Assembly (NCBI RefSeq): GCF_041361345.1
Contig: NZ_JBGKAD010000002.1
Span: 62,001 to 126,000 of the forward strand
DNA length: 64,000 bases
From: Halobaculum sp. MBLA0147
GTDB taxonomy: Archaea; Halobacteriota; Halobacteria; Halobacteriales; Haloferacaceae
Direction: 5' to 3'
Shown: piece after piece, positions 1 through 64,000 of the stretch
How the letters are laid out: each line of letters opens with the position of its first letter
How positions within the stretch are numbered: position 1 is the stretch's first letter
The notes under the pieces: generated by a model
Told to the model about the DNA's origin: nothing
Database searches by the model: none
The model's input: only the letters and a program-made list of their open reading frames with translations
Made by a program: the position numbers and the translations under genes

Positions 1-224
1 CGTGGATCGTGACCGAACACCCGAACGGAGCCGTGTGTCGGGTTGACGAACCCGGCGAACAGCGCCACGGTCGTCGACTTCCCGGCGCCGTTCGGGCCCA
101 AGAATCCGAACACCTCGCCGCGGTCGACGCGGAGATCAAGATCGTCGACCGCCACCGTGTCCCCGAACTGTTTGGTCACACCGTCCGTCTCGATCGCCGG
201 TGGAGGTGCCGGCTGTTCGTGCAC
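1..224 (-). CDS. ABC transporter ATP-binding protein (N-terminal part, cut by window edge)
   Basis: This is the nucleotide-binding subunit of an ABC transporter, which powers transport by ATP hydrolysis on the cytoplasmic face of the membrane. The visible part reads VHEQPAPPPAIETDGVTKQF, then a Walker A loop GPNGAGKST and the following AGFVNPTHGSVRVFGHDP strand, typical of ABC-2 type or multidrug exporters. Walker B and the signature motif lie beyond base 1. The start is ambiguous: GTG at 224 places the conserved fold at residue 10, while an in-frame GTG at 287 would add 21 residues and begin five bases after the upstream SDR stop. I prefer 224 because the extra residues do not look like part of the fold. 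It probably shares a transcript with the SDR gene upstream. The substrate cannot be inferred. Confidence 0.85.
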   Translation of the reverse strand, partial: MHEQPAPPPAIETDGVTKQFGDTVAVDDLDLRVDRGEVFGFLGPNGAGKSTTVALFAGFVNPTHGSVRVFGHDP

Positions 225-291
225 GCCACCCGAATCCAGGCGGGCGTCAAAAAACGTACTGGCATGGGTTCGACGGCCGCTGATCACGGCG

Positions 292-1074
292 TCACGTCGA
301 GAACAGGTCCGCGCCGCCGGTGACACCGATCACCTGTCCGGTGACGTAACGGGCCTGCTCGCTGGCGAGGTAACAGATCAGCGGCGCCACGTCCTCCTCG
401 CGACCGAGTTCCTTCATCGGCGTCGCCTGCCGGACGCGCTCGTACTGGGGTTCGAACTGTTCTAACTGTTCCGGCGAGAGGTCCGCCAGGTCGCCGACCA
501 CGATACTCGGCGTGAGCACGTTCGAGGTGATCCCGTGCTTCGCACCCTCCAGCGCCAGCGTCTTGCCGAAGCCGATCAGGCCGGACTTCGTCGTCGCGTA
601 GGAGATCTGCGCGAAACTCCCGCGCCAGCCGGCGATAGACGCCATCGTGACGATCCGGCCCCACCCGCGTTCTTTCATGTGCGGGAACACCGCCTTCGTG
701 ACGTTGTACGCGCCGGTGAGGTTCAGCTCCACGTCGCGGTCCCACAACTCGTCGTCGAACGACTCGATCCGCGAGACAGCGTCGACGAACCCGGCGTTGT
801 TGACCAAGATGTCGATCCCGTCCGTCTCGCTCTCCAACGCCGCCACGGTGTCGGTCACCGCCTCGCGGTCTGTGAGGTCACACTCGACGGCTCGCGCCGT
901 CCCTGGGCGGTCGCTGTCGGTGATCTCCTCGGCGACCGTCTCCGCGCCGTCCGCGTCCACGTCCAAGACGACCACGTCCGCGCCCTCCGCCGCGAGGTGG
1001 CGGCAGTCTTCGCTCCCGAGTCGGCCCGCGCCACCCGTGACCAGTGCGGTCTTGTCGTCCAAGCCGAAGTCCAT
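292..1074 (-). CDS. SDR-family NAD(P)-dependent oxidoreductase
   Basis: This is a classical short-chain dehydrogenase/reductase of 260 residues, the normal family length, expected to be a cytosolic alcohol/ketone oxidoreductase. Visible are the nucleotide-binding loop TGGAGRLGSE near the N-terminus, the NNAG motif, the catalytic serine in TMASIAGW, and the YATTK active-site Tyr/Lys pair. The C-terminus GQVIGVTGGADLFST matches the FabG-like group. I chose ATG at 1074 because it starts directly before the Rossmann strand (MDFGLDDKTALVTGG); upstream in-frame codons would add a 22-residue unstructured extension. The substrate is unknown. The ABC ATPase gene follows within about 70 bases in the same direction. 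Confidence 0.9.
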   Translation of the reverse strand: MDFGLDDKTALVTGGAGRLGSEDCRHLAAEGADVVVLDVDADGAETVAEEITDSDRPGTARAVECDLTDREAVTDTVAALESETDGIDILVNNAGFVDAVSRIESFDDELWDRDVELNLTGAYNVTKAVFPHMKERGWGRIVTMASIAGWRGSFAQISYATTKSGLIGFGKTLALEGAKHGITSNVLTPSIVVGDLADLSPEQLEQFEPQYERVRQATPMKELGREEDVAPLICYLASEQARYVTGQVIGVTGGADLFST

Positions 1075-1228
1075 ACAGCCGGTGACGGGAGGGTGTGGTA
1101 TCAGTGTTCGTGCACCACGGGCAACGGGTGCGGTGTTCACTCACACTACGGGACGTGGTACGTTCCCGTCCCTAGGGTGAGCGACCTCGGTGAGACGTGA
1201 CTCGACGACCCCCATCCGGATGCGACAC

Positions 1229-1236
1229 GATTTAAC
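1229..1236 (+). promoter_or_regulatory. TATA-like promoter of the GT39-type gene
   Basis: The AT-rich element GATTTAAC stands alone in GC-rich DNA, centred about 27 bases before the ATG at 1260. This is the spacing expected for a haloarchaeal leaderless transcript. Confidence 0.55.
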
Positions 1237-1259
1237 CGAGGGAGTCGCAGGGAAGCACG

Positions 1260-2915
1260 ATGCGACTCCCGGAGGACGTGGTAGTGTCGTTGCGACGGGT
1301 GGCCGATGGTCTCGACCACCGAGGTCTCCCGCCGGAACTCGCCGTGTTGGTGCCGCTCGGTGCCGCACTCCGACTCTACGATCTCGGGGCCGAGAGCCTC
1401 TGGATCGACGAGGTGTTCACGACGACGATGGCGACCGAGCGGACGCTCCGGGAACTGCTCTTCGTGGTCCCGACGTTCGAGCCACACCCGCCGCTGTACA
1501 ACGTCTTCGTGTGGGTGTGGGTCCGTGTCGCGGGCGAGTCGGCGGTCGCACTCCGCGCTCCGTCGGTGATCTTCGGAGTCGCGGCGATTCCGCTCGTGTA
1601 CGCCCTCGGTCGCGACCTGTTCGACCGGTGGACGGCGACGGCCGCGACACTGCTGTTCACCGTCTCACCGCTCCAGATCTGGTACGCACAGGAGGCGCGG
1701 ATGTACGCGCTGCTCGTGGCGGCGACGCTCGTCTCCTTCCTCGCGTACCGGCGCCTGCCCGACGCGACCGACCGCCGGTCGACAGCGGTGTACGTCGTCG
1801 CCGCACTCGTTCTCGGCTACACCCACGTGTACGGGCTGTTCGTGCTACTGGCGCAGGGGACGGACGCCGTCCGGCGCCGGTGGCGCGGCGGTCGCAGCCT
1901 CTCGTGGCGGCGGATCGTCGCGTTGTACGGCGGACTCCTGCTTGGACTGTCGCCGTGGACCGGGCTGCTCGTCGCGCGAACACTCGTTCCGGAGTGGTTC
2001 CCGCCGGACGCGGCGGCGTGGCTCCGGGCACCCACTGGGCTGGAACTGGCCGACGCACTTCGGCTGCTGTCGGTCGGTGCGACGCGTGACACGCGACCGT
2101 ACGACGCGCTCGCGGCGCCGTCGGACGTGTTCGTCTTCGTCGTCGGGCTGTGTCTCTTCGCCGTCGCCGCGTTCTACACGCTGGGTGCCTTCGGGGAGCG
2201 AGGGTGGAGCGTCCGCCTGCTGACGGTGTGGCTCCTCGCGACCGTCGGTGTTCCGCTGGTGATCTCTGCGACCGTGCGGCCCATCTTCCAGTTGCGATAC
2301 CTGACCGTCGCTAGTCCGGCGGTCTTGCTGTTGGCAGCACGCGGCAGTCGAGCCGTCTCTATTATTCCGGTACGATACGTGCTGGTCGGACTCTTGTTGC
2401 TCGGGACGCTCGCGCCGCTCCCGAGCTACTACGCCGAACCGACGCGCGACCAGTGGGACGTGGCCGCGGCAGACGTGTCCGACCGCGTCGACGGCGACGA
2501 CGTAGTGGTAGTCGTCCCCGGGTGGACGTGGAACGGTCCGAGTGACGCGTTCGCCTACTACTTCGACCGCTCGGACGTGGCCGTCGAACCGCTGTACTCG
2601 TTCAGTCCGCGGGGGAGCTTCGCGGACGCAGTCGTCGGCCACGACGACGTGGTTCTCGTGGTGAGCTACACGAACGAGCGCGCGGCGGTCGTCGACCGCG
2701 TCGCGAACGCCACTGGGACGGCACCCACCGAGCGCCGGGAGTACGTGAGTGTCGTCGTGGTGGCGTTCGAACGCGACACGACCACGTCCGCCAGAGACTC
2801 GGAAGCGGCGACACAGACACCGCCGTCGACCCACGCGGCGGATCACGAGCGGCACCGTTCCCACGTTCGACCGGCTACACCGACCCGGATCGGGCAAAAC
2901 GAATTAACCGGGTAG
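1260..2915 (+). CDS. GT39/ArnT-like multipass membrane glycosyltransferase
   Basis: This is a 551-residue polytopic protein of the dolichol-phosphate-sugar:acceptor (PMT/ArnT) glycosyltransferase superfamily. Members move a sugar from a lipid-phosphate donor to an acceptor on the outer face of the membrane. The diagnostic first loop is present: ESLWIDEVF with the catalytic-type acidic residue near residue 50, followed by HPPLYN near residue 80, then roughly eight to ten hydrophobic helices and a soluble extracellular C-terminal domain of about 150 residues. The last 50 residues are polar and low in complexity. Start ATG 1260 is supported by a TATA-like element 27 bases upstream. It could take part in S-layer, archaellin or lipid glycosylation; the donor and acceptor cannot be read from sequence. 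Confidence 0.85.
   Translation: MRLPEDVVVSLRRVADGLDHRGLPPELAVLVPLGAALRLYDLGAESLWIDEVFTTTMATERTLRELLFVVPTFEPHPPLYNVFVWVWVRVAGESAVALRAPSVIFGVAAIPLVYALGRDLFDRWTATAATLLFTVSPLQIWYAQEARMYALLVAATLVSFLAYRRLPDATDRRSTAVYVVAALVLGYTHVYGLFVLLAQGTDAVRRRWRGGRSLSWRRIVALYGGLLLGLSPWTGLLVARTLVPEWFPPDAAAWLRAPTGLELADALRLLSVGATRDTRPYDALAAPSDVFVFVVGLCLFAVAAFYTLGAFGERGWSVRLLTVWLLATVGVPLVISATVRPIFQLRYLTVASPAVLLLAARGSRAVSIIPVRYVLVGLLLLGTLAPLPSYYAEPTRDQWDVAAADVSDRVDGDDVVVVVPGWTWNGPSDAFAYYFDRSDVAVEPLYSFSPRGSFADAVVGHDDVVLVVSYTNERAAVVDRVANATGTAPTERREYVSVVVVAFERDTTTSARDSEAATQTPPSTHAADHERHRSHVRPATPTRIGQNELTG
2901..2909 (+). promoter_or_regulatory. TATA-like promoter of the GAF histidine kinase
   Basis: GAATTAACC lies about 28 bases before ATG 2933 and overlaps the last codons of the preceding glycosyltransferase gene. 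Its position favours ATG 2933 over the in-frame GTG at 2915, which would be too close for a leaderless message. Confidence 0.55.
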
Positions 2916-2932
2916 TGCCCACGTACTACGGG

Positions 2933-4102
2933 ATGAGCGACGAACCCGGCCGTGCCGAGTTCTTCGGCGACCTCTACGACCTCCTGAACCTCCGCGAGGA
3001 CGACCTCGACGCCAAGATCGACGCCGCGATCGATATCGGCTGCGACCGGCTCGGTGTCGAGCACGGTGTCGTCACGCACACCCGCGACGGCGCCTACGAG
3101 GTGTTGGCGTCCTCGATCCGCGAGGGGGAGTACGCCGCCGGCTCCGTGACGGACCTCTCGACCACCTGGTGTCGCCACGTCGTCGACGACGGTGAAACGC
3201 TGGCCTTCGACGACGTGGACCGGACGCCGTACGCCGACGACGTGGCCCGCGAGGAGACGGGGCTGGTCTGTTACATCGGCGTCCCGCTCGTCGTCGAGGG
3301 AGAGACGTACGGGACACTGTGCTTCTCCGACACGGAGTCCCGTGGCGACGAGTTCACGCGTGCCGATCACGAGTTCGTGACGCTCCTCGCGGAGTGGGTG
3401 AGCTACGAGATCGAGTCGGCACTCCACGCAGAGGAACTCGTGGAACGGAACCGGCGACTCGACGAATTCACCGGCATCGTCGCCCACGACCTGCGGAACC
3501 CACTCACGGCCGCCATCGGCTACACGGAACTCGTCTCGGAACAGTTGGAGGGGCAACAGCGGGACCACTTGGAGGTCGTCGCGGAGAACCTCCACCGGAT
3601 GGAGTCGATGATCGACGGGCTGCTCCTGTTGGCTCAGCAGGGCCACGACGTGGGCGAGCGATCCCCCGTCCGCCTCGACGAGCTCGCACACGCCGCGTGG
3701 GAGACGATCGAGACGCGCGACGCGACGCTGGTCGTCGAGACGGATCGACAGGTGTTCGCGGACGAGGCGCGACTCAGACAGGTGTTCGAGAACCTGTTCC
3801 GGAACGCCGTCGAACACTGTCCCCCGGGCGTGAGCGTGACGGTCCGCGGCACGCCCGACGGGTTCGAGGTGGCCGACGACGGGCCCGGACTGCCGGCGGA
3901 GTTGGCCGAGACCCTGTTCGACAGAGACCGGATCGGCGACGGCGAGCGGCGCGGCCTCGGACTCCTCATCGTCGAGCGGATCGTTCGCGGCCACGACTGG
4001 GACGTGAGCGTCGAGAGCGGCGACGACGGGACGACGTTCCGTGTCACGGGCGTCCAGCGCGGGCCCGAGACACATCCCGAGGGCGAGGCGTCTGCCTCGT
4101 GA
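2933..4102 (+). CDS. GAF-domain sensor histidine kinase
   Basis: This is a cytosolic sensor kinase of 389 residues with no membrane segment. A GAF domain spans about residues 20-165 (DIGCDRLGVEHGV to the GVPLVVEGETYGTLCF core). A HisKA helix follows, with phospho-acceptor His185 in VAHDLRNPL, then a HATPase domain with N-box FENLFRNAVEH, G1 box VADDGPGLP and a short G2 region RGLGLLIVERI. All catalytic motifs are intact. It would sense a small ligand or redox signal through GAF and phosphorylate a receiver; the stand-alone receiver gene at 4407 is the nearest candidate, but about 300 bases separate them. The start was chosen from the TATA-like box at 2901. Confidence 0.92.
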   Translation: MSDEPGRAEFFGDLYDLLNLREDDLDAKIDAAIDIGCDRLGVEHGVVTHTRDGAYEVLASSIREGEYAAGSVTDLSTTWCRHVVDDGETLAFDDVDRTPYADDVAREETGLVCYIGVPLVVEGETYGTLCFSDTESRGDEFTRADHEFVTLLAEWVSYEIESALHAEELVERNRRLDEFTGIVAHDLRNPLTAAIGYTELVSEQLEGQQRDHLEVVAENLHRMESMIDGLLLLAQQGHDVGERSPVRLDELAHAAWETIETRDATLVVETDRQVFADEARLRQVFENLFRNAVEHCPPGVSVTVRGTPDGFEVADDGPGLPAELAETLFDRDRIGDGERRGLGLLIVERIVRGHDWDVSVESGDDGTTFRVTGVQRGPETHPEGEASAS

Positions 4103-4406
4103 TCGCGTCGGACTCGCGACTCGCCGGCACGCGACTGTCACTGGTCGCCACGAGACCACCACTCGCCGCCACACGATCATCTCTTCACCCCACCCGCCGC
4201 TCGCAGTCACACGACCACCCTCTCACAGTCTCACGACGGACAGACCTCGCCTCCGAGAGACGACGGCGCCGCACTGTTTTTCCCGTCGGGCGTCCATCTT
4301 CCGAGAGACACGAACCGGGGGCGGTAAGGGGAGACGGCCCACGTGAGCGACTGTAGCCCGTCCCGACGCGACCTCCGCGACCAGTCCCCGGGAGACTGAC
4401 CGACGG
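4103..4406 (+). other. Gene-free spacer with a T5 tract
   Basis: No convincing reading frame is present on either strand. The first half carries imprecise short repeats of the CACGAGACCACC type and ends in a five-T run at about 4277-4281, the most likely terminator of the kinase gene. The second half should carry the promoter of the receiver operon, but I see no good TATA box. Confidence 0.4.
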
Positions 4407-4781
4407 ATGACACACACCATCGTGATCGCGGACGACGACGACTCCGTGCGGCGACTCGTTGAGCACAAACTGTCCGCTGCGGGGTACGAGGTGGAGAGTT
4501 TCGTCAACGGGAGCCGAACCTGGGACCACCTCCAGACTGCTCCCGTCCCGGACCTGTGCGTGCTCGACGTGATGATGCCGGGACTCACCGGACTCCAAGT
4601 GGTCGAGCGGATGCGCGACGACGAGGCCCTCGCGGACGTGCCTGTGGTCGTCCTCTCCTCGCGGGGTCGCGAGGCGGACGTACTCGACGGACTGGAGAGT
4701 GGAGCGACCGACTACGTCACGAAGCCGTTCAGTCCGCGCGAACTCCTCTCGCGTGTCCGACTGCGGCTCGGCGAGGAGTGA
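4407..4781 (+). CDS. Stand-alone CheY-like response regulator receiver
   Basis: This is a 124-residue single receiver domain with no output domain. The acidic pocket is Asp9-Asp12, the phosphorylation site is Asp54 in LDVMMPG, the switch Ser/Thr is near residue 84 and the invariant Lys106 lies in VTKPFSP, so it should be phosphorylatable. It is followed 13 bases later by the HEAT-repeat gene and then by an overlapping glycosyltransferase, so the three almost certainly form one transcript. The likely role is to control polysaccharide synthesis by protein contact rather than DNA binding. The partner kinase may be the GAF kinase upstream; that link is inference. Confidence 0.93.
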   Translation: MTHTIVIADDDDSVRRLVEHKLSAAGYEVESFVNGSRTWDHLQTAPVPDLCVLDVMMPGLTGLQVVERMRDDEALADVPVVVLSSRGREADVLDGLESGATDYVTKPFSPRELLSRVRLRLGEE

Positions 4782-4794
4782 CAGACGGCGAGGT

Positions 4795-6153
4795 ATGACC
4801 CCCGACTACGCACACCCCGTCGTCTCGCAACTGCCACGGCCGACGGCCGAGACAGCAATCTTCGCCGGTATCGTCCTGCTGGCGCTGTTGATCGCCGTCG
4901 CCGTGTTGACCCTCGCAGAGTCGGTCTACCAGTACCGTCGCGACCGCCGACGCGACCGCGTCCGTGAGGACGTAGAGTTGGCCCTGCTGTCTCGGATGTC
5001 CGACCCCGATCCGGAGTGGGACGAGTGGGTGGCGTCTGCGTCGACCCCGGAACGAGACGTGGCGCGCGAACTGTTGGACGACTACCTCCGGACCGTCGAG
5101 GGGACGGAGCGAGCGAACCTCGTCGAACTCGTCCGCGAGTTGGGAATCTTCGCGGAGGCACGCGAGACGCTGGACGGTGGGGCGAGACACGAGAAGCTCC
5201 AGGCGCTCGGCTGGTTCGCGCTCTCCGGCGAAGGCGTCGATCCCGACCGGCTCGAGGCGACCTGTACTGGCGGCAACGATCTCCGAGCGGCGGCCGCCCG
5301 CGTGCTGTACGAGGCCGACCATCCGGACGCCCGCGAGCGTGGGACGGACCTGCTGGTGGGTGACGGCTCCACGACGTTGACCACCCACGGGTTGGACACG
5401 CTGTACCGACTGTACGAGACGGATCCGAAGCCGTTGCTCGACCGGGCGGCCGCGGAAGGGGACGAGTGGGGACTCTCCCTAGTCGTGCAGGTGCTGTCGG
5501 TGATCCGCCACACCGGCCTGTTGGCGCAGGACGCCGACTGGTCGTTCGTCCGCGATCACACGACCCACGAGTCGCCGTCCGTCCGCGCCGCGGCGGCGCA
5601 GGCGTTCGGCCCGCCGGGGTGGGACCCGGCCTTCCGAGAGTCCGTCCCCGTCGAGCGACTGCTCGCGGACCCACACCGCAACGTCCGACGCGCGACGTAC
5701 GAAGTGCTCGCGGAGTGGGGCGACGGCCGCTCGCTGGAGCTGCTCCGGGAGGCGTTGCGAACGGAACCGGACCAGCGTTCCCGTCTGCGAGGCTTGGAAG
5801 CGTTGGACGACAACCAACTCACCGAACTGGAACTTGGAGTTCCCACGGCCGACGACAACCGAGACGACGGACCGGTGCCGTCCGTTCCCGTCGCAGGGGA
5901 CGCTGCCGCCGACACCACCCCGCCAGCGCCGACGGTCGACACCGAAGACGACGGCGAGGTGACGGCTGGCACCGCCGCCGGCTCGCCGACAGAGACCGGC
6001 GCCACCGATCCCGCGGCAGCGGAGCCCGCCGACGCCGACCAGGCGGTCGACGTGGCAGTCGACGCCGGGGGTCAGTCCCTGACACCGGACCCGACGGCGT
6101 TCGACCGAGCCCTGGCGTGGGTGCGCGCAGACCGGGAGGCGAGCGACCGGTGA
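4795..6153 (+). CDS. Membrane-anchored HEAT-repeat protein
   Basis: This 452-residue protein has one N-terminal transmembrane helix (about residues 22-45, AIFAGIVLLALLIAVAV) and a long cytoplasmic alpha-helical solenoid. HEAT/PBS-lyase-like repeats are recognisable as repeated DLRAAAARVL, SVRAAAAQAFG and NVRRATYEVLAEWGDGRSLEL units between about residues 90 and 330. The last 110 residues form a disordered acidic Thr/Ala/Asp-rich tail. ATG 4795 was chosen because it starts just before the membrane helix. The stop codon overlaps the GTG of the glycosyltransferase (GTGA), indicating translational coupling. In polysaccharide synthase operons such solenoids often act as scaffolds; here it could bridge the receiver upstream and the synthase downstream. 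No catalytic motif is seen. Confidence 0.85.
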   Translation: MTPDYAHPVVSQLPRPTAETAIFAGIVLLALLIAVAVLTLAESVYQYRRDRRRDRVREDVELALLSRMSDPDPEWDEWVASASTPERDVARELLDDYLRTVEGTERANLVELVRELGIFAEARETLDGGARHEKLQALGWFALSGEGVDPDRLEATCTGGNDLRAAAARVLYEADHPDARERGTDLLVGDGSTTLTTHGLDTLYRLYETDPKPLLDRAAAEGDEWGLSLVVQVLSVIRHTGLLAQDADWSFVRDHTTHESPSVRAAAAQAFGPPGWDPAFRESVPVERLLADPHRNVRRATYEVLAEWGDGRSLELLREALRTEPDQRSRLRGLEALDDNQLTELELGVPTADDNRDDGPVPSVPVAGDAAADTTPPAPTVDTEDDGEVTAGTAAGSPTETGATDPAAAEPADADQAVDVAVDAGGQSLTPDPTAFDRALAWVRADREASDR

Positions 6154-8183
6154 CCCCCGAAGCGGCGTTCACGCAGTTGCTCGCCGTCACCGGGGTCGTC
6201 ATCTTCGGCTACTACCTGCTGGTGAACGGGAACTACCTGTTCGTCCACGTGGTGGCGCTGCTGCAACTGCGCGAGGAGGTCCGCGAGGACCAGTGGGACC
6301 CCACCTACGAGCCGTTCACGACGCCGTTCCTCCCGGGCATCGCCATCGTCGTCCCGGCGTACAACGAGGCGAGCGTGATCCGCGAGAGTGTGCAGTCACT
6401 GCTGACCGTCAACTACCCCGACAAGGAGGTGATCGTCGTCAACGACGGGTCGACGGACGACACGCTCGATCGCCTCCGAGAGTCCTACGACCTCCACCGA
6501 GTCGCCGCGGAGGTGCCGATCGACGTTCCTAGCGAGACGATCCGGGCGGTGTACCGCAGCGGCGACCGCGGCGACCTCCTCGTCGTCGACAAGGAGAACG
6601 GCGGGAAGAGCGACGCGTTGAACGCCGGACTCTGGCTGACGGACAAGGAGTTGTTCTGTGCCGTCGACGCCGACTCCGTCGTCGACAAGGACTCGCTGTT
6701 GGAGATCGTCCGCCCGTTCTTGGAGCAGCCCCGCTCGATGGTCGCCGTCGGCGGAACCGTCCGAGTCGCGAACGACTGTACGATCGAGTACGGGCAGGTG
6801 ACGGAGGTGTCGCTAGACCAGGCACCGCTCGTCGCGGTGCAGGTGATGGAGTACCTGCGAGCGTTCTACTCCGGGCGGCTCGGGTTGAGCCGGCTGAAGG
6901 GGTTGATCCTCATCTCCGGCGCGTTCGGCCTGTTCCGGACGCAGGTCGTCCGCGAGATCGGCGGCTACCGCGAGGACACGATCACCGAGGACTTCGACCT
7001 GCTCGTCAGGCTCCACCGCCACCTGATGCAGGAGGACCGCGAGTACGCGGTGGAGTTCCTCCCGCAGCCGGTGATCTGGACGGAAGTGCCGGAGTCGTTG
7101 GCCGTCCTCAGTCGGCAACGGCGGCGGTGGTACCGCGGGATGGTGGAGACGCTGTGGACGAACCGCGACATGATCGGGAACCCGACGTACGGCCGGATCG
7201 GCGTGTACATCCTCCCCTTCTTCGCCCTGGCGGAGTTGCTCGGACCGCTGATCGAAGGGTTGGGGTACCTCCTGATCCCGCTGGCGGTGTACTTCGGGGC
7301 GTTGAACGTGGAGTTCTTCGTGTTGTACTTCGTCGTGACGACCGGGTTCGGCGTGTTCCTCTCGTGGTTCGGCGTCTACAGCGAGGTGACCTCCTTCCGG
7401 CGGTACGACGATCCACGCGAGATTCTCTCACTGCTGGGTGACGGTGTGCTTGAGAACTTCGGCTACAGACAGTGGAAGACGTACCTCGCGTGGCGTGGGT
7501 TGTTCGAGTACCTCCGCGGCGACTCTTCGTGGGGTGTGATGGACCGTGCCGGGTTCGACGACGGGGAGGGAGAGACCGACGACGGGGCAACGAGAGCGGC
7601 CAGAGAGACGAGCGAGACCGAGGACGGCTTCGTCTGGGCGACGCCCGTCACACCGGACGGGCGCACTGGCGACGGGGACGGGGCGGGCCTGCGTGACACG
7701 GGCAGACAACGGCACCAGACGGACGGCTTCCTCTGGGGTGCCGGTGGCGACGGCTTCCTGTGGGGCGTGAGCCGCGACGGGTTCCGGTGGGGCGCGGGTC
7801 GTGACGGCTTCCGCCGGGGTCCGATGGGAGACGACAGTCGACGAGGGTGTCTGGGTGACGAGTTCCAGTGGAGTACCGGAGGCGACGGCTTCCGGTGGGG
7901 CACCGGCGGCGAGCGGGACGCCGCCCTGTGGGCCACCGACGGGGACGGCTTCGTCTGGGCGGCTCCGCTCGCGACGGGGTTCCAGTGGGTCGTCGGCGAC
8001 GGCGAGCGCGTCGTCGCCGGTCTCGTTCCACACGACAGGCCGACGGCCGCGACAGAACTCGCTGTGACGCCTGCCGACCCCACCGACGACTGGCTCTGGG
8101 GGCGTGTCTCGTCACGAGACGGGTTCGAGTGGGGACTCCGCGAGACGGCCGAGCGCGAACGGAGCGAACTCGACGACGACTGA
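6150..8183 (+). CDS. Processive family-2 glycosyltransferase with DGFxWG-repeat tail
   Basis: This is a 677-residue membrane glycosyltransferase of the cellulose/hyaluronan/PNAG synthase type, which polymerises and probably exports a polysaccharide. One or two helices at the N-terminus precede a GT2 domain (about residues 65-340). Its motifs are VVPAYNEAS, NDGSTDDT near residue 98, DAD near residue 172, TED near residue 278 and QRRRW near residue 323, the full processive set (D, DxD, TED, QxxRW). Three or four membrane helices follow (about 350-430). From about residue 490 the protein changes into an acidic/Gly/Trp-rich tail with about eleven imperfect DGFxWG units, which is not part of the known family fold. 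The GTG start at 6150 overlaps the HEAT gene stop. The polymer is unknown. Confidence 0.92.
   Translation: MTPEAAFTQLLAVTGVVIFGYYLLVNGNYLFVHVVALLQLREEVREDQWDPTYEPFTTPFLPGIAIVVPAYNEASVIRESVQSLLTVNYPDKEVIVVNDGSTDDTLDRLRESYDLHRVAAEVPIDVPSETIRAVYRSGDRGDLLVVDKENGGKSDALNAGLWLTDKELFCAVDADSVVDKDSLLEIVRPFLEQPRSMVAVGGTVRVANDCTIEYGQVTEVSLDQAPLVAVQVMEYLRAFYSGRLGLSRLKGLILISGAFGLFRTQVVREIGGYREDTITEDFDLLVRLHRHLMQEDREYAVEFLPQPVIWTEVPESLAVLSRQRRRWYRGMVETLWTNRDMIGNPTYGRIGVYILPFFALAELLGPLIEGLGYLLIPLAVYFGALNVEFFVLYFVVTTGFGVFLSWFGVYSEVTSFRRYDDPREILSLLGDGVLENFGYRQWKTYLAWRGLFEYLRGDSSWGVMDRAGFDDGEGETDDGATRAARETSETEDGFVWATPVTPDGRTGDGDGAGLRDTGRQRHQTDGFLWGAGGDGFLWGVSRDGFRWGAGRDGFRRGPMGDDSRRGCLGDEFQWSTGGDGFRWGTGGERDAALWATDGDGFVWAAPLATGFQWVVGDGERVVAGLVPHDRPTAATELAVTPADPTDDWLWGRVSSRDGFEWGLRETAERERSELDDD
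7621..8136 (+). repeat. DGFxWG repeat region inside the glycosyltransferase gene
   Basis: In the translated frame the hexad DGF-x-W-(G/A) recurs as DGFVWA, DGFLWG, DGFLWG, DGFRWG, DGFRRG, DEFQWS, DGFRWG, DGFVWA, TGFQWV, DWLWGR and DGFEWG. The centre has a period of 9-10 residues (27-30 bases) and the flanks are looser. The DNA copies are imperfect (GACGGCTTCC/GACGGGTTCC followed by TGGGG), so the protein pattern is better conserved than the nucleotide pattern. Confidence 0.9.
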
Positions 8184-8203
8184 GCAGACGCTGTGTCGGC
8201 GAC

Positions 8204-9862
8204 TCACTCCACGTACGTCTCGACGCCGGTGAACTCGAACCGCGCACCACCGTCGACACTCTCCCCCACCGACACGTCCCAGTCGTGGGCCGCGGCGACG
8301 GTCTCGACGACGACGAGTCCGATCCCGTCGCCGTCGCCGTCGGTCGTTCCGGGCTCGAACACCCGCTCGCGCTCTGTCGGTGGGATTCCAGGGCCGTCGT
8401 CGGCCACGTAGAAGCCCGTGCCGTCGGCCGTCGGCCCGACCGTGACCGTCGCGTCGCGGCCCGCGTGTGTGACGCTGTTGGCGAACAAGTTCTCGAACAC
8501 GTGCCGGAGACTCCGCGGGTCCGCCTCGACGGCGACAGACTCCCGGACGATCAGCGAGCCGGCGTCGCTCCCGGCGAGCTCCCAACACTCCTCGGCGAGT
8601 TCGGCGACGGCGACGCGTTCGGTCTCCACCGTCACGTCCTCGTGGTGGGCGAGCGCGAGGACCCCCTGTGAGATCTCCTCCATCCTGTCGAGCGCGTGCT
8701 GGAGGGTCTCGATCTCGTCGGCGACCGCGTCGCCGGCCCCCGACTCGGCGAGCCGCGACTCGACGAGGCCGAGGTACCCCTGTGCGGTGTTGAGTGGGTT
8801 CTTCAAGTCGTGACAGACGATGGCAGTGAACGCCTCCAGGCGACCGTTCCGGCGGCGGAGTCGCTCGCGCTGGTCGCGCAGTTCCGTCACGTCGCGTGCC
8901 ACGAGCACCGCCGTGTCGCGGCCGTCGAACTGGAGCGGGCTCACCACCGCCTCAAAGTACCGCTCGTCGCCGAACGTCGTCATCGGGTACTCGACGGAGA
9001 CGCTGTCCCACTCGTCGATCGCCCGCTCGACGGCGTCGCGGATCGCCGTCGCGGCCGTCTCCGCCAACACGTCGTCGACGCGTTCGCCGACCAAGTTCTC
9101 GCGACTCGCCTCGCCGATGTCTCGGCGCCCGAGCAACACGTCGACGTACCGGCCCTTGCGGTCGTAGAGGAACGCGTAGTCTGGGAACGCGCGGTCGAGG
9201 GCGTCCAGCACGGCCGACCGATCCGGTCGCTCGTCGCCGCCGTCTCTCTCCGGCACAGTCGTCGCGACCCACGAGCGGTCTGGCTCGGTAGGAGAGTCGC
9301 GGCCCGGGTCGTCCGGTGTCGGGTCCACGCCGGTCGTCGGATCGACACCGCTCGTCCTCTCCGCCGGGAGCGGTCCGGCGTCGGCGACGAGCCGGTGCAG
9401 TGCCGCCCCGGCGAGACTCGCGAGTTCTCCGAGGTGGGTCTCGAACCGCTCACCGGGGGTCGTGGCGTTCCGGAACGGACAGACCACGACCTCTCCGAAC
9501 CCCGTCGGTGCGGCACAGTACGCGGCGGCGCCGTCGAACGGTACCCGTTCGGTCACGGTCTGTGTGACACCGAGTTCGGCGACACTCTGGACGGTCCTCG
9601 CCGCGGCACCGAGTCTCCCCAGCCCGTGTCGGCGACGGAACACATCGGTCCGGTGACACGGCGTCTCCGACCCGTCGTCGACACGGTACACGGCGACGGC
9701 CTCGTGACCGAGGTGCTCGGCGACCGACGCCGTCGTCGCACGTCTGATCGCCGTCGGACTCTCGGCGTCGAACAACGCGGCCGCCTCGCGGTGGAGGGCG
9801 ACGTACTCGCGTTCGAGTCGACTCGTCGTGTCCTCCGTCTCGTGGCGGGGGTCGGGGACCAT
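8204..9862 (-). CDS. GAF/PAS sensor histidine kinase
   Basis: This is a soluble sensor kinase of 552 residues. The N-terminal about 200 residues resemble a GAF domain (AVAVYRVDDG, CAAPTGFGEVVVCPF). A PAS domain follows at about residues 215-335 (FPDYAFLYDRKGRYVDVLLG). Then come a HisKA helix with His351 in IVCHDLKNPL and a HATPase domain with FENLFANSVTHAG, YVADDGPGIP and DGDGIGLVVVETV. All catalytic elements are present. ATG 9862 was chosen over an in-frame TTG at 9898 because the only AT-rich box (TTGATAC) lies about 30 bases before 9862. The PAS core is closely similar to that of the kinase at 27936, so the two are paralogues. Its stop lies 21 bases from the convergent glycosyltransferase stop. 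Confidence 0.92.
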   Translation of the reverse strand: MVPDPRHETEDTTSRLEREYVALHREAAALFDAESPTAIRRATTASVAEHLGHEAVAVYRVDDGSETPCHRTDVFRRRHGLGRLGAAARTVQSVAELGVTQTVTERVPFDGAAAYCAAPTGFGEVVVCPFRNATTPGERFETHLGELASLAGAALHRLVADAGPLPAERTSGVDPTTGVDPTPDDPGRDSPTEPDRSWVATTVPERDGGDERPDRSAVLDALDRAFPDYAFLYDRKGRYVDVLLGRRDIGEASRENLVGERVDDVLAETAATAIRDAVERAIDEWDSVSVEYPMTTFGDERYFEAVVSPLQFDGRDTAVLVARDVTELRDQRERLRRRNGRLEAFTAIVCHDLKNPLNTAQGYLGLVESRLAESGAGDAVADEIETLQHALDRMEEISQGVLALAHHEDVTVETERVAVAELAEECWELAGSDAGSLIVRESVAVEADPRSLRHVFENLFANSVTHAGRDATVTVGPTADGTGFYVADDGPGIPPTERERVFEPGTTDGDGDGIGLVVVETVAAAHDWDVSVGESVDGGARFEFTGVETYVE

Positions 9863-9997
9863 CTCCTCGTGTGCGCCTCCGCCGGGCCGTGGTATCAATC
9901 TGACTACGAACGGTACTGTGAGAACAATTGACGCGAACCGAACTCCGACGAGCGCTCGCTGGTGGAGAACGTTTCCTCGGGAGCGGTCCGTGTCTCT

Positions 9998-10690
9998 TCA
10001 GAACTTGTCCGTCGTGTCGACGCTCACCTCGGTGAACTCGACGTGTGGGGGCCGCGAGAGCGCGAAGACGACGATCTCGGCGATGTCCTCGGGCTCCATC
10101 GCCCGCCCGTCCCAGTGTGCCCAGTCGTTGAGTTCCGTGGAGACGGCACCGGGCATCAGCGTCGTCACCCGCACGTCGTCGTCGGCCACCTCCTTCCGGA
10201 GCGAGCGGCAGAACCCGTTGACCCCGAACTTCGAGGCGGTGTAGGCGCTCCCGCCCTCCTGCGGGTAGCGTGCACTGAGCGAGGAGACGGTGAGCACGTC
10301 ACCCTCTGCCTCGCGGATCGCCGACAGCGTCGCCTCGGTGACGGTCGCGACACCCTCCAAGTTCACGCGGATCGTCTCGCGCATCTCGTCCAGGTGCCCC
10401 TCGCCGACCGGCCCACCGCGGGCGATCCCGGCGTTGTTCACCAGCACGTCGATCCGACCGAACGAGTCCAGGGTCTGCTCGACCGCCGAGTCGACCGCCT
10501 CGGGATCCGTCACGTCCGTCGGGACCGCTAGCGTCTCCCCGTCGATCTCGGCGGCCACCTCTCGGAGCCGCTCCTCGCGGCGTGCGAGGAGGACCACGGA
10601 GCAGCCCTCTCGCCCCAGTGCTCGAGCCGTCGCCGCGCCGATGCCAGAGGAGGCACCGGTCACGACCGCGACTGCGTCGTCCAGTGTCAC
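9998..10690 (-). CDS. SDR-family oxidoreductase
   Basis: This is a classical short-chain dehydrogenase of 230 residues. It has the NAD(P) loop TGASSGIG, the NNAG strand, catalytic Ser in VSSLSARYP and the YTASK Tyr-Lys pair. It resembles the YdfG/serine 3-dehydrogenase-like group (MPGAVSTEL, acidic C-terminus). GTG 10690 was chosen because the Rossmann strand starts six residues later; earlier in-frame codons would give a 53-residue arginine-rich extension. It is divergent from katG, with about 190 bases between the start codons. The substrate is unknown. Confidence 0.88.
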   Translation of the reverse strand: MTLDDAVAVVTGASSGIGAATARALGREGCSVVLLARREERLREVAAEIDGETLAVPTDVTDPEAVDSAVEQTLDSFGRIDVLVNNAGIARGGPVGEGHLDEMRETIRVNLEGVATVTEATLSAIREAEGDVLTVSSLSARYPQEGGSAYTASKFGVNGFCRSLRKEVADDDVRVTTLMPGAVSTELNDWAHWDGRAMEPEDIAEIVVFALSRPPHVEFTEVSVDTTDKF

Positions 10691-10848
10691 AGACTCGTTG
10701 GAACCGGCACGGGACTTGTCCCTTCCGCCTCCGTGGGTGCCGGTGACACGATCGGCGCCCGCTCGCAGTATTCGACGGGAGTTCGTCCACGGTTGACGCA
10801 CCACGAAGAGACGTTGGTGGCCTCGAATACTTCGTTCCGGGTTAGACA

Positions 10849-10856
10849 ATCTTATG
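10849..10856 (+). promoter_or_regulatory. TATA-like promoter of katG
   Basis: ATCTTATG is centred about 29 bases before the katG ATG, in an otherwise GC-rich stretch, consistent with a very short or absent 5' leader. I see no obvious regulator palindrome next to it. Confidence 0.5.
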
Positions 10857-10857
10857 A

Positions 10858-13020
<2,163 letters not shown>

Positions 13021-13112
13021 CTCGGACTCCGGTGTGAGGTGACACCGGCTGCCCGTCGTCACCTCGGCGCCACGACTCACGCTCGATCCTGTCTGTCTGC
13101 TGCGACAACACT

Positions 13113-13120
13113 TCTATACT
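13113..13120 (+). promoter_or_regulatory. TATA-like promoter of the small membrane protein
   Basis: The element TCTATACT lies 20-27 bases before ATG 13140, the expected geometry for a leaderless haloarchaeal transcript. Confidence 0.5.
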
Positions 13121-13139
13121 CTTCCGGTGTAGTCGGTTC

Positions 13140-13508
13140 ATGGAAGCCAGGAAGACGGTGGAGGGGAGAGGCTGGACGGCACCGAGCACCCGGACGGCAG
13201 TCTACGCGCTGTTCGGAGGGATCGTGGGAGTCGTCGCATTCCACGGTGCGATCGGACAACTCCCGTGGATCGGAGTCGGCGTCGCCGCCGTAGTGCTGCT
13301 CCGACAGGGTGACACAGAACCCTCAGAGCGGAGTCGGGCGCGGGCGCTGCTCGTACGACTACGGAACTGGCGACTCGCGGGACCCGCCGCGACGGCTGCG
13401 GTGTTCGTCGGGGCGCTCGTCGTCGGTGGCGTCGCCGCGAGCGGGGGCACGGCGTGGCTCCCAGTCGCGGTCTCGTGTGCCGTCGTCGCCACCAGCCTCG
13501 ACGACTGA
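13140..13508 (+). CDS. Small membrane protein of unknown function
   Basis: This is a 122-residue protein that I do not recognise. A short basic N-terminus is followed by two closely spaced hydrophobic segments (about residues 20-55, ALFGGIVGVVAFHGAIGQ to VGVAAVVLL), a polar basic loop (residues 56-75), and a second pair of hydrophobic helices (about 80-120) ending in the polar CAVVATSLDD. It therefore looks like a four-helix membrane protein with both ends in the cytoplasm. A well-placed TATA box supports the start. Its 3' end converges on the gene at 13564. No function can be assigned. Confidence 0.7.
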   Translation: MEARKTVEGRGWTAPSTRTAVYALFGGIVGVVAFHGAIGQLPWIGVGVAAVVLLRQGDTEPSERSRARALLVRLRNWRLAGPAATAAVFVGALVVGGVAASGGTAWLPVAVSCAVVATSLDD

Positions 13509-13563
13509 CGACCGTCGTGACGGCACACTCACCGTCCACGGACGAGAGTGCGTTCGAACTCGA

Positions 13564-14103
13564 TCACCAGCTGATGTCGACCGCGAACCCCTCGTCCGAC
13601 CGCAGATCTGCGTCGTCGATCTCGTGTGTCGTCAACGACACGTCTCCGTCCGAGAACTCTTGAGCGAGTCCCTCGAACACGCCTTTCGCCAGCGGGTACG
13701 GGTATGGGTAGTCGGGAGAACAGCTCATGCGGTACTGTGTGGCGTCGACCTTCTCGACGGCGTACGACCCCCAGTCGGACTGGCTGCCGTCCTTGTGGGC
13801 GAGTTGGTGCGACTCGTCGAGGTTCTTGAGCGCACCGGCGATTGTATCGACGTGGTCGGGGACATCGTTGCGCGCCGCCATCTCTCTGCCACCCTCGGTG
13901 AGTGTCATCTCACCGACCTCAGACTCCACCTCCGCAAGCGCGTCCGTGAACGCACCTATGTCCACCCAGTCGGCGTCTTCGACGTTCTCAACGCCGTGTT
14001 TCGAAAGAATCTCGTGTGTCTTCCGTTCGTAGACCGCGGAGACTGCCCCTGCACTCGTGACGAACGCCTCAACGTACTTCGTTGCCACCTTCGCTCGGGC
14101 CAT
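13564..14103 (-). CDS. Unknown soluble protein with V4R/HNOB-like C-terminal pattern
   Basis: This is a 179-residue protein, less acidic than its neighbours, that I cannot assign with confidence. The N-terminal half is helical (MARAKVATKYVEAFV, AVYERKTHEIL). The C-terminal stretch YRMSCSPDYPYPYPLAKGVF then EGLAQEF resembles the pattern seen near the end of V4R/haem-NO-binding-associated small-molecule domains (an R-x-S-P motif, then L-x-x-G-x-x-x-G-x-x-x-x-x). The usual Cys/His pair after it is absent, so the resemblance is weak. ATG 14103 is supported by a strong TATA box 27 bases upstream; longer in-frame extensions would cross that promoter. Confidence 0.75.
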   Translation of the reverse strand: MARAKVATKYVEAFVTSAGAVSAVYERKTHEILSKHGVENVEDADWVDIGAFTDALAEVESEVGEMTLTEGGREMAARNDVPDHVDTIAGALKNLDESHQLAHKDGSQSDWGSYAVEKVDATQYRMSCSPDYPYPYPLAKGVFEGLAQEFSDGDVSLTTHEIDDADLRSDEGFAVDISW

Positions 14104-14126
14104 GATTGATATCACGGTGTCTAGGG

Positions 14127-14134
14127 GTATAATA
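14127..14134 (-). promoter_or_regulatory. Strong TATA box for the gene at 14103
   Basis: On the minus strand the sequence reads CTATTATACC, with its centre 27 bases before ATG 14103. The surrounding 60 bases are markedly AT-rich for this genome. Confidence 0.65.
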
Positions 14135-14242
14135 GCTTCCCAGGTCTGAAGATAGCTTGAATATCTGTGGCCGAGGATTGAGTCTATCGACAGGGTGTCG
14201 AGACCCCATCGCCCCCGACGACCGGTGTGATCGACAGGGGTC

Positions 14243-15979
14243 TCACTCGTCGCCGGGTACGCCACCGTCGAGGTGATCGAACGCCAGCCGTAGTGCCGCG
14301 TCGGCTGTCGGCTCGGCGGCGAAGCGGTCGCCGGTCAGCTCCCGCGTCGGCTGCAGTGTGTCTGGGGCGTCGCGGCCGTACCACCAGTACATCGACCCGG
14401 CGAGGCGCACGTCGAGTCCAGTGTGCGGGAGCGAGCGAACCACCGGCTCGCCGAAAGAGGTGGGTGCCTGTCCCGACGGGACACCGACCACTTCGGCACC
14501 GAGCGCGGTGAGTTGTGCGGCGGCGCCGAAGGCGGAGCTCATGGTCCTGGCGGTGGTGACGACGATCAGTCGCTCCGGTCTGTAAACCCCCGTCTCGTCG
14601 ACGCGGTCGAGGAACGCGGTGGCGGTCGGCGACCGGCTCAGCCGCGCGCGGACGATCTCGACCGGATCGACCGCCGTCGTCTCTCCGTCGGTCACCCCCG
14701 TGAAGTCGTACTCCGTCGGCGCCGCGACCCTGCGGTCGTCGTCCGCACTCTCGGCGTCTGCGCCACCGTCGTTCTCTTCGCCGTCTGCGTCGTCGGCGTC
14801 GGCGCCCCCGCCGTCTTCGGCGACGCCGTCCCCGTACCGCTCGCGGTACGGGGCGCTGCGGCGTCTGACGAGTTCGACCCGTTCGACGGACCGAGCGAGT
14901 CCCTTGCGACCGGCCAGCGTGTACGCCAGGTGGAAGACGAACTGCGAGTCGCCACCCGGGTTGTCGCGGAGGTCGACGACCAGCGCCTCCGTCTCGGCCG
15001 CCGCCATCCGCTCGGCGAGTTCCTCGACGGCAGCGGTCGAGGCGGGCAGCGCCGCGATGGCGCTCTCCGTCTCCGGTGGGGGATCACCGCCCACCTGTCG
15101 CTCGTAGGCGCGTTCGACCTGCGAGGCTGCGGCGTCCGGGGCTGCGGCGTACTTCGCCTCCAGACTCTCCCGGTAGTCGGAGAGGTTCCCCGGGTTGAAC
15201 AGCGCCACGGCCCCGTCGTGGAACGACCGGTAGTCGGGACCGCTGCCGCTCGGCGTCGGCACCGTGGTCGGCAGTTCGGCGACTGGCTCCGTCTCCGCCG
15301 CGACCGGGGAGAGCTCCCGACGCTGCTCGGAGCCGCCGTCCACGACGGCCACCGTCGGCCGCTCCGGTGGCTCGGACCGATCGAGCAGCCGTGCGAGCGG
15401 GTCGTACGCCTCCACGAGCCCGGCGAGTCGGTCCAGTCTGCCGGTTGCGTTCTCGGTCCCGTAGAACGACGCCGCGCGGTCGGCGAGATCCGACGCGGGA
15501 CGACCACACACCGACGGGACACGACACCCGAGCCAGTCGTCGAGTCCGTCGTCGGAGACGGCCGTCACGAACAGGTCGCCGTCGACGACCCGGAGCGACA
15601 GCGGGAGGCGTCGGTCCGTAGCGACCGAGGAACCGCCGGCTGTCTCGGAGTCGTTCGCAGGGCTGTTGCCGGAGTTGTCCCCGTGGTCACCCTCGTCGCC
15701 GCCTACGTCGTCCGGCGGGAGCACCAGCGAGTGGGCGTCGTCGAGCCCGGCGACGAGTGGCGCGACGAGGCGGTAGAACGCCTCTCGTGTCGCCGTCTCC
15801 GGGAGTCGTCGTGCGGTGCGATCGACCGCGGCGTGGAGGGCGACCCGTCCGTCGTAGCCCGCGTACGGTTCCGGGTGGATCTGCTCGACGAGACGTACCA
15901 GTTCGCCGAGGTCTTCCCGCAGTTCCGGTCTGGTGTAGACGGCTCCGCCGCCCGCGGTCTGCTCTGGTCCACTGGGCAC
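14243..15979 (-). CDS. S41-family (tail-specific protease-like) peptidase
   Basis: This is a 578-residue protein with a C-terminal peptidase S41 catalytic domain. ALVVDLRDNPGGDS is the family signature, and VTTARTMSSAFGAAAQL places the nucleophilic Ser in the TMSSA turn, followed by the GVPSGQAPTSFGEP strand. The N-terminal about 120 residues form a helical cap (TRPELREDLGELVRLVEQIH) as in S41 proteins that degrade peptides. Two acidic low-complexity inserts are typical halophilic additions. I see neither a PDZ domain nor a signal peptide, so it probably acts in the cytosol. The only reasonable start is GTG 15979; frames further upstream run into the divergent regulator gene. Confidence 0.85.
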   Translation of the reverse strand: MPSGPEQTAGGGAVYTRPELREDLGELVRLVEQIHPEPYAGYDGRVALHAAVDRTARRLPETATREAFYRLVAPLVAGLDDAHSLVLPPDDVGGDEGDHGDNSGNSPANDSETAGGSSVATDRRLPLSLRVVDGDLFVTAVSDDGLDDWLGCRVPSVCGRPASDLADRAASFYGTENATGRLDRLAGLVEAYDPLARLLDRSEPPERPTVAVVDGGSEQRRELSPVAAETEPVAELPTTVPTPSGSGPDYRSFHDGAVALFNPGNLSDYRESLEAKYAAAPDAAASQVERAYERQVGGDPPPETESAIAALPASTAAVEELAERMAAAETEALVVDLRDNPGGDSQFVFHLAYTLAGRKGLARSVERVELVRRRSAPYRERYGDGVAEDGGGADADDADGEENDGGADAESADDDRRVAAPTEYDFTGVTDGETTAVDPVEIVRARLSRSPTATAFLDRVDETGVYRPERLIVVTTARTMSSAFGAAAQLTALGAEVVGVPSGQAPTSFGEPVVRSLPHTGLDVRLAGSMYWWYGRDAPDTLQPTRELTGDRFAAEPTADAALRLAFDHLDGGVPGDE

Positions 15980-16063
15980 GATTTCACGCTCGTGCCCCGA
16001 CGGCAAAGGCGCTGTGAGAAGCCAGTTTCTCGACGCTAACTGATAAGTCGCGCCGCGACGAGT

Positions 16064-17083
16064 GTGCCGACGAGAGAGACCGTGACCGACGACGACCCAG
16101 ACACGGACGCACCGACGAGTCCGTTCGAGTTGGTCGGCCAGGAGGCGCAGATGGCGATTCTGCAGGCGTTGTTGGCGGCCGACGCGACGGGCGAAGGGAC
16201 TGGCGTGGCGTTCAGCGACCTGAAGCGCCGGGCGGGGATCGACGACACGGGCCGGTTCAACTACCACCTCGGGGAACTCGTCGGGACGCTCGTGACGGAG
16301 ACGGACGACGGATACCGGCTGTCGAAGTTCGGACGCCGGGTCCTGCGACCGATGGCGACAGGGTACTACGACCCCGACATCGCCGTCGACGACCTGCCCG
16401 TCGAGGGGTCGTGTCCCATCTGTGGTGGAGCGGTGCGCGTCGAACTCGCCGAGGCGGTCCTCAGAGTCGTCTGTGAGCGGGACCACGTCGTCGACGCCGG
16501 GCTGGTCGCCTCACCCGGGCTGGTCGTCGACCACGACTCGGCGAGCGCAACGGAGGCGCTCGCCCTGCTGACCACACACGCCGTCGAACTCGGGACGAAC
16601 GGGGTCTGCCCGACGTGTCACGCCCCGGTGGACGGGCGGGTCGAGCGGCTCCGGACGGAGGGCGTCGCAGGCCGCCTCCCCGTCGTCGACGACCTCGGTG
16701 ACGGCGGCGCGTCGGACCCAGACGGAGGCGCAGTCCCCGAGACGCAGAGCGACGATCGGTCGCGATACTACGTCTACCGTGCGCCGTGTGACACCTGCGG
16801 GAACCTGTTCGTGACGCCCGTCGGCGGCTGCGTGGCGACCGACCCGCGGGTGATCTCCCTGTACGCCACCCAGGGCGTCGACCTCCGGCGGTCGTCTCCG
16901 TGGCGGCACCCCTTCCGCCGCGGTGGGACGGCCGAACTCGTCTCCCGGGAGCCGTTCCGCGTGTGTCTCCCGGTCGGACGAGACCTCGACGGGCCGTCGC
17001 TGTACCTCACGCTGGACCGTGACGGCGACGTTCGTGGGCGGTACCGCGTCTCCGGGTCACTCGCCGACGACAGAGACGAGTAG
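16064..17083 (+). CDS. Winged-helix regulator with zinc-ribbon C-terminus
   Basis: This 339-residue protein is of a haloarchaeal type usually annotated as ArsR-like. An N-terminal winged helix (about residues 20-95: ILQALLAADA, FSDLKRRAGI, GRFNYHLGELVG, the recognition helix) is followed by treble-clef or zinc-ribbon-like units. These have cysteine pairs CPICGG (near 118), CPTCHAP (near 186) and CDTCGN (near 247), plus an isolated VCERDH. It should bind DNA as a dimer; the zinc units may sense a ligand. GTG 16064 is the annotated start, but GTG 16082 is equally possible; a TGATAAG element at 16041 could serve either. It is divergent from the S41 peptidase and may regulate it. Confidence 0.85.
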   Translation: MPTRETVTDDDPDTDAPTSPFELVGQEAQMAILQALLAADATGEGTGVAFSDLKRRAGIDDTGRFNYHLGELVGTLVTETDDGYRLSKFGRRVLRPMATGYYDPDIAVDDLPVEGSCPICGGAVRVELAEAVLRVVCERDHVVDAGLVASPGLVVDHDSASATEALALLTTHAVELGTNGVCPTCHAPVDGRVERLRTEGVAGRLPVVDDLGDGGASDPDGGAVPETQSDDRSRYYVYRAPCDTCGNLFVTPVGGCVATDPRVISLYATQGVDLRRSSPWRHPFRRGGTAELVSREPFRVCLPVGRDLDGPSLYLTLDRDGDVRGRYRVSGSLADDRDE

Positions 17084-17169
17084 TGTCGCCCTCCCGCTGG
17101 CCACCGCTGGGATTCTTCCCACCGAGGCGTCCGCAATTTTCATCACCCGAGTCGGAGAGTGTGTACTCG

Positions 17170-18852
17170 ATGTGGCCGCCGGTGCGTCTCGTCGGTGTCG
17201 CCTTCCTCCTGACCGGCGTGGGTGCGCTCGCGACACTGTGGCCCGCCTGGCGCAACCGGTCGGACCCGGGGAGTAGGAGTTTCGCGGTCTTCGCCGTCGC
17301 CGTCGCGGGGTACGCGTCGGCGTCCGGACTCGACCTCTTCACGACGAACTACGCCGTCTCGCTGGCGCTCCAGAAGGTGGTCAACGCCTGTGGGGTCCTC
17401 GTCGGTGCCGCGTGGCTGGCGCTGGCGGTGTCGGTCACGGACCGCGTCGACGACTCGCGGCATCTCGTCGCCGCGTTGGTGGTCGTCGTCCTCGCGGAGT
17501 GGACACTCAACTGGGTGAACCCGGGTGGCGTGGTGCTCGCTCGCGGCGCGGGGGTGTCGGGCACGCAGTTCGAGGTCGTCGGCCGCGTCGGCTTCTGGCT
17601 CCTCCTCGGGGGCGCGTGGGTACAGGTGCTCGTGGGAACCGGACTGTTGGTCGTGGAGTTCACGACGACCGGTGGGCTCCGTCGCAGACAGACCGGGTTG
17701 CTCGCGCTCGCGATCACGCCGGCGTTGGCCGCGAGTGTGCTCAACGGCGTCGTGATGGCGACCGCCGACGTGTCCTACGACTACACGGTGGTCGGGTGGG
17801 CACTCTCGTTGGGCGTCTTCGCCGTGGCACTGTACAGTGGTCGCTTCCTCGACGTGACGAGCGTCGCTCGGCGTCGCGTCTTCGAGGACACCACCGACCC
17901 CATCGTGACGCTCGACGCCGAGGGCCGTGTCGTCGACAGCAACCCGGCGGCACGCGAGTTGGTCGACGCCGACGACGGGTGGGAGGGGACACCCGCGGCG
18001 ACGTTCTTCGACCCCCTCCCGGTCGACGGAGAGCGACTGTGGCGAGAGCCAGCCGTCGAGACCGAAGTCAGCGTCGACGGCGGCAGTCGGACACGCCACT
18101 TCACGCTCGCCACGACGCCGATTGCCGGACCACAGGAGACCGACCGCGGCCGCGTGGTCTCGCTGTCGGAGGTGACCGTCGTCCGCGAGCGCGAGCGGAA
18201 ACTCGACCTGATGCGGCAGGTGCAGTCCCGTGTGCTCAGACACGACATCAGACACGACGTCCAGATCATCGAACCCGCCGTCGAGGCCGCCCTGGAGACG
18301 GTCGACGACGACCGACGACCGATCGTCGAACGCGCCAGCGAGCGGACCGAGGCGTTACTCTCCGTCAGCGAGAAGGCGCGCGCCGTCGAGCGACTCGTCG
18401 ACAGAGAACAGTCGCCCCGGACGCTCGACCTGGCGGTCACACTCCGACGACAGGTCGCCGAGACGAACGAGGCGTTCCCCGCGGTGTCGTTCGCCGTGGA
18501 CGCCCCCGAGTCGTGCGAGGTGGAGACGATCCCGGCCGTCGAGTTGGTCTTCGAGAACGTCCTGGAGAACGCCGCCGAACACAACGACGGCCCGAATCCG
18601 TCGGTCGCAGTGACGGTGACCGACGGGGGAGACGCCGTCGTGGCGACGGTGACCGACGACGGGCCCGGGATTCCGGATCACGAACTCTCGGTGCTCGCGG
18701 ACGGCGAGGAGACGCCGTTGGAACACGGCACCGGGATCGGCCTGTGGATCGTCCAGTGGGTCGTCGACAGCACTGCCGCGTCCGTGACGTTCGACACAGA
18801 CGACACCGGTACCGCCGTCACCGTCACGATCCCACGAACCGGCGGGACGTAA
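17170..18852 (+). CDS. Seven-helix membrane sensor histidine kinase with PAS domain
   Basis: This is a 560-residue kinase. Residues 1-220 contain seven hydrophobic helices typical of the N-terminal 7TM sensory module of archaeal kinases (starting MWPPVRLVGVAFLLTGVGA). A PAS domain follows (about 235-345, DPIVTLDAEGRVVDSNPAAR). The dimerisation/phospho-acceptor helix has His358 in VLRHDIRHDV, the haloarchaeal variant of the H-box. The HATPase domain has FENVLENAAEHN, VTDDGPGIPDHE and HGTGIGLWIVQWVVD. All motifs are intact. ATG 17170 directly precedes the first helix and lies about 27 bases after an AT-rich CAATTTTC element. It is convergent with the soluble transducer gene. Confidence 0.92.
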   Translation: MWPPVRLVGVAFLLTGVGALATLWPAWRNRSDPGSRSFAVFAVAVAGYASASGLDLFTTNYAVSLALQKVVNACGVLVGAAWLALAVSVTDRVDDSRHLVAALVVVVLAEWTLNWVNPGGVVLARGAGVSGTQFEVVGRVGFWLLLGGAWVQVLVGTGLLVVEFTTTGGLRRRQTGLLALAITPALAASVLNGVVMATADVSYDYTVVGWALSLGVFAVALYSGRFLDVTSVARRRVFEDTTDPIVTLDAEGRVVDSNPAARELVDADDGWEGTPAATFFDPLPVDGERLWREPAVETEVSVDGGSRTRHFTLATTPIAGPQETDRGRVVSLSEVTVVRERERKLDLMRQVQSRVLRHDIRHDVQIIEPAVEAALETVDDDRRPIVERASERTEALLSVSEKARAVERLVDREQSPRTLDLAVTLRRQVAETNEAFPAVSFAVDAPESCEVETIPAVELVFENVLENAAEHNDGPNPSVAVTVTDGGDAVVATVTDDGPGIPDHELSVLADGEETPLEHGTGIGLWIVQWVVDSTAASVTFDTDDTGTAVTVTIPRTGGT

Positions 18853-18906
18853 CCGCTCTCTGTGGAGTGGCCGTCCCGCTCACTCCCGGCAGAGTGTGCG
18901 CTCGGC

Positions 18907-20535
18907 TCACTCTCCGAGATCGGCGGTCTCGTCGCGACTCGTCCGGAACACGTCGAGTCGCTCTGCCAGCTCGTCGCTCTGGCGGCTGAGCGTCTCGGCC
19001 GTCTCGGCCGTCTGGTCGGTCGCGGCGGCCTGTTGTTCGACACTCGCGGACACCTCCTGCACGGAGGCGGTGATCTCCTCGCTCAGCGCCGAGGTGTCCT
19101 CGATCATCGTCGCGATCTCCTCGGCCGTGGCGGCCTGCGTCTCCATCGTCGCACGCACCTCGCTCACGTCGTCGGCGGTCTGCTCGGCGGCGGCCTGGAT
19201 CTCGCCGAGGCGGCCCTCGACGCCGTCGACCGCCTCCGCGGCCGTCGACACACGCTCCGTCACGGTCTGGACGCTGTCGACGACGGTGGCGGTCTGATCG
19301 GCCGTCTCGTCGATGATCGACTCGATGTCGTCGGTCGCCGCCTTCGACTCCTCGGCGAGACTCTTCACCTCCTCGGCGACGACCGCGAAGCCGTCGCCGG
19401 CGTCGGTGCCCTCGCCACCCGCTCGTGCGGCTTCGATGTTGGCGTTCAGCGCCAGCATGTCGGTCTGGTCCGCGATCTCGCCGATCAACTCCGTGATCTC
19501 AGCCACGCGGTCCATCCGCTCGTCTAGCGATGCCACCTCGGACTCGATCTGGTCCGTCGCCGACAGCGCGGCGTCGATCTCCGCGAGTGCCTCCGTCGCC
19601 GCCTCGGCCCCGTCCCCGGCGAGCGAGCGCGTCTGATCGGCCTGCGTGTCGATCGTCTCGACGGAACTCGTCACCTCCTCGACCCCGGCGCTCAGCTCCT
19701 GCACGTTCCCACTGGCCCGCTGAGACTGCTCCGCGAGATCCTCGGCGCCGTCGGTCAACTGCTCGGCTGCGGAGCCGATCTGGTCGATCGACACCGAGAC
19801 CTCCTCCGTCGTGCTCCCGAGCTCGTCACTCGTGTCGGCGAGCGAGTCACCCAAGTCGGTGACGGTGTCGACCAGCTCGCGGATCTGGCCGACCGCCCGC
19901 TCCAGGTCGTCGTTCATCGCCGCGAACTCCTCGTGGACGGTCTGCATCTCCGCGAACTCCGCCGGCGGCTCCGCGACCGTCGGCGAGATCGTCAGGTCGC
20001 CGTCGGCCAACGCCGAGAGACTCTCTCGGAGGTCCGCCAGCAGCGTCGTCTGGTACGCCTCCAACTGTTCGGCCTTCTCCTCCTCGCGCACCTTCTCGGT
20101 CACGTCGCGGTTCAACTCCATCACGCCGACGAGCGAGCCACTCGCGTCGTACAGCGGCGTCGTCGTCCGCTCGACCGGCACGTCCCGACCGGCCCCGGTG
20201 GTGATGGTCTCTCTCACCTGCTGGACGTCCTCCTCCGTCTCCAGCACTCGCTCGACGAAGTCCGACGAGTCGCTCTCGTCGTCGAGCAGTGCCGTCGCCG
20301 GGCGCCCGACGGCCGCCGACCGGTCCGTCTCGAACAACTCGCAGGCCTGCTCGTTCAGGTTCGTCACGTACCCCGCGGTGTCCGTGATGTACGCCGGCGT
20401 CGCGAGTCCGTTCAACACGCTGTCGATCGCCTCCTCGCCGTCTGCCGCACCCACCTGTGTCGCCTGACTCGACCGAGCCGCACTCTCGGACGGGCTGTCC
20501 CCCCGGTCTCGAATCGCCCCCAAGACCCCGAGCAT
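18907..20535 (-). CDS. Soluble PAS-containing methyl-accepting transducer (Htr type)
   Basis: This is a 542-residue chemotaxis transducer without membrane helices, so it should sense an intracellular signal. A PAS domain lies at about residues 40-150 ([20 protein letters not shown]), followed by a long coiled-coil signalling domain. Its hairpin tip is visible as [20 protein letters not shown] and the adjacent [15 protein letters not shown], the contact site for CheA and CheW. Gln/Glu-rich heptads on both arms provide methylation sites. ATG 20535 was chosen (GTG 20538 is adjacent) because an AAATAAGTA box lies about 30 bases upstream. Confidence 0.93.
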
Positions 20536-20560
20536 CACAATTCAAGCTGATATTCACCAC

Positions 20561-20569
20561 TACTTATTT
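20561..20569 (-). promoter_or_regulatory. TATA-like promoter of the soluble transducer
   Basis: AAATAAGTA on the minus strand is centred about 30 bases before ATG 20535, within the AT-rich divergent promoter region shared with the iron-type operon. Confidence 0.5.
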
Positions 20570-20763
20570 CTATCTCGCACGTTCTCAGGATCGATAGTGC
20601 AAACGAGTCGAATCTCGCCGATACTGTACACGAGTGTACGGGAGAGTCCATATTCGTTCGGCGTGTGTCCACTCGGAACGGTTAGTGACCCGACCCGACC
20701 GGACCGCTCTCTCGTCTCGACTTCGCCTGTCCACGCCACCGATACCGGAACGTACTTGTACTC

Positions 20764-20779
20764 TTTAGGCTCGCCTAAA
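20764..20779 (+). promoter_or_regulatory. DtxR/SirR-type iron-box operator
   Basis: TTTAGGCTCGCCTAAA is a perfect palindrome with 7-bp arms and a 2-bp centre, ending 4 bases before the GTG of the siderophore-binding lipoprotein. It matches the TTAGG-type half-sites of DtxR/IdeR-family metal repressors, including the haloarchaeal iron regulators. An AT-rich TACTTGTACT element lies directly upstream at about 20753-20762. A repressor bound here would cover the transcription start of an almost leaderless message, so the operon should be induced by iron starvation. Confidence 0.8.
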
Positions 20780-20783
20780 TCCC

Positions 20784-22097
20784 GTGAACGGGAGCACGAG
20801 CGGACAGAGAGATCACGGTGGAGAATCGGCGGACAGGCCCACCGACCGGACGGGTTCGGTGACGCGCCGACGAGTCCTCGGTGCCGCGGGCGCGGTCGTC
20901 GGGACCGGGCTGGCCGGCTGTTCCGGCACCGGCGCCGAGTCGACACGAACCGACGCCGGTGGCGGCGCCGCCGGTGCGACGGGGTCACCGACTGCCACCG
21001 CGGGCGAGAGCGAAGACGGGTCCGACGGCGCGGCCGAGTCGTCGACGAGCGGGACCAGCTACGAGGCGTGTATCGAGCCGGTCGGGTGTGTCGAGTTCGC
21101 GTCCGTCCCCGAGACGTGGGTCGCGTACAACGGCGGCTGGGCAGACATGGCGTTCGCGCTCGGCCAGGCAGACGGGTTCCGAGCCGTCGGCAACGCCGTC
21201 CCGCGGTTCTTCTACGAGCCGTTCGACCTGGACCTGCCCGCCGCGGCCGACACCCCCGAGTTGTTCTCGGGTGGGTGGGACGAGGAGGTGTTCTACGAAC
21301 TCGACCCGGACGTGATCCTGATGGACCCCGAGTTCATGCACGGCACCGGCTGGGACGGCTCGTGGGACGAGTCCGACACGCGAGAACTCCAGCGGAACGT
21401 CGCGCCGTTCTTCGGGAACAACTGCCGTCGCCGCCGCGAGTTCCACGACTACGAACTGTACACGCTGTACGAGGCGTTCGAGCGGCTGGCGGACGCGTTT
21501 CAGCAGCGAGAGCGGTACGAGGCGTTCGCGGCGGTCCACGAGGAGGTGCAGTCGACGATCCAGTCCCGACTCCCGCCCGCCTCCGAGCGGCCGTCCATCG
21601 GACTGCTCAACGGCGGCTCGAGCCCCCAGAAGGGACAGTTCTTCCCGCTGGACCCGACGGCGCCGGGGTACGAGACGAAGCCGTACCGCGACCTCGGGGT
21701 CGGCAACGCGTTCCCGGCTTCCGCGACCGGTGCCGCGATCGACTACGAGCGGCTGCTCGCCGTCGACCCGGAGATCCTGGTGATCCACTGGGGGATCGGC
21801 CGGACGGGCGACGGCGACGGGTTCTCGCGGGCGGCGTTCCGCGAGCAGTACGTCGAACCGATGGAGGACCACCCGGTCGGGAGTCAGTTGACCGCCGTCG
21901 AGAACCGTCGTGTCTACCCGGGTGCCTACGGCGAACAGGGACCCATCACGAACCTGCTCCAGACGGAGATGACGGCCCAGCAACTGTTCCCGGAGGCGTT
22001 CGGAAAGTTCGACGCCGAGGCGTTTCCCGCGGTGGCGAGCGAGCGACGACTGTTCGACCGTGGCCGGGTCCGCGAGATCGTCCGAGGTGAGATCTGA
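20784..22097 (+). CDS. Iron/siderophore ABC transporter substrate-binding lipoprotein
   Basis: This 437-residue secreted protein of the FepB/BtuF-type class III binding-protein family captures a ferric siderophore or similar metallophore outside the cell. The N-terminus has a twin-arginine signal (VTRRRVLGAAG) and a lipobox LAGC with Cys46 as the lipidation site, followed by a disordered Gly/Thr/Ser/Glu linker. The mature part starts near residue 95 (CIEPVGCVEFASVPETWV) and shows ELDPDVILMD and LLAVDPEILVIHW, typical of the two-lobed fold. It is translationally coupled (overlapping TGATG) to an FAD oxidoreductase. No permease or ATPase is adjacent, so they must be encoded elsewhere. GTG 20784 fits the promoter. 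Confidence 0.88.
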   Translation: MNGSTSGQRDHGGESADRPTDRTGSVTRRRVLGAAGAVVGTGLAGCSGTGAESTRTDAGGGAAGATGSPTATAGESEDGSDGAAESSTSGTSYEACIEPVGCVEFASVPETWVAYNGGWADMAFALGQADGFRAVGNAVPRFFYEPFDLDLPAAADTPELFSGGWDEEVFYELDPDVILMDPEFMHGTGWDGSWDESDTRELQRNVAPFFGNNCRRRREFHDYELYTLYEAFERLADAFQQRERYEAFAAVHEEVQSTIQSRLPPASERPSIGLLNGGSSPQKGQFFPLDPTAPGYETKPYRDLGVGNAFPASATGAAIDYERLLAVDPEILVIHWGIGRTGDGDGFSRAAFREQYVEPMEDHPVGSQLTAVENRRVYPGAYGEQGPITNLLQTEMTAQQLFPEAFGKFDAEAFPAVASERRLFDRGRVREIVRGEI

Positions 22098-23125
22098 TGT
22101 CGACGCTGCCCGACGAGACGCCGGCCCGCGACCCGGAGTCGGCCGTCGACACGGACGTGGTGGTCGTGGGCGGCGGCGCGGCGGGACTGTCGGCGGCGAC
22201 GTTCCTCGCCCGCTACGGACTCGACACGACCGTGTTCGCCCGCGGTCACTCGGCGATCCGGCAGTGTGCCCACCTGGAGAACTACCTCGGGTTCCCCGGC
22301 GGGATCTCGCCCGAGCGGTTCCTGGCGCTCGGCCGGCGGCAGGCGACTCACGAGGGTGCCAGCGTCGTCGACGACCTCGTCGAGTGGGTCGAACGCGTCG
22401 GAGAGGTGTACGACGACGAGACGACGGCGGACGAGGAGGACGAGACAGGAACGGCGACCGACGGGTCTGCCGCTGCGGACGACGCGACCGAGACCGGCGA
22501 CTCGACGGAACGACTCTGCCCCGCACGGTTCCGCGTCCAGACGCAGGACGACCGGACACTCCACGCGCGGTACGTCCTGGTCGCGAGCGCCTACGACGGC
22601 GACTACCTCGAACCGCTCGTCGACGACCTCGACCGGGAGGCCGAACACGGGTTCGTCGAGGCGGAGGCCGGACGGACGCCGGTCGAGGGACTGTACGCCG
22701 CCGGGTGGCTCACTCGAGAGACGGTCCACCAGGCGATCGTGAACGCGGGCGACGGGGCACGCGCTGCCGTCGCCCTGGCGCGCGACGACTTGCGGGACCG
22801 CTACTGGGACGCGTTGGCCGACATCTACGTCGACTGGGTCGTCGACGACGACCGCTACGGCGGCGAGGAGTGGGCGGCGGACTTCGACGACTGGTTCGAC
22901 CGGGAGATGGCACCCGGTGCACCGGACGATGTCGACGACGGCGAGCTCGCCGAGGTGCGTGAGGCCGCCAAGGAGTCGTTCCTCGACCGGTGTGTCGACG
23001 AGTCGGAGCGTGCGGAACGAGAGCGTCGGGGGCAGGAACTCCTCTTGGAGGAGTTGGACGACGACGTGATCCGCGAGTACGTCGCGGGGCTCGACGACGA
23101 GGCACGAGCAGAGGAGGTGATCTGA
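22097..23125 (+). CDS. FAD-dependent oxidoreductase lacking a visible NAD(P) domain
   Basis: This 342-residue protein starts with the FAD ADP-binding motif VVVGGGAAGLSAATFLARYG. It keeps the C-terminal FAD motif as GLYAAGWLTRETVHQAIVNA (a thioredoxin-reductase-like G-D/W pair). The segment that would normally hold the second dinucleotide fold is replaced by a short acidic linker at about residues 110-140. A helical acidic C-terminal extension of about 100 residues follows. Its place directly after the siderophore-binding protein under an iron box suggests reduction or handling of imported ferric complexes; this is inference. No CxxC redox disulfide is visible. Confidence 0.8.
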   Translation: MSTLPDETPARDPESAVDTDVVVVGGGAAGLSAATFLARYGLDTTVFARGHSAIRQCAHLENYLGFPGGISPERFLALGRRQATHEGASVVDDLVEWVERVGEVYDDETTADEEDETGTATDGSAAADDATETGDSTERLCPARFRVQTQDDRTLHARYVLVASAYDGDYLEPLVDDLDREAEHGFVEAEAGRTPVEGLYAAGWLTRETVHQAIVNAGDGARAAVALARDDLRDRYWDALADIYVDWVVDDDRYGGEEWAADFDDWFDREMAPGAPDDVDDGELAEVREAAKESFLDRCVDESERAERERRGQELLLEELDDDVIREYVAGLDDEARAEEVI

Positions 23126-23126
23126 C

Positions 23127-24113
23127 GTGTCGTCCCCGCCGCAGGGCGGCGACTCCTCGACAGGGGGACGACGGGAGGCGGACGAGCAGCCCCGCGTGAC
23201 TACCGACGCCGTCACCTCCGGGCTGGACAGTGCCGTCGAGCGTGTCGACGCCGAACGTGAGCGGACGGCGGCGAAACGCGACGCACTCGACCGGTTCCAC
23301 GAACGGGTCCGCGAGATCGACGCGACGGACCCCCGGACGGCCGGGGCGAGCAGCTCCGGCGGTGCGTTCGGTGCGGGTGGTGGACGCGGAGCGGGCGCTG
23401 CCGGTGGTGGTCCCGCCGGACCCGGGGGCATCCGTGGTGGTGCCGGCGGTGGTACGGGAGGGCGTGGCGACGACGGCGGAGGGTCGCGATCCGCAGCCTC
23501 CGGGAGTGGTGATACGAGCGGCTGTGCCGCCGTCCGCCGTGCGTTCGCGGACTGCGTCGGCGGGTACAGCGGCGACGCCGACGAGAGTCACGACACGGTC
23601 CACGAGGCGATCGCGGCGGAGTTCTCCGAGGAGATCGCCGTCTCCCTAGCGAGCGGGAACGGCGGCGGGCTGTTCACGCCGCAACTCAAACGCGGCGTCG
23701 TGAACGAGACGGAGCGGCGACAGGCCGAACTGTCGGTGATGGAGACCGCACTCGAACGCGAGGCGTCCTCGCTGGCGACGACACGCGAGACACAGCGGGC
23801 GGTGGTCGAGTGGCTCGGCGAGCACAACCCGACGCCGTTGTCGTCGCTGTCGTTCGACGAGTTGGCAGCCCACCACGAGCGGCTGGCGACGTTCCGACGG
23901 CGACTCGACGACGCGGCCGAGACCCGACAGGCGTTCTTGGACGAGGCGACCGGAGAACGAGCGCGTGTCGGCATCCGCCACGAGGATCTCGTCGCGTACC
24001 TCTACTCGTCGTTCGCGGACGACCACCCGGCGCTGGGGACACTCGGCCGCCTCGACGAGTTGTGTGGCGAGGCCCAGCGGACGCTGCGCGATCACCTGAC
24101 ACGGCGGGTGTGA
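23127..24113 (+). CDS. Haloarchaeal coiled-coil protein with Gly-rich linker
   Basis: This 328-residue protein belongs to a type common in halophilic archaea but of unknown function. An N-terminal helix (DSAVERVDAERERTAAKRDA) is followed by a Gly-rich linker at about residues 72-128, which contains almost only Gly, Ala, Ser, Arg and Asp. A second helical domain follows (RRAFADCVGGYSG, ETERRQAELSVMETALERE, RHEDLVAYLYSSF). It begins one base after the oxidoreductase stop, so it is the third gene of the iron-type operon; whether it has any iron role is unknown. It has no signal peptide. Confidence 0.7.
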   Translation: MSSPPQGGDSSTGGRREADEQPRVTTDAVTSGLDSAVERVDAERERTAAKRDALDRFHERVREIDATDPRTAGASSSGGAFGAGGGRGAGAAGGGPAGPGGIRGGAGGGTGGRGDDGGGSRSAASGSGDTSGCAAVRRAFADCVGGYSGDADESHDTVHEAIAAEFSEEIAVSLASGNGGGLFTPQLKRGVVNETERRQAELSVMETALEREASSLATTRETQRAVVEWLGEHNPTPLSSLSFDELAAHHERLATFRRRLDDAAETRQAFLDEATGERARVGIRHEDLVAYLYSSFADDHPALGTLGRLDELCGEAQRTLRDHLTRRV

Positions 24114-24175
24114 GTGGGGTCGACCCGTCGGGGGAGAGAGCAAGAACTTTGCACACCCGCTATCCCACTGGGCGC

Positions 24176-24952
24176 ATGGACGTGACACTGCTGGGGACCG
24201 GCGACGCGACGGGTGTCCCCGCCGCGCTCTGTGACTGCGAGTACTGTGTCGGGAGTGCGCCCCGTCTTCGCCCCGCGGTGCTCGTCGAGCACGACGACAC
24301 GACCGTCGTGCTCGACGTCGGGCCGGACCTCTGCGACCAACTCCAGCGGACGGACACGTACAGTGTCGACGCGTTCTTTCTGACACACTTCCACCGCGAC
24401 CACGCGGACGGGTTGCTCGAACTGCTCCAGACGCTCCGTACCGGGACCGAGGCGGCCTGGAACGAGGATCGAGACGGTCACGCGTTCGACCTCTACATGA
24501 CGGAGACGGCCACCGAGCACCTCCGGGACTCCTTCGCGTACTTTCTAGACACGCTCGATCCGCAGTGGGACCCGGACGGTACCACCGTCGGCGGCTTGGC
24601 GGTCGACTCGTTCCCCGTCGAACACATGCGACCGGAGTACGAGACCGTCGGGTTCCTCGTCCGAAACGGCGACAGCGTCCTCGCGTACGCGCCGGACATG
24701 GCGACGTTCGTGGGGGAGCCGCCGACTACCGACGTCGACCTCTTCGTCTGCGAGGGGTCTCCGGTCGTCGGAGGCAGCCACGGGACCGTCGAGGAACTCC
24801 GCGCCGCGGTCGACGCAGTCGACGCCGACCGGACGGTCCTAGTCAACGCCACGGAACACGGCCGTCGCGAACACACCGAGGAACTCGCCGCGCGTGCGAG
24901 GGAGTTCGGCTGTGAACTCGGCGCGGACTTCGACGAGTACACACTCTCCTGA
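24176..24952 (+). CDS. MBL-fold metallo-hydrolase (PhnP/RNase Z-like)
   Basis: This is a 258-residue metallo-beta-lactamase-fold hydrolase. The start MDVTLLGTGDATGVPAALCD with CDCEYC is typical of the PhnP subgroup of cyclic phosphodiesterases. The metal motif THFHRDHADG (H-x-H-x-D-H) is complete, and further ligands are likely in VEHMRPEYE (His), YAPDM (Asp) and NATEHGRREH (His). PhnP itself opens a cyclic ribose phosphate in phosphonate breakdown, but no other phosphonate genes are near, so a general phosphodiesterase role is safer. ATG 24176 directly precedes the first beta-strand. Confidence 0.88.
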   Translation: MDVTLLGTGDATGVPAALCDCEYCVGSAPRLRPAVLVEHDDTTVVLDVGPDLCDQLQRTDTYSVDAFFLTHFHRDHADGLLELLQTLRTGTEAAWNEDRDGHAFDLYMTETATEHLRDSFAYFLDTLDPQWDPDGTTVGGLAVDSFPVEHMRPEYETVGFLVRNGDSVLAYAPDMATFVGEPPTTDVDLFVCEGSPVVGGSHGTVEELRAAVDAVDADRTVLVNATEHGRREHTEELAARAREFGCELGADFDEYTLS

Positions 24953-25160
24953 CACGTCAGCCCAGTGGACCGCCGAGTTCGTCACGGCGACGAGGGAGAC
25001 CCCCAACACGACGAGCGCAGACGACGGTCCACCTCACCCGTGCCACAAAGCGTAATCCAGTCCACGTCCACGGGTCAGCCGAGTCGACAACGATGTCACT
25101 ACGATCAGTCGACCCGACCCGCAGCAGACCGATCGGGGTGGGTACGGCCCGTGATACGCG

Positions 25161-25613
25161 GTGACAGGTGACGACGAGATCTCGTCCGACGCCGAGACAG
25201 TCGCGCCGGTGTCAACTGCAGACGCGGCGCGTCTTGACGACGGACTCGGTGGACTCCACCACGGGTTCGTGTTGGTGAGCGACCTCCCGCGAGCCGTCGA
25301 GTTCTACGCGACGGTGGTCGGTGCGGAGCCGCTTCGGCCCGACGACCCCGACGAGACCGTCGCGACGGCGACCTTCTACTGGCTGGCCGTCGGCGACGAC
25401 ACGTTCGTCAACCTCGCCGTCGACCCGGAGCGAGCGCCACTCGCGGAGGAGGTCGAGATGCTCGCACTGGGGACGACCACGGAACACGCTCGGACTGTCG
25501 AGCGCCGTCTGGAGGCCAGAGATTGGCCGTACGACACCGGGGTGAACACACTCCGCTTCGACGACCCGGACGGCAACGAAGTGGAACTGACGTGGTGGGA
25601 CGGACCGCGGTGA
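25161..25613 (+). CDS. VOC-family (glyoxalase/dioxygenase fold) protein
   Basis: This 150-residue protein contains one vicinal-oxygen-chelate domain, about residues 30-147. The first paired motif is HHGFVLVSDLPRAVEFYATV and the last is the family hallmark FDDPDGNEVELTWW, with Glu as a metal ligand. Likely ligands are His33/34 and Glu141. One domain means it should dimerise to form an active site. Substrates in this family range from methylglyoxal adducts to aromatics and antibiotics, so no reaction can be named. GTG 25161 is the only start giving an intact domain plus a short acidic leader. Confidence 0.82.
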   Translation: MTGDDEISSDAETVAPVSTADAARLDDGLGGLHHGFVLVSDLPRAVEFYATVVGAEPLRPDDPDETVATATFYWLAVGDDTFVNLAVDPERAPLAEEVEMLALGTTTEHARTVERRLEARDWPYDTGVNTLRFDDPDGNEVELTWWDGPR

Positions 25614-25644
25614 GACGCGACACGCGAACCGGTCAGACCGGCGT

Positions 25645-26610
25645 TCAGTCCGCCCGCCGCGGTTCGGCGCGCGTCTCTGCACGCTCACCCTCTCGATGCC
25701 AGTAGACGAGCCGCTGGAGTCGCCGCCGGTCGACGGACTCGGCGACGAGCAGCGCGAAGCCGGCGGCGACGACGGCGAACCCCGCCAGTGCGGTCGCGCC
25801 GATCCGTTCGCCGAGCAGTGCCCACCCGCCGACGGTCGAGACGACCGGCACGGCGTAGAAGACGAGGTTCGCACGCCGCGGCCCCACGCCGTCCACCAGC
25901 GCGAAGTACGCGAGGTACGCGACCGCACCGGAGCCGACGCCGACGTAGGCGACGGCGACGAGTGCCGTCGGCGGCAGCGTCACGGACGCGAGCGACTCCC
26001 CCGCGGCGACCGCCAGCCCGTGCGACAGCAGTGCCGCCAGCGGGACGCCCCAGACGGTCCGTGCGGTGGTCGACAGCGTCGGCTCGGCCCACCGGATCAC
26101 CACACTCCCGAGGGCGATACTCGCCGCGCCACCCACCAACAGCGGGACACCCGCCGCCTCACCCGTCAGCAGTGCGGTCGGCCCGGCGACGAGGATCACA
26201 CCCACGAGTCCGAGCGCGGTGCCGAGGAGACCGAGTCTGGTCGGCCGCCGCCCCGGCAGCAACACCGCGGCCGCGGCGACGGTCAGGATTGGGTTCAGGC
26301 TGAAGACGATGGCCGCCACGCCGCTGCTCGTCGACTCCTGGCCGACGAACAGGAGCGCGTTCGTCAGGCCGACGACGAGGCCGCCCGTCGCGAGGACGGC
26401 CACCACGTCGCCCGCGGTTCGGGGTCTGAGGTCACTCCAGGACAGCCGTGTCGCCGCGTAGCCGGCGAGGACGACCGCTCCGACGTCGAACCTGATCGCG
26501 AGGAACGTCAGCGGCGGGAGGTACGCCAATCCGGCCTTCACCGCGACGAACGTCCCACCGAACAACAGTGCGGTGAGGAGGAACGCCCCGGCGTGTCGTC
26601 GTCGCGACAC
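25645..26610 (-). CDS. EamA/DMT-family exporter
   Basis: This 321-residue integral membrane protein has ten predicted helices in two EamA halves. Visible are the first-half start FLLTALLFGGTFVAVKAGLA, the FSLNPILTVAAAAVLL core, and the second half with YFALVDGVGPRRANLVFYAV and LLGERIGATALAGF. These are classic drug/metabolite exporter motifs. Export of an amino acid, nucleoside or drug-like metabolite is typical for the family, but the substrate is unknown. It is divergent from the regulator gene at 26895, across a repeat-rich intergenic region, so that regulator may control it. Confidence 0.9.
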   Translation of the reverse strand: MSRRRHAGAFLLTALLFGGTFVAVKAGLAYLPPLTFLAIRFDVGAVVLAGYAATRLSWSDLRPRTAGDVVAVLATGGLVVGLTNALLFVGQESTSSGVAAIVFSLNPILTVAAAAVLLPGRRPTRLGLLGTALGLVGVILVAGPTALLTGEAAGVPLLVGGAASIALGSVVIRWAEPTLSTTARTVWGVPLAALLSHGLAVAAGESLASVTLPPTALVAVAYVGVGSGAVAYLAYFALVDGVGPRRANLVFYAVPVVSTVGGWALLGERIGATALAGFAVVAAGFALLVAESVDRRRLQRLVYWHREGERAETRAEPRRAD

Positions 26611-26720
26611 GCTACCGCCACCCCGTCGCCGCCGTCTCGCTCGGTGTCTCTCTCACATCGCTCGTAGGGGCGCGACGGGCTTGAGCGGAGCCGTGAACTG
26701 TTACGCGCCGCCGTCGTCTC

Positions 26721-26749
26721 GCACGCCGTGCACGGATTGCACGCCGTGC
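26721..26749 (+). repeat. Paired 11-bp direct repeat upstream of the EamA exporter
   Basis: GCACGCCGTGC occurs at 26721-26731 and again at 26739-26749, an 18-bp phase (under two helical turns). Each copy is itself a near-palindrome (GCAC-GCC-GTGC). It lies between the exporter start and the regulator palindrome, so it is a plausible second regulator site. Confidence 0.5.
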
Positions 26750-26816
26750 GCTGCTCGCGAACAGTGTCGACTTCGAGCTCCGTCGCGATACGCCTCGGTG
26801 AAGCCACCTCGTGCAC

Positions 26817-26848
26817 CTGGTTCACCTCAGGTACCTGAGGTGGACCAG
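26817..26848 (+). promoter_or_regulatory. 32-bp near-perfect palindrome (operator candidate)
   Basis: The 16-bp arms CTGGTTCACCTCAGGT and ACCTGAGGTGGACCAG are complementary at every position but one; the inner 20 bp are a perfect palindrome. A TATA-like CGTTTACC lies at about 26866-26873 and the regulator ATG at 26895, so the site is directly upstream of the core promoter. This is the usual place for an activator or autoregulator. A hairpin terminator is less likely, because no T tract follows. Confidence 0.7.
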
Positions 26849-26894
26849 TCGCCGTCTGCGAAGGTCGTTTACCGGGGGCGAGCGAATCCGGCGT

Positions 26895-27716
26895 ATGGAC
26901 GCGCTCGCGGAGGTGGAGTTCCTCGCCCGCTCCAAGAACCGGGTGGCGTTGTTGCGCCTGCTGGCGACCGGGCGGTACGACCGCGGCGAGTTGGCGACCG
27001 AGGTCGACGTGTCACAGGCCACGCTCGGCCGCATCCTCGAGGACTTCGAGGAGCGGTCGTGGATCCGCCACGAGGGAGACGGCTACGTGGCGACCGCCAC
27101 CGGGCGACTCGTCGCGACGGGGATCGGAGAGCTACTGGACACGCTCGCCGCCGAACAGACGCTGCGAGGAGTGGTGCGGTACCTGCCGACACACGCGATG
27201 GACTTCGACCTCCGGCGACTCGCCGACGCGGCGATCACGACCCCTTCTCGGTCGCGGCCGAGTGCACCGCTGCAGACCGCGCTCGATCTGGCCGACACCG
27301 CGACCGACCTCCGGGCGTTCTCGCACACGTTCAACGAGCAGAGTCTCGCGACGGTCCACGACCGCGTGACGAGCGGCGAGCAGACGTTCGCGGGCGTGTT
27401 CTCGCGACAGGCGTACACCGCCTTGGCCGACGACGAGGAGGTGTGGCAGCGGACGCTGGCGTTGATCGACGCGCCCAACGCGGAACTGCGTGTGCGTGAA
27501 GAGGGCATTCCACTGGCGGTCACGCTGTCGGACGACCGCGTGAACCTCCTGTTGCGCGACGAGGAGGGGCTGTTGCAGGCTGCACTGGAGACGACGGACG
27601 CGGCGGTGCTCGCGTGGGCCGGCGAGACGTTCGACCACTATTGGCGGACGGCGACCGAAGTCGACCGCGAGACGGCGAGCAGACTGGAGACAACAGGTCA
27701 GTCTCCACGGGAGTGA
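26895..27716 (+). CDS. Winged-helix transcriptional regulator (FilR1/DUF1724-like)
   Basis: This is a 273-residue regulator with an N-terminal winged helix (residues about 5-70: VEFLARSKNRVALLRLLATG, GELATEVDVSQATLGRILED as the recognition helix, then wing YVATATGRLV). The C-terminal domain of about 190 residues is of the methanogenesis-regulator-like (DUF1724) type widespread in haloarchaea. The C-terminal domain probably binds a ligand. The gene is preceded by a strong palindrome and is divergent from the EamA exporter, the usual arrangement of a local regulator. The sequence directly after its stop marks the change to AT-rich DNA. Confidence 0.88.
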   Translation: MDALAEVEFLARSKNRVALLRLLATGRYDRGELATEVDVSQATLGRILEDFEERSWIRHEGDGYVATATGRLVATGIGELLDTLAAEQTLRGVVRYLPTHAMDFDLRRLADAAITTPSRSRPSAPLQTALDLADTATDLRAFSHTFNEQSLATVHDRVTSGEQTFAGVFSRQAYTALADDEEVWQRTLALIDAPNAELRVREEGIPLAVTLSDDRVNLLLRDEEGLLQAALETTDAAVLAWAGETFDHYWRTATEVDRETASRLETTGQSPRE

Positions 27717-27766
27717 ACTACCCCGCCCTGCCCGTGCTGATGCACTCACTTGGATCCAGTTTTAAA

Positions 27767-27788
27767 GGACAAGTTTTACTTCTTGTCC
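27767..27788 (+). terminator. Hairpin at the left edge of the island
   Basis: GGACAAG (27767-27773) pairs perfectly with CTTGTCC (27782-27788) around an 8-base T-rich loop. It lies about 50 bases after the regulator stop and may end that transcript, or it may be an element end. The rest of 27789-27935 holds no convincing gene; a GTTATATACA element at 27921 is too close to the kinase start to be its promoter in the usual geometry. Confidence 0.4.
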
Positions 27789-27935
27789 ACGAGGTCAGCA
27801 TGCACATTCAATACAAGGACTGGCCATACCAAGCCTACCGGAGTCAACACACGGTGAATGGGAACAGCATCACGTCAGGCAGTGTAGCAAGCTAATTAGT
27901 ATGAACACTATCTTCACAGAGTTATATACAACCAG

Positions 27936-30344
27936 ATGAGTCCCGACGCAGACGGCTCCCAAGACGAAGCACGACGAGGATTGACGGACAGACAATATCA
28001 GGAGGATACAGAGGCAACAACCGTATCGGCTAACCACGAGCGGTTTCAACAACGTGTCGACGATGTTCTAAGTGCCTCAACGACCGATGAGGTAGCCAGG
28101 ACCACGGTCCAACTCATCGTCGAATCGTTCGACCTCAAGCGGGCTGCATTGTACGAGCGTGTCGGCGAGCGACTATGTTTAGTCACCGAAAATACAGATA
28201 CAAAAACGCCCTTCCCTGAGCACCTCTCGATCCAGCACGACACACTCCGTCAACTTCTCCACGATGGTACCGTTGTGAGCGGTACTCCACCGAGTGCGAT
28301 ACCAATAGACAGTGAATGGTGTGCGGCACCGACGGGTGAAGGCGGACTGATCGTCGGTGTAGAACCTAAATCAGATCGAGAGCTAATCATAAATCACAAT
28401 CGGCTGTCTCGGTTCGCGACAGTAGTTGGGACAGCACTCCATCTTGTAGACGATGGGGTAAGTCGTGACCAATTCACCACGACCGCCTCAGATTTGTCCA
28501 GTGAAGATATCTTACCAGCCGTTATTCGAGAGGTTTACCCTGACTACGCCTTCCTCTACGATGCCGACGGGACCTATCAAGACGTGCTCTTGGGTCAACG
28601 TGACGTATCTGCCATTACTCGTGAGGAACTCATTGGGTCGACGCTCACAGACGTATTCCCGGCGCAGACAGCAAGTCGGATTCACGATGCAATCCGGACC
28701 GCAGTCGAGACTGACACACGACAGACCGTCGAGTACCCAGTCGATGCAGTCGAAGGCCGCCGCGTGTTCGAGGGCGTTGTGACTCCTATCGTCGTCGATG
28801 GGACCGATCAGGCCGTCTTGATCGCGCGTGATGTGACCGAACGGTCACAGCGGGAATCCAAACTCAGGCGCGTACAGAGGCGGTCTGAGTGGGTCCTGGA
28901 GTCGACGACCGCAGCAACCTGGAGTATCGAGTTTGACGGGGATGGAATCTCATTTCTCCAAGGAGCCACCGAATGTCTGTTTCCGGAAGCGGCCCCAGAT
29001 GTCTCCTCCGTAATCGAGTACTTTGATATCATCGTCCATCCAGACGACAGAGAACGAGTCGTCGACGCCTACGAGGCGGTTCGAGATCGACGTCAAGAAG
29101 AAGTCCACATCACCTATCGGACACACCCCGAACACGGTGACGTGCGGTGGCTCGCCGTAGACGGATTTGTCAGAGAAACTGACACTCACCACGAACTCGT
29201 TGGGCATTCCGCCGATGTAACTATCGAGAAACAGCAAGAACACCAACTCGAGACGCTCCACCAGTTCACACATGCGATCACGGTCGCCGATTCCGTCGAG
29301 GGGATTTGTCGGCGAACCGTTGAGGCGAGTAGAGCTGCTTTTGGATTCTCTGCGTCCCTCGTCAGCCTCGTTTCTGAAGATAGGCTGGTGCCCCAAGCGA
29401 CTACAGAAGACCTCTCGTCAGAGGAGTTCTCCGAAATACCCGTCAACGAAGGAATCGCTGGACGGACGTACAGGACCGGCGAGTCAATGATCGTCAACGA
29501 CACAACCGTGGAGGAGAGAGTATATGATGATCCACCATATCGGTCACTACTCAGCGTTCCGATTGGTGACCACGGGAACTTGCAGGCCGCCGCAGAACGG
29601 CCGGGTGCGTTCGACGCCACCGATCGCGAACTTGCCGAGACACTGGCACAGTACACCGAGAATGCGCTGGACCTTTTAGAATCAAGAAAGGACCTTAAAT
29701 ACCAGAATAACCGGTTGGAAAAATTCGCGTCTGTCGTATCACACGACCTCCGAAATCCACTGAACGTTGCGTCCGGCCGGATCGAACTCGCTCAACGCGA
29801 GTGTGGGAGTGATCACCTCGCGGCGGCAGAAGAGGCTATCAACCGGAGTCAGCAGTTAATCGACGATCTCCTCACATTGACCAATTCGGAATCCGACCAT
29901 TCTGAGAGCACTGTGTTCCTCGAAACTATCGCCAAGCAGGTGTGGACGACCATCGATGGACCCGAGGCAATACTCGATATCCAGACTGGAGTCAATGTGA
30001 CCGCCACAGAGTCACGACTCCGTCAACTGATAGCGAACTTGTTCGGGAACGCCGTCAAACATGGTGGTCCGGCAGTCACAGTGACGGTCGAGACAGTCCG
30101 TTCGGACGACAAGCCTGTCGGATTCGCGGTCACAGACGACGGCTCGGGTCTGCAGACTGACGAATACGACCACGTGTTCGATCACGGATATACGACAGCT
30201 GACTCTGGGACGGGCCTCGGCCTCGCAATCGTCTCTGACGTGGCCAGCGAGCACGGGTGGGAAGTATCGATGATGGAGAGCGCTGCTGGCGGTGTCCGTG
30301 TCGAAGTGACTGGTGTCGAGACGAGATATGACGAAACAAAATAA
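27936..30344 (+). CDS. Multi-domain GAF-PAS-PAS-GAF sensor histidine kinase
   Basis: This is an 802-residue soluble kinase. In order it has an N-terminal GAF-like domain (about 35-180), a PAS domain with YPDYAFLYDADGTYQDVLLG (about 200-310), a second PAS of the PAS_3 type (about 325-440, IIVHPDDRERVVDAY), a second GAF domain (about 455-590, ASLVSLVSEDRLVPQA), and a HisKA helix with His603 in VVSHDLRNPLNVA. The HATPase domain ends it, with IANLFGNAVKHGG, VTDDGSGLQTDE and TGLGLAIVSDVASE. All catalytic motifs are intact. Codon use is AT-richer than in the flanking genes. The first PAS closely resembles that of the kinase at 8204. Its 3' end is 8 bases from the convergent hybrid gene. Confidence 0.9.
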   Translation: MSPDADGSQDEARRGLTDRQYQEDTEATTVSANHERFQQRVDDVLSASTTDEVARTTVQLIVESFDLKRAALYERVGERLCLVTENTDTKTPFPEHLSIQHDTLRQLLHDGTVVSGTPPSAIPIDSEWCAAPTGEGGLIVGVEPKSDRELIINHNRLSRFATVVGTALHLVDDGVSRDQFTTTASDLSSEDILPAVIREVYPDYAFLYDADGTYQDVLLGQRDVSAITREELIGSTLTDVFPAQTASRIHDAIRTAVETDTRQTVEYPVDAVEGRRVFEGVVTPIVVDGTDQAVLIARDVTERSQRESKLRRVQRRSEWVLESTTAATWSIEFDGDGISFLQGATECLFPEAAPDVSSVIEYFDIIVHPDDRERVVDAYEAVRDRRQEEVHITYRTHPEHGDVRWLAVDGFVRETDTHHELVGHSADVTIEKQQEHQLETLHQFTHAITVADSVEGICRRTVEASRAAFGFSASLVSLVSEDRLVPQATTEDLSSEEFSEIPVNEGIAGRTYRTGESMIVNDTTVEERVYDDPPYRSLLSVPIGDHGNLQAAAERPGAFDATDRELAETLAQYTENALDLLESRKDLKYQNNRLEKFASVVSHDLRNPLNVASGRIELAQRECGSDHLAAAEEAINRSQQLIDDLLTLTNSESDHSESTVFLETIAKQVWTTIDGPEAILDIQTGVNVTATESRLRQLIANLFGNAVKHGGPAVTVTVETVRSDDKPVGFAVTDDGSGLQTDEYDHVFDHGYTTADSGTGLGLAIVSDVASEHGWEVSMMESAAGGVRVEVTGVETRYDETK

Positions 30345-30352
30345 ACTCGGAG

Positions 30353-31837
30353 TCAGCGAGTCGGTACCGGGATAGTCCCGATGCCAGACACGAGGAACTC
30401 TGCACCACCACTACTCTCGGCTACCTCAATATCCCACCCGTGTGCTAGAGCGATCTGTCGAACAATCGTCATCCCGAATCCAGGATTGTCGTCGTTTGTC
30501 GTGAACCCAGAATTGAAGACGACAGTCGGGTCTTCAAGATCGATACCCGGTCCGTCATCGCGGTATCGGAGTGTTCCACCATCGATATCAATTCGGATAG
30601 AAACATCTCTTCCAGCGTATTCGATAGAGTTCGACAACAGGTGTTCGAAAAGTCGTTGGAGACGACTCGGGTCAGCCTCAATCTCGCGGTCAGCCTCACA
30701 GGTCACGTCGGGGTCAGCGTCGACCGCACTTGCTGCTGCCTCAACGACCTCGGATAGTGGAACCGGTTGGAGGTCGTCAAGGTGCATCTCTTGATCCGAG
30801 AGGCGTAAAACGCTTTCCAGAAGTACTTCCATCCGATCGACTGAATCCTGAGCCTGTTCGAAGTATTCCTCGTTACCGGATTCAGCATACAACGAGAGTG
30901 ACTGCTGAATGACATCAAGCGGATCTTGAAGATCCCGGGAAATTGTCCGACGCATCTCGCGGAGTTGGTCGTTCTGCTGTCGCACTTCGAGTTCTCGTTC
31001 GTGTCGTTCTGTCACATCTCGGCTGTTGACAACAAACCCTGAGACGACTTCATTATCAAGTAAATTGCGCCCACGAGATTCTAAAACCGGCCATTCTCCG
31101 TCTGGGTCGTCAAACCGGAAGTTAACTATCGGTTCCAATGTGGGATCTTCAACGGCTTCGAAGAACTTCTCCATTGCTTCAGAGCGATCATCTGGGTGCG
31201 CGTAGTCAAAAATGTACTCGCCAACAAGTTCATCTGGGTCGTAACCCAGTACCTGCTGTGCGGCGGGCGAGAGGTACTGGAACCGCGCGTTCTCATCAAC
31301 GATCGATACTACGTCTGACGCATTCTGAACGACGGTACTGTACCACTCGTGTGCCTCCTCGACTGCTCCTTTTGCACGGTATTGCTCAACAGCGTTGGAC
31401 AACCGATTTGCCAGTACGGAATACTGCGTTGGATCTGTCTCTTTCTGGAGGTAGTCTGTGACTCCCTTCGAGATTGCCTCACTAGCAATCTCTTCGGAGC
31501 CACGACCAGTGAAAAGAATGAATGGCAGTTCGTCGTCAATTGCCCTGACACTGTCAAGAAACTCAAGTCCATCCTGTCCCGGCATTTCATAATCACTGAC
31601 GATAGCATCGATGTCGCCGGCCTCAACCGTCTTAACAGCTGGTGGCACTCTCGTTTCGGTTTGGACCTCAAATCCTTCCTCTTCACGTTCAAGATATAAC
31701 TCTGTCAACTCAGCGGCTGCAGGATCGTCGTCAACCACCAGCACGTCAACCGTCGACGGCACGATGGTCCCACGGAGGAACGGTGGCAACCCGTCACGAA
31801 GTGATTTGGCGTCGGTGGGGTCGCTCCGATTAGTCAT
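30353..31837 (-). CDS. Receiver-PAS-histidine kinase-like hybrid with Arg in place of the phospho-acceptor His
   Basis: This is a 494-residue hybrid. A receiver domain (about 28-145) has the acidic triad DDD at 36-38, phospho-site Asp82 in SDYEMPG and Lys132 in LQKETDP. A PAS domain follows at about 165-285 (VVQNASDVVSIVDENARFQYL). A HisKA-like helix reads TISRDLQDPLDVI where ISHDLRNPL is expected, so His is replaced by Arg301. The HATPase part keeps FEHLLSNSIEYAG, YRDDGPGIDLE and GFGMTIVRQIALAHG. It can probably bind ATP and be phosphorylated on the receiver, but cannot autophosphorylate on the canonical site. The start overlaps the end of the upstream gene by 8 bases. Confidence 0.9.
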   Translation of the reverse strand: MTNRSDPTDAKSLRDGLPPFLRGTIVPSTVDVLVVDDDPAAAELTELYLEREEEGFEVQTETRVPPAVKTVEAGDIDAIVSDYEMPGQDGLEFLDSVRAIDDELPFILFTGRGSEEIASEAISKGVTDYLQKETDPTQYSVLANRLSNAVEQYRAKGAVEEAHEWYSTVVQNASDVVSIVDENARFQYLSPAAQQVLGYDPDELVGEYIFDYAHPDDRSEAMEKFFEAVEDPTLEPIVNFRFDDPDGEWPVLESRGRNLLDNEVVSGFVVNSRDVTERHERELEVRQQNDQLREMRRTISRDLQDPLDVIQQSLSLYAESGNEEYFEQAQDSVDRMEVLLESVLRLSDQEMHLDDLQPVPLSEVVEAAASAVDADPDVTCEADREIEADPSRLQRLFEHLLSNSIEYAGRDVSIRIDIDGGTLRYRDDGPGIDLEDPTVVFNSGFTTNDDNPGFGMTIVRQIALAHGWDIEVAESSGGAEFLVSGIGTIPVPTR

Positions 31838-32540
31838 CGCGGTGCCCCCTCAGGATTCGGTTGAAATACGGTATCATCACGTTGACAGCTTGTTGCCAGT
31901 GGTTTTCACTGTGCATATCGTGTAGTTCGACGGCGAGCGTATACCGGGCTGCCTCTGGTCCGTACCCTGACTGTCCGTGTTTTGGCTTGTCTGGGTATGA
32001 CTGGTCACCGATGGCTGCCCGCAGTTCGTACATTTGCGCGCGCTGAAGATGCTCATGATAGTTGCCGCCTGACTTGTGTTTGCGCCAACCAACGGTGCTC
32101 TGTTTCGCGTATGCTGGATTCATACCGACGATAGCCGCACGTTCACGAAACTTCGATGCGACCGGAGCCCAGTCGACACAGTTGTACGCTGCTTGAGGAC
32201 TGTCAGTCTCCGGACAGTTGGTGTCTTCACTTTTTGACCCGTTGGTACTCTCATCGTGACCATCATCACCAGCACTTACGGACGACTGGAGTGCAGCGAA
32301 CTCAACCTCATCTTTTCGGAACAGTGCATCGACATATGCCTGAGCCGCCTCTTTAGCTGCCTTAGTGTTAAGATGTTTGAATTGTAGTCTATCAACGGTA
32401 GAAAAGGCCTCGATCGCTTCTGCTCTGCGTCCGCGGTCGTGCGCACGAAACCCACGGCAGACCTCTCGAGCCATCCGTGCTGCTGTCGCATTTTGATTAT
32501 CGCCGGGTCGCTCGACGTGGTCTACGTCACCAGTACTCAT
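31830..32540 (-). CDS. Unknown island protein, first gene of the hybrid-kinase operon
   Basis: This is a 236-residue protein I do not recognise. The N-terminal half is helical (AREVCRGFRAHDRGRRAEAI, then KAAKEAAQAYVDALF), resembling a TPR-like bundle. A polar acidic linker lies at about 90-115, and the C-terminal half contains a conserved-looking basic segment (GWRKHKSGGNYHEHLQRAQM) and NHWQQAVNVMIPYFNR. No membrane segment or metal site is apparent. It is transcribed before, and overlaps by 8 bases, the receiver hybrid, so the two are probably co-translated. An AATTATTTG box lies about 34 bases upstream of ATG 32540. Confidence 0.75.
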   Translation of the reverse strand: MSTGDVDHVERPGDNQNATAARMAREVCRGFRAHDRGRRAEAIEAFSTVDRLQFKHLNTKAAKEAAQAYVDALFRKDEVEFAALQSSVSAGDDGHDESTNGSKSEDTNCPETDSPQAAYNCVDWAPVASKFRERAAIVGMNPAYAKQSTVGWRKHKSGGNYHEHLQRAQMYELRAAIGDQSYPDKPKHGQSGYGPEAARYTLAVELHDMHSENHWQQAVNVMIPYFNRILRGHRDD

Positions 32541-32710
32541 GTCAGCATCAGCTAGTCAACGGGAGGGTACAAATAATTTATTATCTATAAACAAGCTAGC
32601 CAACTGTGAGCCGGCAACTGGCTTTGTCCGGAGCTTGGATGCTTCACGAAGTCAAAATAAATTTCTATATAATCACAAGTCTAAAATATAGATATTTTAC
32701 AATTATCTGA

Positions 32711-33153
32711 AATACCGAAGCACCAACAGAACCATCCGTCCGAGCCGATTCGTTGATCTCGCGGCTGTTCTCGAACGTACTGGAGAACAGTGTCGGCCAC
32801 AACGACTCCACACCCGTCGGGTCGACGTACGTGCGACGGTCGACGGACGGACCGTCGTGATCGAGATCGAAGACGACGGACCTGGAATTCCAGAGACAGA
32901 CCGAGAGACACTGTTCGAGCACGTCGGGAAGAACGGTACCGACCACGGCCTCGGACTCTCGATCGTCGCGACGCTCGCCACTCGGTACGGCGGCGAAGTC
33001 GAACTAACCGAGACCGGGCCGACCGGGACGACGATCACGATCCGGCTGCCAGTGGCCGACCACGGGCCGACAGATCCACAGAGAGTCTTCGCGCCCGACG
33101 CCGTGTCGGCTCCGACGGACACGTCCGGACCGGCGCCACTGGAGATCGAGTGA
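32711..33153 (+). pseudogene. Truncated, frameshifted histidine kinase remnant
   Basis: Only the C-terminal ATPase part of a kinase remains. One frame from 32711 gives SVRADSLISRLFSNVLENSV then GHND, a clear N-box, and runs to about 32830. The neighbouring frame then continues with VRATVDGRTVVIEIEDDGPG (G1 box) and HGLGLSIVATLATRYGG (G2 box) to the stop at 33153. The sensor and phospho-acceptor parts are missing, and the 5' break coincides with the right edge of the AT-rich island. The remnant itself has the GC-rich style of the chromosome. A sequencing error could explain the frameshift but not the truncation. Confidence 0.8.
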
Positions 33154-33377
33154 CACGAGTCGGTCGACTCTTCCACCGACGGTGTGGACCTCACTGGAGA
33201 CGACACCTGATCTCCGTCACCCGAAGTTTCACGGGGGGGACCGCGGTAACGTGTGACAGTTATCATGTCGGTGGCACCACACGCCGGTCGCGACGTGCAG
33301 CGGACACCGGACGCTCGACGGACTGTCCGAGGGCCACGACCGTTCACTGCGTCGAATCACACGGCGGGTGAGACGGC

Positions 33378-35750
33378 GTGAGAGTCGACCCGCGTCGGAG
33401 TTACCCGGCGAAACTCGTCGCCGGATTCGGCGTTGTCCTGATCGTCGTCGCCGCACTCGGCGCGTTCACGGTCGTCTCCGTCGGTGAGACCGTCGAGGCG
33501 AACAACGTCGAGACCATCTCGGGCGAAGCGACGGCCGTCGGAGACGTGGTCGAGGCCACACTGGACGACCTCCGTGGCTCCGCGATCACGGCTGCCGACG
33601 AGACGAGCCGAGCACGCGAGAGGCTTGAGATCTCCGCGGAGACGCGCGACGAGTTGAACAGTCGCTACCAGCGGCGGAGCTTCGCCAACAACGTCGCGGG
33701 ACTCCACCTCGTCGACCCCGAGTCTGGGGAGGTCTTGGCATCCTCGCAGTCCGCGGCGGTCGGCGACCAGATCACCGCCGTCGGGATTCCACTCCCCGAG
33801 ACGGTCAAACGAGGGGGAACCCAGATCGCGTACGTCGACAGCGCGGGTGAGAACGGCTCGTGGGTCGTGTACGCCGGGACGAACCAAGGGAACCTGATCG
33901 TCCAGCGGACGCCGTACTCGTACGTCGACGAGGCAGTCGACGGCTTCGTCAATCGGAGTCGCGTTCGGATCGTGAACGACGCCGGCGTCGTCGTCTACGA
34001 CAGTCGCACGCCCGCCGCGGTCGGCACCCAACACACCGACGGCGAGGGCGTCTCCTCGCCCGCCGTCCGGGCGGGGCTGAACGGGAGCACAGGTTCGACG
34101 TCGGTGAGTGGCGCGAACAGCGCGACGGGGACGGAGTTGGTCGTCGGCCACAGTGCCCGGATCGGCTCCACGAACTGGGTCGCCGTGTCGTACGCCGAAC
34201 CGTCCGTCCTGTTCGCCTCCGTCGGTGAAGTGCGGAACAACCTCTTCGTGTTACTCGGCGGCGTCGCGGTCGCGCTCGTCGGCTTCGGGCTCGTGGTCGA
34301 ACGCCCGGCAGTGCGGGAGCTACGGCGGTTGACGAGACGCGTCGGCGCGATGGAGTCGGGTGATCTCGAAACCGCGGTGGAGACGGAGCGACGCGACGAG
34401 TTCGGCGAGTTGGGCGACGGGTTGGAGGCGATGCGGACCCGACTCCGCGAACGGATCGAGGAGGCGGAGCGGGCGACCGAAGAGGCGGAGGCCGCTCGCG
34501 AGGACGCCGAGGCCGCACGGGAGGAGGCAGAGGCCCTCTCGAACCACCTAGAGACGAAGGCCGACGACTACCGCGTGGCGATCCAGACCCTCGCGGAGGG
34601 AGACTTCACCGTCCGCGTCGACCCGGAGAGCGATCACGACGGGATGCGAGAGATCGGCGAGACGCTCAACGAGGTCGTCGGCGACCTCGAGACGACACTC
34701 GCGGGTGTCCAGGGCTTCGCCACGGAGGTCGCAGACTCGATGACCGCACTCGCGGCCAGCGCCGACGAGATCGAGAGTGCGACGGCAGACGTCTCCGGGA
34801 CGGTCCAGTCGATCAGTGCGGGGACGGACGAACAGCGCGAGCGACTCGCCTCCGTCGCCGACGAGATGGGCAACATGTCGGCGACGGTCGAGGAGGTCGC
34901 CGCCACCTCCGGAGAAGTCGCAGACAACGCGGCGACGGCGGCAGAACTCAGTCGCGAGGGACGTGACGCGGCCGAAGACGCCGTGGCGGCGTTGGACGAG
35001 GTGGAGGGGGTGACGGCCGAGGCCGTCGAGGAGGTGGACGAGTTGGTCGAGCAGGTCGAACAGATCGAGCAGTTCGCGGACGTGATCGGCGACATCGCCG
35101 AGCAGACGGACATGCTCGCGTTGAACGCCAACGTCGAGGCGGCACGGACCGACAGCGACTCCGACGGGTTCGCGGTGGTGGCAGACGAGATCAAGCAACT
35201 CGCCGAGGAGGCGGGCGACCGCGCCGACGACATCGAGGCGCTCGTCAGCGACGTGACGGACCAGACCACGGCCACGGCCGATCGGATGCGGACGACCAAC
35301 GAACGGCTCCGTTCGTCCGTGGAGACGGTCGAGACGGCGATCGACGCGTTGGTCGACATCGGCGAGGTCGTCGAGCGGACGAACGACGGCGTCCAGAACA
35401 TCGACCAGGCCACCGACGACCAGGCGGCCACGACCGAAGAGGTGACGGCGACGGTCGAGGAGGTGCGCGAGATCGCGACGGAGAACGCCGACGAGGCCAG
35501 CGACGCCGCCGCGGCCGCCGAGCAACAGACCGCCACCGTCTCCGAGGTGGCTCGTACCGCAGAACAGATCGCGAGCGAGGCGGACGACCTGCGCGCGGCG
35601 ACGGATCGGTTCACCGTCGCGGCGGAGACGGCGGGCGGCGAGCGTAGTGCGTCCGACGGAGGCACTGACGGTGACGAACGCGAGAGAAGGGAGAGCGACA
35701 CCGACGACGCTACGTCCAGAGACCCACCCGGCGTGACGGAGGGCGAGTGA
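33378..35750 (+). CDS. Membrane-bound methyl-accepting chemotaxis transducer (Htr)
   Basis: This is a 790-residue transducer. Helix 1 (about residues 10-36) and helix 2 (about 286-308) bracket an extracellular dCache-like sensor of about 250 residues (SWVVYAGTNQGNLIVQRTPY, FVNRSRVRIVNDAGVVVY). A HAMP domain and a second HAMP-like helix pair follow (GDLETAVETERRDEFGELGD; EGDFTVRVDPESDHDGMREI), then the coiled-coil signalling domain with tip [20 protein letters not shown]. The C-terminal about 35 residues are an acidic, disordered tail. It should sense a small external ligand and signal to CheA. No che genes are in the window. The GTG 33378 start gives a short basic cytoplasmic N-terminus. Confidence 0.93.
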   Translation: MRVDPRRSYPAKLVAGFGVVLIVVAALGAFTVVSVGETVEANNVETISGEATAVGDVVEATLDDLRGSAITAADETSRARERLEISAETRDELNSRYQRRSFANNVAGLHLVDPESGEVLASSQSAAVGDQITAVGIPLPETVKRGGTQIAYVDSAGENGSWVVYAGTNQGNLIVQRTPYSYVDEAVDGFVNRSRVRIVNDAGVVVYDSRTPAAVGTQHTDGEGVSSPAVRAGLNGSTGSTSVSGANSATGTELVVGHSARIGSTNWVAVSYAEPSVLFASVGEVRNNLFVLLGGVAVALVGFGLVVERPAVRELRRLTRRVGAMESGDLETAVETERRDEFGELGDGLEAMRTRLRERIEEAERATEEAEAAREDAEAAREEAEALSNHLETKADDYRVAIQTLAEGDFTVRVDPESDHDGMREIGETLNEVVGDLETTLAGVQGFATEVADSMTALAASADEIESATADVSGTVQSISAGTDEQRERLASVADEMGNMSATVEEVAATSGEVADNAATAAELSREGRDAAEDAVAALDEVEGVTAEAVEEVDELVEQVEQIEQFADVIGDIAEQTDMLALNANVEAARTDSDSDGFAVVADEIKQLAEEAGDRADDIEALVSDVTDQTTATADRMRTTNERLRSSVETVETAIDALVDIGEVVERTNDGVQNIDQATDDQAATTEEVTATVEEVREIATENADEASDAAAAAEQQTATVSEVARTAEQIASEADDLRAATDRFTVAAETAGGERSASDGGTDGDERERRESDTDDATSRDPPGVTEGE

Positions 35751-35768
35751 CCCGACGACCGCCGGGGA

Positions 35769-37070
35769 TCAGTCCCCTCGATCCGCCGACGTGGGGGGCC
35801 GAGGTGTGGAGCCGGTCGCGATCCGTCGCACTGCACCCGACGCGACGAGGGCGATCGCGACTTCGAGCCCGCCCGCGACGAGGAAGGCGGGCCAGTAGCC
35901 GGCGACCGCGGTGACGACACCGCCGACGAGGAACCCGCTCAACATGCCGAGGCTCCCGAACACGTTGAACCCACCCATCGCCGTGCCGCGTTCTGCGGGC
36001 GGGGTCACGTCGGTGACGAGCGCCATCGTCGTCGGGGAGACGAACGCGCCACAGACGCCGACGACGACGAGCAGCGCCGCGGCGGTCACGAACGTCGGTG
36101 CGAGTGCGACGGCGACGATCCCGAGTCCGTACGCGATCGAGCCGACGACGACCGGGAGGAACCGGCCGACGCGATCCGACAGCGACCCGACGGGGTACTG
36201 CAACGCGGCGAACGGGAGGAAGAACAGCGCCAGCGCCCCGCCCGCGACCGTGGCGTCGATCCCGAACGTGTCCCGGAGGTACGCCACACCCGTCAACGCG
36301 AAGAATCCGGCCGTCAGGCGGTCGACGTAGCCGAACGCGTACGGGACGAGGAGGGTCGGCCGCGACCGCAGTCGCTCGCCGACCTCGCCGACCGGGAGCC
36401 CGCCGCCGTCGACGCGGTCCGGGACGGTCGCCGCCAGCAGTCCCGCACCGACGAGGAGCACCGCGCCACCGTACAGCGGTGCCAACGGGTCGGCCGTGGC
36501 GAGTCGGCCGCCGACGACGGAGCCGAGTGCGGCACCGAGCCCGATCGCGGTGCCGGCCGCACCCATGTTCCGGCCGTTCCCGCCGCCCAGATCCATCAGC
36601 GTCGTGATCGCCAACGAGAACGCGCCGACGACGAACGCACCGCCGACGACTCGCAGGCCGAGGACCGCGCCGAACCCGAGGCCGAGCGTCGGACTCGCGG
36701 CGACGAGCAGGTAGCTCGCCGCACCGCCGCCCGCGCCGAGGACGATCAGCGGTCGCCGTGCGCCCACGGCGTCGCTGACCGCTCCCCAGACGACCGCGAA
36801 CGCGACGAGGGCGCCGAACTCCGCGATCAGAAACTGGCTCCGGGCGAGGATCCCGGTGCCACCGCCCAGCGCGGCGACGGTCTCCGCGAGCCCGGGGTAC
36901 AACAGGACCTGCGAGACCAGCACCGACCAGACGACGAGCGCCAGTCGGCGGCGGTCGCGGTCGGCGACTGTGGTGTCGCCGCCGTCTGGCGTGGTGTCGC
37001 TGTCGTCGGTCGTGCGGTCGCGACCGGCTCTCGCGCGGTCGCGGTCCGCGGCTGTCGGTTCCTCGGGCAC
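35769..37070 (-). CDS. Major facilitator superfamily transporter
   Basis: This is a 433-residue permease with 12 predicted membrane helices after a 40-residue polar acidic N-terminus. The MFS signature between helices 2 and 3 is present as WGAVSDAVGARRPLIV, and the equivalent in the second half as GSLSDRVGRFLPVV. The motif VSPTTMALVTDVTPPAERGT is typical of the drug-efflux-like branch. The substrate is unknown; export is more likely than import. It is convergent with the transducer gene, leaving 18 bases between stops. The start is GTG 37070. Confidence 0.9.
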   Translation of the reverse strand: MPEEPTAADRDRARAGRDRTTDDSDTTPDGGDTTVADRDRRRLALVVWSVLVSQVLLYPGLAETVAALGGGTGILARSQFLIAEFGALVAFAVVWGAVSDAVGARRPLIVLGAGGGAASYLLVAASPTLGLGFGAVLGLRVVGGAFVVGAFSLAITTLMDLGGGNGRNMGAAGTAIGLGAALGSVVGGRLATADPLAPLYGGAVLLVGAGLLAATVPDRVDGGGLPVGEVGERLRSRPTLLVPYAFGYVDRLTAGFFALTGVAYLRDTFGIDATVAGGALALFFLPFAALQYPVGSLSDRVGRFLPVVVGSIAYGLGIVAVALAPTFVTAAALLVVVGVCGAFVSPTTMALVTDVTPPAERGTAMGGFNVFGSLGMLSGFLVGGVVTAVAGYWPAFLVAGGLEVAIALVASGAVRRIATGSTPRPPTSADRGD

Positions 37071-37263
37071 GAGTAGAGTGGTCGATCTGGCTCCGGGTGG
37101 TGTCGTCGACGGGTGACCGACCGGCGTCGCCTCGTCGCCGAGCGGCCGGTGAACTCCGTCGTTCTTCTCCGTCCACCGGTTGGACCGTCGTGGGGAAGTC
37201 AGGTTCGGTGTCCGAGTCGGACCGGCGAGTGTGGGTAGACGAGAGCACGACGGTGTGCCGTCG

Positions 37264-37284
37264 GCTTCGTAGCTACGAAGCTAC
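37264..37284 (+). promoter_or_regulatory. Overlapping perfect palindromes upstream of the gene at 37326
   Basis: GCTTCGTAGCTACGAAGC (37264-37281) is a perfect 18-bp palindrome. It overlaps a second inverted repeat, GTAGCT-ACGA-AGCTAC (37269-37284), shifted by four bases. Both lie 42-62 bases before ATG 37326, the position of an upstream operator. No clear TATA box separates them from the gene. Confidence 0.6.
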
Positions 37285-37325
37285 ACGAGTGGCGAGCCAC
37301 CAGACGGACGCGGAGGCACGAGGAG

Positions 37326-37808
37326 ATGGGCCGACTCGCGACGACCGTACAGGAGACACTGTGTGAGCGACTGCGGACGCAACTCGACGGCTTCGACTGG
37401 GAGACGGAGCGCCACGTCGCCGCCACCCCGGTCGACGTGGCCGGCCTCGGCGAGAGGGCGACGGTCGTCGTCGAACTGGAGTGGCGACGCGCCGACCCCG
37501 CGGACAACACCGCGAAACTGTTCCGGCACCTCGCGGCGGGGACACTCGACGCCGAGACGGTCGTCGTCGTCCAGGTGTTCACCGGCAAGTACGACCTCGC
37601 GAGCGGCGGGGTGTCCTCCAAACGCGAGAACGCGGAGTTCGTCGGGGAGCGGGCGGCCGCCTCGGAGCCGGGGGTCGAGTACGAGCCGGTCACGCTGGCG
37701 CTCGACCCGCCGAAGCGCGGGGGCGAGCTCCCGACAGACTGGGAGACGGCGGTCGACGCCGTCGCAGAGACCGTCGTCTCGCGTGTCGAGTCGGCAGTCG
37801 AGGGGTAG
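37326..37808 (+). CDS. Small soluble protein with nuclease-like core pattern, function unknown
   Basis: This is a 160-residue protein I do not recognise firmly. After an N-terminal helix (TTVQETLCERLRTQLDGFDW) come strands with ATVVVELEWRRADPADNTAK, then TVVVVQVFTGKYDLASGGVS and a conserved-looking SKRENAEFVGERA helix. The order of acidic residue, then ELEW strand, then helix loosely resembles PD-(D/E)xK nuclease-fold proteins, but the motif is incomplete, so this is only a suggestion. It has its own upstream palindrome and a downstream hairpin terminator, so it looks like an independently regulated single gene. Confidence 0.75.
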   Translation: MGRLATTVQETLCERLRTQLDGFDWETERHVAATPVDVAGLGERATVVVELEWRRADPADNTAKLFRHLAAGTLDAETVVVVQVFTGKYDLASGGVSSKRENAEFVGERAAASEPGVEYEPVTLALDPPKRGGELPTDWETAVDAVAETVVSRVESAVEG

Positions 37809-37855
37809 GTGATCGAGTCGGCGAGGTGCCGCCGAGAGACGGGAGTGGTATCTGT

Positions 37856-37900
37856 GGTCCGAAGTCACGCGGTCCGAAGTCACGCGGTCCGAAATCCCGC
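37856..37900 (+). repeat. Three tandem 15-bp repeats after the gene at 37326
   Basis: Two exact copies of GGTCCGAAGTCACGC (37856-37870, 37871-37885) are followed by a third with three changes (37886-37900) and a degenerate fragment. They lie between the stop at 37808 and the hairpin at 37911, in non-coding DNA. Confidence 0.85.
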
Positions 37901-37910
37901 GTTCGGAGCA

Positions 37911-37940
37911 CACGATTTCGGAAATCGTGATTTCTTTCTC
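37911..37940 (+). terminator. Hairpin plus T-rich terminator
   Basis: CACGATTTC and GAAATCGTG form a perfect 9-bp stem around a single G (37911-37929), followed by ATTTCTTTCTC. It ends the gene at 37326 and may also face the convergent lipoprotein gene, whose stop lies about 50 bases further on. Confidence 0.65.
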
Positions 37941-37981
37941 GGTTCCGACGCAGTCTCGTCGACGGCTGTCGCGGGGGCAGT

Positions 37982-39232
37982 TCAGTCGTCGAGTGCGACC
38001 AGCGTCCCACCGGACTCGCGGTCGAGCGTGAAGCCCCACAACACGGGCACGTAAATCTGGGTGCCGAGGGCAACGGCGTCGTACCCGATGTTCCCCGGCT
38101 GCTCGCGTCGCCACCGTTCGGTCCCGTCTCGGCGGTCGACGGCGACAGTGTCGACCGGATCGTCGCGACCGGGCTTCTCCGTGGTCACGACGACGGATCG
38201 CTCGGTCACGAGCGGGCGCGTCCGGAGGTACGTGTCCTCGCCGGGAGCGACGGAGACGCGCCAGCGCTCGGTGCCGTCTGTGGTTGCCAGTGCGACCAGG
38301 TCGCCGTCCTCTGTCGAGAGATAGACGCGGTCGCCGTCCGTCGAGACGCCGGCAGCCGCCCGGACGGGTACCGTCCACCGCACCGACCCGGTCGCAGCCG
38401 ACAGTGCGTGGAGGTCGTCCCCCGGGACGTATGCTGTCCCGTCCACGACAGTCGGCGTCCCGAACCCGGTCCCGCCGGGTGCGTAGCGCCACTCCGTCTG
38501 TGGATCGCCGACGGTTCCGGGACGGATCGAGACCACACTCCCCAGAATGCGGGTCGTGTACAGGACACGCCCCGCACCGACGGCCGGGACGGCCGTCGAG
38601 AACCGGTCGTCGCCGGTGACGTACCGCCACCCGTCGCCGCCGGCCGTGTCGAGTGCGAGCAGCGTCTCGCCGGTGGAGGCGAACACGCGTCCCTCGCGCC
38701 CGAGGACGGCCTCGTTCACGGAGTCGTCGGTCTCTCGCCCCCACCTGGGAGTCCCGTCTCGAGCGTCGATCGCGTAGACGCCCCCGACCCCGCCGACGTA
38801 CACCGACCCCCGGTGGAGGATCGGTGGGCAACCGGACCAGCCACCACCGCCACCGGGGAGCTCCCGTCGCCACCGCTCGCCGCCGTCGGTGTCGAGTGCG
38901 ACGACCGTCCCGGCACCGTCCGTCTCGGGACCGGGAGCCGTCTGAACGAACAGGCGATCTCCGGCGCCGACCGGCGACGAGAGTCCACCGGGGAACGCGA
39001 CTGTCCAGACGGGCTCCGGGTCGTCGATCCGGACCTCGGGTGCGAACCCGACGTGTCCGGCAGTCCGGCCGAACTGCGGCCACCCATCGTCTTCACCCGG
39101 GAGCGGATCGGTGGTCGACTCGACCGTCTCGGGCCACTCGGTTCCGAGCCGACCGCTCGAACACCCGGCCAGACCGATGACACCCGTCGTCCCGAGGGCG
39201 GCGAGCAGACTACGTCTCGTGTGGTGGGACAC
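37982..39232 (-). CDS. PQQ-binding-like beta-propeller Tat lipoprotein
   Basis: This is a 416-residue secreted protein. The N-terminus has a twin-arginine signal (HTRRSLLAALGTTG) and a lipobox LAGC with Cys24 as the anchor. The rest is a PQQ-type propeller with repeated blades, each of the pattern V-A-L-D-x-x-x-G-x-x-x-W: VVALDTDGGERWRRELPG, AIDARDGTPRWG, LALDTAGGDGWRY, ALSAATGSVRWTV, ALATTDGTERWRV and AVDRRDGTERWRR. Seven to eight blades are visible. Such proteins act as outer-surface scaffolds or assembly factors (BamB-like) rather than enzymes when dehydrogenase ligands are absent, as here. It sits alone between convergent and parallel genes. Confidence 0.9.
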   Translation of the reverse strand: MSHHTRRSLLAALGTTGVIGLAGCSSGRLGTEWPETVESTTDPLPGEDDGWPQFGRTAGHVGFAPEVRIDDPEPVWTVAFPGGLSSPVGAGDRLFVQTAPGPETDGAGTVVALDTDGGERWRRELPGGGGGWSGCPPILHRGSVYVGGVGGVYAIDARDGTPRWGRETDDSVNEAVLGREGRVFASTGETLLALDTAGGDGWRYVTGDDRFSTAVPAVGAGRVLYTTRILGSVVSIRPGTVGDPQTEWRYAPGGTGFGTPTVVDGTAYVPGDDLHALSAATGSVRWTVPVRAAAGVSTDGDRVYLSTEDGDLVALATTDGTERWRVSVAPGEDTYLRTRPLVTERSVVVTTEKPGRDDPVDTVAVDRRDGTERWRREQPGNIGYDAVALGTQIYVPVLWGFTLDRESGGTLVALDD

Positions 39233-39306
39233 TCACGGGAGTGGTGGGGCCGATCCCATAACGGCGACGACAGAGTGTCGTCCGAGTGACGATCCGCCCG
39301 AGGTCA

Positions 39307-41526
39307 CTACCGGGCGAGGGCGTCGGGGTCGATCCCCAACTCGTGAGACAGGAAGCCCCAGCGGTCGGTCTGTTCGCGGACCTCTTTCGAGAGGGGCTTG
39401 CCGGTCCCGTGGCCGGCGTCGTCGTCGATACGGAGCACGACCGGGTGCGGACCGGTGTTGCGTCGTTGCACCCGCGCGGTCATCTTCCGGGCGTGTGCCG
39501 GGTGGACGCGGGTGTCACCGAGCGCGGTGGTGAACAGGGTCGCGGGGTACGCCGTCTCCGGCGCGTTGTGGTACGGGGAGTACTCCCGGAGGTACTCGAA
39601 GGCCTCCGGATCGTCGGGGGAACCGTACTCCGGCGTCCACGACTCCCCGAGCAGGAACTCGTGGAACCGGAGCATGTCGAGCAGCGGGACGTGACACGCC
39701 ACGGCACGGTAGAGATCCGGTCGCTGTGTGAGCAGCGCGCCGACGAGCAGGCCGCCGTTCGAGCCGCCCACGGCGGCGAGGCGGTCGGCGTGGGCCCAGC
39801 CACGCTCGATCAGCCCCTCGCTCACGGCGATCGCGTCGTCGAAGACGTTCTGCTTGTGTTCGCGGCGACCGGCGGCGTGCCACTCGGCGCCGTACTCCGC
39901 ACCACCCCGCAGCGTCGCCACAACGAATACGCCGCCCGCTCGCAGGAACGGTATCCGGAAGCGGGCGAACGACGGCGTACTGTTGATCCGGAACCCACCG
40001 TACCCCGTCACGACCGCCGGGTTGGTTCCATCGGGCTCGACACCCGCACGGCGGACGACGAACGCCGGGATCTCCGTCCCGTCGGCCGACTCGAACCACT
40101 CCTGGCTCGTCTCGATCTCGAACGCTGGAGCCACGTCCTGTCGAACCAGTGTCTCCGTCTCGCCGTCGGGCGTGACACGGCGCACGGATCTCGGCTCCGA
40201 GAACGACTGCACGACCGCGAACACCGTACCGTCGTCGGTGCCGGCGAGGCCGTCGACACTCGCGAACGCCGGGAGGTCGACGGTCGTCGGCTCGGCGTCT
40301 GGCTCTTCGGGATCGTGGAGGGTGAGGACCGAGCGGGCGTCCCGGTGTGCGTGGACGTACACGCGGTCGCCAGCGGGGACGACGTCGCGGATCACGGCGT
40401 CCGACTCCGGCACGAGTTCGGTGAAGACATCGAGCGTATCCGTCTCGGTGGTCGCGTCCGTCTCACTCGTCTCCCCGCCCTCGTCCACCTCGCTCGTCGA
40501 CTCGGACGCGAGAATCTCGTCGACTCCCGCGGTCAGGACGCGTCGGAACGGCGCGTCGAGGTCCGTCGAGAGGTAGAGTCGGCCGTCGGACACCGAGGGG
40601 AAGAACGTCGCGTCGCGTCCCTCGACGACCGGGGTGAGACTCGTCTCCTCGGGTGGGCCGTGAGCGAGGAACACGTCCGACTGTGTTCGCCCGTCGTGTC
40701 GCCCGACCACCACCGTCTCGCCGTCGGTGTCGACACTCGGCCACTCCTGTGGCTCGAACGCGTCCGTGACGAGCCGGTCCGTCTCGCCGTCCAGCGCGTG
40801 GTAGCGGACCGCCTTCTCAAGTTGTGACCCGTCGCCGACGCCACCCGTCGCCACGTAGTAGAACCCACGCGGACGTGGAGACGCTGCGGTGCCGTCGTCG
40901 CCGGCGGCCGCCTCGTCGTCGACAGCCACCTCGTCACCCTCGACAGCCTCGTCACCCGCTGCCGGCACCCACCCGAACGCGTTCGGTTGCGCCCGGCCGA
41001 CGGCGTCCAGCCGCGTGATTTCGTCGCCGTCGTCCACGTCGACGACGACCACGTCGTACTGTTCGTCGCCGCCCTCGGCGACGCCGTACGCGAGCGTCCG
41101 TCCCTCGGGGCCGGGAACGTACCAGTCCACGGAGGTCGTGGTGTCACCCAGTTCGTTCGGGTCGACGACCACGCGGCCGTCACCCGCCCGCAGCGCCGCG
41201 AGCGACTCGAAGACGTAGAGAGTCCGGTGGTCCTCCTCCGGGCCGCCGATCCGCTGGAAGTACCGGTCGCCGGCGGCCTCGACGGTCTCGTAGTCTGTCA
41301 CACGCGCCAGATCCTCGTAGACCGCTTCGAGCCGGTTCGCCTGTGGCGTGTCGAGCACGCAGTCCGCGTACGCGTTCTGCTCGTCGGTCCACGCTTGGAC
41401 ACGCTCGTCGTCCGAGTCTTCGAGCCAGCGGTACGGGTCCGTGAACGTCTCGCCGTGACGGTCCTCCGTCACCGGGTCGCGGTCCGTCTCCGGTGGGGAG
41501 GGCGCCTCCGTCTGATCTGTGGCCAT
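39307..41526 (-). CDS. Prolyl oligopeptidase (S9A)
   Basis: This is a 739-residue cytosolic serine peptidase that cleaves short peptides after proline. A seven-bladed propeller in the N-terminal two thirds gates a C-terminal alpha/beta hydrolase. The catalytic triad is visible: Ser589 in GGSNGG, Asp671 in LGDTRVHP and His706 in DAGHGTG. The start MATDQTEAPSPPETDRDP is followed by the typical TFTDPYRWLEDSDDERVQAW. ATG 41526 was chosen because extension upstream adds only low-complexity residues. Two acidic inserts (about residues 195-220 and 380-400) are halophilic additions. Confidence 0.95.
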   Translation of the reverse strand: MATDQTEAPSPPETDRDPVTEDRHGETFTDPYRWLEDSDDERVQAWTDEQNAYADCVLDTPQANRLEAVYEDLARVTDYETVEAAGDRYFQRIGGPEEDHRTLYVFESLAALRAGDGRVVVDPNELGDTTTSVDWYVPGPEGRTLAYGVAEGGDEQYDVVVVDVDDGDEITRLDAVGRAQPNAFGWVPAAGDEAVEGDEVAVDDEAAAGDDGTAASPRPRGFYYVATGGVGDGSQLEKAVRYHALDGETDRLVTDAFEPQEWPSVDTDGETVVVGRHDGRTQSDVFLAHGPPEETSLTPVVEGRDATFFPSVSDGRLYLSTDLDAPFRRVLTAGVDEILASESTSEVDEGGETSETDATTETDTLDVFTELVPESDAVIRDVVPAGDRVYVHAHRDARSVLTLHDPEEPDAEPTTVDLPAFASVDGLAGTDDGTVFAVVQSFSEPRSVRRVTPDGETETLVRQDVAPAFEIETSQEWFESADGTEIPAFVVRRAGVEPDGTNPAVVTGYGGFRINSTPSFARFRIPFLRAGGVFVVATLRGGAEYGAEWHAAGRREHKQNVFDDAIAVSEGLIERGWAHADRLAAVGGSNGGLLVGALLTQRPDLYRAVACHVPLLDMLRFHEFLLGESWTPEYGSPDDPEAFEYLREYSPYHNAPETAYPATLFTTALGDTRVHPAHARKMTARVQRRNTGPHPVVLRIDDDAGHGTGKPLSKEVREQTDRWGFLSHELGIDPDALAR

Positions 41527-41662
41527 CGACCACTCGGAGACACGCGAGCGACTTGTGTCCGGCGGAGGCGTGAGACGTGACGACGAACCACTGTACTCAC
41601 GGAGGAGCCTACGGTGAGATCGACCTGGATCCGCAGCATCGGTCCTCGATCGTGGGCGGCCC

Positions 41663-42706
41663 TCACAGCCCGTACACGAGCCGTTCGGCGACATCCAGCC
41701 CCGATCGGAGCGCGGCGTGGAGTCGGCCTTCGCCGACGACCCAGTCACCGGCGACGTAGCAGCCGGCGGCTTCGGCGGCGCGGCGCGGACCGGGGACGAG
41801 TCGCCCCTCCGGGAGTGCCCGTTCCCAGAGTGTAGCGTCCGTCCAGTCGGGATCGCGGAGCCACGGCTCGTTGATCACACTCCCAGCGGCCTCAACCAGC
41901 GCCGCAGTGACGTCGGTCGCCTCGGCGTCCGCGTGCCGTGCAGACCAGTCGTGAGCACCCTGCACGAGCAGGACCTCGCCGGACGGGACGTGCCCCGGCT
42001 TGCGGGACTCCCGAGCGATCCACCCGACACTGTGATCGTCGCTCGTGTCGACGAGTGCGTAGTACGGGCGGTCGAGTGCTCGTTCGTACCCCGCGACGAC
42101 GCTCCAGACGGTCGCGTACGGTACGTCGCGTGCCGCCGCGACCAGTCGATCTCGTACGGGTTCGTCCCACTCGCTGTCCGCGAGGAGAGTTGCCGTCACC
42201 GGGGCGGGCGGCGTACAGACGACCGCGTCGAAGGGACCGTGGTCTCCGTTCGGTGTCTCGACGACCCACTCATCGGCGCCGTCGCTCGCCGTCTCGTGGT
42301 GGAGTCGGGTCACCGGAGTGTCGGGGCGCAGCGTGGCGTCGCTGTCGGCGACGAGGCGTCGAACGAGGGCCGTCACGCCGTCCGGTGTCGACAGCTTCTG
42401 CTCGTCTGCGTCGCGACCGGGCGTGACAGTCCCGTCGCCGTCGAACGTGTAGATCGGTCCCGGTGTGTCTCTCGGCGCGGCGACCGTCTCGACGAGGTCG
42501 GTGACGCGGTCGTCCTCAGTCTCCAGATAGTTGGCTCCGTAGTCGTACGTCACCGTTCCGCTCGCCGTCTCGCGACGCCGTGTCGCCGCGCGACCACCCG
42601 GAGACTCGCGTCGTTCGAACACGACACAGTCGGTGTCGGTGGCCCCCAGTACGTACGCCGTCGCCGCACCCGCCGCGCCACAGCCGATGATGGCGACTCG
42701 TGTCAC
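41663..42706 (-). CDS. Renalase-like NAD(P)/FAD-dependent oxidoreductase
   Basis: This 347-residue flavoprotein starts with the ADP-binding motif VAIIGCGAAGAATAYVLGAT. It has the amine-oxidase-like ERRESPGGRAATRR and the Y-D-Y-G-A-N-Y motif, and the C-terminal FAD-contacting YVAGDWVVGEGRLHAALRSG. This matches the renalase/COG3380 group, which in bacteria oxidises isomeric dihydro-NAD(P) forms. The substrate is not provable here. GTG 42706 was selected because the first beta-strand starts two residues later; longer extensions would cross the promoter of the peptide transporter. Confidence 0.85.
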   Translation of the reverse strand: MTRVAIIGCGAAGAATAYVLGATDTDCVVFERRESPGGRAATRRRETASGTVTYDYGANYLETEDDRVTDLVETVAAPRDTPGPIYTFDGDGTVTPGRDADEQKLSTPDGVTALVRRLVADSDATLRPDTPVTRLHHETASDGADEWVVETPNGDHGPFDAVVCTPPAPVTATLLADSEWDEPVRDRLVAAARDVPYATVWSVVAGYERALDRPYYALVDTSDDHSVGWIARESRKPGHVPSGEVLLVQGAHDWSARHADAEATDVTAALVEAAGSVINEPWLRDPDWTDATLWERALPEGRLVPGPRRAAEAAGCYVAGDWVVGEGRLHAALRSGLDVAERLVYGL

Positions 42707-42871
42707 GAGAGGTGGCAGGTGTTCGGCCGATGTGAACGGTCGGAGGATCACGAGATCGTTGGGAGACCTACGACGTCCCCGTTGTCCGTTCCTGCTCGTC
42801 GGCACCCAGAACCCCGTATCTGTGCTCCGCTCTATACAGCTATATAACCCCACATACACTCTCCACTTATT

Positions 42872-42880
42872 CGTATAATA
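42872..42880 (+). promoter_or_regulatory. TATA-like element of the peptide-transporter operon
   Basis: CGTATAATA is the best TATA-like element before the binding-protein gene. It predicts transcription start near 42900, downstream of GTG 42885, which favours GTG 42948 as the translation start. Another AT-rich element (CTATATAA, about 42839-42846) lies further upstream. Confidence 0.4.
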
Positions 42881-42947
42881 GGTAGTGGTACGAGCTAGTG
42901 TTTCCGAGAGGCGTCGTTTGAGACAGTCGGCCGACGACACGTGTATT

Positions 42948-44786
42948 GTGTCCGAAGACACAGCGAGCGGGGAGCGAACCCGTCGAGACGTACTGACCGT
43001 GACCGGAACGGTTGCGACGACCGCACTCGCAGGGTGTGCTGGTGAGACGGACGACGCAGAGACGACGAACGCCGACTCCGCGACCCCGGAGGCCGACGAC
43101 GACCAGACGGAGTCGGGTGGCTCCAGTGCAGAGACCGGGACGCTGTCGTTGTCTATTCCAGAGGCGGCCAACTTCGATCCGGTCCAGATCAAAGGTGACG
43201 GCTCACAGCGGGTGTCGGATCACGTCTTCGAGGAGCTGTTCACACTCCCACAGGGTGGACTGACGCCCGAACCACAACTGGTCGAGGAGTACGAGGTGTC
43301 CGATGACGGCCGAACGTACACCTTCACGCTCGCGGAGGGTGTGCAGTTCCATGACGGGTCGACGTTGACTGCGGCTGACGTGGTGTACTCGTGGGAGCGG
43401 CTCGCCGCCTCCGACAACAGTCAGGAGGCACAGGTCATCCTCGAAGGTGGGTTCCAGATTGCACACGAGACGACGACGGAGACCGTCGACGGAGAACAAC
43501 AGGAGGTGTACGAGCCGGGGACGCTGGCCGTGGAGGCCGTCGACGAACGGACGCTCGAGGTGACGCTGGCGTCGCCGTTCTTCGACGCGTTGTTCTGGTT
43601 CGCGTACGGCTCGTTGAGTCCCGTCCCAGAGGGAATCGTAGGTGACATCGACGGGTACGAGGGTGAGACAGACTACGCTACGTTCTCGGCGGAGCGACCG
43701 ATCGGGACCGGCCCCTACCGGATCGGATCCGTCGAGACGGGTACCAACGTCACCCTCGACGCGTTCGACGAGTACCACGGGAGTGAGCCCGGTCCAGATC
43801 GGATCGAGATGCAGGTGGTCCAGAGTGCCGATACGCGGTTCCAGCGGGCGATCAACCGGAACGTCGACGTGTTCCAACTCCCGAGTTCTCGGTTCGATCC
43901 GAGCAAGGTCTCCATCGAGGAGACGCGGTCACTCGGGCAGGAGGTGGGGACGTACGGCCCCCTCTCGAACGACCGGACTGCTCGGTACTCCACCTGGGAC
44001 GAAGCGTACACCGCGTACTTCATCTTCGACTGCTCGCGGGTCGAACGGCCAATTCGGCGTGCGTTGAACTACGCCGTCAATCAAGAGAACTTCGTCGAAC
44101 AGGGCTTCAAAGGGGTCGGCGAGCCCGCCTTCCACCAGTCGCCGCCGTCGGTGTACCCGGGTGGGAAGGAAGCCTACGACCGTCACGCCGAAGAGAACTT
44201 CCCGTACGGGTACCGCGAGGCACGCGTCGAGAAGGCACGGAGTGTGATGGAGTCGGCGGGCTACTCCGACAGTGATCGTGCGTCGATCACGCTCACCCTG
44301 TACAACGACCGGAACCCGGACGCGTACTCCCGGATCGCCGACCTGATTCGGACGAAGGCGTCGTCGATCCACATCGACCTCACGATCGAACGTGCGCCGT
44401 TCGGGACGATCATCGAGGAGGCGATCAACGGGAACCTCGACATGTACACGCTCGGAAACGGGTTGGAGTACCCGTCGCCGGTGGACATGCTGAAGTTCGG
44501 GCGACCGTACGAGGGGAACCTCGTCCGGTGGCGGAAGGACCCGTCCGACGCCTCCGAGCGCGCTGCGTCGGCGTGGAGCACGATCCAAGACAACCTCGGT
44601 CCGGGCGAGGCGGCCCAACAGACGCGCGACGAGATGATCGTCCAGATGGAGGAGGCAATCTGGGAGGACGCAATCTACCTGACGAACTACCACCCGCGTG
44701 GACAGCAGTTCTGGTACGACGACGTCGACGTGCCGGTACAGTCCAGTGGGTTCCACGATCTGCTCTACGACGACGTACAGCTGTGA
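42948..44786 (+). CDS. Peptide/nickel-type ABC transporter substrate-binding lipoprotein (DppA-like)
   Basis: This 612-residue member of the SBP_bac_5 family binds oligopeptides or similar solutes outside the cell. A Tat signal (RTRRDVLTVTG) and lipobox LAGC with Cys30 precede a disordered linker. The mature domain shows FDPVQIKGDGSQRVSDHVFE, LVEEYEVSDDGRTYTFTLAE, GVQFHDGSTLTAADVVYSWE and VRKAL-type RRALNYAVNQENFVEQGF, all diagnostic. GTG 42948 gives the usual short n-region; GTG 42885 would add 21 residues and lies upstream of the predicted transcription start. It heads an operon with two permeases. Confidence 0.9.
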   Translation: MSEDTASGERTRRDVLTVTGTVATTALAGCAGETDDAETTNADSATPEADDDQTESGGSSAETGTLSLSIPEAANFDPVQIKGDGSQRVSDHVFEELFTLPQGGLTPEPQLVEEYEVSDDGRTYTFTLAEGVQFHDGSTLTAADVVYSWERLAASDNSQEAQVILEGGFQIAHETTTETVDGEQQEVYEPGTLAVEAVDERTLEVTLASPFFDALFWFAYGSLSPVPEGIVGDIDGYEGETDYATFSAERPIGTGPYRIGSVETGTNVTLDAFDEYHGSEPGPDRIEMQVVQSADTRFQRAINRNVDVFQLPSSRFDPSKVSIEETRSLGQEVGTYGPLSNDRTARYSTWDEAYTAYFIFDCSRVERPIRRALNYAVNQENFVEQGFKGVGEPAFHQSPPSVYPGGKEAYDRHAEENFPYGYREARVEKARSVMESAGYSDSDRASITLTLYNDRNPDAYSRIADLIRTKASSIHIDLTIERAPFGTIIEEAINGNLDMYTLGNGLEYPSPVDMLKFGRPYEGNLVRWRKDPSDASERAASAWSTIQDNLGPGEAAQQTRDEMIVQMEEAIWEDAIYLTNYHPRGQQFWYDDVDVPVQSSGFHDLLYDDVQL

Positions 44787-44825
44787 ACGACCCGTCCTGA
44801 CCTCGACTCACGACGACTTCGACAC

Positions 44826-45851
44826 GTGAACCGACTAACCTACTTCACACGTCGACTGGCACTGTCGATCCCGGTCGTCTGGCTGGGGACGACGGTGACG
44901 TTCTTGATCGTCCGACTGGGGCCGTTGAACCCTGCAGCAGCCATCGTCGGACCAGTCAACAGTGCAGCGGCCAGAGAGCGACTCGCTCGCATCGAGCAAC
45001 AACTCGGGTTGACCGAGCCGCTCCCAGAACAGTACGCGACGTACATGCTCGACCTGGTCACGTTCAACCTCGGGCAGTCGTGGGTCGTTTACCCCGGACA
45101 AGACACGGTCTCGTTACTCGTCGAGTTCGGACCCAGAACGGTGTGGCTCGGTCTCTGGGCCGTCTTGATCCCCATCTTCGTCGGTATCCCACTCGGAATC
45201 TACGCCGGCCTCAACCCGAACACGAAACGGGACTACGCGGCGTCCGTCGGTGGAATCGTTTGGCGTGCGATGCCGAACTTCTGGCTCGCCGTCGTCCTGT
45301 TGGCGCTGTTGTCGCTGACCGACTCCGTGTTCTTCGGCGTCGGCTGGGAGTCGTTCCTGATCGAGACCGAACTCGTCGGGCCACCGGATTTGACCACTCT
45401 GACGACTCCGCGTGGGTTCTTGAAGGCGACGAAACAGGTACTTCCGGCGGCGTTCGTCCTCGGATCAGCGTCGATGGGCAACGAACTCCGTCTGTCGCGG
45501 ACTGCCGTTCTGGAGATCATCACCGAGGATTACGTCGAGACAGCGCGAGCGATCGGCGTCTCGCAGCGTCGAATCGTCGGGAAACACGTCCTCCGGAACG
45601 CGTTGATCCCGTTGATTCCAGTGATCACGAGCGAGGCGTACCTCCTCGTCGGTGGGAGTGTTCTCGTCGAGGTCGTCTTCGGGATCAACGGTATCGGGAC
45701 CCTGTTCTACGACGCGATGGTCGCCGGAGACTTGCCACTCGCCGGGTCGCTGATGTACGTGTTCATCCTGATCACGGTTGCGATAAACATCGTTCAAGAC
45801 CTCCTGTACACGGTCGTCGACCCACGCGTCGGGTACGAGGGGAGAGCATGA
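44826..45851 (+). CDS. ABC transporter permease, DppB-like
   Basis: This 341-residue inner-membrane permease of the peptide/nickel type has six helices and a large external loop after helix 1 (RIEQQLGLTEPLPEQYATYM). The cytoplasmic EAA loop that contacts the ATPase is visible as EDYVETARAIGVSQRRIVGK followed by HVLRNALIP. It begins 39 bases after the binding-protein stop and overlaps the next permease by 4 bases. The start is GTG 44826. Confidence 0.93.
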   Translation: MNRLTYFTRRLALSIPVVWLGTTVTFLIVRLGPLNPAAAIVGPVNSAAARERLARIEQQLGLTEPLPEQYATYMLDLVTFNLGQSWVVYPGQDTVSLLVEFGPRTVWLGLWAVLIPIFVGIPLGIYAGLNPNTKRDYAASVGGIVWRAMPNFWLAVVLLALLSLTDSVFFGVGWESFLIETELVGPPDLTTLTTPRGFLKATKQVLPAAFVLGSASMGNELRLSRTAVLEIITEDYVETARAIGVSQRRIVGKHVLRNALIPLIPVITSEAYLLVGGSVLVEVVFGINGIGTLFYDAMVAGDLPLAGSLMYVFILITVAINIVQDLLYTVVDPRVGYEGRA

Positions 45852-47320
45852 CTGCCGCGAACGACACCGAAGCGGTCGGGACGGCGGGTGGCACCGCCAC
45901 GTCCGACACGAGCGAGTCGCCGAGGTGGGATACACCGGCAGTTCGTTGGGTCGCCGTCGCGGTGCTGTTGACGCTTCCGGAGGTGGGTGCCTTGGTGTCG
46001 TTCCTCGGCGCGACGGTGCCCGTGGATCTCGGGCTCCGGGCGCTCGGTGACGCGATCCCGACACTGTTGTCGCGAGAGACGATTCCGAACCAGGGTGCGA
46101 ACGTGCCCGGCTCCGGATCGACGACGTTAGGGCTGTCACTCGGTGGGTGGCGTGGCCCGGTGTTCGGTCTCTCGCCCGCTGTGGCTTGGGGACTGCGAGT
46201 CGTCGCCGTCTACCTCTACGGCGGGCTCTGGCTCGTGTGGCTCTACCGTGGCTACTGGGTGTACCGCCGACACTACCGTGCGGCCGACTGGACGCCGCGA
46301 GACGACGTGCTCCGACGCTTCCGACGACACACGTGGGGACAGTTCGGGCTGGCTGTCGTGGCGCTGTTCGTACTCTCTGCGATCTTCGCACCCGCTCTCG
46401 GGCCGACGACGATGGAACGGAACGTTGCCGAGCCGTACAGCTACGAACTCTCGTACTACGACGAGGAAGCGGACACCGTGGCGACGACCACCGTCGGCGC
46501 GGCGAACCTCGACAGTGTCTCACAGGGGATCGAGGATCGCAACGTCGGTCCGATGGAGTACGACGCGTACGGCCGGTTCCACCCGTTCGGGACACTCCCG
46601 AGCGGGCAGGACCTGTTCACGGCGGTCGCGATGGGCTCGCGGGTGTCGTTGTTCGTCGGGTTGTTGGCGATCACCATCAGCGGCGTCCTCGCGGCGACAC
46701 TGGCGATGGTGAGTGCCTACTACGGGGGTGTGGTGGATCTCGCGATCGTGCTGCTCGGCGACGCGACACAGTCGCTCCCACAGTTACTCGTCGTGATCCT
46801 CCTGTCGGTCGTCCTCTCGGGAACGTGGATCGCCTCGTTGTACAGCGGTGGTGTGCTGCTCGCGGTGATCTTCGCGCTGACCGGGTGGCCCGGACTGTGG
46901 CGGGCGATCCGTGGTCCGGCACTGCAAGTGTCCGAACGAACGTGGGTCGACGCCGCGGACAGTTTCGGGCAGTCTCCGGAGACGACGATGCGACGCCACA
47001 TCCTCCCGTACGTGGCCGGCTATCTGATGGTGTACGCGTCGATGAACCTCGGCGGGATCATCATCGGCATCGCCGGACTGTCGTTCCTCGGGCTGGGGAT
47101 CTCCCCACCGACACCGGAGTGGGGACGACTCGTCAACGTCGGGCAGCCGTTCCTCGCCACGACGTCGTGGCACATCGCCGTCGTACCGGGACTGCTCGTC
47201 GTGATCGTCGTCACGGGGTTCAACGCGCTCGGTGACGGCGTTCGCGACGCCATCGACGCCGAAGCCGGTGTCGGCGACGAGGAGGAGGCCAGTGCCGCTG
47301 CCAGCGGAGCCGGGGGGTGA
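45848..47320 (+). CDS. ABC transporter permease, DppC-like
   Basis: This 490-residue permease is longer than the usual 290-320 residues, because about 150 extra residues with two or three hydrophobic segments precede the conserved core. The core starts near residue 150 (RRFRRHTWGQFGLAVVALFV) and carries an external loop and the EAA-like sequence VDAADSFGQSPETTMRRHIL followed by P. ATG 45848 overlaps the DppB stop (ATGA-type coupling). No ATPase genes follow: the next gene is a small unknown protein after 143 bases. The transporter must therefore borrow DppD/DppF-like ATPases from elsewhere. Confidence 0.9.
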   Translation: MTAANDTEAVGTAGGTATSDTSESPRWDTPAVRWVAVAVLLTLPEVGALVSFLGATVPVDLGLRALGDAIPTLLSRETIPNQGANVPGSGSTTLGLSLGGWRGPVFGLSPAVAWGLRVVAVYLYGGLWLVWLYRGYWVYRRHYRAADWTPRDDVLRRFRRHTWGQFGLAVVALFVLSAIFAPALGPTTMERNVAEPYSYELSYYDEEADTVATTTVGAANLDSVSQGIEDRNVGPMEYDAYGRFHPFGTLPSGQDLFTAVAMGSRVSLFVGLLAITISGVLAATLAMVSAYYGGVVDLAIVLLGDATQSLPQLLVVILLSVVLSGTWIASLYSGGVLLAVIFALTGWPGLWRAIRGPALQVSERTWVDAADSFGQSPETTMRRHILPYVAGYLMVYASMNLGGIIIGIAGLSFLGLGISPPTPEWGRLVNVGQPFLATTSWHIAVVPGLLVVIVVTGFNALGDGVRDAIDAEAGVGDEEEASAAASGAGG

Positions 47321-47463
47321 TCGGGAGGACCGAGTTTGGATCACGGGTCGGAGAGTAACACCGACGGACGACACGACGTGGTACCGACAGCTGACCGATC
47401 GACGAGACACAATACGCACCGACATCCGATCGACCGACAGAATACGACGACACCGAACCACCG

Positions 47464-47889
47464 ATGACGACACCACTCACGAACGTCTGGCAGTCACTCA
47501 GAGCAGAGACGGCAGACAGGGCAGCGACACTGCGTGCAGATGGGCGGACAGTGGTCCGGGCACTCGCCGACCACACTGCCGTCGCTCCGGACCGTCGAGC
47601 GGTACAGTTCACGGTCGGGAGCGAGACCGCCGAGCGAGTCACCACGGTGGCCGACCCCGGGACGACCGAGCGGTCGACTGTCGCCGTCGCCGACGCCGAC
47701 GGGGTCCGGTTCCTGCACGTCGAAATCGTCACCGAGTCGGGGGTCCTCCTGCTGGCCGGCGGTGTCGACCACGACGACCTCCTGGCGATGGATCCGGGAC
47801 CGGTCGAGACGGTCGTCGCGACGCTCAACGAGCGTGCCGCCGTCTTCGACCACGAGCGCCTCGCACCCTTCGTCGCCGGACTCGCGTGA
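47464..47889 (+). CDS. Small haloarchaeal protein of unknown function
   Basis: This is a 141-residue soluble acidic protein, apparently restricted to halophilic archaea. The N-terminal helix (VWQSLRAETADRAATLRADG) leads to a beta-rich middle (AVQFTVGSETAERVTTVADP, VAVADADGVRFLHVEIVT) and a final helix (DPGPVETVVATLNERAAVFD). No catalytic residues stand out. It follows the peptide permeases in the same direction but after 143 bases, with a possible GAATAC element about 30 bases upstream, so it is probably separate. Confidence 0.75.
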   Translation: MTTPLTNVWQSLRAETADRAATLRADGRTVVRALADHTAVAPDRRAVQFTVGSETAERVTTVADPGTTERSTVAVADADGVRFLHVEIVTESGVLLLAGGVDHDDLLAMDPGPVETVVATLNERAAVFDHERLAPFVAGLA

Positions 47890-47905
47890 GACGACTACTC
47901 GTCGT

Positions 47906-48049
47906 TCAGAGCCCGACGAGGTCGTCGAGTTCCACGTCCGTGACGTGGCCACCACAGACGACACACTCGTCGACGTGTCGCGGCCCGGCCCCGTCTTCCA
48001 TGTGGAGGTTCCCACAGTCTGTGCACACTTCGAAGTCGGAGTCGAGCAT
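47906..48049 (-). CDS. 47-residue zinc-finger micro-protein
   Basis: This very short gene is coded on the minus strand from ATG 48049. The product reads MLDSDFEVCTDCGNLHMEDG, then an HVDECVVCGGHVTDVELDD region, giving two CxxC knuckles (Cys9/Cys12 and Cys29/Cys32) about 17 residues apart, the spacing of a single zinc ribbon. Acidic composition and the absence of any competing frame support it. It falls between two longer genes and fits the class of haloarchaeal small zinc-finger proteins. It may bind nucleic acid or a partner protein. Confidence 0.72.
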   Translation of the reverse strand: MLDSDFEVCTDCGNLHMEDGAGPRHVDECVVCGGHVTDVELDDLVGL

Positions 48050-48169
48050 GCGAAGTACTGCCGAGGCGACGAACATCAGTTTTCTGGCAGTGGGGACGAT
48101 CAGCCCGCTCGTGGGTCGACTCGGCGCGCGGTGGACGGTCTTCTCGGTCCGGGTGTCGCCTCTTCGGAA

Positions 48170-49393
48170 TCAGGTCGACCGCCCGACTGTGACCGGGAGT
48201 ATCGAGGGGCCGTACACGAGCATACTCCCCGTCGGTTCCAGCTCGTCGGTGTGAACCGTGAGCGGTTCACAGCGAGCGAGCAGCCGGGTGAGCGCGACAC
48301 GGGCGACGAGGCGTGCGAGCGCCGCGCCGAGACAGTAGTGGAGCCCGTGGCCGAAGGCGACGTGCCGACTCGGGTTCCGGTCGAGGTCGAACTCCGCGGG
48401 CGCCGCGAACACACTCGGGTCGCGGTTCGCGGCGCCGAACCAGAGACAGAGGTGGTCGCCGGCCGCGACGGTGTGGCCCGCCAGCTCCGTCTCGGTCGTC
48501 GCGTACCGGGCGGCCGCGCGCACCGGCGAGCGGTGCCGGAGTGTCTCCTCGACCGCCGCCTGGACCGCGTCGTCGTCTCCCCGGACCCGAGCCAGTGCGT
48601 CCGCCTCTGCCAGCGACCAGATCGCGTTGTCGATCAGGTGGGTCGTCGAGAGCCCGCCCAACAGAATCACGGTCGCTAGACTCCGCCGTTCGGTCGTCGA
48701 GCGGTCCGTCGCCGCTCGGATCACGCGCAACACGTCGCTGTCCTCGGCGTCGCGCTCGCCGTCGACCAACTCGCCGAGGTACGTCTGCAGTCGCGACCGC
48801 AGCGCTCCCGGGTCGGACGGCTCGTGAGGTGCGGTCGCGGTGAACCTCGTCCACTCGGAGAAGGCCTCGCGCTCCGAGGTGGGGACGCCGAGCAGTTCGG
48901 CGAGTGTCGCGACCGTGAGCGGGTAGGCGAACGCCGACACCAGATCGAACCGCGCCTCGCCGTGACCGCCCGCGTCGGCGGCGTCGCTCCCGAGGCTGTC
49001 ACCCTCCGTCAGTGCCGTGTCGAGCAACTCGTCTGCTCGCGTCGTCACGAACGAGCGGAGAGGGTCGAGTTCGGAGGGCCGGAACCACTCGTCGACGACC
49101 GACCGGAGTCGCTCGTGGCGCGGCGGGTCGACGTGGAGCAGGGACTCGCCGAGAAGTGTCGATCCGTCGAGAGGGTCGTTCGCGGGGTCCGTGGCCGGTC
49201 GCGAGGAGAACCGCTCCGGGTCCGCCGCCACCCGTTCGACGGCCGCGTGGCCGACCACGTCCCAACACTCGCGCGTCTCGTCGTAGCGGACCGGGCCCTC
49301 GTCGTGCAGACTCGCGTAGACGGGTCCCGGCCGGAGCCGTCGGTCCGGTGTCGACAACTCCGGCGGGAACGCGTCGAGGGGTGTCTGGGTCAC
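48170..49393 (-). CDS. Cytochrome P450
   Basis: This 407-residue soluble haem monooxygenase-type protein has normal bacterial-style P450 length. The haem-binding loop is FGHGLHYCLGAALAR with axial Cys354. The ExxR motif is in EETLRHRSPVRAAAR and the meander FDLDRNPSRHVAFG is present. In the I helix the usual (A/G)GxDT/ET reads GGLSTT, so the acidic residue that helps proton delivery is replaced by Ser. This occurs in some P450s with peroxygenase-like or unusual chemistry. No ferredoxin or reductase gene is adjacent. The substrate is unknown. GTG 49393 is the start. Confidence 0.93.
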   Translation of the reverse strand: MTQTPLDAFPPELSTPDRRLRPGPVYASLHDEGPVRYDETRECWDVVGHAAVERVAADPERFSSRPATDPANDPLDGSTLLGESLLHVDPPRHERLRSVVDEWFRPSELDPLRSFVTTRADELLDTALTEGDSLGSDAADAGGHGEARFDLVSAFAYPLTVATLAELLGVPTSEREAFSEWTRFTATAPHEPSDPGALRSRLQTYLGELVDGERDAEDSDVLRVIRAATDRSTTERRSLATVILLGGLSTTHLIDNAIWSLAEADALARVRGDDDAVQAAVEETLRHRSPVRAAARYATTETELAGHTVAAGDHLCLWFGAANRDPSVFAAPAEFDLDRNPSRHVAFGHGLHYCLGAALARLVARVALTRLLARCEPLTVHTDELEPTGSMLVYGPSILPVTVGRST

Positions 49394-49469
49394 GCGTCTC
49401 TGTGACTGCCGAGACGACTCACAAAACTGTTCTGCTCGCGCTCAGTCGACGAGATGGAGAGTGACGCCG

Positions 49470-49796
49470 TCAGAACGGCGGCGAGTAGTTCTCGTACTCG
49501 TCCATCTCCTCCATCTCGTCCGTCTTCTCCGGCATCACGGCCGCGCGCTGGCCACTCGTCCGGACGACCTCCACGTCGGAGAGGTCGTCGACCTCCGCCG
49601 GCAGTCGCTCCTTGATCGCCTTCATCGTCATCGGGGCGATGCCACAGCCGGAACAGGCGCCGCCGATGGCGACCGTCACCGTCCCCGACCCCTCGTCGAC
49701 GTCGCGGACCTCGAAGTTGCCACCGTGGTCTTGGATCTGCGGGACCTCTGCGTTCAGGAAGCTGCGCGTCTGTCGCTTCAGACCTTCTGCGCTCAT
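49470..49796 (-). CDS. NifU-like Fe-S scaffold protein
   Basis: This 108-residue protein has the C-terminal NifU/Nfu fold. FEVRDVDEGSGTVTVAIGGA is followed by CSGCGIAPMTMKAIKERL, with the CxxC pair that binds an assembling or transient Fe-S cluster. An acidic tail (EMEEMDEYENYSPPF) follows. ATG 49796 was chosen because a strong TATA box lies 27-33 bases upstream; the longer frame would run through that promoter. It should deliver Fe-S clusters to apoproteins in the cytosol. Confidence 0.93.
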   Translation of the reverse strand: MSAEGLKRQTRSFLNAEVPQIQDHGGNFEVRDVDEGSGTVTVAIGGACSGCGIAPMTMKAIKERLPAEVDDLSDVEVVRTSGQRAAVMPEKTDEMEEMDEYENYSPPF

Positions 49797-49821
49797 ACAC
49801 GACCACCTAGTGCCCGTCACG

Positions 49822-49829
49822 GTATATAA
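49822..49829 (-). promoter_or_regulatory. Strong TATA box of the NifU-like gene
   Basis: Minus strand TTATATAC is centred about 29 bases before ATG 49796, giving a leaderless transcript. The adjacent 49831-49872 segment is AT-rich and includes GACCTAAC and GGCCTAAAC, half-site-like but not a palindrome. Confidence 0.65.
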
Positions 49830-49874
49830 TTAGGGGATTTGGTAGACCTAACAAAGTTTCGCGCGGCCTAAACC

Positions 49875-50699
49875 TCACCCCGCCTCGGTCGAGTCGACCG
49901 TCGAGACGAACCCGCCGTCGAGGTGGACGATCACCTGCGTCGTCCCGGAGGCGTCGACACGTTCCGAGACCTCTTCCGTCCGGGTGGTCGCGGTCACCGC
50001 GAGCGTTCCCGTCGCCGCGACGCGGTCGTGGTAGACGACTCTGGTGTCTGCCGGGAAGGTCCGTCGCGTCTCGAAGACCGACTCCTCGCCGCGGTCGAGC
50101 CGGACTGTCGCAGTCCTGTCGGCGCCACCCGCTGCGACGCCCACGTCGAGACGACCGTCGGGTCGAGTCCCACGTGGGGTGGCGCGCTCCGACTCCGTCT
50201 CGAAGGCCACCTCCGTCCCCAGTGTCGCCGCCAGCGTCCCGTCGACGCGCCACTCGCGTGTCGTCTCCGTGTCGCCGGTACGGACGGCGAGCGACACGCG
50301 CTGGTCCATCACCACGCGGTTGTGGAGTCTGACGGTCGCTCGCGGCGGGACGGTGAGACTGGCGTCGACCAATGTCTCCTCGGTCCCGGTGACCGTGACG
50401 CCGACCTCGCGTGGGCTCCGTGTCGGGTTGTACAGGGTGATGTCGGCGACGCCGCGTGCCGACCCACCGAGTCCGACACAGCCGCCGGTCACCAGCACTG
50501 CTCCCGCCGCGAGGGCTGCTCGGCGTGTGGTCGTGGACGACCGCCGAGGGGTAGTGGCGGGTCGGCGGGTCGCTCCGGTGGTCTCCGTGTGGGGGTCGAG
50601 GAGGGCGTCCGCACCTCCGCTGTGGTCGTCGGAGCACTCGCCGACGCCGGGGTCCGGAGAGCCGTCGGTGCCATCGGAAGAGGGCGTGTGAGCGGTCAC
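49875..50699 (-). CDS. Tat lipoprotein of unknown function
   Basis: This is a 274-residue predicted lipoprotein. After a 55-residue polar N-terminus comes a twin-arginine signal (STTTRRAALAAGAVLVTGGC) with lipobox Cys74. The secreted part consists of two or three immunoglobulin-like beta-sandwich stretches (DITLYNPTRSPREVGVTV, TVRLHNRVVMDQRVSLAV, TQVIVHLDGGFVSTV). No catalytic motif is visible. GTG 50699 is the first plausible start; the long region before the arginine pair is unusual for a Tat signal. Confidence 0.72.
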   Translation of the reverse strand: MTAHTPSSDGTDGSPDPGVGECSDDHSGGADALLDPHTETTGATRRPATTPRRSSTTTRRAALAAGAVLVTGGCVGLGGSARGVADITLYNPTRSPREVGVTVTGTEETLVDASLTVPPRATVRLHNRVVMDQRVSLAVRTGDTETTREWRVDGTLAATLGTEVAFETESERATPRGTRPDGRLDVGVAAGGADRTATVRLDRGEESVFETRRTFPADTRVVYHDRVAATGTLAVTATTRTEEVSERVDASGTTQVIVHLDGGFVSTVDSTEAG

Positions 50700-50847
50700 G
50701 GGTACTCGTCGACCCGTCGGACTCCGCCCACAACAGTCTGTCCGTCGCGCGACCCGTCTACGGGTGTAGAGACTGACCACACCCAACTCGACACCGGTCC
50801 ACCGAGGGGCGGAGCGTGTGAGGTACTCTCGTGGTGCCACAACGGCT

Positions 50848-51888
50848 ATGCGGACGACACCGCAGGGTCACCTCGTGAGCCGAGACGACGACGAGAGAGG
50901 AGCGAGCGGGGCCGACGGTGGGCAGACGCTCTTCGAGCGGGTCGTCCGGCGGGCACTCCCCGACGCGTCGGTCGCCAGCGTCGCGGACGCCGGGCCGTCG
51001 TGGAACCGAACGACGCGGGTCGCACGGGTCACCTTCGACCACCGGGAGCCGGTGTACTGCAAGGTGACGCCCGACGCCGAGACGGCCACCGAACTGCGAG
51101 CCGAGGCGGGGACGCTCCGCTACGTCGCCGCGAACACGCCAGTGTCCGTCCCGCGGGTCGTCGCCACGACGAGGGACCCAGTGCCCGGACTCCTCACCGC
51201 GCCGGTGGCGGGCGACGCCGTCTCGGCGGAGTGGCACGCGGAGGAGACGACCACCGAGCGCCGGGAGACGCTCGCGCGACGACTCGGGCGCACGCTGGCG
51301 ACCACCCACGAGGAACGGTTCGAGCGGCCGGGGACGATCACGGACGGCGACGCGGACGGGCTCGCCGTCGACCACGCGCCGTGGCCGGACGTGGTGGCCG
51401 CCGACGTGCGCGAGAACCGACGGCACGCCGAGACGGACCGCTTCGACGCGGCGTACGAGCGGCTGCTCGACGCGATCGAGTCCGAACGGGACCGTCTCAC
51501 CGACGGTCCGGCCCGACTGCTCCACTGTGACCCCGCCACGCCGAACTGTTTCGACACCGGCGACGACCGACTCACGCTGCTCGACTGGGGCAACGCCGAG
51601 GTCGGCGACCCCGCACGCGACGTGGCGCGAGCTCGCGTCCAGGCGCTGGCGAGTCTCCGCGAGTCCCCGCCCACAAACCTCGTCGAGGCGTTCCACGCGG
51701 GCTACCGGGACGTGGCCGGCTCGCTCCCCGACGGTCTCGGCGCGCGTGGGCCGGTGTACGAGGCAGTGATCCAACTCGGGACCGCGGGCTACGTCGAGCG
51801 GTTCGCCGAGTGGCGCACGGAGTCCGTCGCGGAACTGACCGAGTGGTTCCACGAGGACTTGGACCGGCGCCTGTCGCAGATCGAGTAG
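50848..51888 (+). CDS. Aminoglycoside phosphotransferase-family (APH-like) kinase
   Basis: This 346-residue protein has the protein-kinase-like APH fold. The catalytic loop is LLHCDPATPNCF (H-x-D-x-x-x-x-N) and the metal loop LLDWGNAEVGDP (D-x-x-x-x-x-x-D). The N-lobe Lys is in PVYCKVTPDAET. Members phosphorylate small hydroxylated molecules such as choline, homoserine or sugars, and antibiotic resistance is only one branch. The substrate is unknown. ATG 50848 was preferred over GTG 50818 and GTG 50875; the choice is uncertain. Confidence 0.88.
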   Translation: MRTTPQGHLVSRDDDERGASGADGGQTLFERVVRRALPDASVASVADAGPSWNRTTRVARVTFDHREPVYCKVTPDAETATELRAEAGTLRYVAANTPVSVPRVVATTRDPVPGLLTAPVAGDAVSAEWHAEETTTERRETLARRLGRTLATTHEERFERPGTITDGDADGLAVDHAPWPDVVAADVRENRRHAETDRFDAAYERLLDAIESERDRLTDGPARLLHCDPATPNCFDTGDDRLTLLDWGNAEVGDPARDVARARVQALASLRESPPTNLVEAFHAGYRDVAGSLPDGLGARGPVYEAVIQLGTAGYVERFAEWRTESVAELTEWFHEDLDRRLSQIE

Positions 51889-51998
51889 CACCGGTCCTCG
51901 GGGACGCTCGGGGCGACAGGTGACTCCCGACCCACTGGTGAGCCGTACGCAGTCGAACCTGGGAAACACCCAAGTTCGAACCGCGAGAACGGTGTGAC

Positions 51999-52523
51999 GT
52001 GTCGACGACCCACGTAGAGACGTTCACCGCGGAGCTCGACGCACTCGGTGTCGAGTGGAGCGAGACGACGCCCGAGGAGGTGGGGGACGTACTCGCGGCC
52101 GCCGCCGACCCACCGGTCGTCGCGGCACCCTCGGACCACGAGTGCGTGTCCCCCGAGACGCTTCCGATACCCGTCGAGACGGAGCCGACGCTAGAGACGC
52201 TCCGTGACGCACACACGGGGATCACGGACGCGACGTTGGGGATCGTCCCGTACGGGAGCGTCGTCCTCCGGACGGACACGGACGACCTGACCGAAGCCGC
52301 GAGTCTGTTCGTCGACCACCACGTGGTGGTGCTGGCGGAGCGCGACCTCCGCCCGGACGTGGCGAGCGCGCTGGCCGAGTTGGGGCCACTGTTGCGCGCC
52401 GAGGAGGCGTCTGCCGTCGTCGCGACGGGTCCGAGTGCGACCGCCGACATGGGGGCGCTGGTGCAGGGAGCGCACGGGCCGGAGGCGGTCCACGTCGTCT
52501 TGTTGCGGGAGGGAGACGGATGA
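51999..52523 (+). CDS. lutC: LUD-domain protein, LutC-like
   Basis: This is a 174-residue single LUD-domain protein. It shows the family pattern GITDATLGIVPYGSVVLRTD then VLAERDLRPDVASAL and ATGPSATADMGALVQGAHGP. In bacteria LutC works with LutA and LutB in an L-lactate to pyruvate oxidising complex. The stop overlaps the ATG of the fused LutB-LutA gene by four bases, so the pair is co-translated and should form one complex. The start GTG 51999 gives a short acidic N-terminus. Confidence 0.9.
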   Translation: MSTTHVETFTAELDALGVEWSETTPEEVGDVLAAAADPPVVAAPSDHECVSPETLPIPVETEPTLETLRDAHTGITDATLGIVPYGSVVLRTDTDDLTEAASLFVDHHVVVLAERDLRPDVASALAELGPLLRAEEASAVVATGPSATADMGALVQGAHGPEAVHVVLLREGDG

Positions 52524-54769
52524 GTACGGACACGCCGGGGCCAGACCGGTCGGAGTTGACCCGCGAGGAGCGGGCCGCGCGGATCCGCCACCTGCTCGAG
52601 ACGGAAGGGGAGGCCGTCGGCGAGAACACCCGCGGGTTCAACCGCGGGCGCTACGAGTCGCTCGCCGACCTGCCGGAGGCGGACAGCTACAGCCGGGCCG
52701 CACGCGAGATCGAGGAGGACGCCATCGAGCGTCTCCCGGAGCTGATCGAGCGACTCCGAGAGCGTGTCGCGGCGAACGGCGGGACGGTGTACCTCGCGGA
52801 CGACGCCGCCGACGCGAACCGGTACGTCCGAGACGTGTTGGACGACGTTGACGCCGAGACCGTCGTGAAGTCGAAGTCGATGACGAGCGAGGAGATCGAG
52901 GTCAACGCCGCCGTCGAGGCGGACGGCCGCGAGGTGATCGAGACGGACCTCGGCGAGTGGGTACTGCAGTTGGCCGACGAGAGTCCCTCGCACATCGTCG
53001 CCCCGGCGATCCACAAGTCCCGCGACGCCATCGCCGAGTTGTTCGCCGAGCAGTTCGAGTTGGACGACCCACCGGAGACGGCAGCCGAGTTGACGCGGTT
53101 CGCTCGGGAGCGCCTCGGCGAGCGGATCGAGCGGGCGGACGTGGGGATGACCGGCGCGAACTTCGTCACGGCGGACTCGGGCTCGCTCGCGCTCGTCACC
53201 AGCGAGGGCAACGCCAGGAAGACCGTCGCCGCGACGGACACGCAGATCGCGATCGCGGGCGTCGAGAAACTGCTCCCGTCCGTCGAGGACCTCCAGCCGT
53301 TCGTCGAGTTGATCGGCCGCTCGGGGACGGGGCAGGATCTCACCTCGTACCTCACACTGCTCACACCGCCGGTGTCGTACCCGTCGCTCGACCCAGACGC
53401 GCCGGACCGGCCGCTGACGGAGGGGGAGTCCGACCGCGAGTTCCACCTCGTGTTGCTCGACAACGGCCGGATGGCGATGCGGGAGGACGACGACCTCCGC
53501 GAGACGCTGTACTGTATCCGGTGTTCGGCCTGTTCGAACAGTTGTGCGAACTTCCAGGCGGTCGGCGGCCACGAGTTCGGCGGCGAGACGTACTCCGGCG
53601 GGATCGCGACCGGGTGGGAGGCCGGCGTCGAGGGGTACGACACGGCGGCGACGTTCGAGGACCTCTGTACCGGCTGTTCGCGGTGTGTCGACGCCTGCCC
53701 GGTCGGGATCGACATTCCGTGGATCAACACCGTCGTCAGAGACCGGATCGAGCGCCGAGAGGACGCCGGATCGTTCGACTGGCTCGTGGACGGCCTGTCC
53801 CCGGACGCGGAGTCACACGGGCCGAGTCTCCGGAAACGCTTCTTCGGGACCGTCGAGACGACCGCCCGCCTCGCGAGTGCGACCGCGCCGGTGTCGAACT
53901 GGCTCGCCGAACGACGCCCCGTCCGGTGGGCGATGGACCGCTGGCTCGGCGTCTCGCGCGACCGCGAGTTGCCGACGTTCCGACGCGAGTCGTTCGTCGA
54001 GTGGTTCCGGCGGCGCGGCGGGTCGCGAGTCGCGCCGCGGGCGGCACGGCGCGACGTGGTGGTGTACCCGGACGTGTACACGAACTACGTCGACGTGGCA
54101 CGCGGGAAGGCGACGGTCCGCGCCCTGGAGGCACTCGGCGTCCACGTCCGCGTCCCGTCGGTCGGCGGGAGCGGTCGCGCGCCGCTCTCGCAGGGACTGA
54201 TCGAGACGGCGAAGGCGAAGGCGGAGGCGGTGCGGGACGCGCTGGAGACGCACCTCGCCGCAGACCGCGACGTGGTGGTCGTCGAACCGTCCGCGTTGGC
54301 TGCGTTCCGCGGCGAGTACGACCGGCTGCTGTCCGACCCGGAGCCGCTCGCGACGGCGAGTTACGAGGTGTTCGAGTACCTCTACGGGCTGTCGTCGCAC
54401 GGCGCCGATCTGGGCGGGTTGCGCGGGGCCGCGTCGGCGGAGACGCCAGCGTTGGCGTACCACGCGCACTGTCAACAGCGGACGCTCGGGGTGGCGGAGT
54501 ACACGGTCGCGGTGTTGGAGACGCTGGGGTACGACGTCGTCACCTCCGACGTGGAGTGTTGTGGGATGGCGGGGTCGTTCGGCTACAAGTCGGAGTTCTA
54601 CGAGCTGAGCGTCGACGTCGGGGAGCGTCTCGCGGAGCAGTTCGACGCCCCCGAGACGCGTGAGCGCCGCGTCGTCGCGAGTGGGACCTCGTGTGTCGAC
54701 CAACTGGACTCGTTGCTCGACCGGCCGGCGTGTCACCCCGTCGAGATCGTCGCGCCGGACGGAGCGTGA
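52520..54769 (+). CDS. Fused LutB-LutA iron-sulfur oxidoreductase
   Basis: This 749-residue protein joins two subunits that are normally separate. Residues about 1-325 are a LUD domain (MTGANFVTADSGSLALVTSE). Residues about 332-395 hold a 2[4Fe-4S] ferredoxin module (Cys332 onward in CIRCSACSNSC, Cys383 onward in CTGCSRCVDACPVG). The C-terminal part, about residues 515-749, is a LutA/GlpC-like cysteine-rich region with the CCG motif at Cys680-Cys681 (VECCGMAGSFGYKSEFYE) and AYHAHCQQRTLG before it. With LutC upstream it should oxidise L-lactate or a related hydroxy-acid and pass electrons to quinone. It is predicted to be membrane-associated at most. Confidence 0.92.
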   Translation: MSTDTPGPDRSELTREERAARIRHLLETEGEAVGENTRGFNRGRYESLADLPEADSYSRAAREIEEDAIERLPELIERLRERVAANGGTVYLADDAADANRYVRDVLDDVDAETVVKSKSMTSEEIEVNAAVEADGREVIETDLGEWVLQLADESPSHIVAPAIHKSRDAIAELFAEQFELDDPPETAAELTRFARERLGERIERADVGMTGANFVTADSGSLALVTSEGNARKTVAATDTQIAIAGVEKLLPSVEDLQPFVELIGRSGTGQDLTSYLTLLTPPVSYPSLDPDAPDRPLTEGESDREFHLVLLDNGRMAMREDDDLRETLYCIRCSACSNSCANFQAVGGHEFGGETYSGGIATGWEAGVEGYDTAATFEDLCTGCSRCVDACPVGIDIPWINTVVRDRIERREDAGSFDWLVDGLSPDAESHGPSLRKRFFGTVETTARLASATAPVSNWLAERRPVRWAMDRWLGVSRDRELPTFRRESFVEWFRRRGGSRVAPRAARRDVVVYPDVYTNYVDVARGKATVRALEALGVHVRVPSVGGSGRAPLSQGLIETAKAKAEAVRDALETHLAADRDVVVVEPSALAAFRGEYDRLLSDPEPLATASYEVFEYLYGLSSHGADLGGLRGAASAETPALAYHAHCQQRTLGVAEYTVAVLETLGYDVVTSDVECCGMAGSFGYKSEFYELSVDVGERLAEQFDAPETRERRVVASGTSCVDQLDSLLDRPACHPVEIVAPDGA

Positions 54770-54832
54770 GTCGGACGGGTCCACGGCCCGGCGCACGAAC
54801 CTATAGGTGACGCCGGCGCGAAGTTCGAGTCG

Positions 54833-55537
54833 ATGACCACGGACGGAGACTTCCGAGACACCCTGCTCACCCGGACCGAGGCGTACCTCGAGGACGCGGC
54901 CGCGTGTGTCGACCTGTTGCCCGATCTCCTGTCGGCGTACGCGGCCGAGGAGGACTACGAGGCGGTCGCCCACGAGATCCAGCGGCTGGAGAGCGACTGT
55001 GACGAGACGCTGCGCGCGATCAGTGCCCACTTGGCGAACACCGACGCTCGCGAGATGGGCCTGTTGAGTTCGCGGGTCCACGTCAACACGCCGTCGTTGC
55101 TCGACCTCTACCAGGAGGTCGACGCGGTCGTCAACCTCGCGGAGCGGATCGCCGAGGAGCTCCTCGTCGTCCCGTTGGACCCCGAAACCGCGGCGTTCGA
55201 TGGGCTCGTCGAGATGGCCGCAGACGCGACGCGCGCCGTGGCGGCACTGGAGACGGTCGTCACGGAGTTCGTGGACCTGTTGAGTGCGCCGGAGGCGTCC
55301 GGCTCGCTCGGCGACGAGGTGACGACGATCCGGGAGATCGAGAGCGCCTGCGACGGCCACCGCAACGACACGCTCGCGAGTGCGTTCGGCGACGAGACGG
55401 TGCCGGATCCGCACCGCTACCGCGAGTTCGCACTCCTGTTCGACCGCCTCGTAGACGGCGTCGAGGACATCACCGACCAGATGTGGGTGATCGCGAGCGA
55501 CGATCCGAGTCTCGTCGTCGAGGCGGACGGGGAGTGA
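54833..55537 (+). CDS. PhoU-like (DUF47) protein
   Basis: This is a 234-residue all-helical protein of the DUF47/PhoU-like family (RIAEELLVVPLDPETAAFDG, HRYREFALLFDRLVDGVEDI). Such proteins often sit next to Pit-type phosphate transporters and modulate them; here no transporter is adjacent, so the partner is unknown. The pattern DxxxExx(H/D) that coordinates metals in PhoU is only partly visible. ATG 54833 lies about 28 bases after CCTATAGG, a fair TATA-like element. Confidence 0.85.
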   Translation: MTTDGDFRDTLLTRTEAYLEDAAACVDLLPDLLSAYAAEEDYEAVAHEIQRLESDCDETLRAISAHLANTDAREMGLLSSRVHVNTPSLLDLYQEVDAVVNLAERIAEELLVVPLDPETAAFDGLVEMAADATRAVAALETVVTEFVDLLSAPEASGSLGDEVTTIREIESACDGHRNDTLASAFGDETVPDPHRYREFALLFDRLVDGVEDITDQMWVIASDDPSLVVEADGE

Positions 55538-55601
55538 GAGCGTCGACGCGTCGTTCTCCCGAACGGAGAGATACTTCCCTCCACCGCCGGTCGACCCCAG
55601 C

Positions 55602-56174
55602 GTGGCCGGCGACACCAGTGATCCGGAGTCCGTAGGGACGGCAGACGCGAGCCCCGGGAGCACCAGCACCGTCGAGAGTGCCGCGACTGCCGGGTTCCTC
55701 CTCGTCGTCGTGGGGGTCGTGGCGTGGAGCACGGGCGAGCCGTTCGTCTTCCCGAGTCTCGGCCCGACGGCGTACGCGCTGGCGACGGGTGAGGAGGGAG
55801 TGCCGGACCGCGGCGACGTGTTCTGGGCACACGTCATCGGCCTCGCGGCCGGCCTCGTCGCCTTCCACGGGGTCGTCGCGGCCGGAGTGGTGGAGACCGG
55901 CGTCGAGACACCCTCGCTCGCGACGTTCCGCGGTGTGGACGCCGTCGGCCGCGGCACGCTCGCACTCGCCGGGACGCTGTCCGTCGCCGGGACGACGCTG
56001 GGGATGCTCGCGACCGAGCGACGTCACGCGCCGGCCTGCGCGACGACGCTGATCGTCTCACTCGGCTTGCTCACCTCGCCGCGCGACGCGGCGGTCGTCG
56101 TCGCCGCCGTCACGGCGCTGCTCGTCGTCGAGTTCGTCGGGCGGGAGGCGGCACGCGCGCTCGTCGACGCGTAG
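55602..56174 (+). CDS. HPP-family membrane protein
   Basis: This is a 190-residue integral membrane protein with four to five helices. The family hallmark is present as FVFPSLGPTAYALATGEEGV, followed by HVIGLAAGLVAFHGV. HPP proteins have been linked to nitrite transport in plastids and often lie near nitrogen-oxide genes in prokaryotes. Its location beside norB therefore suggests nitrite or related anion transport, as inference. A GATACTTC element lies about 30 bases before GTG 55602. It is convergent with norB. Confidence 0.85.
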   Translation: MAGDTSDPESVGTADASPGSTSTVESAATAGFLLVVVGVVAWSTGEPFVFPSLGPTAYALATGEEGVPDRGDVFWAHVIGLAAGLVAFHGVVAAGVVETGVETPSLATFRGVDAVGRGTLALAGTLSVAGTTLGMLATERRHAPACATTLIVSLGLLTSPRDAAVVVAAVTALLVVEFVGREAARALVDA

Positions 56175-56230
56175 CACGGCGGGGAGAGAGCCACGCGAGG
56201 GGAGGAGTCGACGGACCGTTGCCCGAGCAC

Positions 56231-58519
56231 TCAGTCGTCGGCGATGGCGTCGCGGGTCCCCGCGGCACCGGTGACCGTGTCGTCCGGGTCGTCGGCCGCG
56301 CGGCGACGGAACAGTTTCGCGACCACGTCGCCCGCGAACAGCAGCGTCCCGAGGATGATCAGCGTGTCACCCGGCAGCCGCGCCCAGAACAGCGCCTGCA
56401 CGAGACTGCCCTCGTAGAACGCCAGCGAGCGAGCGGCGTCGTACCCCTGCGTGAAGGCAGTCTCCAACTGGAGGAACCCCACCGGGAGCACGGAGACGAA
56501 CACCATCAGCACCAACCCGGCGTTGAGCGTCCAGAAGGACCGGCGGAGCCACCGCTCGCTCCAGTTCCGGGTCGTGAACCGCAGCGCGTAGACGGCCATC
56601 CCGAGCGCGAGGAAGCCGAACGCGCCGAACATCGCCGCGTGGGCGTGGCCCACCGTCAGGTAGGTGCCGTGCTCGTAGTAGTTCACCAACGGGAGGTTGA
56701 TGAAGAAGCCGAGCACGCCCGCGCCGACGAAGTTCCACAGGCCGGAGGCGACGATGAACATGAACGGCAGCGTGTACGGGAACGAGTCGCCGGCCGTCGC
56801 CATCGCCCGGTACTCGTTGATCGCCTCGAAGAGGATCACGACCAGCGGGATCAACTCCAGCGTCGAGAACGCGCTCCCGATGGGGATCCACACGTCGGGC
56901 ATCCCGATCCACCAGTAGTGGTGCGAGACGCCGATCACGCCCGTGCCCATCACGAGCAGCGCCTCCAACATCACCGCCTTCTCCGCGGCACGACGCCGCA
57001 GGAGGTTCATCGACACCAGTGTGAGGCCGACGACGCTGACGATGAAGAACTCGAAGGCGCCCTCCACCCACATGTGGACGACCCACCACCGCCAGAACTC
57101 CGTGACGGCGATGTTCGTCTGGGGGGTGAAAAAGAACCCGGCGGTGAACAACAGCGCGATGGAACCGCCCGCGTAGAGGATCATGTGCGAGAGCCCGTAG
57201 CGTGGCTCCTCGGCGAGCAGCGGTCGCAGGCCCCGTGCCGCGAGCACCGCCCACCCGAGGAAGCCGGCGAGGAGACCGACCTGCCACAGTTTGCCGACCT
57301 CGAGGTACTCCAGACCCTCGTTGCCGAGGATCCACCACAGCGGCCCGTCGAGGTAGCCGTGTGCACCGAGCCAGATGCCGGTGAACCCACCGACCACGAC
57401 GACGACGAGTGCGCCCAACAGCCCCCTCACGTACCGCGCCTGGTTCGGCGGCTCGTAGCCCGTCAACAGTGGTGGGAGGAACAGCCCGGCACCCAGCCAC
57501 AGTGTGGCGATCCAGAGGATGCCGAGGTCGATGTGGTACGTCTTCGCCATCGCGAACGGGAGCACCTGGAGGATACCGACGCCGAACACCTCCTCGATCC
57601 CGAAGAACGCTCCGCGTTCGACGTAGTAGTGCGCGAGGAGGCCGCCGAGGAACACCTGTGCGGTGAACAGCAACGCCGCGACGGGCACGAACAACACCGC
57701 GGCACGCTGACTCGGCAGCAGGTCCAACTCGTCCGGGTACGGGACACTCACCCCCGTCGTGTCCGGCTCGGGGAGTTCGATCGACTTGTAGAGCCAGACG
57801 CCGATCCCGGCGCCGGCGACGAGCAACACCATCGCGATCACGCTCCAGGTCATCGAGGAGACCGGGGGCTCGTTGCCGGCAGTGGGCTGGTAGGGCCACT
57901 CGTTCGTGTAGCTGTGGTCGCCGTTCGGCCGGTCGGTGTGTGAGATCCACGCGGTCCACAGCGCGAAGTCGGCGAACTGCCGCGCCTCCGTCTCGGAGTC
58001 GATCATGTCCACCGGGACGCCGCGCTCGGCGGCGCCCTCGTGGTACCGCTCGACGTACTCCTCGCGGACCTGCTCGTGGGCGTACACCTCGGCTGCGGAG
58101 TAGTCCACCGTACCGTCCGCCGGTGTGCCGTCGGAGAGGTCCGACTCGACGACGCTGTCGACCGCGGACTGTTCGGGGCCGGGGAGCGCGTCGTAGGGCT
58201 CACCGTAGCGCTCCTCGGCGTAGTAGGTCCGCATGTACTGTACCTTCAGTTCCAGCGTGTTGGCCGTGTAGTCCGGACCGAAGTACGCCCCGTTGCCGAG
58301 GATCGACCCGTGGTTCATCAGCCCGTCACGCTGGAACACCGCCTTGCCCTCCTGAACCGCCGTCCGGGTCGTGATCTGCTCGCCGTCCGGCCCCACCGTC
58401 TCCTTGGGGATCGGGGGAGCCTCCTGGTACGCGACGAACGCGCCGGCGCCCATCACGATCAGGTTGACGACGAACGCGACCACGAGGAGTCTCGCGAGGG
58501 TACGACGTGTCACCTGCAT
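56231..58519 (-). CDS. norB: Quinol-type nitric oxide reductase (qNorB)
   Basis: This is a 762-residue single-subunit nitric oxide reductase, which reduces two NO to N2O at a haem b3/non-haem iron centre. It has an N-terminal membrane helix (TRRTLARLLVVAFVVNLIVM) and a large soluble domain fusing the NorC-like part without a c-haem (NHGSILGNGAYFGPDYTANT). The helices of the catalytic core carry haem and metal ligands in TYHIDLGILWIAT, WWVVHMWVEGAFE, GVSHHYWWIG and VGHAHAAMFGAFG. The Glu residues of the NO reductase family (VEGAFEFF) are present. Electrons come directly from quinol. ATG 58519 follows a GATACAAGG box. The promoter is shared with the divergent halocyanin through a repeat array. 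Confidence 0.96.
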   Translation of the reverse strand: MQVTRRTLARLLVVAFVVNLIVMGAGAFVAYQEAPPIPKETVGPDGEQITTRTAVQEGKAVFQRDGLMNHGSILGNGAYFGPDYTANTLELKVQYMRTYYAEERYGEPYDALPGPEQSAVDSVVESDLSDGTPADGTVDYSAAEVYAHEQVREEYVERYHEGAAERGVPVDMIDSETEARQFADFALWTAWISHTDRPNGDHSYTNEWPYQPTAGNEPPVSSMTWSVIAMVLLVAGAGIGVWLYKSIELPEPDTTGVSVPYPDELDLLPSQRAAVLFVPVAALLFTAQVFLGGLLAHYYVERGAFFGIEEVFGVGILQVLPFAMAKTYHIDLGILWIATLWLGAGLFLPPLLTGYEPPNQARYVRGLLGALVVVVVGGFTGIWLGAHGYLDGPLWWILGNEGLEYLEVGKLWQVGLLAGFLGWAVLAARGLRPLLAEEPRYGLSHMILYAGGSIALLFTAGFFFTPQTNIAVTEFWRWWVVHMWVEGAFEFFIVSVVGLTLVSMNLLRRRAAEKAVMLEALLVMGTGVIGVSHHYWWIGMPDVWIPIGSAFSTLELIPLVVILFEAINEYRAMATAGDSFPYTLPFMFIVASGLWNFVGAGVLGFFINLPLVNYYEHGTYLTVGHAHAAMFGAFGFLALGMAVYALRFTTRNWSERWLRRSFWTLNAGLVLMVFVSVLPVGFLQLETAFTQGYDAARSLAFYEGSLVQALFWARLPGDTLIILGTLLFAGDVVAKLFRRRAADDPDDTVTGAAGTRDAIADD

Positions 58520-58546
58520 CACGGCTGGGCGTTCCGCTCGCGTCCC

Positions 58547-58555
58547 CTTGTATCG
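58547..58555 (-). promoter_or_regulatory. TATA-like promoter of norB
   Basis: Minus strand GATACAAGG is centred about 32 bases upstream of the norB ATG at 58519. The opposing halocyanin promoter (GATTGAGTA, about 58762-58770) lies on the other side of the repeat array. Confidence 0.55.
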
Positions 58556-58586
58556 GCGACCGCGTTCCCGTCCCGTGGCCCGGTCT

Positions 58587-58740
58587 CGAACGTGTTCGGC
58601 CCGTTCCCACGGCGTGAGAACGCCGGGCCGCGTTCGACCTCGGTCCCACGTTCGGGTCACGGGAACACCGGATCGTGTTCGACCTCGGTCCCACGTTCGG
58701 GTCGCGGGAACACCGGAACGTGTTCGGTCTCGGTCCCACG
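58587..58740. repeat. 45-bp tandem repeat array with dyads between norB and halocyanin
   Basis: Units begin at 58618, 58663 and 58708 (45-bp period; the third is cut short at 58740). A shortened degenerate unit at 58587 precedes them. Each full unit carries an interrupted palindrome: GAACGCCGGGCCGCGTTC, GAACACCGGATCGTGTTC and GAACACCGGAACGTGTTC. The fifth arm base changes together with its partner (G:C versus A:T). The degenerate unit contains CGAACGTGTTCG (58587-58598). The array fills the space between two opposing TATA boxes and reads as a regulator-binding cluster. Confidence 0.85.
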
Positions 58741-58790
58741 CCGCGGGAGTCGGCGAGGGGGGATTGAGTACGAGGAGGGAACGGCCGTCC

Positions 58791-59360
58791 ATGTCGCAGA
58801 CGACCGTCAGTCGACGCGAGATCGTACGGGCCGGTGCCGCCGCGGTCGCAGTCGGACTGGCTGGCTGTTCCGGTGGCTCCGACGGGACCGACACACCCGC
58901 CGACTCGGGTGAGTCGGGTGGCGAGTCGACGCCGTCCGCGATGGCGAGCGAGTCGAGCGGGTCCGGCGGTGGCGGCGAGTCGGGTGCCGGGAGCGGGTCG
59001 AGTGGGGGCGCCAGCGCCTCGTTCGACGGCTGGCTCTCCGACGTCGACAACTACGACGGCGTCGTCGACGAGACCGGTAGTGACGCCGTCACGGTCGAAG
59101 TCGGCGTCCAGAACGGAGCCGGCGCGTACGGGTTCGGGCCCGCCGCCGTCCGTGTGTCGACGGGGACGACCGTCACCTTCGAGTGGACGGGGAAGGGGGC
59201 GAGTCACAACGTGGTTCAGAAGGGAGGTGGCTTCGAGAGCGAGCTCACCGCCGAGGAGGGTCACACCTTCGAGCAGACGTTCGACTCGGCGGGGACGGTG
59301 AAGTACCTCTGTCGGCCTCACGAGCCGATGGGAATGAAGGGGGTCGTTATCGTGGAGTAA
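58791..59360 (+). CDS. Halocyanin-type blue copper lipoprotein
   Basis: This is a 189-residue surface-anchored type-1 copper protein. A Tat signal (TVSRREIVRAGAAAV) and lipobox LAGC (Cys26) lead into a Ser/Gly-rich linker. The cupredoxin domain has copper ligands His139 (SHNVVQ), Cys174, His177 and Met182 in CRPHEPMGM. It would shuttle electrons at the outer face of the membrane, perhaps to or from denitrification enzymes. It is divergently transcribed from norB across the repeat array, so they are probably co-regulated. A GAGGAGG sequence lies 12 bases before ATG. Confidence 0.95.
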   Translation: MSQTTVSRREIVRAGAAAVAVGLAGCSGGSDGTDTPADSGESGGESTPSAMASESSGSGGGGESGAGSGSSGGASASFDGWLSDVDNYDGVVDETGSDAVTVEVGVQNGAGAYGFGPAAVRVSTGTTVTFEWTGKGASHNVVQKGGGFESELTAEEGHTFEQTFDSAGTVKYLCRPHEPMGMKGVVIVE

Positions 59361-59435
59361 CCCGAGACTGACCCACGCGAGGGACACAGCCGTCGAGGCC
59401 AGCGACCGACACACCACACCGTTCGACGCCGACGT

Positions 59436-60626
59436 ATGTTCGACACCAGCCGACGACCGATCGTCCTCGTGTGGGAAGTCTCGCGCGCCTGCGAGTTGGC
59501 GTGTGACCACTGTCGTGCGGAGGCGACGCCGGCACGACACCCGGACGAGTTGACCACGACCGAGGGGAAGCGACTGCTCGAACAGGCACGCGAGTTCGGC
59601 GAGGGCCAGATCGTCGTCTTCTCCGGCGGCGACCCGCTGAAGCGACCGGATCTGACGGAACTCGTCCGCTACGGCGACGAGTTGGGACTCCGGATGGCAC
59701 TCACCCCGAGCGGCACGACCGCACTCACCCGAGAGCGACTCGCGGCGCTCGCGGACGCCGGGCTCGGTCGCCTCGCCGTGAGTCTCGACGCCGGCGACCC
59801 GGCGATCCACGACGGCTACCGCGGCGAACAGGGTGTCTTCGCGGACACGCTCCGTGCGGCGCGGTGGGCCGACGATCTCGGCTTGGACCTCCAGATCAAC
59901 ACCACGGTCTGTGCTCGGACCGTCGACGAGTTGCCCGCCGTCCGCGAGTTGGCCGCGGATCTCGGCGCCACGCGGTGGGCCGTGTTCTTTCTCGTCCCGG
60001 TCGGTCGCGGCCGGACACTGGAGCCGGTGTCGGCCGAGCGGGCCGACCGCGTGCTCGACTGGCTCCACGAGGTGCGCGCGGACGCCGACTTCGCGGTCAA
60101 GACCACCGAGGCGCCGATGCTCCGGCGGGTCGGGCTGCAACGCGACGGTGTCGATCCCGACGAGATCGACCCGACGCGGGGGCCGCCGGCGACCCGTCCC
60201 TCGGCGCTGGCCGGTGACGGGTTCGCGTTCGTCTCGCACACCGGCGAGGTGTGTCCCTCCGGGTTCCTGCCGGAGTCCGTCGGGAACGTCCGCGAGGCGT
60301 CCGTCGTCGAGTTGTACCGCGACTCGGAGCTGTTCCAGCGCCTGCGCGATCCGGAGGCGCTGGAGGGGAAGTGCGGTGAGTGTGCCTTCCGGCGCGTCTG
60401 TGGCGGCAGTCGCTCGCGGGCGTTCGCACACTCGGGGAACCCCCTCGGACCGGACCCGCTGTGTCCGTACGTCCCCGGAGCGTCCGACGAGGAGGCCGTG
60501 ACGGACGGCGGATCACACGAGTCGACTGGCGGAGAGAGTCGTTGTGAGGTCGACGACAGCGTCGAGTGTGTCGAGAGGGACGGCTCACTCGGAGGAGGTG
60601 ATCCCGGTGGAACGAGTCGTCTGTAG
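59436..60626 (+). CDS. Radical SAM/SPASM enzyme
   Basis: This is a 396-residue radical S-adenosylmethionine enzyme. The [4Fe-4S]-SAM motif is Cys19-x3-Cys23-x2-Cys26 in CELACDHC, followed by VFSGGDPLKRPDL. The C-terminal SPASM/twitch region includes EVCPSGFLPESVGNVRE, CGECAFRRVCGGSRSRAFA and DPLCPY, which may hold auxiliary clusters. It resembles the NirJ/AhbD/AhbC branch involved in haem and haem d1 synthesis, though peptide-modifying SPASM enzymes look similar. Its place in a nitric-oxide cluster favours a tetrapyrrole role, as inference. The polar tail of about 50 residues overlaps the next gene. Confidence 0.88.
   Translation: MFDTSRRPIVLVWEVSRACELACDHCRAEATPARHPDELTTTEGKRLLEQAREFGEGQIVVFSGGDPLKRPDLTELVRYGDELGLRMALTPSGTTALTRERLAALADAGLGRLAVSLDAGDPAIHDGYRGEQGVFADTLRAARWADDLGLDLQINTTVCARTVDELPAVRELAADLGATRWAVFFLVPVGRGRTLEPVSAERADRVLDWLHEVRADADFAVKTTEAPMLRRVGLQRDGVDPDEIDPTRGPPATRPSALAGDGFAFVSHTGEVCPSGFLPESVGNVREASVVELYRDSELFQRLRDPEALEGKCGECAFRRVCGGSRSRAFAHSGNPLGPDPLCPYVPGASDEEAVTDGGSHESTGGESRCEVDDSVECVERDGSLGGGDPGGTSRL
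60594..60603 (+). promoter_or_regulatory. Strong Shine-Dalgarno site inside the radical SAM gene
   Basis: GGAGGTGATC is a full complement to the 16S rRNA 3' end and lies 4 bases before GTG 60607, inside the end of the preceding coding sequence. It fixes the start of the SRPBCC gene and stands out in a window where most genes lack such a site. Confidence 0.8.
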
Positions 60627-61020
60627 TCGCGACACGAAGCGGTCGTCCGCGGCAGTGCGAGAGGATCTACAGGACGTAGTCCGTCTCACGGAGGCGGCGG
60701 GGTTCGACACCGTCGAGCGAGACGGGGACACCGTTCACGTCGAGAACCGCGTCGGACTCGCCCGAGTCGAGATGACCTTCCGGCTCCGGCCGTCGTCGGA
60801 CGCGGACTTGGCCTACGAGCAGGTCGAGGGACTGTTCGAGGAGATGGTGACACGCTACGAGGTCACCGGGACCGAGGACGGGACGCGGATCGACGTGGAG
60901 ACGGAGTTCGAACTCGGCGTGACCCTCCTCGGGGACGTGCTCGACGCGACGGTGATCCGGCGCCAGCGGCGCGGCGAGTTGACCGACCAACTCGACTGGC
61001 TGGCGAGTGGCAGCGGGTAG
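60607..61020 (+). CDS. SRPBCC-fold protein
   Basis: This is a 137-residue protein that resembles the START/SRPBCC ligand-binding fold: helix plus long curved sheet (AGFDTVERDGDTVHVENRVG, ARVEMTFRLRPSSDADLAYE, IDVETEFELGVTLLGDVLDA) with a long C-terminal helix (TVIRRQRRGELTDQLDWLAS). Such folds bind hydrophobic or tetrapyrrole ligands. It overlaps the radical SAM gene by 20 bases and starts after a strong Shine-Dalgarno site, so the two are translated from one message. No catalytic motif is visible. Confidence 0.82.
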   Translation: MERVVCSRDTKRSSAAVREDLQDVVRLTEAAGFDTVERDGDTVHVENRVGLARVEMTFRLRPSSDADLAYEQVEGLFEEMVTRYEVTGTEDGTRIDVETEFELGVTLLGDVLDATVIRRQRRGELTDQLDWLASGSG

Positions 61021-61077
61021 CGGCGGCGAGTAACCGCGGCGGGACGCTCCGCCGCCGACACCGCCGTCACTCCCCGG

Positions 61078-61668
61078 TCACTCGTCCGACTCGGTTGCCG
61101 GTGACCCGAAGAGACGGTCGACGACCGCTGCGGTGTCGGCTCGTCCGGGTGCGGACCCGGTCCCGTTCTCGTCGCCGCCGTCCGTGCGAGAGCCGTCGCC
61201 GTCGACATCGCGGGACGGGTCCCTGTCGCCAGTTCGGGACGCGTCTCCATCGGCGACGGCGAGCGTGGCCCGTGGGCCGGCGAGGACGCCGTCGCCGAGG
61301 CGTTCGACGAGCCGTTCGACCACCGTTCGCTGAGCGGGCGAGAGCCCACCCTGGTCCTCGAGTCGACGGAGCGCACGCCGGAGTGTCCGGCGCTCGACCG
61401 TCGCCGCGTGTCTGTCGAGTGTTCGCCGAGCACGCGCGTGTCGCTCGGCGGCGTCGGCTCCGTCGCTGTCGGCGTCGGTCGAGCCGTTCGCGCTGGACCC
61501 CGTCGTTGCTCCGTTCGGGGCCTCGGGTCGTCGCTCTCGCGAGTCGGGCCGTCGTTCGATCCCCGGTGCCTCCGACTCCTCGATCGCTCTCGTGTCTCGT
61601 GTCACGCCGTTCGAACTCACTCCGTTCACCTCCAGCGCCGGTGTTTTCGGTGTCTCGCGTTCCCTCAC
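61078..61668 (-). CDS. Protein with HemA C-terminal-like dimerisation helix region
   Basis: This is a 196-residue acidic, largely disordered protein. The only ordered part (about residues 75-140) reads ARRTLDRHAATVERRTLRRA then LRRLEDQGGLSPAQRTVVER and LGDGVLAGPRATLA. That pattern matches the C-terminal dimerisation helices of glutamyl-tRNA reductase (helix, then L-(S/T)-x-x-(Q/E)-R-x-V-(V/I)-x-x-L, then a hydrophobic helix and P-x-x-x-L). No catalytic domain is present. It may be an HemA partner or a regulator of tetrapyrrole supply. The GTG 61668 start is uncertain, because the first 60 residues are low-complexity. Confidence 0.6.
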   Translation of the reverse strand: MRERETPKTPALEVNGVSSNGVTRDTRAIEESEAPGIERRPDSRERRPEAPNGATTGSSANGSTDADSDGADAAERHARARRTLDRHAATVERRTLRRALRRLEDQGGLSPAQRTVVERLVERLGDGVLAGPRATLAVADGDASRTGDRDPSRDVDGDGSRTDGGDENGTGSAPGRADTAAVVDRLFGSPATESDE

Positions 61669-61713
61669 GGTCGGTCGAGTTGTGTCCCCTCGGCTGGGTC
61701 GAGCCGCTACGGC

Positions 61714-61995
61714 TCACGGCCGCCAGATGGCGGTGACGACGTGGTCGTCGACCGCCGCGTGGTCGTACTCGTACCCGCGGTCGTCCAGTTTCGGGAACAG
61801 GTGCTGTGGGACTCTGTCGTTGCGCTGGAGCAACACTGGCGTGGCCTCGGTGGCCGTCGCCTCGTCGTCGAGGTCCGCCAACCGCCCCAGCGTCCGAGAC
61901 AGCGGCTCCGGCGGCGGCGACTGTCGCACGTCGATCTCGGTCGTCGGTCGTCCGTCCGGGGCGTCCAGTCGGCCGAGCAGGTCGGTCGTCGCCAT
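61714..61995 (-). CDS. DUF2249-like small protein
   Basis: This is a 93-residue protein. The pattern TEIDVRQSPPPEPLSRTLGR then ATPVLLQRNDRVPQHLFPKL and YEYDHAAVDDHVVTAIWRP fits the DUF2249 family: D-x-R-x-x-P-P near the start, then L-x-x-x-x-(D/N)-x-x-P-x-x-L-x-x-x-L, and a closing W-x-V-x-I strand. Members are often found with denitrification and haem genes; their function is unknown. ATG 61995 lies 38 bases from a CCGAAC-AC-GTTCGG dyad shared with the divergent gene at 62090. Confidence 0.7.
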   Translation of the reverse strand: MATTDLLGRLDAPDGRPTTEIDVRQSPPPEPLSRTLGRLADLDDEATATEATPVLLQRNDRVPQHLFPKLDDRGYEYDHAAVDDHVVTAIWRP

Positions 61996-62032
61996 ACCCA
62001 CTCGTTTTGCCTCTGCATCCGGGTGGGTTGTG

Positions 62033-62046
62033 CCGAACACGTTCGG
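62033..62046. promoter_or_regulatory. CCGAAC-N2-GTTCGG dyad between divergent genes
   Basis: CCGAACACGTTCGG has perfect 6-bp arms around AC. It lies 38 bases from the DUF2249-like start and 44 bases from ATG 62090, a symmetric operator position. The core CGAAC-N2-GTTCG also occurs at 58587-58598 in the norB/halocyanin repeat array, suggesting the same regulator. Confidence 0.6.
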
Positions 62047-62089
62047 GCGGGGGCCTACGGTGACAGGAGACGAAGGGAGAGTCGAGACG

Positions 62090-62788
62090 ATGAATCTCCG
62101 GACACCCTTCGGCGGCGGCGACGCGACGTTCGACGACCGTGGTTCGTTCGTCCCCGAGCACCTCCCCGATCCGGGACCGTTCCTCGAGCCACACCGCGTC
62201 CTCCGTGACGAGGACCACGTGGTCTTCCACGAACTCACGCGGACGCTGTTCGAGGAACGGGGCGTGTACGACGTGACGTTCGACTACAATCTGGCGGAGT
62301 TGAACCTGGACCGGCGACACGAGACGGCCGGGTTCCGGTACGCCGTCGAGCAGTCGGCCGGCGGCGAGGGCGGTCACCCGGACACTGGCGGGGAGGACGC
62401 GGACGGCGGGGCGGCACCACTGGATGCGGTCGACGGACCGGTTCTCCGAGCCGAGTTCACACCGACGACGGAGTTCTGCCCGCAGACGGAGACGCTCACC
62501 GTCGGGGCGTTCCGCGCGTGGAACGGCCTCGCGGACCGGCACGACTACGCGCTCGTTCGGGTGAGGGTCGCTCCGACACACCACGACAGCGCCGCGGTCG
62601 ACGACCGACTCCGCGAGTTGGAGCGACAGTTCGTCGCGTCGGGTGAGGTCGGCGGTAGCGGAGAGCAGAGCGGAGCGGCCTCCGGCGACGCCGACAGTGG
62701 TACCGACACCGCCACCGCGAGCGACGAGAGCGACGACACCGGCGACGGGGTCGGCGCACGTCTCGCCGACTGGAGCGCGGGATTCTGA
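62090..62788 (+). CDS. Unknown haloarchaeal protein of the nitric-oxide cluster
   Basis: This is a 232-residue protein I do not recognise with confidence. Residues about 20-75 form a mixed domain (FLEPHRVLRDEDHVVFHELT, GVYDVTFDYNLAELNLD). An acidic linker follows, then VLRAEFTPTTEFCPQTETLT and GAFRAWNGLADRHDYALVRV, with a conserved-looking C-P-Q-T-E motif. A hydrophilic Ser/Asp-rich tail of about 45 residues ends it. The single Cys in a strand-turn context might be redox- or metal-related. It is divergent from the DUF2249-like gene across the dyad at 62033. Confidence 0.72.
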   Translation: MNLRTPFGGGDATFDDRGSFVPEHLPDPGPFLEPHRVLRDEDHVVFHELTRTLFEERGVYDVTFDYNLAELNLDRRHETAGFRYAVEQSAGGEGGHPDTGGEDADGGAAPLDAVDGPVLRAEFTPTTEFCPQTETLTVGAFRAWNGLADRHDYALVRVRVAPTHHDSAAVDDRLRELERQFVASGEVGGSGEQSGAASGDADSGTDTATASDESDDTGDGVGARLADWSAGF

Positions 62789-62809
62789 CTCGGACGGACG
62801 ACGGAGCGG

Positions 62810-64000
62810 TCACGACCGGAACGCCGTCACCCACCGAGGGAGCAGTCGCCGGAGCGGCGCCGGGTCGTGCCGGACGACGACGCCGATCAGGTTCGCACTC
62901 GCCAGCACCGCACTCGTCGCGAGGAGACAGAGCCCGGCGAGCACGACCGGCGTCGGCCAGCCGAGCGATCCGGCCGCGACGAGTGTCGTCACACCCGCGG
63001 CGGAACAACAGAGGTCGACGACCGCGACGCGGCCGTCGTAGAGGTCGTCGACGGACGGGACCGGCTCGTAGCCCAGCCGGTCGCTGTACACCTCGACCCA
63101 CACGAGGAACGGGACGACGTGGTAGAGCGTCCCGACGACGACGTGGCCGATCACACCGCCCACGAGCAGCGGCACCGCGACGGGCGGCCCGAGCAGTGTC
63201 GTCGGTGCCGTCGGCGCGGCCAGCCACGTCGGGAGCGCGAGTGCGACCCAGCCGAGTCCCGCCACGACGACCACGACGTACCGCCGGAGCGTCGCACCGA
63301 ACGGGACGACACTCGCCAGCAGTCGGCGCCCGACGGCGACCAGCGCGGCCGCGAGTCCGAGACAGAGCACGACGCCGCCGAGCCGACCGACCGTCTCGCC
63401 GTTGGGTGCACTCGCGAGTCGCCCGGCGGCGAGCAGTACCACACCGACCGGGAAGGCGACGGACGCGACCCACTGGAGGCGGCGGTCGTGTCCGTCGGCG
63501 TCGGTCTGCGTGAACATCGCCACCAGTTGCGACAGCGCGCCGACGATCGTGACGATCACGACACCGAACACAGCCAGTGTGAGGTGTGCGCTCCGCACCG
63601 CGAGTCTGTCGAGGCCGAGTCGGCCGAGACCGGCACGCCCCCACACCGGCGTCGCGTAGCCGACGGCCAGCAGGACGCCGAGTACGCTCGCGAGCACCAG
63701 GAACCCCAGCGCGGCGAGGAAGTGTCGTTCCGTCCGATCCCACGGAGCGGCGGTCCACAACGTCCGACCGACGTTGTAGCAGAGGAGCCAGAACCCACAC
63801 AACAGGAGTACGCCGCCGACCGTGATCGGGATCGGTGCGACGGTCCAGAGACCGCCCGCCAGCAGGAGGAGGCCGACGACGAGGAGTCGCCCCTGCCAAC
63901 GGGCGAGGCGGCGAGAGTGCAACGCGACGCCCGACCACACCGGCACGAACTGCGTCAGCGCGCCCGCGATCGTGACACAGACGAACCCGACCAAGAGGAG
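62810..64000 (-). CDS. Multipass haem-copper-oxidase-I/NnrS-like membrane protein (partial)
   Basis: The gene runs off the right edge; about 396 residues are visible, with ten or more hydrophobic helices. Histidines occur at helix positions typical of the haem-copper oxidase subunit I superfamily: AHLTLAVFGVVIVTIVGALS, GHVVVGTLYHVVPFLVW and FVPVWSGVALHSRRLARW. It also resembles NnrS-type proteins associated with NO stress. There are too few ligands in view to prove catalytic haem sites. Its presence in the norB neighbourhood supports a nitrogen-oxide link. The 5' end, including the start codon, is outside the window. Confidence 0.75.
   Translation of the reverse strand, partial: LLLVGFVCVTIAGALTQFVPVWSGVALHSRRLARWQGRLLVVGLLLLAGGLWTVAPIPITVGGVLLLCGFWLLCYNVGRTLWTAAPWDRTERHFLAALGFLVLASVLGVLLAVGYATPVWGRAGLGRLGLDRLAVRSAHLTLAVFGVVIVTIVGALSQLVAMFTQTDADGHDRRLQWVASVAFPVGVVLLAAGRLASAPNGETVGRLGGVVLCLGLAAALVAVGRRLLASVVPFGATLRRYVVVVVAGLGWVALALPTWLAAPTAPTTLLGPPVAVPLLVGGVIGHVVVGTLYHVVPFLVWVEVYSDRLGYEPVPSVDDLYDGRVAVVDLCCSAAGVTTLVAAGSLGWPTPVVLAGLCLLATSAVLASANLIGVVVRHDPAPLRRLLPRWVTAFRS

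Follow-up and report, generated by a model that had tools for sequence, protein, structure and literature searches.

A repeated G-hydrophobic-x-W tail on a processive-type family-2 glycosyltransferase of haloarchaea

The closest described counterparts of the synthase considered here are the PgaC/IcaA enzymes (TIGR03937), family-2 glycosyltransferases (GT2) with which it shares D, DxD, TED and QxxRW motifs and membrane helices, and, as nearest solved folds, the hyaluronan synthase of a Chlorella virus (7sp6/8sne) and BcsA (4p00), with which it shares a GT-A domain, interface helices and membrane helices. Identity to the two solved proteins is 16-18%, and BcsA has a PilZ domain, whereas our synthase has no PilZ match. 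We know of no PgaC/IcaA protein with a tail of the DGFxW type; to our knowledge hyaluronan synthase and BcsA also lack a repeat tail, and both have more membrane helices than the present enzyme. The gene studied lies in a stretch of 64,000 nucleotides from Halobaculum sp. MBLA0147, here called the window, and its product ends in a tail that is undescribed in the libraries and literature searched.

The synthase and its gene cluster

The synthase gene occupies 6153..8183 on the plus strand and encodes 676 residues; its GTG start overlaps the stop of the gene before it. The reading-frame check found neither stop nor frameshift within 6153-8183, that is, a single intact frame. Two Pfam GT2 domains score above cut-off (PF13641, 4.2e-27; PF00535, 2.4e-22). 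The core, residues 1-468 (6153..7556, plus strand), closes at WGVMDRAGF, the point where tail-less orthologues end, and AlphaFold, Foldseek and the orthologue ends delimit in it an N-terminal helix, the GT-A domain, two membrane helices and one amphipathic helix. As the earlier note had claimed, all of the processive motifs are present: D98 (in DGS), D172AD174, T278ED280 and Q322RRRW326. AlphaFold models the core mostly at pLDDT 80-95. Its fold neighbours by Foldseek are hyaluronan, chitin and cellulose synthases, led by hyaluronan synthase 8sne (E 9.8e-16, probability 1.00), and the fold is of the membrane-integrated HAS/BcsA kind. By its motifs and domains, then, the protein is a processive-type GT2 polysaccharide synthase in the broad sense. 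Its top NCBIfam match, TIGR03937, reaches 137.1 bits, far under the cut-off of 422.3, and the CelA cellulose synthase model (TIGR03030) 66.8 bits against 699.1; both identities were rejected, and with these curated cut-offs missed the polymer product cannot be named.

The gene that the synthase overlaps (4795..6153, plus strand) encodes a membrane-anchored HEAT-repeat protein of 452 residues (Pfam HEAT_2, 1.4e-13) with a hydrophobic helix at its N-terminus, and almost every haloarchaeal orthologue examined has such a gene next to the synthase. A conserved neighbour, a single-domain response regulator receiver (4407..4781, plus strand; Pfam Response_reg, 3e-27), precedes it, and upstream lies a GAF histidine kinase assigned by Pfam (2915..4102, plus strand), homologues of which sit beside the cassette in many relatives, in varying position and strand. 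The order response regulator, HEAT protein, synthase is kept in nearly all the haloarchaeal orthologues examined, with or without a tail. A HEAT gene also precedes the synthase in a Verrucomicrobiales bin (locus L059, 17-1603), which has the regulator too, and a HEAT-GT2 pair occurs in an Actinomycetota bin (locus L060, 4652-5989). This recurrence across haloarchaea and bacterial bins suggests an old regulated synthase module. Given the bacterial HEAT-synthase pairs and the tail-free haloarchaeal cassettes, the cassette is probably older than the tail, which would be an add-on to a working module.

Comparison of HEAT proteins for a feature tracking the synthase tail gave none, in that the C-terminal AWxW..EH motif occurs both with and without a tail. 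The conserved form is AWxWxxEHxxxD-like (about 6090-6150 in the window, and about 5830-5968 in the Halorubrum locus L041), and before it comes a stretch that varies and is probably disordered (in the window, AFDRALAWVRADREASDR). On a draft contig of Halorubrum coriense the HEAT gene loses frame part way (L055, about 5400-5960).

The repeat tail

The tail comprises residues 469-676 (208 residues), beginning at about 7557, right after WGVMDRAGF. It consists of an acidic linker (DDGEGETDDGATRAARETSETE; 7557..7622, plus strand), the repeats themselves (7623..8135, plus strand) and a charged C-terminal end (RETAERERSELDDD; 8136..8180, plus strand) that AlphaFold predicts to be helical (residues 655-675, pLDDT about 42-64). 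The earlier count of roughly eleven DGFxW-type units stands: the motif listing gives seven exact DGFxW(G/A) hexads, at residues 491, 524, 533, 542, 578, 598 and 656, and four degenerate ones, DGFRRG at 551, DEFQWS at 569, TGFQWV at 608 and DDWLWG at 645. GFxW occurs eight times, whereas 20,000 shuffles of the tail averaged 0.11 occurrences and never exceeded 4. The period of 9-10 residues, also claimed earlier, applies in part. It is strictly nine within a block of seven contiguous, in-register 27-bp units (7722..7910, plus strand; residues 524-586), the fifth of which has decayed to DDSRRGCLG; elsewhere the motifs are 10 to 37 residues apart. TRF called 7722-7812 and 7857-7912, both at a period of 27 bp. 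A frameshift leaving the tail untranslated was looked for in this frame and none was found; the true frame has the top codon score of the six, over the whole tail and over each third, and on that measure the tail is coding in the synthase frame.

The window tail matched nothing in Pfam, NCBIfam or the PDB sequences, and the tails of Halorubrum orthologues (below) gave only sub-threshold chance matches there, including one PDB match at E 0.31. No known domain having been found in these three libraries, the module is undescribed, as the earlier note had supposed, and keyword searches of the open-access literature returned no paper on the response regulator-HEAT-synthase cluster or on the tail. 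Viral contigs searched with the window and Halorubrum tails, and plasmids searched with the Halorubrum tail, yielded nothing. We considered the DGGFVW of Halorubrum as an Asp-box (D-x-G-x-x-W) and dropped that identity, there being no Pfam match and a spacing of 15 residues; propeller blades need a longer spacing than this.

Motifs in the window's own genome were counted by DNA pattern search. Across 392 genomes the tandem-DGFxW pattern hit that genome and gave two matches in other genomes, which look like chance, the two motifs being separated by a stop in frame or by a change of frame. A paired-GGFVW pattern gave protein-level matches in Halorubrum alone, at one locus per genome, that of the synthase; its other matches, set aside, fell in CRISPR repeats (GGGTTCGTCTGGAAC...) or in a few stretches of low complexity. 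The window's own genome carries two CRISPR-like arrays (G000, contig C1, about 1936572-1936714 and 1999329-1999537), the repeats of which contain CTTCAACCCCACAACGGGTTCGTCTGGAAC. The earlier note had asked whether the repeats occur in other synthases; they do in Halorubrum orthologues, in the GGFVW form, and the tandem DGFxW matches elsewhere in the 392 genomes look like chance.

Behind the catalytic domain AlphaFold places membrane helices at 344-380 and 386-415 and then a helix at 421-454, which is amphipathic (maximum hydropathy 0.03). With two membrane helices followed by an amphipathic one, and on the model of the HAS/BcsA fold, the tail is probably inside the cell, on the catalytic, cytoplasmic side, where the earlier note had put it. 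Structure prediction of the tail, proposed in that note, was carried out on the window synthase and on Halorubrum L041. The window tail has no predicted fold (pLDDT 22-34 over most of 471-650), although a low value says little about disorder when the alignment behind it is shallow. The Halorubrum L041 tail has one predicted strand per motif (604-608, 619-623, 634-638, 649-653, 663-668, 679-684 and 694-697), at 15-residue spacing and a pLDDT of about 35-55.

Distribution, origin and selection

In the three genus mates covered, all GT2 matches are distant and the synthase has no orthologue. Scanning the GTDB genome collection turned up orthologues in Halorubrum and in many further haloarchaea, and in eleven Halorubrum species the frame ran 180-252 residues beyond the core, with GGFVW repeats. 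Within the order, 60 of 392 genomes have a synthase match at E 1e-80 or better, and gene ends were read at 59 loci. Long tails, 138-252 residues in length and carrying 6-9 motifs, are found at 12 of the 59, all in Halorubrum; one further locus has a 69-residue tail with two RFEW motifs, one a 41-residue extension without motif, and 45 end within 30 residues (1-30) of the core. The long tail is present in 12 of the 15 sampled Halorubrum genomes that have the synthase gene, though for some of these the genus label rests on a tail identical to that of a named Halorubrum record. Apart from the window gene, every sampled orthologue outside Halorubrum is without a tail, and the best-matching tail-less one is 67-68% identical to the window synthase. 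Because the other sampled haloarchaeal orthologues stop so soon after the core, the tail is, on this distribution, a lineage-restricted accessory of the synthase. The earlier note had counted tail-less homologues in close relatives against the tail, and such homologues are largely what was found; yet this leaves the tail standing, as its motif is under selection in the Halorubrum genes (below).

At two other loci, L176 (genome G048) and L086 (genome G039), the synthase match is spread over more than one frame, which looks like a frameshift or a misassembly. In Halorubrum sp. LUM.57 (L054, 5974-7581) the 69-residue tail is a duplicated core end plus RFEW (SWGVMERSGF...RFEWTDPEDSWRDLERSGP...RFEWVDPE), and the tail of L140 is identical to it; a duplication of this type is a possible picture of how synthase tails start.

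The GGFVW-tail orthologues of Halorubrum (L035-L043, L047 and L055) resemble the window gene in having an orthologous core (about 64-68% identity), the same response regulator-HEAT-GT2 cluster, a tail that begins at exactly the same point, right after WGxMxRxGF, and a G-hydrophobic-x-W motif repeated 6-9 times. They differ in that their units are 15 residues long (DGGFVWTTDPSxGVG), with acidic, Arg-poor spacers, whereas those of the window are 9-residue DGFxWG units with 11% Arg/Lys, and the two sorts of tail can be aligned only by the motif. Gly, Asp and Pro are near-invariant around the Halorubrum motif, and whole units have been lost between close species (L144 versus L147).

In core trees the window gene, on a fairly long branch, falls outside a supported group (98/97; 98 in a second tree) that holds the tailed Halorubrum genes together with tail-less genes of Haloarcula, Halobaculum and others, and a forced clade of the window and tailed Halorubrum genes was rejected (AU p 0.0009). 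Since they are not one clade, the two tails probably arose separately. Movement of the tail alone by recombination, or repeated losses, is the less likely alternative. Position and motif are common to both tails, but the unit lengths are unequal and the pairwise BLASTP match is only marginal (E 0.025).

Taken as a whole the Halorubrum tail has a dN/dS of 0.52, versus 0.22 for the core. By class, pN/pS was 0.13 in motif columns, 0.64 in spacers, 0.81 in the Ala-rich linker and 0.24 in the core (pN 0.078, pS 0.325). As the motif columns behind the 0.13 had been chosen for being conserved, the measurement was repeated. The rubrum/aquaticum/halodurans clade served to define the columns, and pN and pS were then taken from the remaining eight species: motif codons gave pN 0.051 and pS 0.396, versus 0.228 and 0.370 for the rest of the repeat region. 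The reverse split was weaker (0.086/0.167 versus 0.174/0.301), because just three close species remain. The codon comparisons firmly place the Halorubrum motif under purifying selection. Among the seven contiguous units of the window, hexad codons have pN 0.163 and pS 0.569, and spacers 0.478 and 0.685, at few sites. Constraint on the window hexads is thus suggested, and the earlier claim that protein is conserved better than DNA holds for the hexads, its corollary of selection being firm in Halorubrum and suggestive in the window.

What the tail may do

The reading we favor, at a probability of roughly 0.45, makes the tail a mostly disordered, multivalent region of short motifs on the cytoplasmic side, serving to cluster synthases or to dock a partner. 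Each G-hydrophobic-x-W unit would be a weak aromatic sticker, with Gly/Asp/Arg or Ala stretches as spacers, and many such weak contacts would either gather several synthases together or tether the synthase to a partner in the cytoplasm. We infer cytoplasmic location, disorder and multivalent binding alike; such a tail fits best because the motifs are constrained, the spacers drift, copy number varies and predicted order is low. The range of motif number and tail length among close Halorubrum species fits it as well, and the matching motif at a matching place in two lineages that the AU test keeps apart counts in its favor. With its gene adjoining and a hydrophobic helix at its N-terminus, the HEAT protein would be the natural first candidate partner, though tail-less loci carry the HEAT and regulator genes just as regularly, so the tail would not be needed for basic HEAT-synthase contact.

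The strand at every GFVW of L041 counts against disorder, since the tail could instead be a folded beta-repeat, its 15-residue (Halorubrum) or 9-residue (window) units stacked as a small solenoid or sheet with a single binding partner. The near-invariant Gly, Asp and Pro would suit such a fold; but confidence at those strands is low, the irregularly spaced 9-residue units of the window show no such strands, and unequal unit lengths would mean unequal folds, so that we think this somewhat unlikely. A neutral minisatellite, in which a DNA unit of 27 bp (or 45 bp) slips at the end of a gene and is tolerated as that part of the protein matters little, would explain the tandem units, their differing number among species, the decay of one window unit to DDSRRG and the lack of a tail in most orthologues. 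This is nevertheless hard to hold for Halorubrum, where pN/pS at cross-validated motif columns (about 0.13) is below that of the core and motifs persist while spacers and linker drift, and overall it appears quite unlikely. Repeats that are aromatic and rich in Asp and Gly bear a broad likeness to sugar-contacting surfaces. GT2 synthases of this class pass their polymer outward. A module contacting carbohydrate, as the earlier note suggested, or a lipid primer, with Trp/Phe stacking on sugars, would suit a protein that is by family a sugar-polymer synthase, but is very improbable, as no carbohydrate-binding family in Pfam, NCBIfam or the PDB sequences matches the tail, which is expected inside the cell, away from the exported polymer.

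FG-nucleoporin repeats are short aromatic-Gly motifs in a disordered chain and are bound by HEAT-repeat importins. The multivalent tail beside a HEAT-repeat protein recalls them by analogy only; the motif and the organism are other ones and there is no homology. It would be an improbable, if attractive, extension that two haloarchaeal lineages independently evolved a G-hydrophobic-x-W tail that docks on a HEAT adaptor under response-regulator control and so sets polymer synthesis, a prokaryotic counterpart of the FG-repeat/HEAT pairing.

In sum, a tail that recurs at one position in lineages whose genes do not group, and in which selection bears on four to five residues, is a compact example for the study of short functional motifs in archaea and a conserved starting point for asking how their surface-polymer synthases might be regulated or clustered.

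Follow-up and report, generated by a model that had tools for sequence, protein, structure and literature searches.

The analyzed window is a stretch of 64,000 nucleotides from Halobaculum sp. MBLA0147, in which a norB-type nitric oxide reductase gene and a halocyanin (blue copper protein) gene are divergent and separated by an intergenic region of 271 bp (Table 1). This region contains a tandem array, in which 45-nt copies begin at positions 58618, 58663 and 58708, the second and third being 89% and 67% identical to the first, and a diverged fourth unit lies at 58588. Tandem Repeats Finder reported a period of 45 with a score of 190, the top of its 20 rows for the window, and, with small indels allowed, an alternative reading that spans 58588 to 58745 with 3.7 copies. 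When 45-nt segments of the intergenic region were compared to each other at lags of 15–90, the best self-match was 43/45; the maximum for 300 Markov shuffles was 30, and the runner-up among 236 window segments of like size was 36. The initial annotation had described three units with a 45-bp period, and this observation is sound, because the self-match exceeds all 300 shuffles and every other like-sized segment of the window. A terminator scan found no intrinsic terminators; the accompanying promoter scan is bacterial and does not apply to archaea.

Table 1. Features of the norB/halocyanin locus (window coordinates).
Feature	Position	Strand	Remarks
norB-type nitric oxide reductase gene	56231..58519	-	762 aa; Pfam COX1 and NorB_cytochrome_c-like; ATG at 58519
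TATA-like stretch, norB	58548..58555	-	putative, by sequence reading; 29-36 nt from ATG
Dyad A0, CGAACGTGTTCG	58587..58598	.	perfect; 68 nt from norB ATG; PWM score 20.0, rank 1 in window
Element B0	58604..58620	+	17-bp near-palindrome TTCCC...GAGAA, beside A0; read from sequence
45-bp tandem array	58618..58740	+	2.7 copies; 3.7 counting the diverged unit from 58588
Dyad A1 (inner)	58625..58636	.	left arm with 3 mismatches, right arm GTTCG intact; PWM score -1.3, rank 349
Element B1	58644..58664	+	respaced TCCC-N13-GGGA; GGGAAC end provides the left arm of unit 2 in the initial annotation
Dyad A2 (inner)	58670..58681	.	left arm with 2 mismatches, right arm intact; PWM score 9.9, rank 15
Element B2	58689..58709	+	respaced TCCC-N13-GGGA; GGGAAC end provides the left arm of unit 3 in the initial annotation
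Dyad A3, GGAACGTGTTCG	58715..58726	.	one mismatch; 65 nt from halocyanin ATG; PWM score 16.9, rank 5
Element B3	58734..58748	+	TCCC-N7-GGGA, usual place after A3; read from sequence
Weak TATA-like stretch, halocyanin gene	58763..58771	+	putative, by sequence reading
Halocyanin (blue copper protein) gene	58791..59360	+	189 aa; Pfam Copper-bind; ATG at 58791
Further exact dyad A	62034..62045	.	45 nt before gene 62090-62788

It is extremely improbable that the repeat encodes a peptide in frame with halocyanin or forms a structured RNA. The period of 45 is divisible by three and an open frame runs from 58371 into the halocyanin gene; however, this frame overlaps the norB start, and its upstream part contains 3% D+E and 21% K+R, compared to 13% and 5%, respectively, in halocyanin. 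The coding repeat was rejected on this difference in composition, and the structured RNA on its fold z-score of 0.58.

Dyad A and the 45-bp unit

The conserved core of the 45-bp unit is a 12-bp dyad, CGAAC-N2-GTTCG, hereafter dyad A. Its central pair is variable: among 65 norB sites, the two bases are A in 45 and G in 14, and T in 45 and C in 15. Sites were scored with a PWM built on 64 norB sites of relatives, whose own scores have a minimum of 9.2 and a median of 20.0. By sequence, A1 and A2, the inner copies, are probably either relics or auxiliary sites of low strength. Because the copies agree in their right arms and over much of the 45-bp unit, however, the inner ones could still matter.

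The initial annotation read each unit differently, as an 18-bp dyad, GAACRC-N6-GYGTTC, whose arms change together between copies, as expected of a symmetric contact. This dyad straddles two conserved elements: its left arm comes from the right arm (GGGAA) of a second element, B, and its right arm from that of A. The GAAC with which each 45-bp unit begins belongs to the end of an element B. The covariation amounts to a single paired change, G..C in unit 1 versus A..T in units 2 and 3, and says little, because the right-hand base of the pair falls on one of the two free positions in the center of A. That the 18-bp dyad is nevertheless the true operator of a separate regulator is very improbable; it is perfect in three units and, when up to 2 mismatches are allowed, matches 36 places in the window versus 18.2 expected, but its arms belong to A and B, and the 15 exact places found by a genome search comprise the 3 array units and 12 scattered elsewhere.

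Dyad A in relatives and the denitrification regulon

We examined 104 distinct norB upstream regions, i.e., 110 loci minus 5 duplicates and 1 partial, with the window's own region counted; the loci are the best 30 matches of one search and the best 80 of 153, which is not a random sample. Allowing one mismatch at most, dyad A was found within 400 bp in 85/104 regions (Markov control, 5.2) and was missing from 19/104. It ends 63–72 nt from the ATG in 61/104 regions, at the same threshold (Markov control, 0.2). Upstream of halocyanin genes (300 bp searched, own region included), dyad A was present in 21/30 regions, mostly at 40–45 or 65–80 nt, and missing from nine.

Halorubrum and genus g24 (L026-L030, L057-L084) form a second promoter class, in which A ends ~40–43 nt from the norB ATG and often a further dyad lies upstream. 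In Halobellus rarus (L082), three 26-bp tandem copies are located just upstream of the norB A dyad, ~80–160 nt upstream of norB; this is a different local tandem duplication in the same promoter. One 250-kb replicon carries norB together with a halocyanin gene twice, with equal match scores (G092:C2:4185-9222 and 216983-222021), suggesting a large duplication.

Dyad A resembles an operator known from Haloferax mediterranei. According to the available text of PMC10062603, the semi-palindrome CGAAYATDKTYG of this organism precedes the ATG of nor by 66 nt, that of nos by 69 nt and that of nir by 79 nt, and mutation of its first base lowers the activity of the nor and nos promoters, under anoxia. 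The motif is described in narp, nirp, norp and nosp (PMC10062603 and PMC11218638, as far as available), and in the accessible part of PMC11218638 eight occurrences are given for a nirK-nor cluster that also includes halocyanins and a bacterioopsin-type activator. The available text of both papers, from 2023 and 2024, describes the regulator binding this haloarchaeal denitrification motif as unknown. The two systems share a 12-bp dyad with the same arms, a similar distance to nor (68 nt here and 66 nt there), and the presence of the motif upstream of genes for halocyanins and bacterioopsin activators within a nirK-nor cluster. They differ in the central pair, which is AT in the published systems and GT/AC here, and in the gene arrangement, as norB and the halocyanin gene are here divergent and share one region with tandem 45-bp copies in between. 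Compared to the published consensus, A0 is off by one central base and A3 by two bases; the distance of A3 falls just below the 66–79 nt range of the known operator. The proposal of the initial annotation that norB and the halocyanin gene are under shared control is supported, in that each gene has a symmetric candidate regulator site at a conserved distance.

The genome contains 38 exact A sites, and five of these are located within 8.6 kb spanning norB to nirK; the Poisson probability of 2e-8 applies to a fixed stretch, whereas this stretch was picked after the sites were seen. Of the 31 A sites outside the cluster, a coding-frame heuristic assigned 24 to coding frames, but it did the same for 2 of the 5 cluster sites; two exact sites in the window, at 30034 and 40974, were left out of this classification. 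Genes 62090-62788 and 62810-63994, which lie beside further A dyads, have no Pfam match; the latter looks like a multi-span membrane protein and, judged by eye, is presumably NnrS-like. One of the five cluster sites lies 99 nt before a gene with a Pfam multicopper oxidase match, which we take to be NirK-like from its sequence and neighbors.

Between norB and nirK, ~1.1 kb past the right end of the window, lies a gene for a 220-aa regulator (L144:9148-9810) with another of the five A dyads 38 nt before its ATG. Its sole Pfam match is HTH_10 (152-204); without PAS/GAF and near denitrification genes, it fits the description of NarO/DmsR-type proteins. Homologues of this regulator are found within 3 kb of norB in 11/80 loci, and in nine of these 11 the start is preceded by an A dyad. 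According to the two papers cited above, NarO was described by Hattori et al. in 2016. The likeness to NarO/DmsR (Bat-type HTH_10 proteins of Haloferax volcanii and Halobacterium) extends to a short HTH_10 protein, its place in a denitrification cluster and the dyad upstream; the binding is predicted and the orthology to NarO is putative. These observations fit a Bat/DmsR/NarO-like protein that would both act on the regulon and belong to it. The genome contains 16 HTH_10 genes, another of which could be the true binder. The regulator could also be a different one, because, according to the available text of PMC10062603, H. mediterranei has no NarO homologue.

Origin and role of the tandem array

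We searched 170 genomes of the family for the array and did not find it outside the window: the non-window matches listed were all at most 65 bases long, with a best E-value of 7.7e-5. A second genome match (G000:C3:106249-106312), which lies within a reading frame or at its border, was taken as chance; the gene adjoining this frame is, by its sequence, presumably nitrite/sulfite reductase-like. Among the 104 norB regions, the search for halocyanin found this gene divergent from and adjacent to norB in two others. In Haloarchaeobius iranensis (L076), exact A dyads lie 68 nt from each ATG with a third in between, and there is no 45-bp repeat in the intergenic region; in Halorarius litoreus (L093), there is one A dyad in ~120 bp. 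The initial annotation named the absence of its units from relatives with the same gene order as a refutation; this applies to the array, as the 45-bp units are absent from both species, but not to dyad A, present as three exact copies in the former and as one in the latter. A closer comparison was impossible, because norB gave no match in any of the genus's three remaining genomes, of which one is only 74% complete. In the array, it is the segment on the halocyanin side, comprising A and B, that is tandemly duplicated. The switch sequence was already known, whereas the tandem-copied stretch is a local variant, unseen in the relatives examined.

The initial annotation further suggested cooperative binding of a regulator across the 45-bp units. 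In such an array, the four units would act together and the degenerate inner dyads would help to load the regulator on both promoters. The right arms are intact in all four units, Haloarchaeobius has an extra exact dyad midway in the same intergenic region, and 13/104 norB regions, own included, carry at least two A dyads within 300 bp. Conversely, the spacings between A dyads in the window are 38, 45 and 45 bp, i.e., 3.6 and 4.3 helical turns, and are not near whole turns. Close A-dyad spacings in relatives (10, 32, 32, 35, 42, 51, 52, 52, 53 and 53 bp) are near whole turns in 9/10 cases; it should be noted that this pattern was noticed afterwards and that five of the spacings are from one genus. 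Same-face cooperation is therefore disfavored, and an intact site in every unit, which it calls for, is lacking in A1 and A2 (three and two mismatches, respectively). Given spacings off the helical phase, decayed inner dyads with poor PWM scores, and two same-order relatives without the 45-bp units, cooperation across the array is unlikely.

The array may instead be neutral, i.e., a recent tandem duplication whose regulatory effect is limited to parting the outer sites. Its absence elsewhere in the 170 family genomes is consistent with this, as are the substitutions: units 1 and 2 differ at five positions, three of them within the 12-bp dyad, and the left arm of A therefore shows no sign of selection. 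There are, however, few substitutions on which to base a judgment, and the halocyanin operator itself lies in the third unit, which means that at least that copy is in use. We regard complete neutrality as a real possibility, but lean against it. The locus is, in our view, quite probably a divergent norB/halocyanin promoter of the denitrification regulon, with A operators of the known type and a tandem duplication whose inner copies are weak or relict.

Element B and the proposed mechanism

The part of the promoter that the examined literature covers least is element B, which was not found in the available text on haloarchaeal nor and halocyanin promoters. The alignment comprised 71 sequences, namely 65 norB regions (with the window's own) and six halocyanin regions with A at 60–85 nt; in 58 of them a B box (GGAA or GAGAA) follows A by ~16–26 nt, compared to 0/104 for a control stretch. 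In the consensus, B takes the form of an inverted repeat (TTCCCA-N5-TGGGAA type); this symmetry is a property of the consensus only, and covariation within B (z of 0.7 at the best center) does not support pairing. The exact form TCCCA-N5-TGGGAA is absent from the window's genome. It lies close upstream of halocyanin genes in seven of eight places in three genomes of the genus Halobaculum (G092, G067 and G004); five of these places also turned up in the wider survey that follows. Across the order, the picture is mixed: 24 distinct exact sites were listed on the plus strand of the 44 loci examined, and a halocyanin match lies within 1.2 kb of six, of which five are in Halobaculum-genus genomes. 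At six halocyanin loci of the genus (L161-L165 and L169), the promoters have B of the TCCCA-N5-TGGGA type without the A dyad. In such A-less halocyanin promoters, B is possibly an unreported copper or NO operator.

We propose the following mechanism, in which the steps of binding and activation are predictions. A symmetric 12-bp operator A stands at the standard distance upstream of both norB and the halocyanin gene. Its regulator, most likely the Bat/DmsR/NarO-like HTH_10 protein of the same gene cluster, whose own gene is preceded by A, would bind A under low-oxygen or denitrifying conditions, and both genes would be activated. The 45-bp array represents the tandemly duplicated halocyanin-side segment (A and B); its two outer A dyads have been retained, and the inner two have lost the left arm. 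A more tentative proposal, which we consider possible but rather doubtful, is that the promoters are bipartite: B would be a separate operator for an NO- or copper-type signal, centered ~53 nt before the ATG in norB and halocyanin promoters, and the array would amplify A and B together, tuning the electron carrier to the reductase.

The locus brings together a position-conserved dyad, divergent norB and halocyanin genes, and an HTH_10 gene with its own dyad, and is therefore a compact test case. The presence of B before norB and halocyanin genes suggests that it may be a second input.
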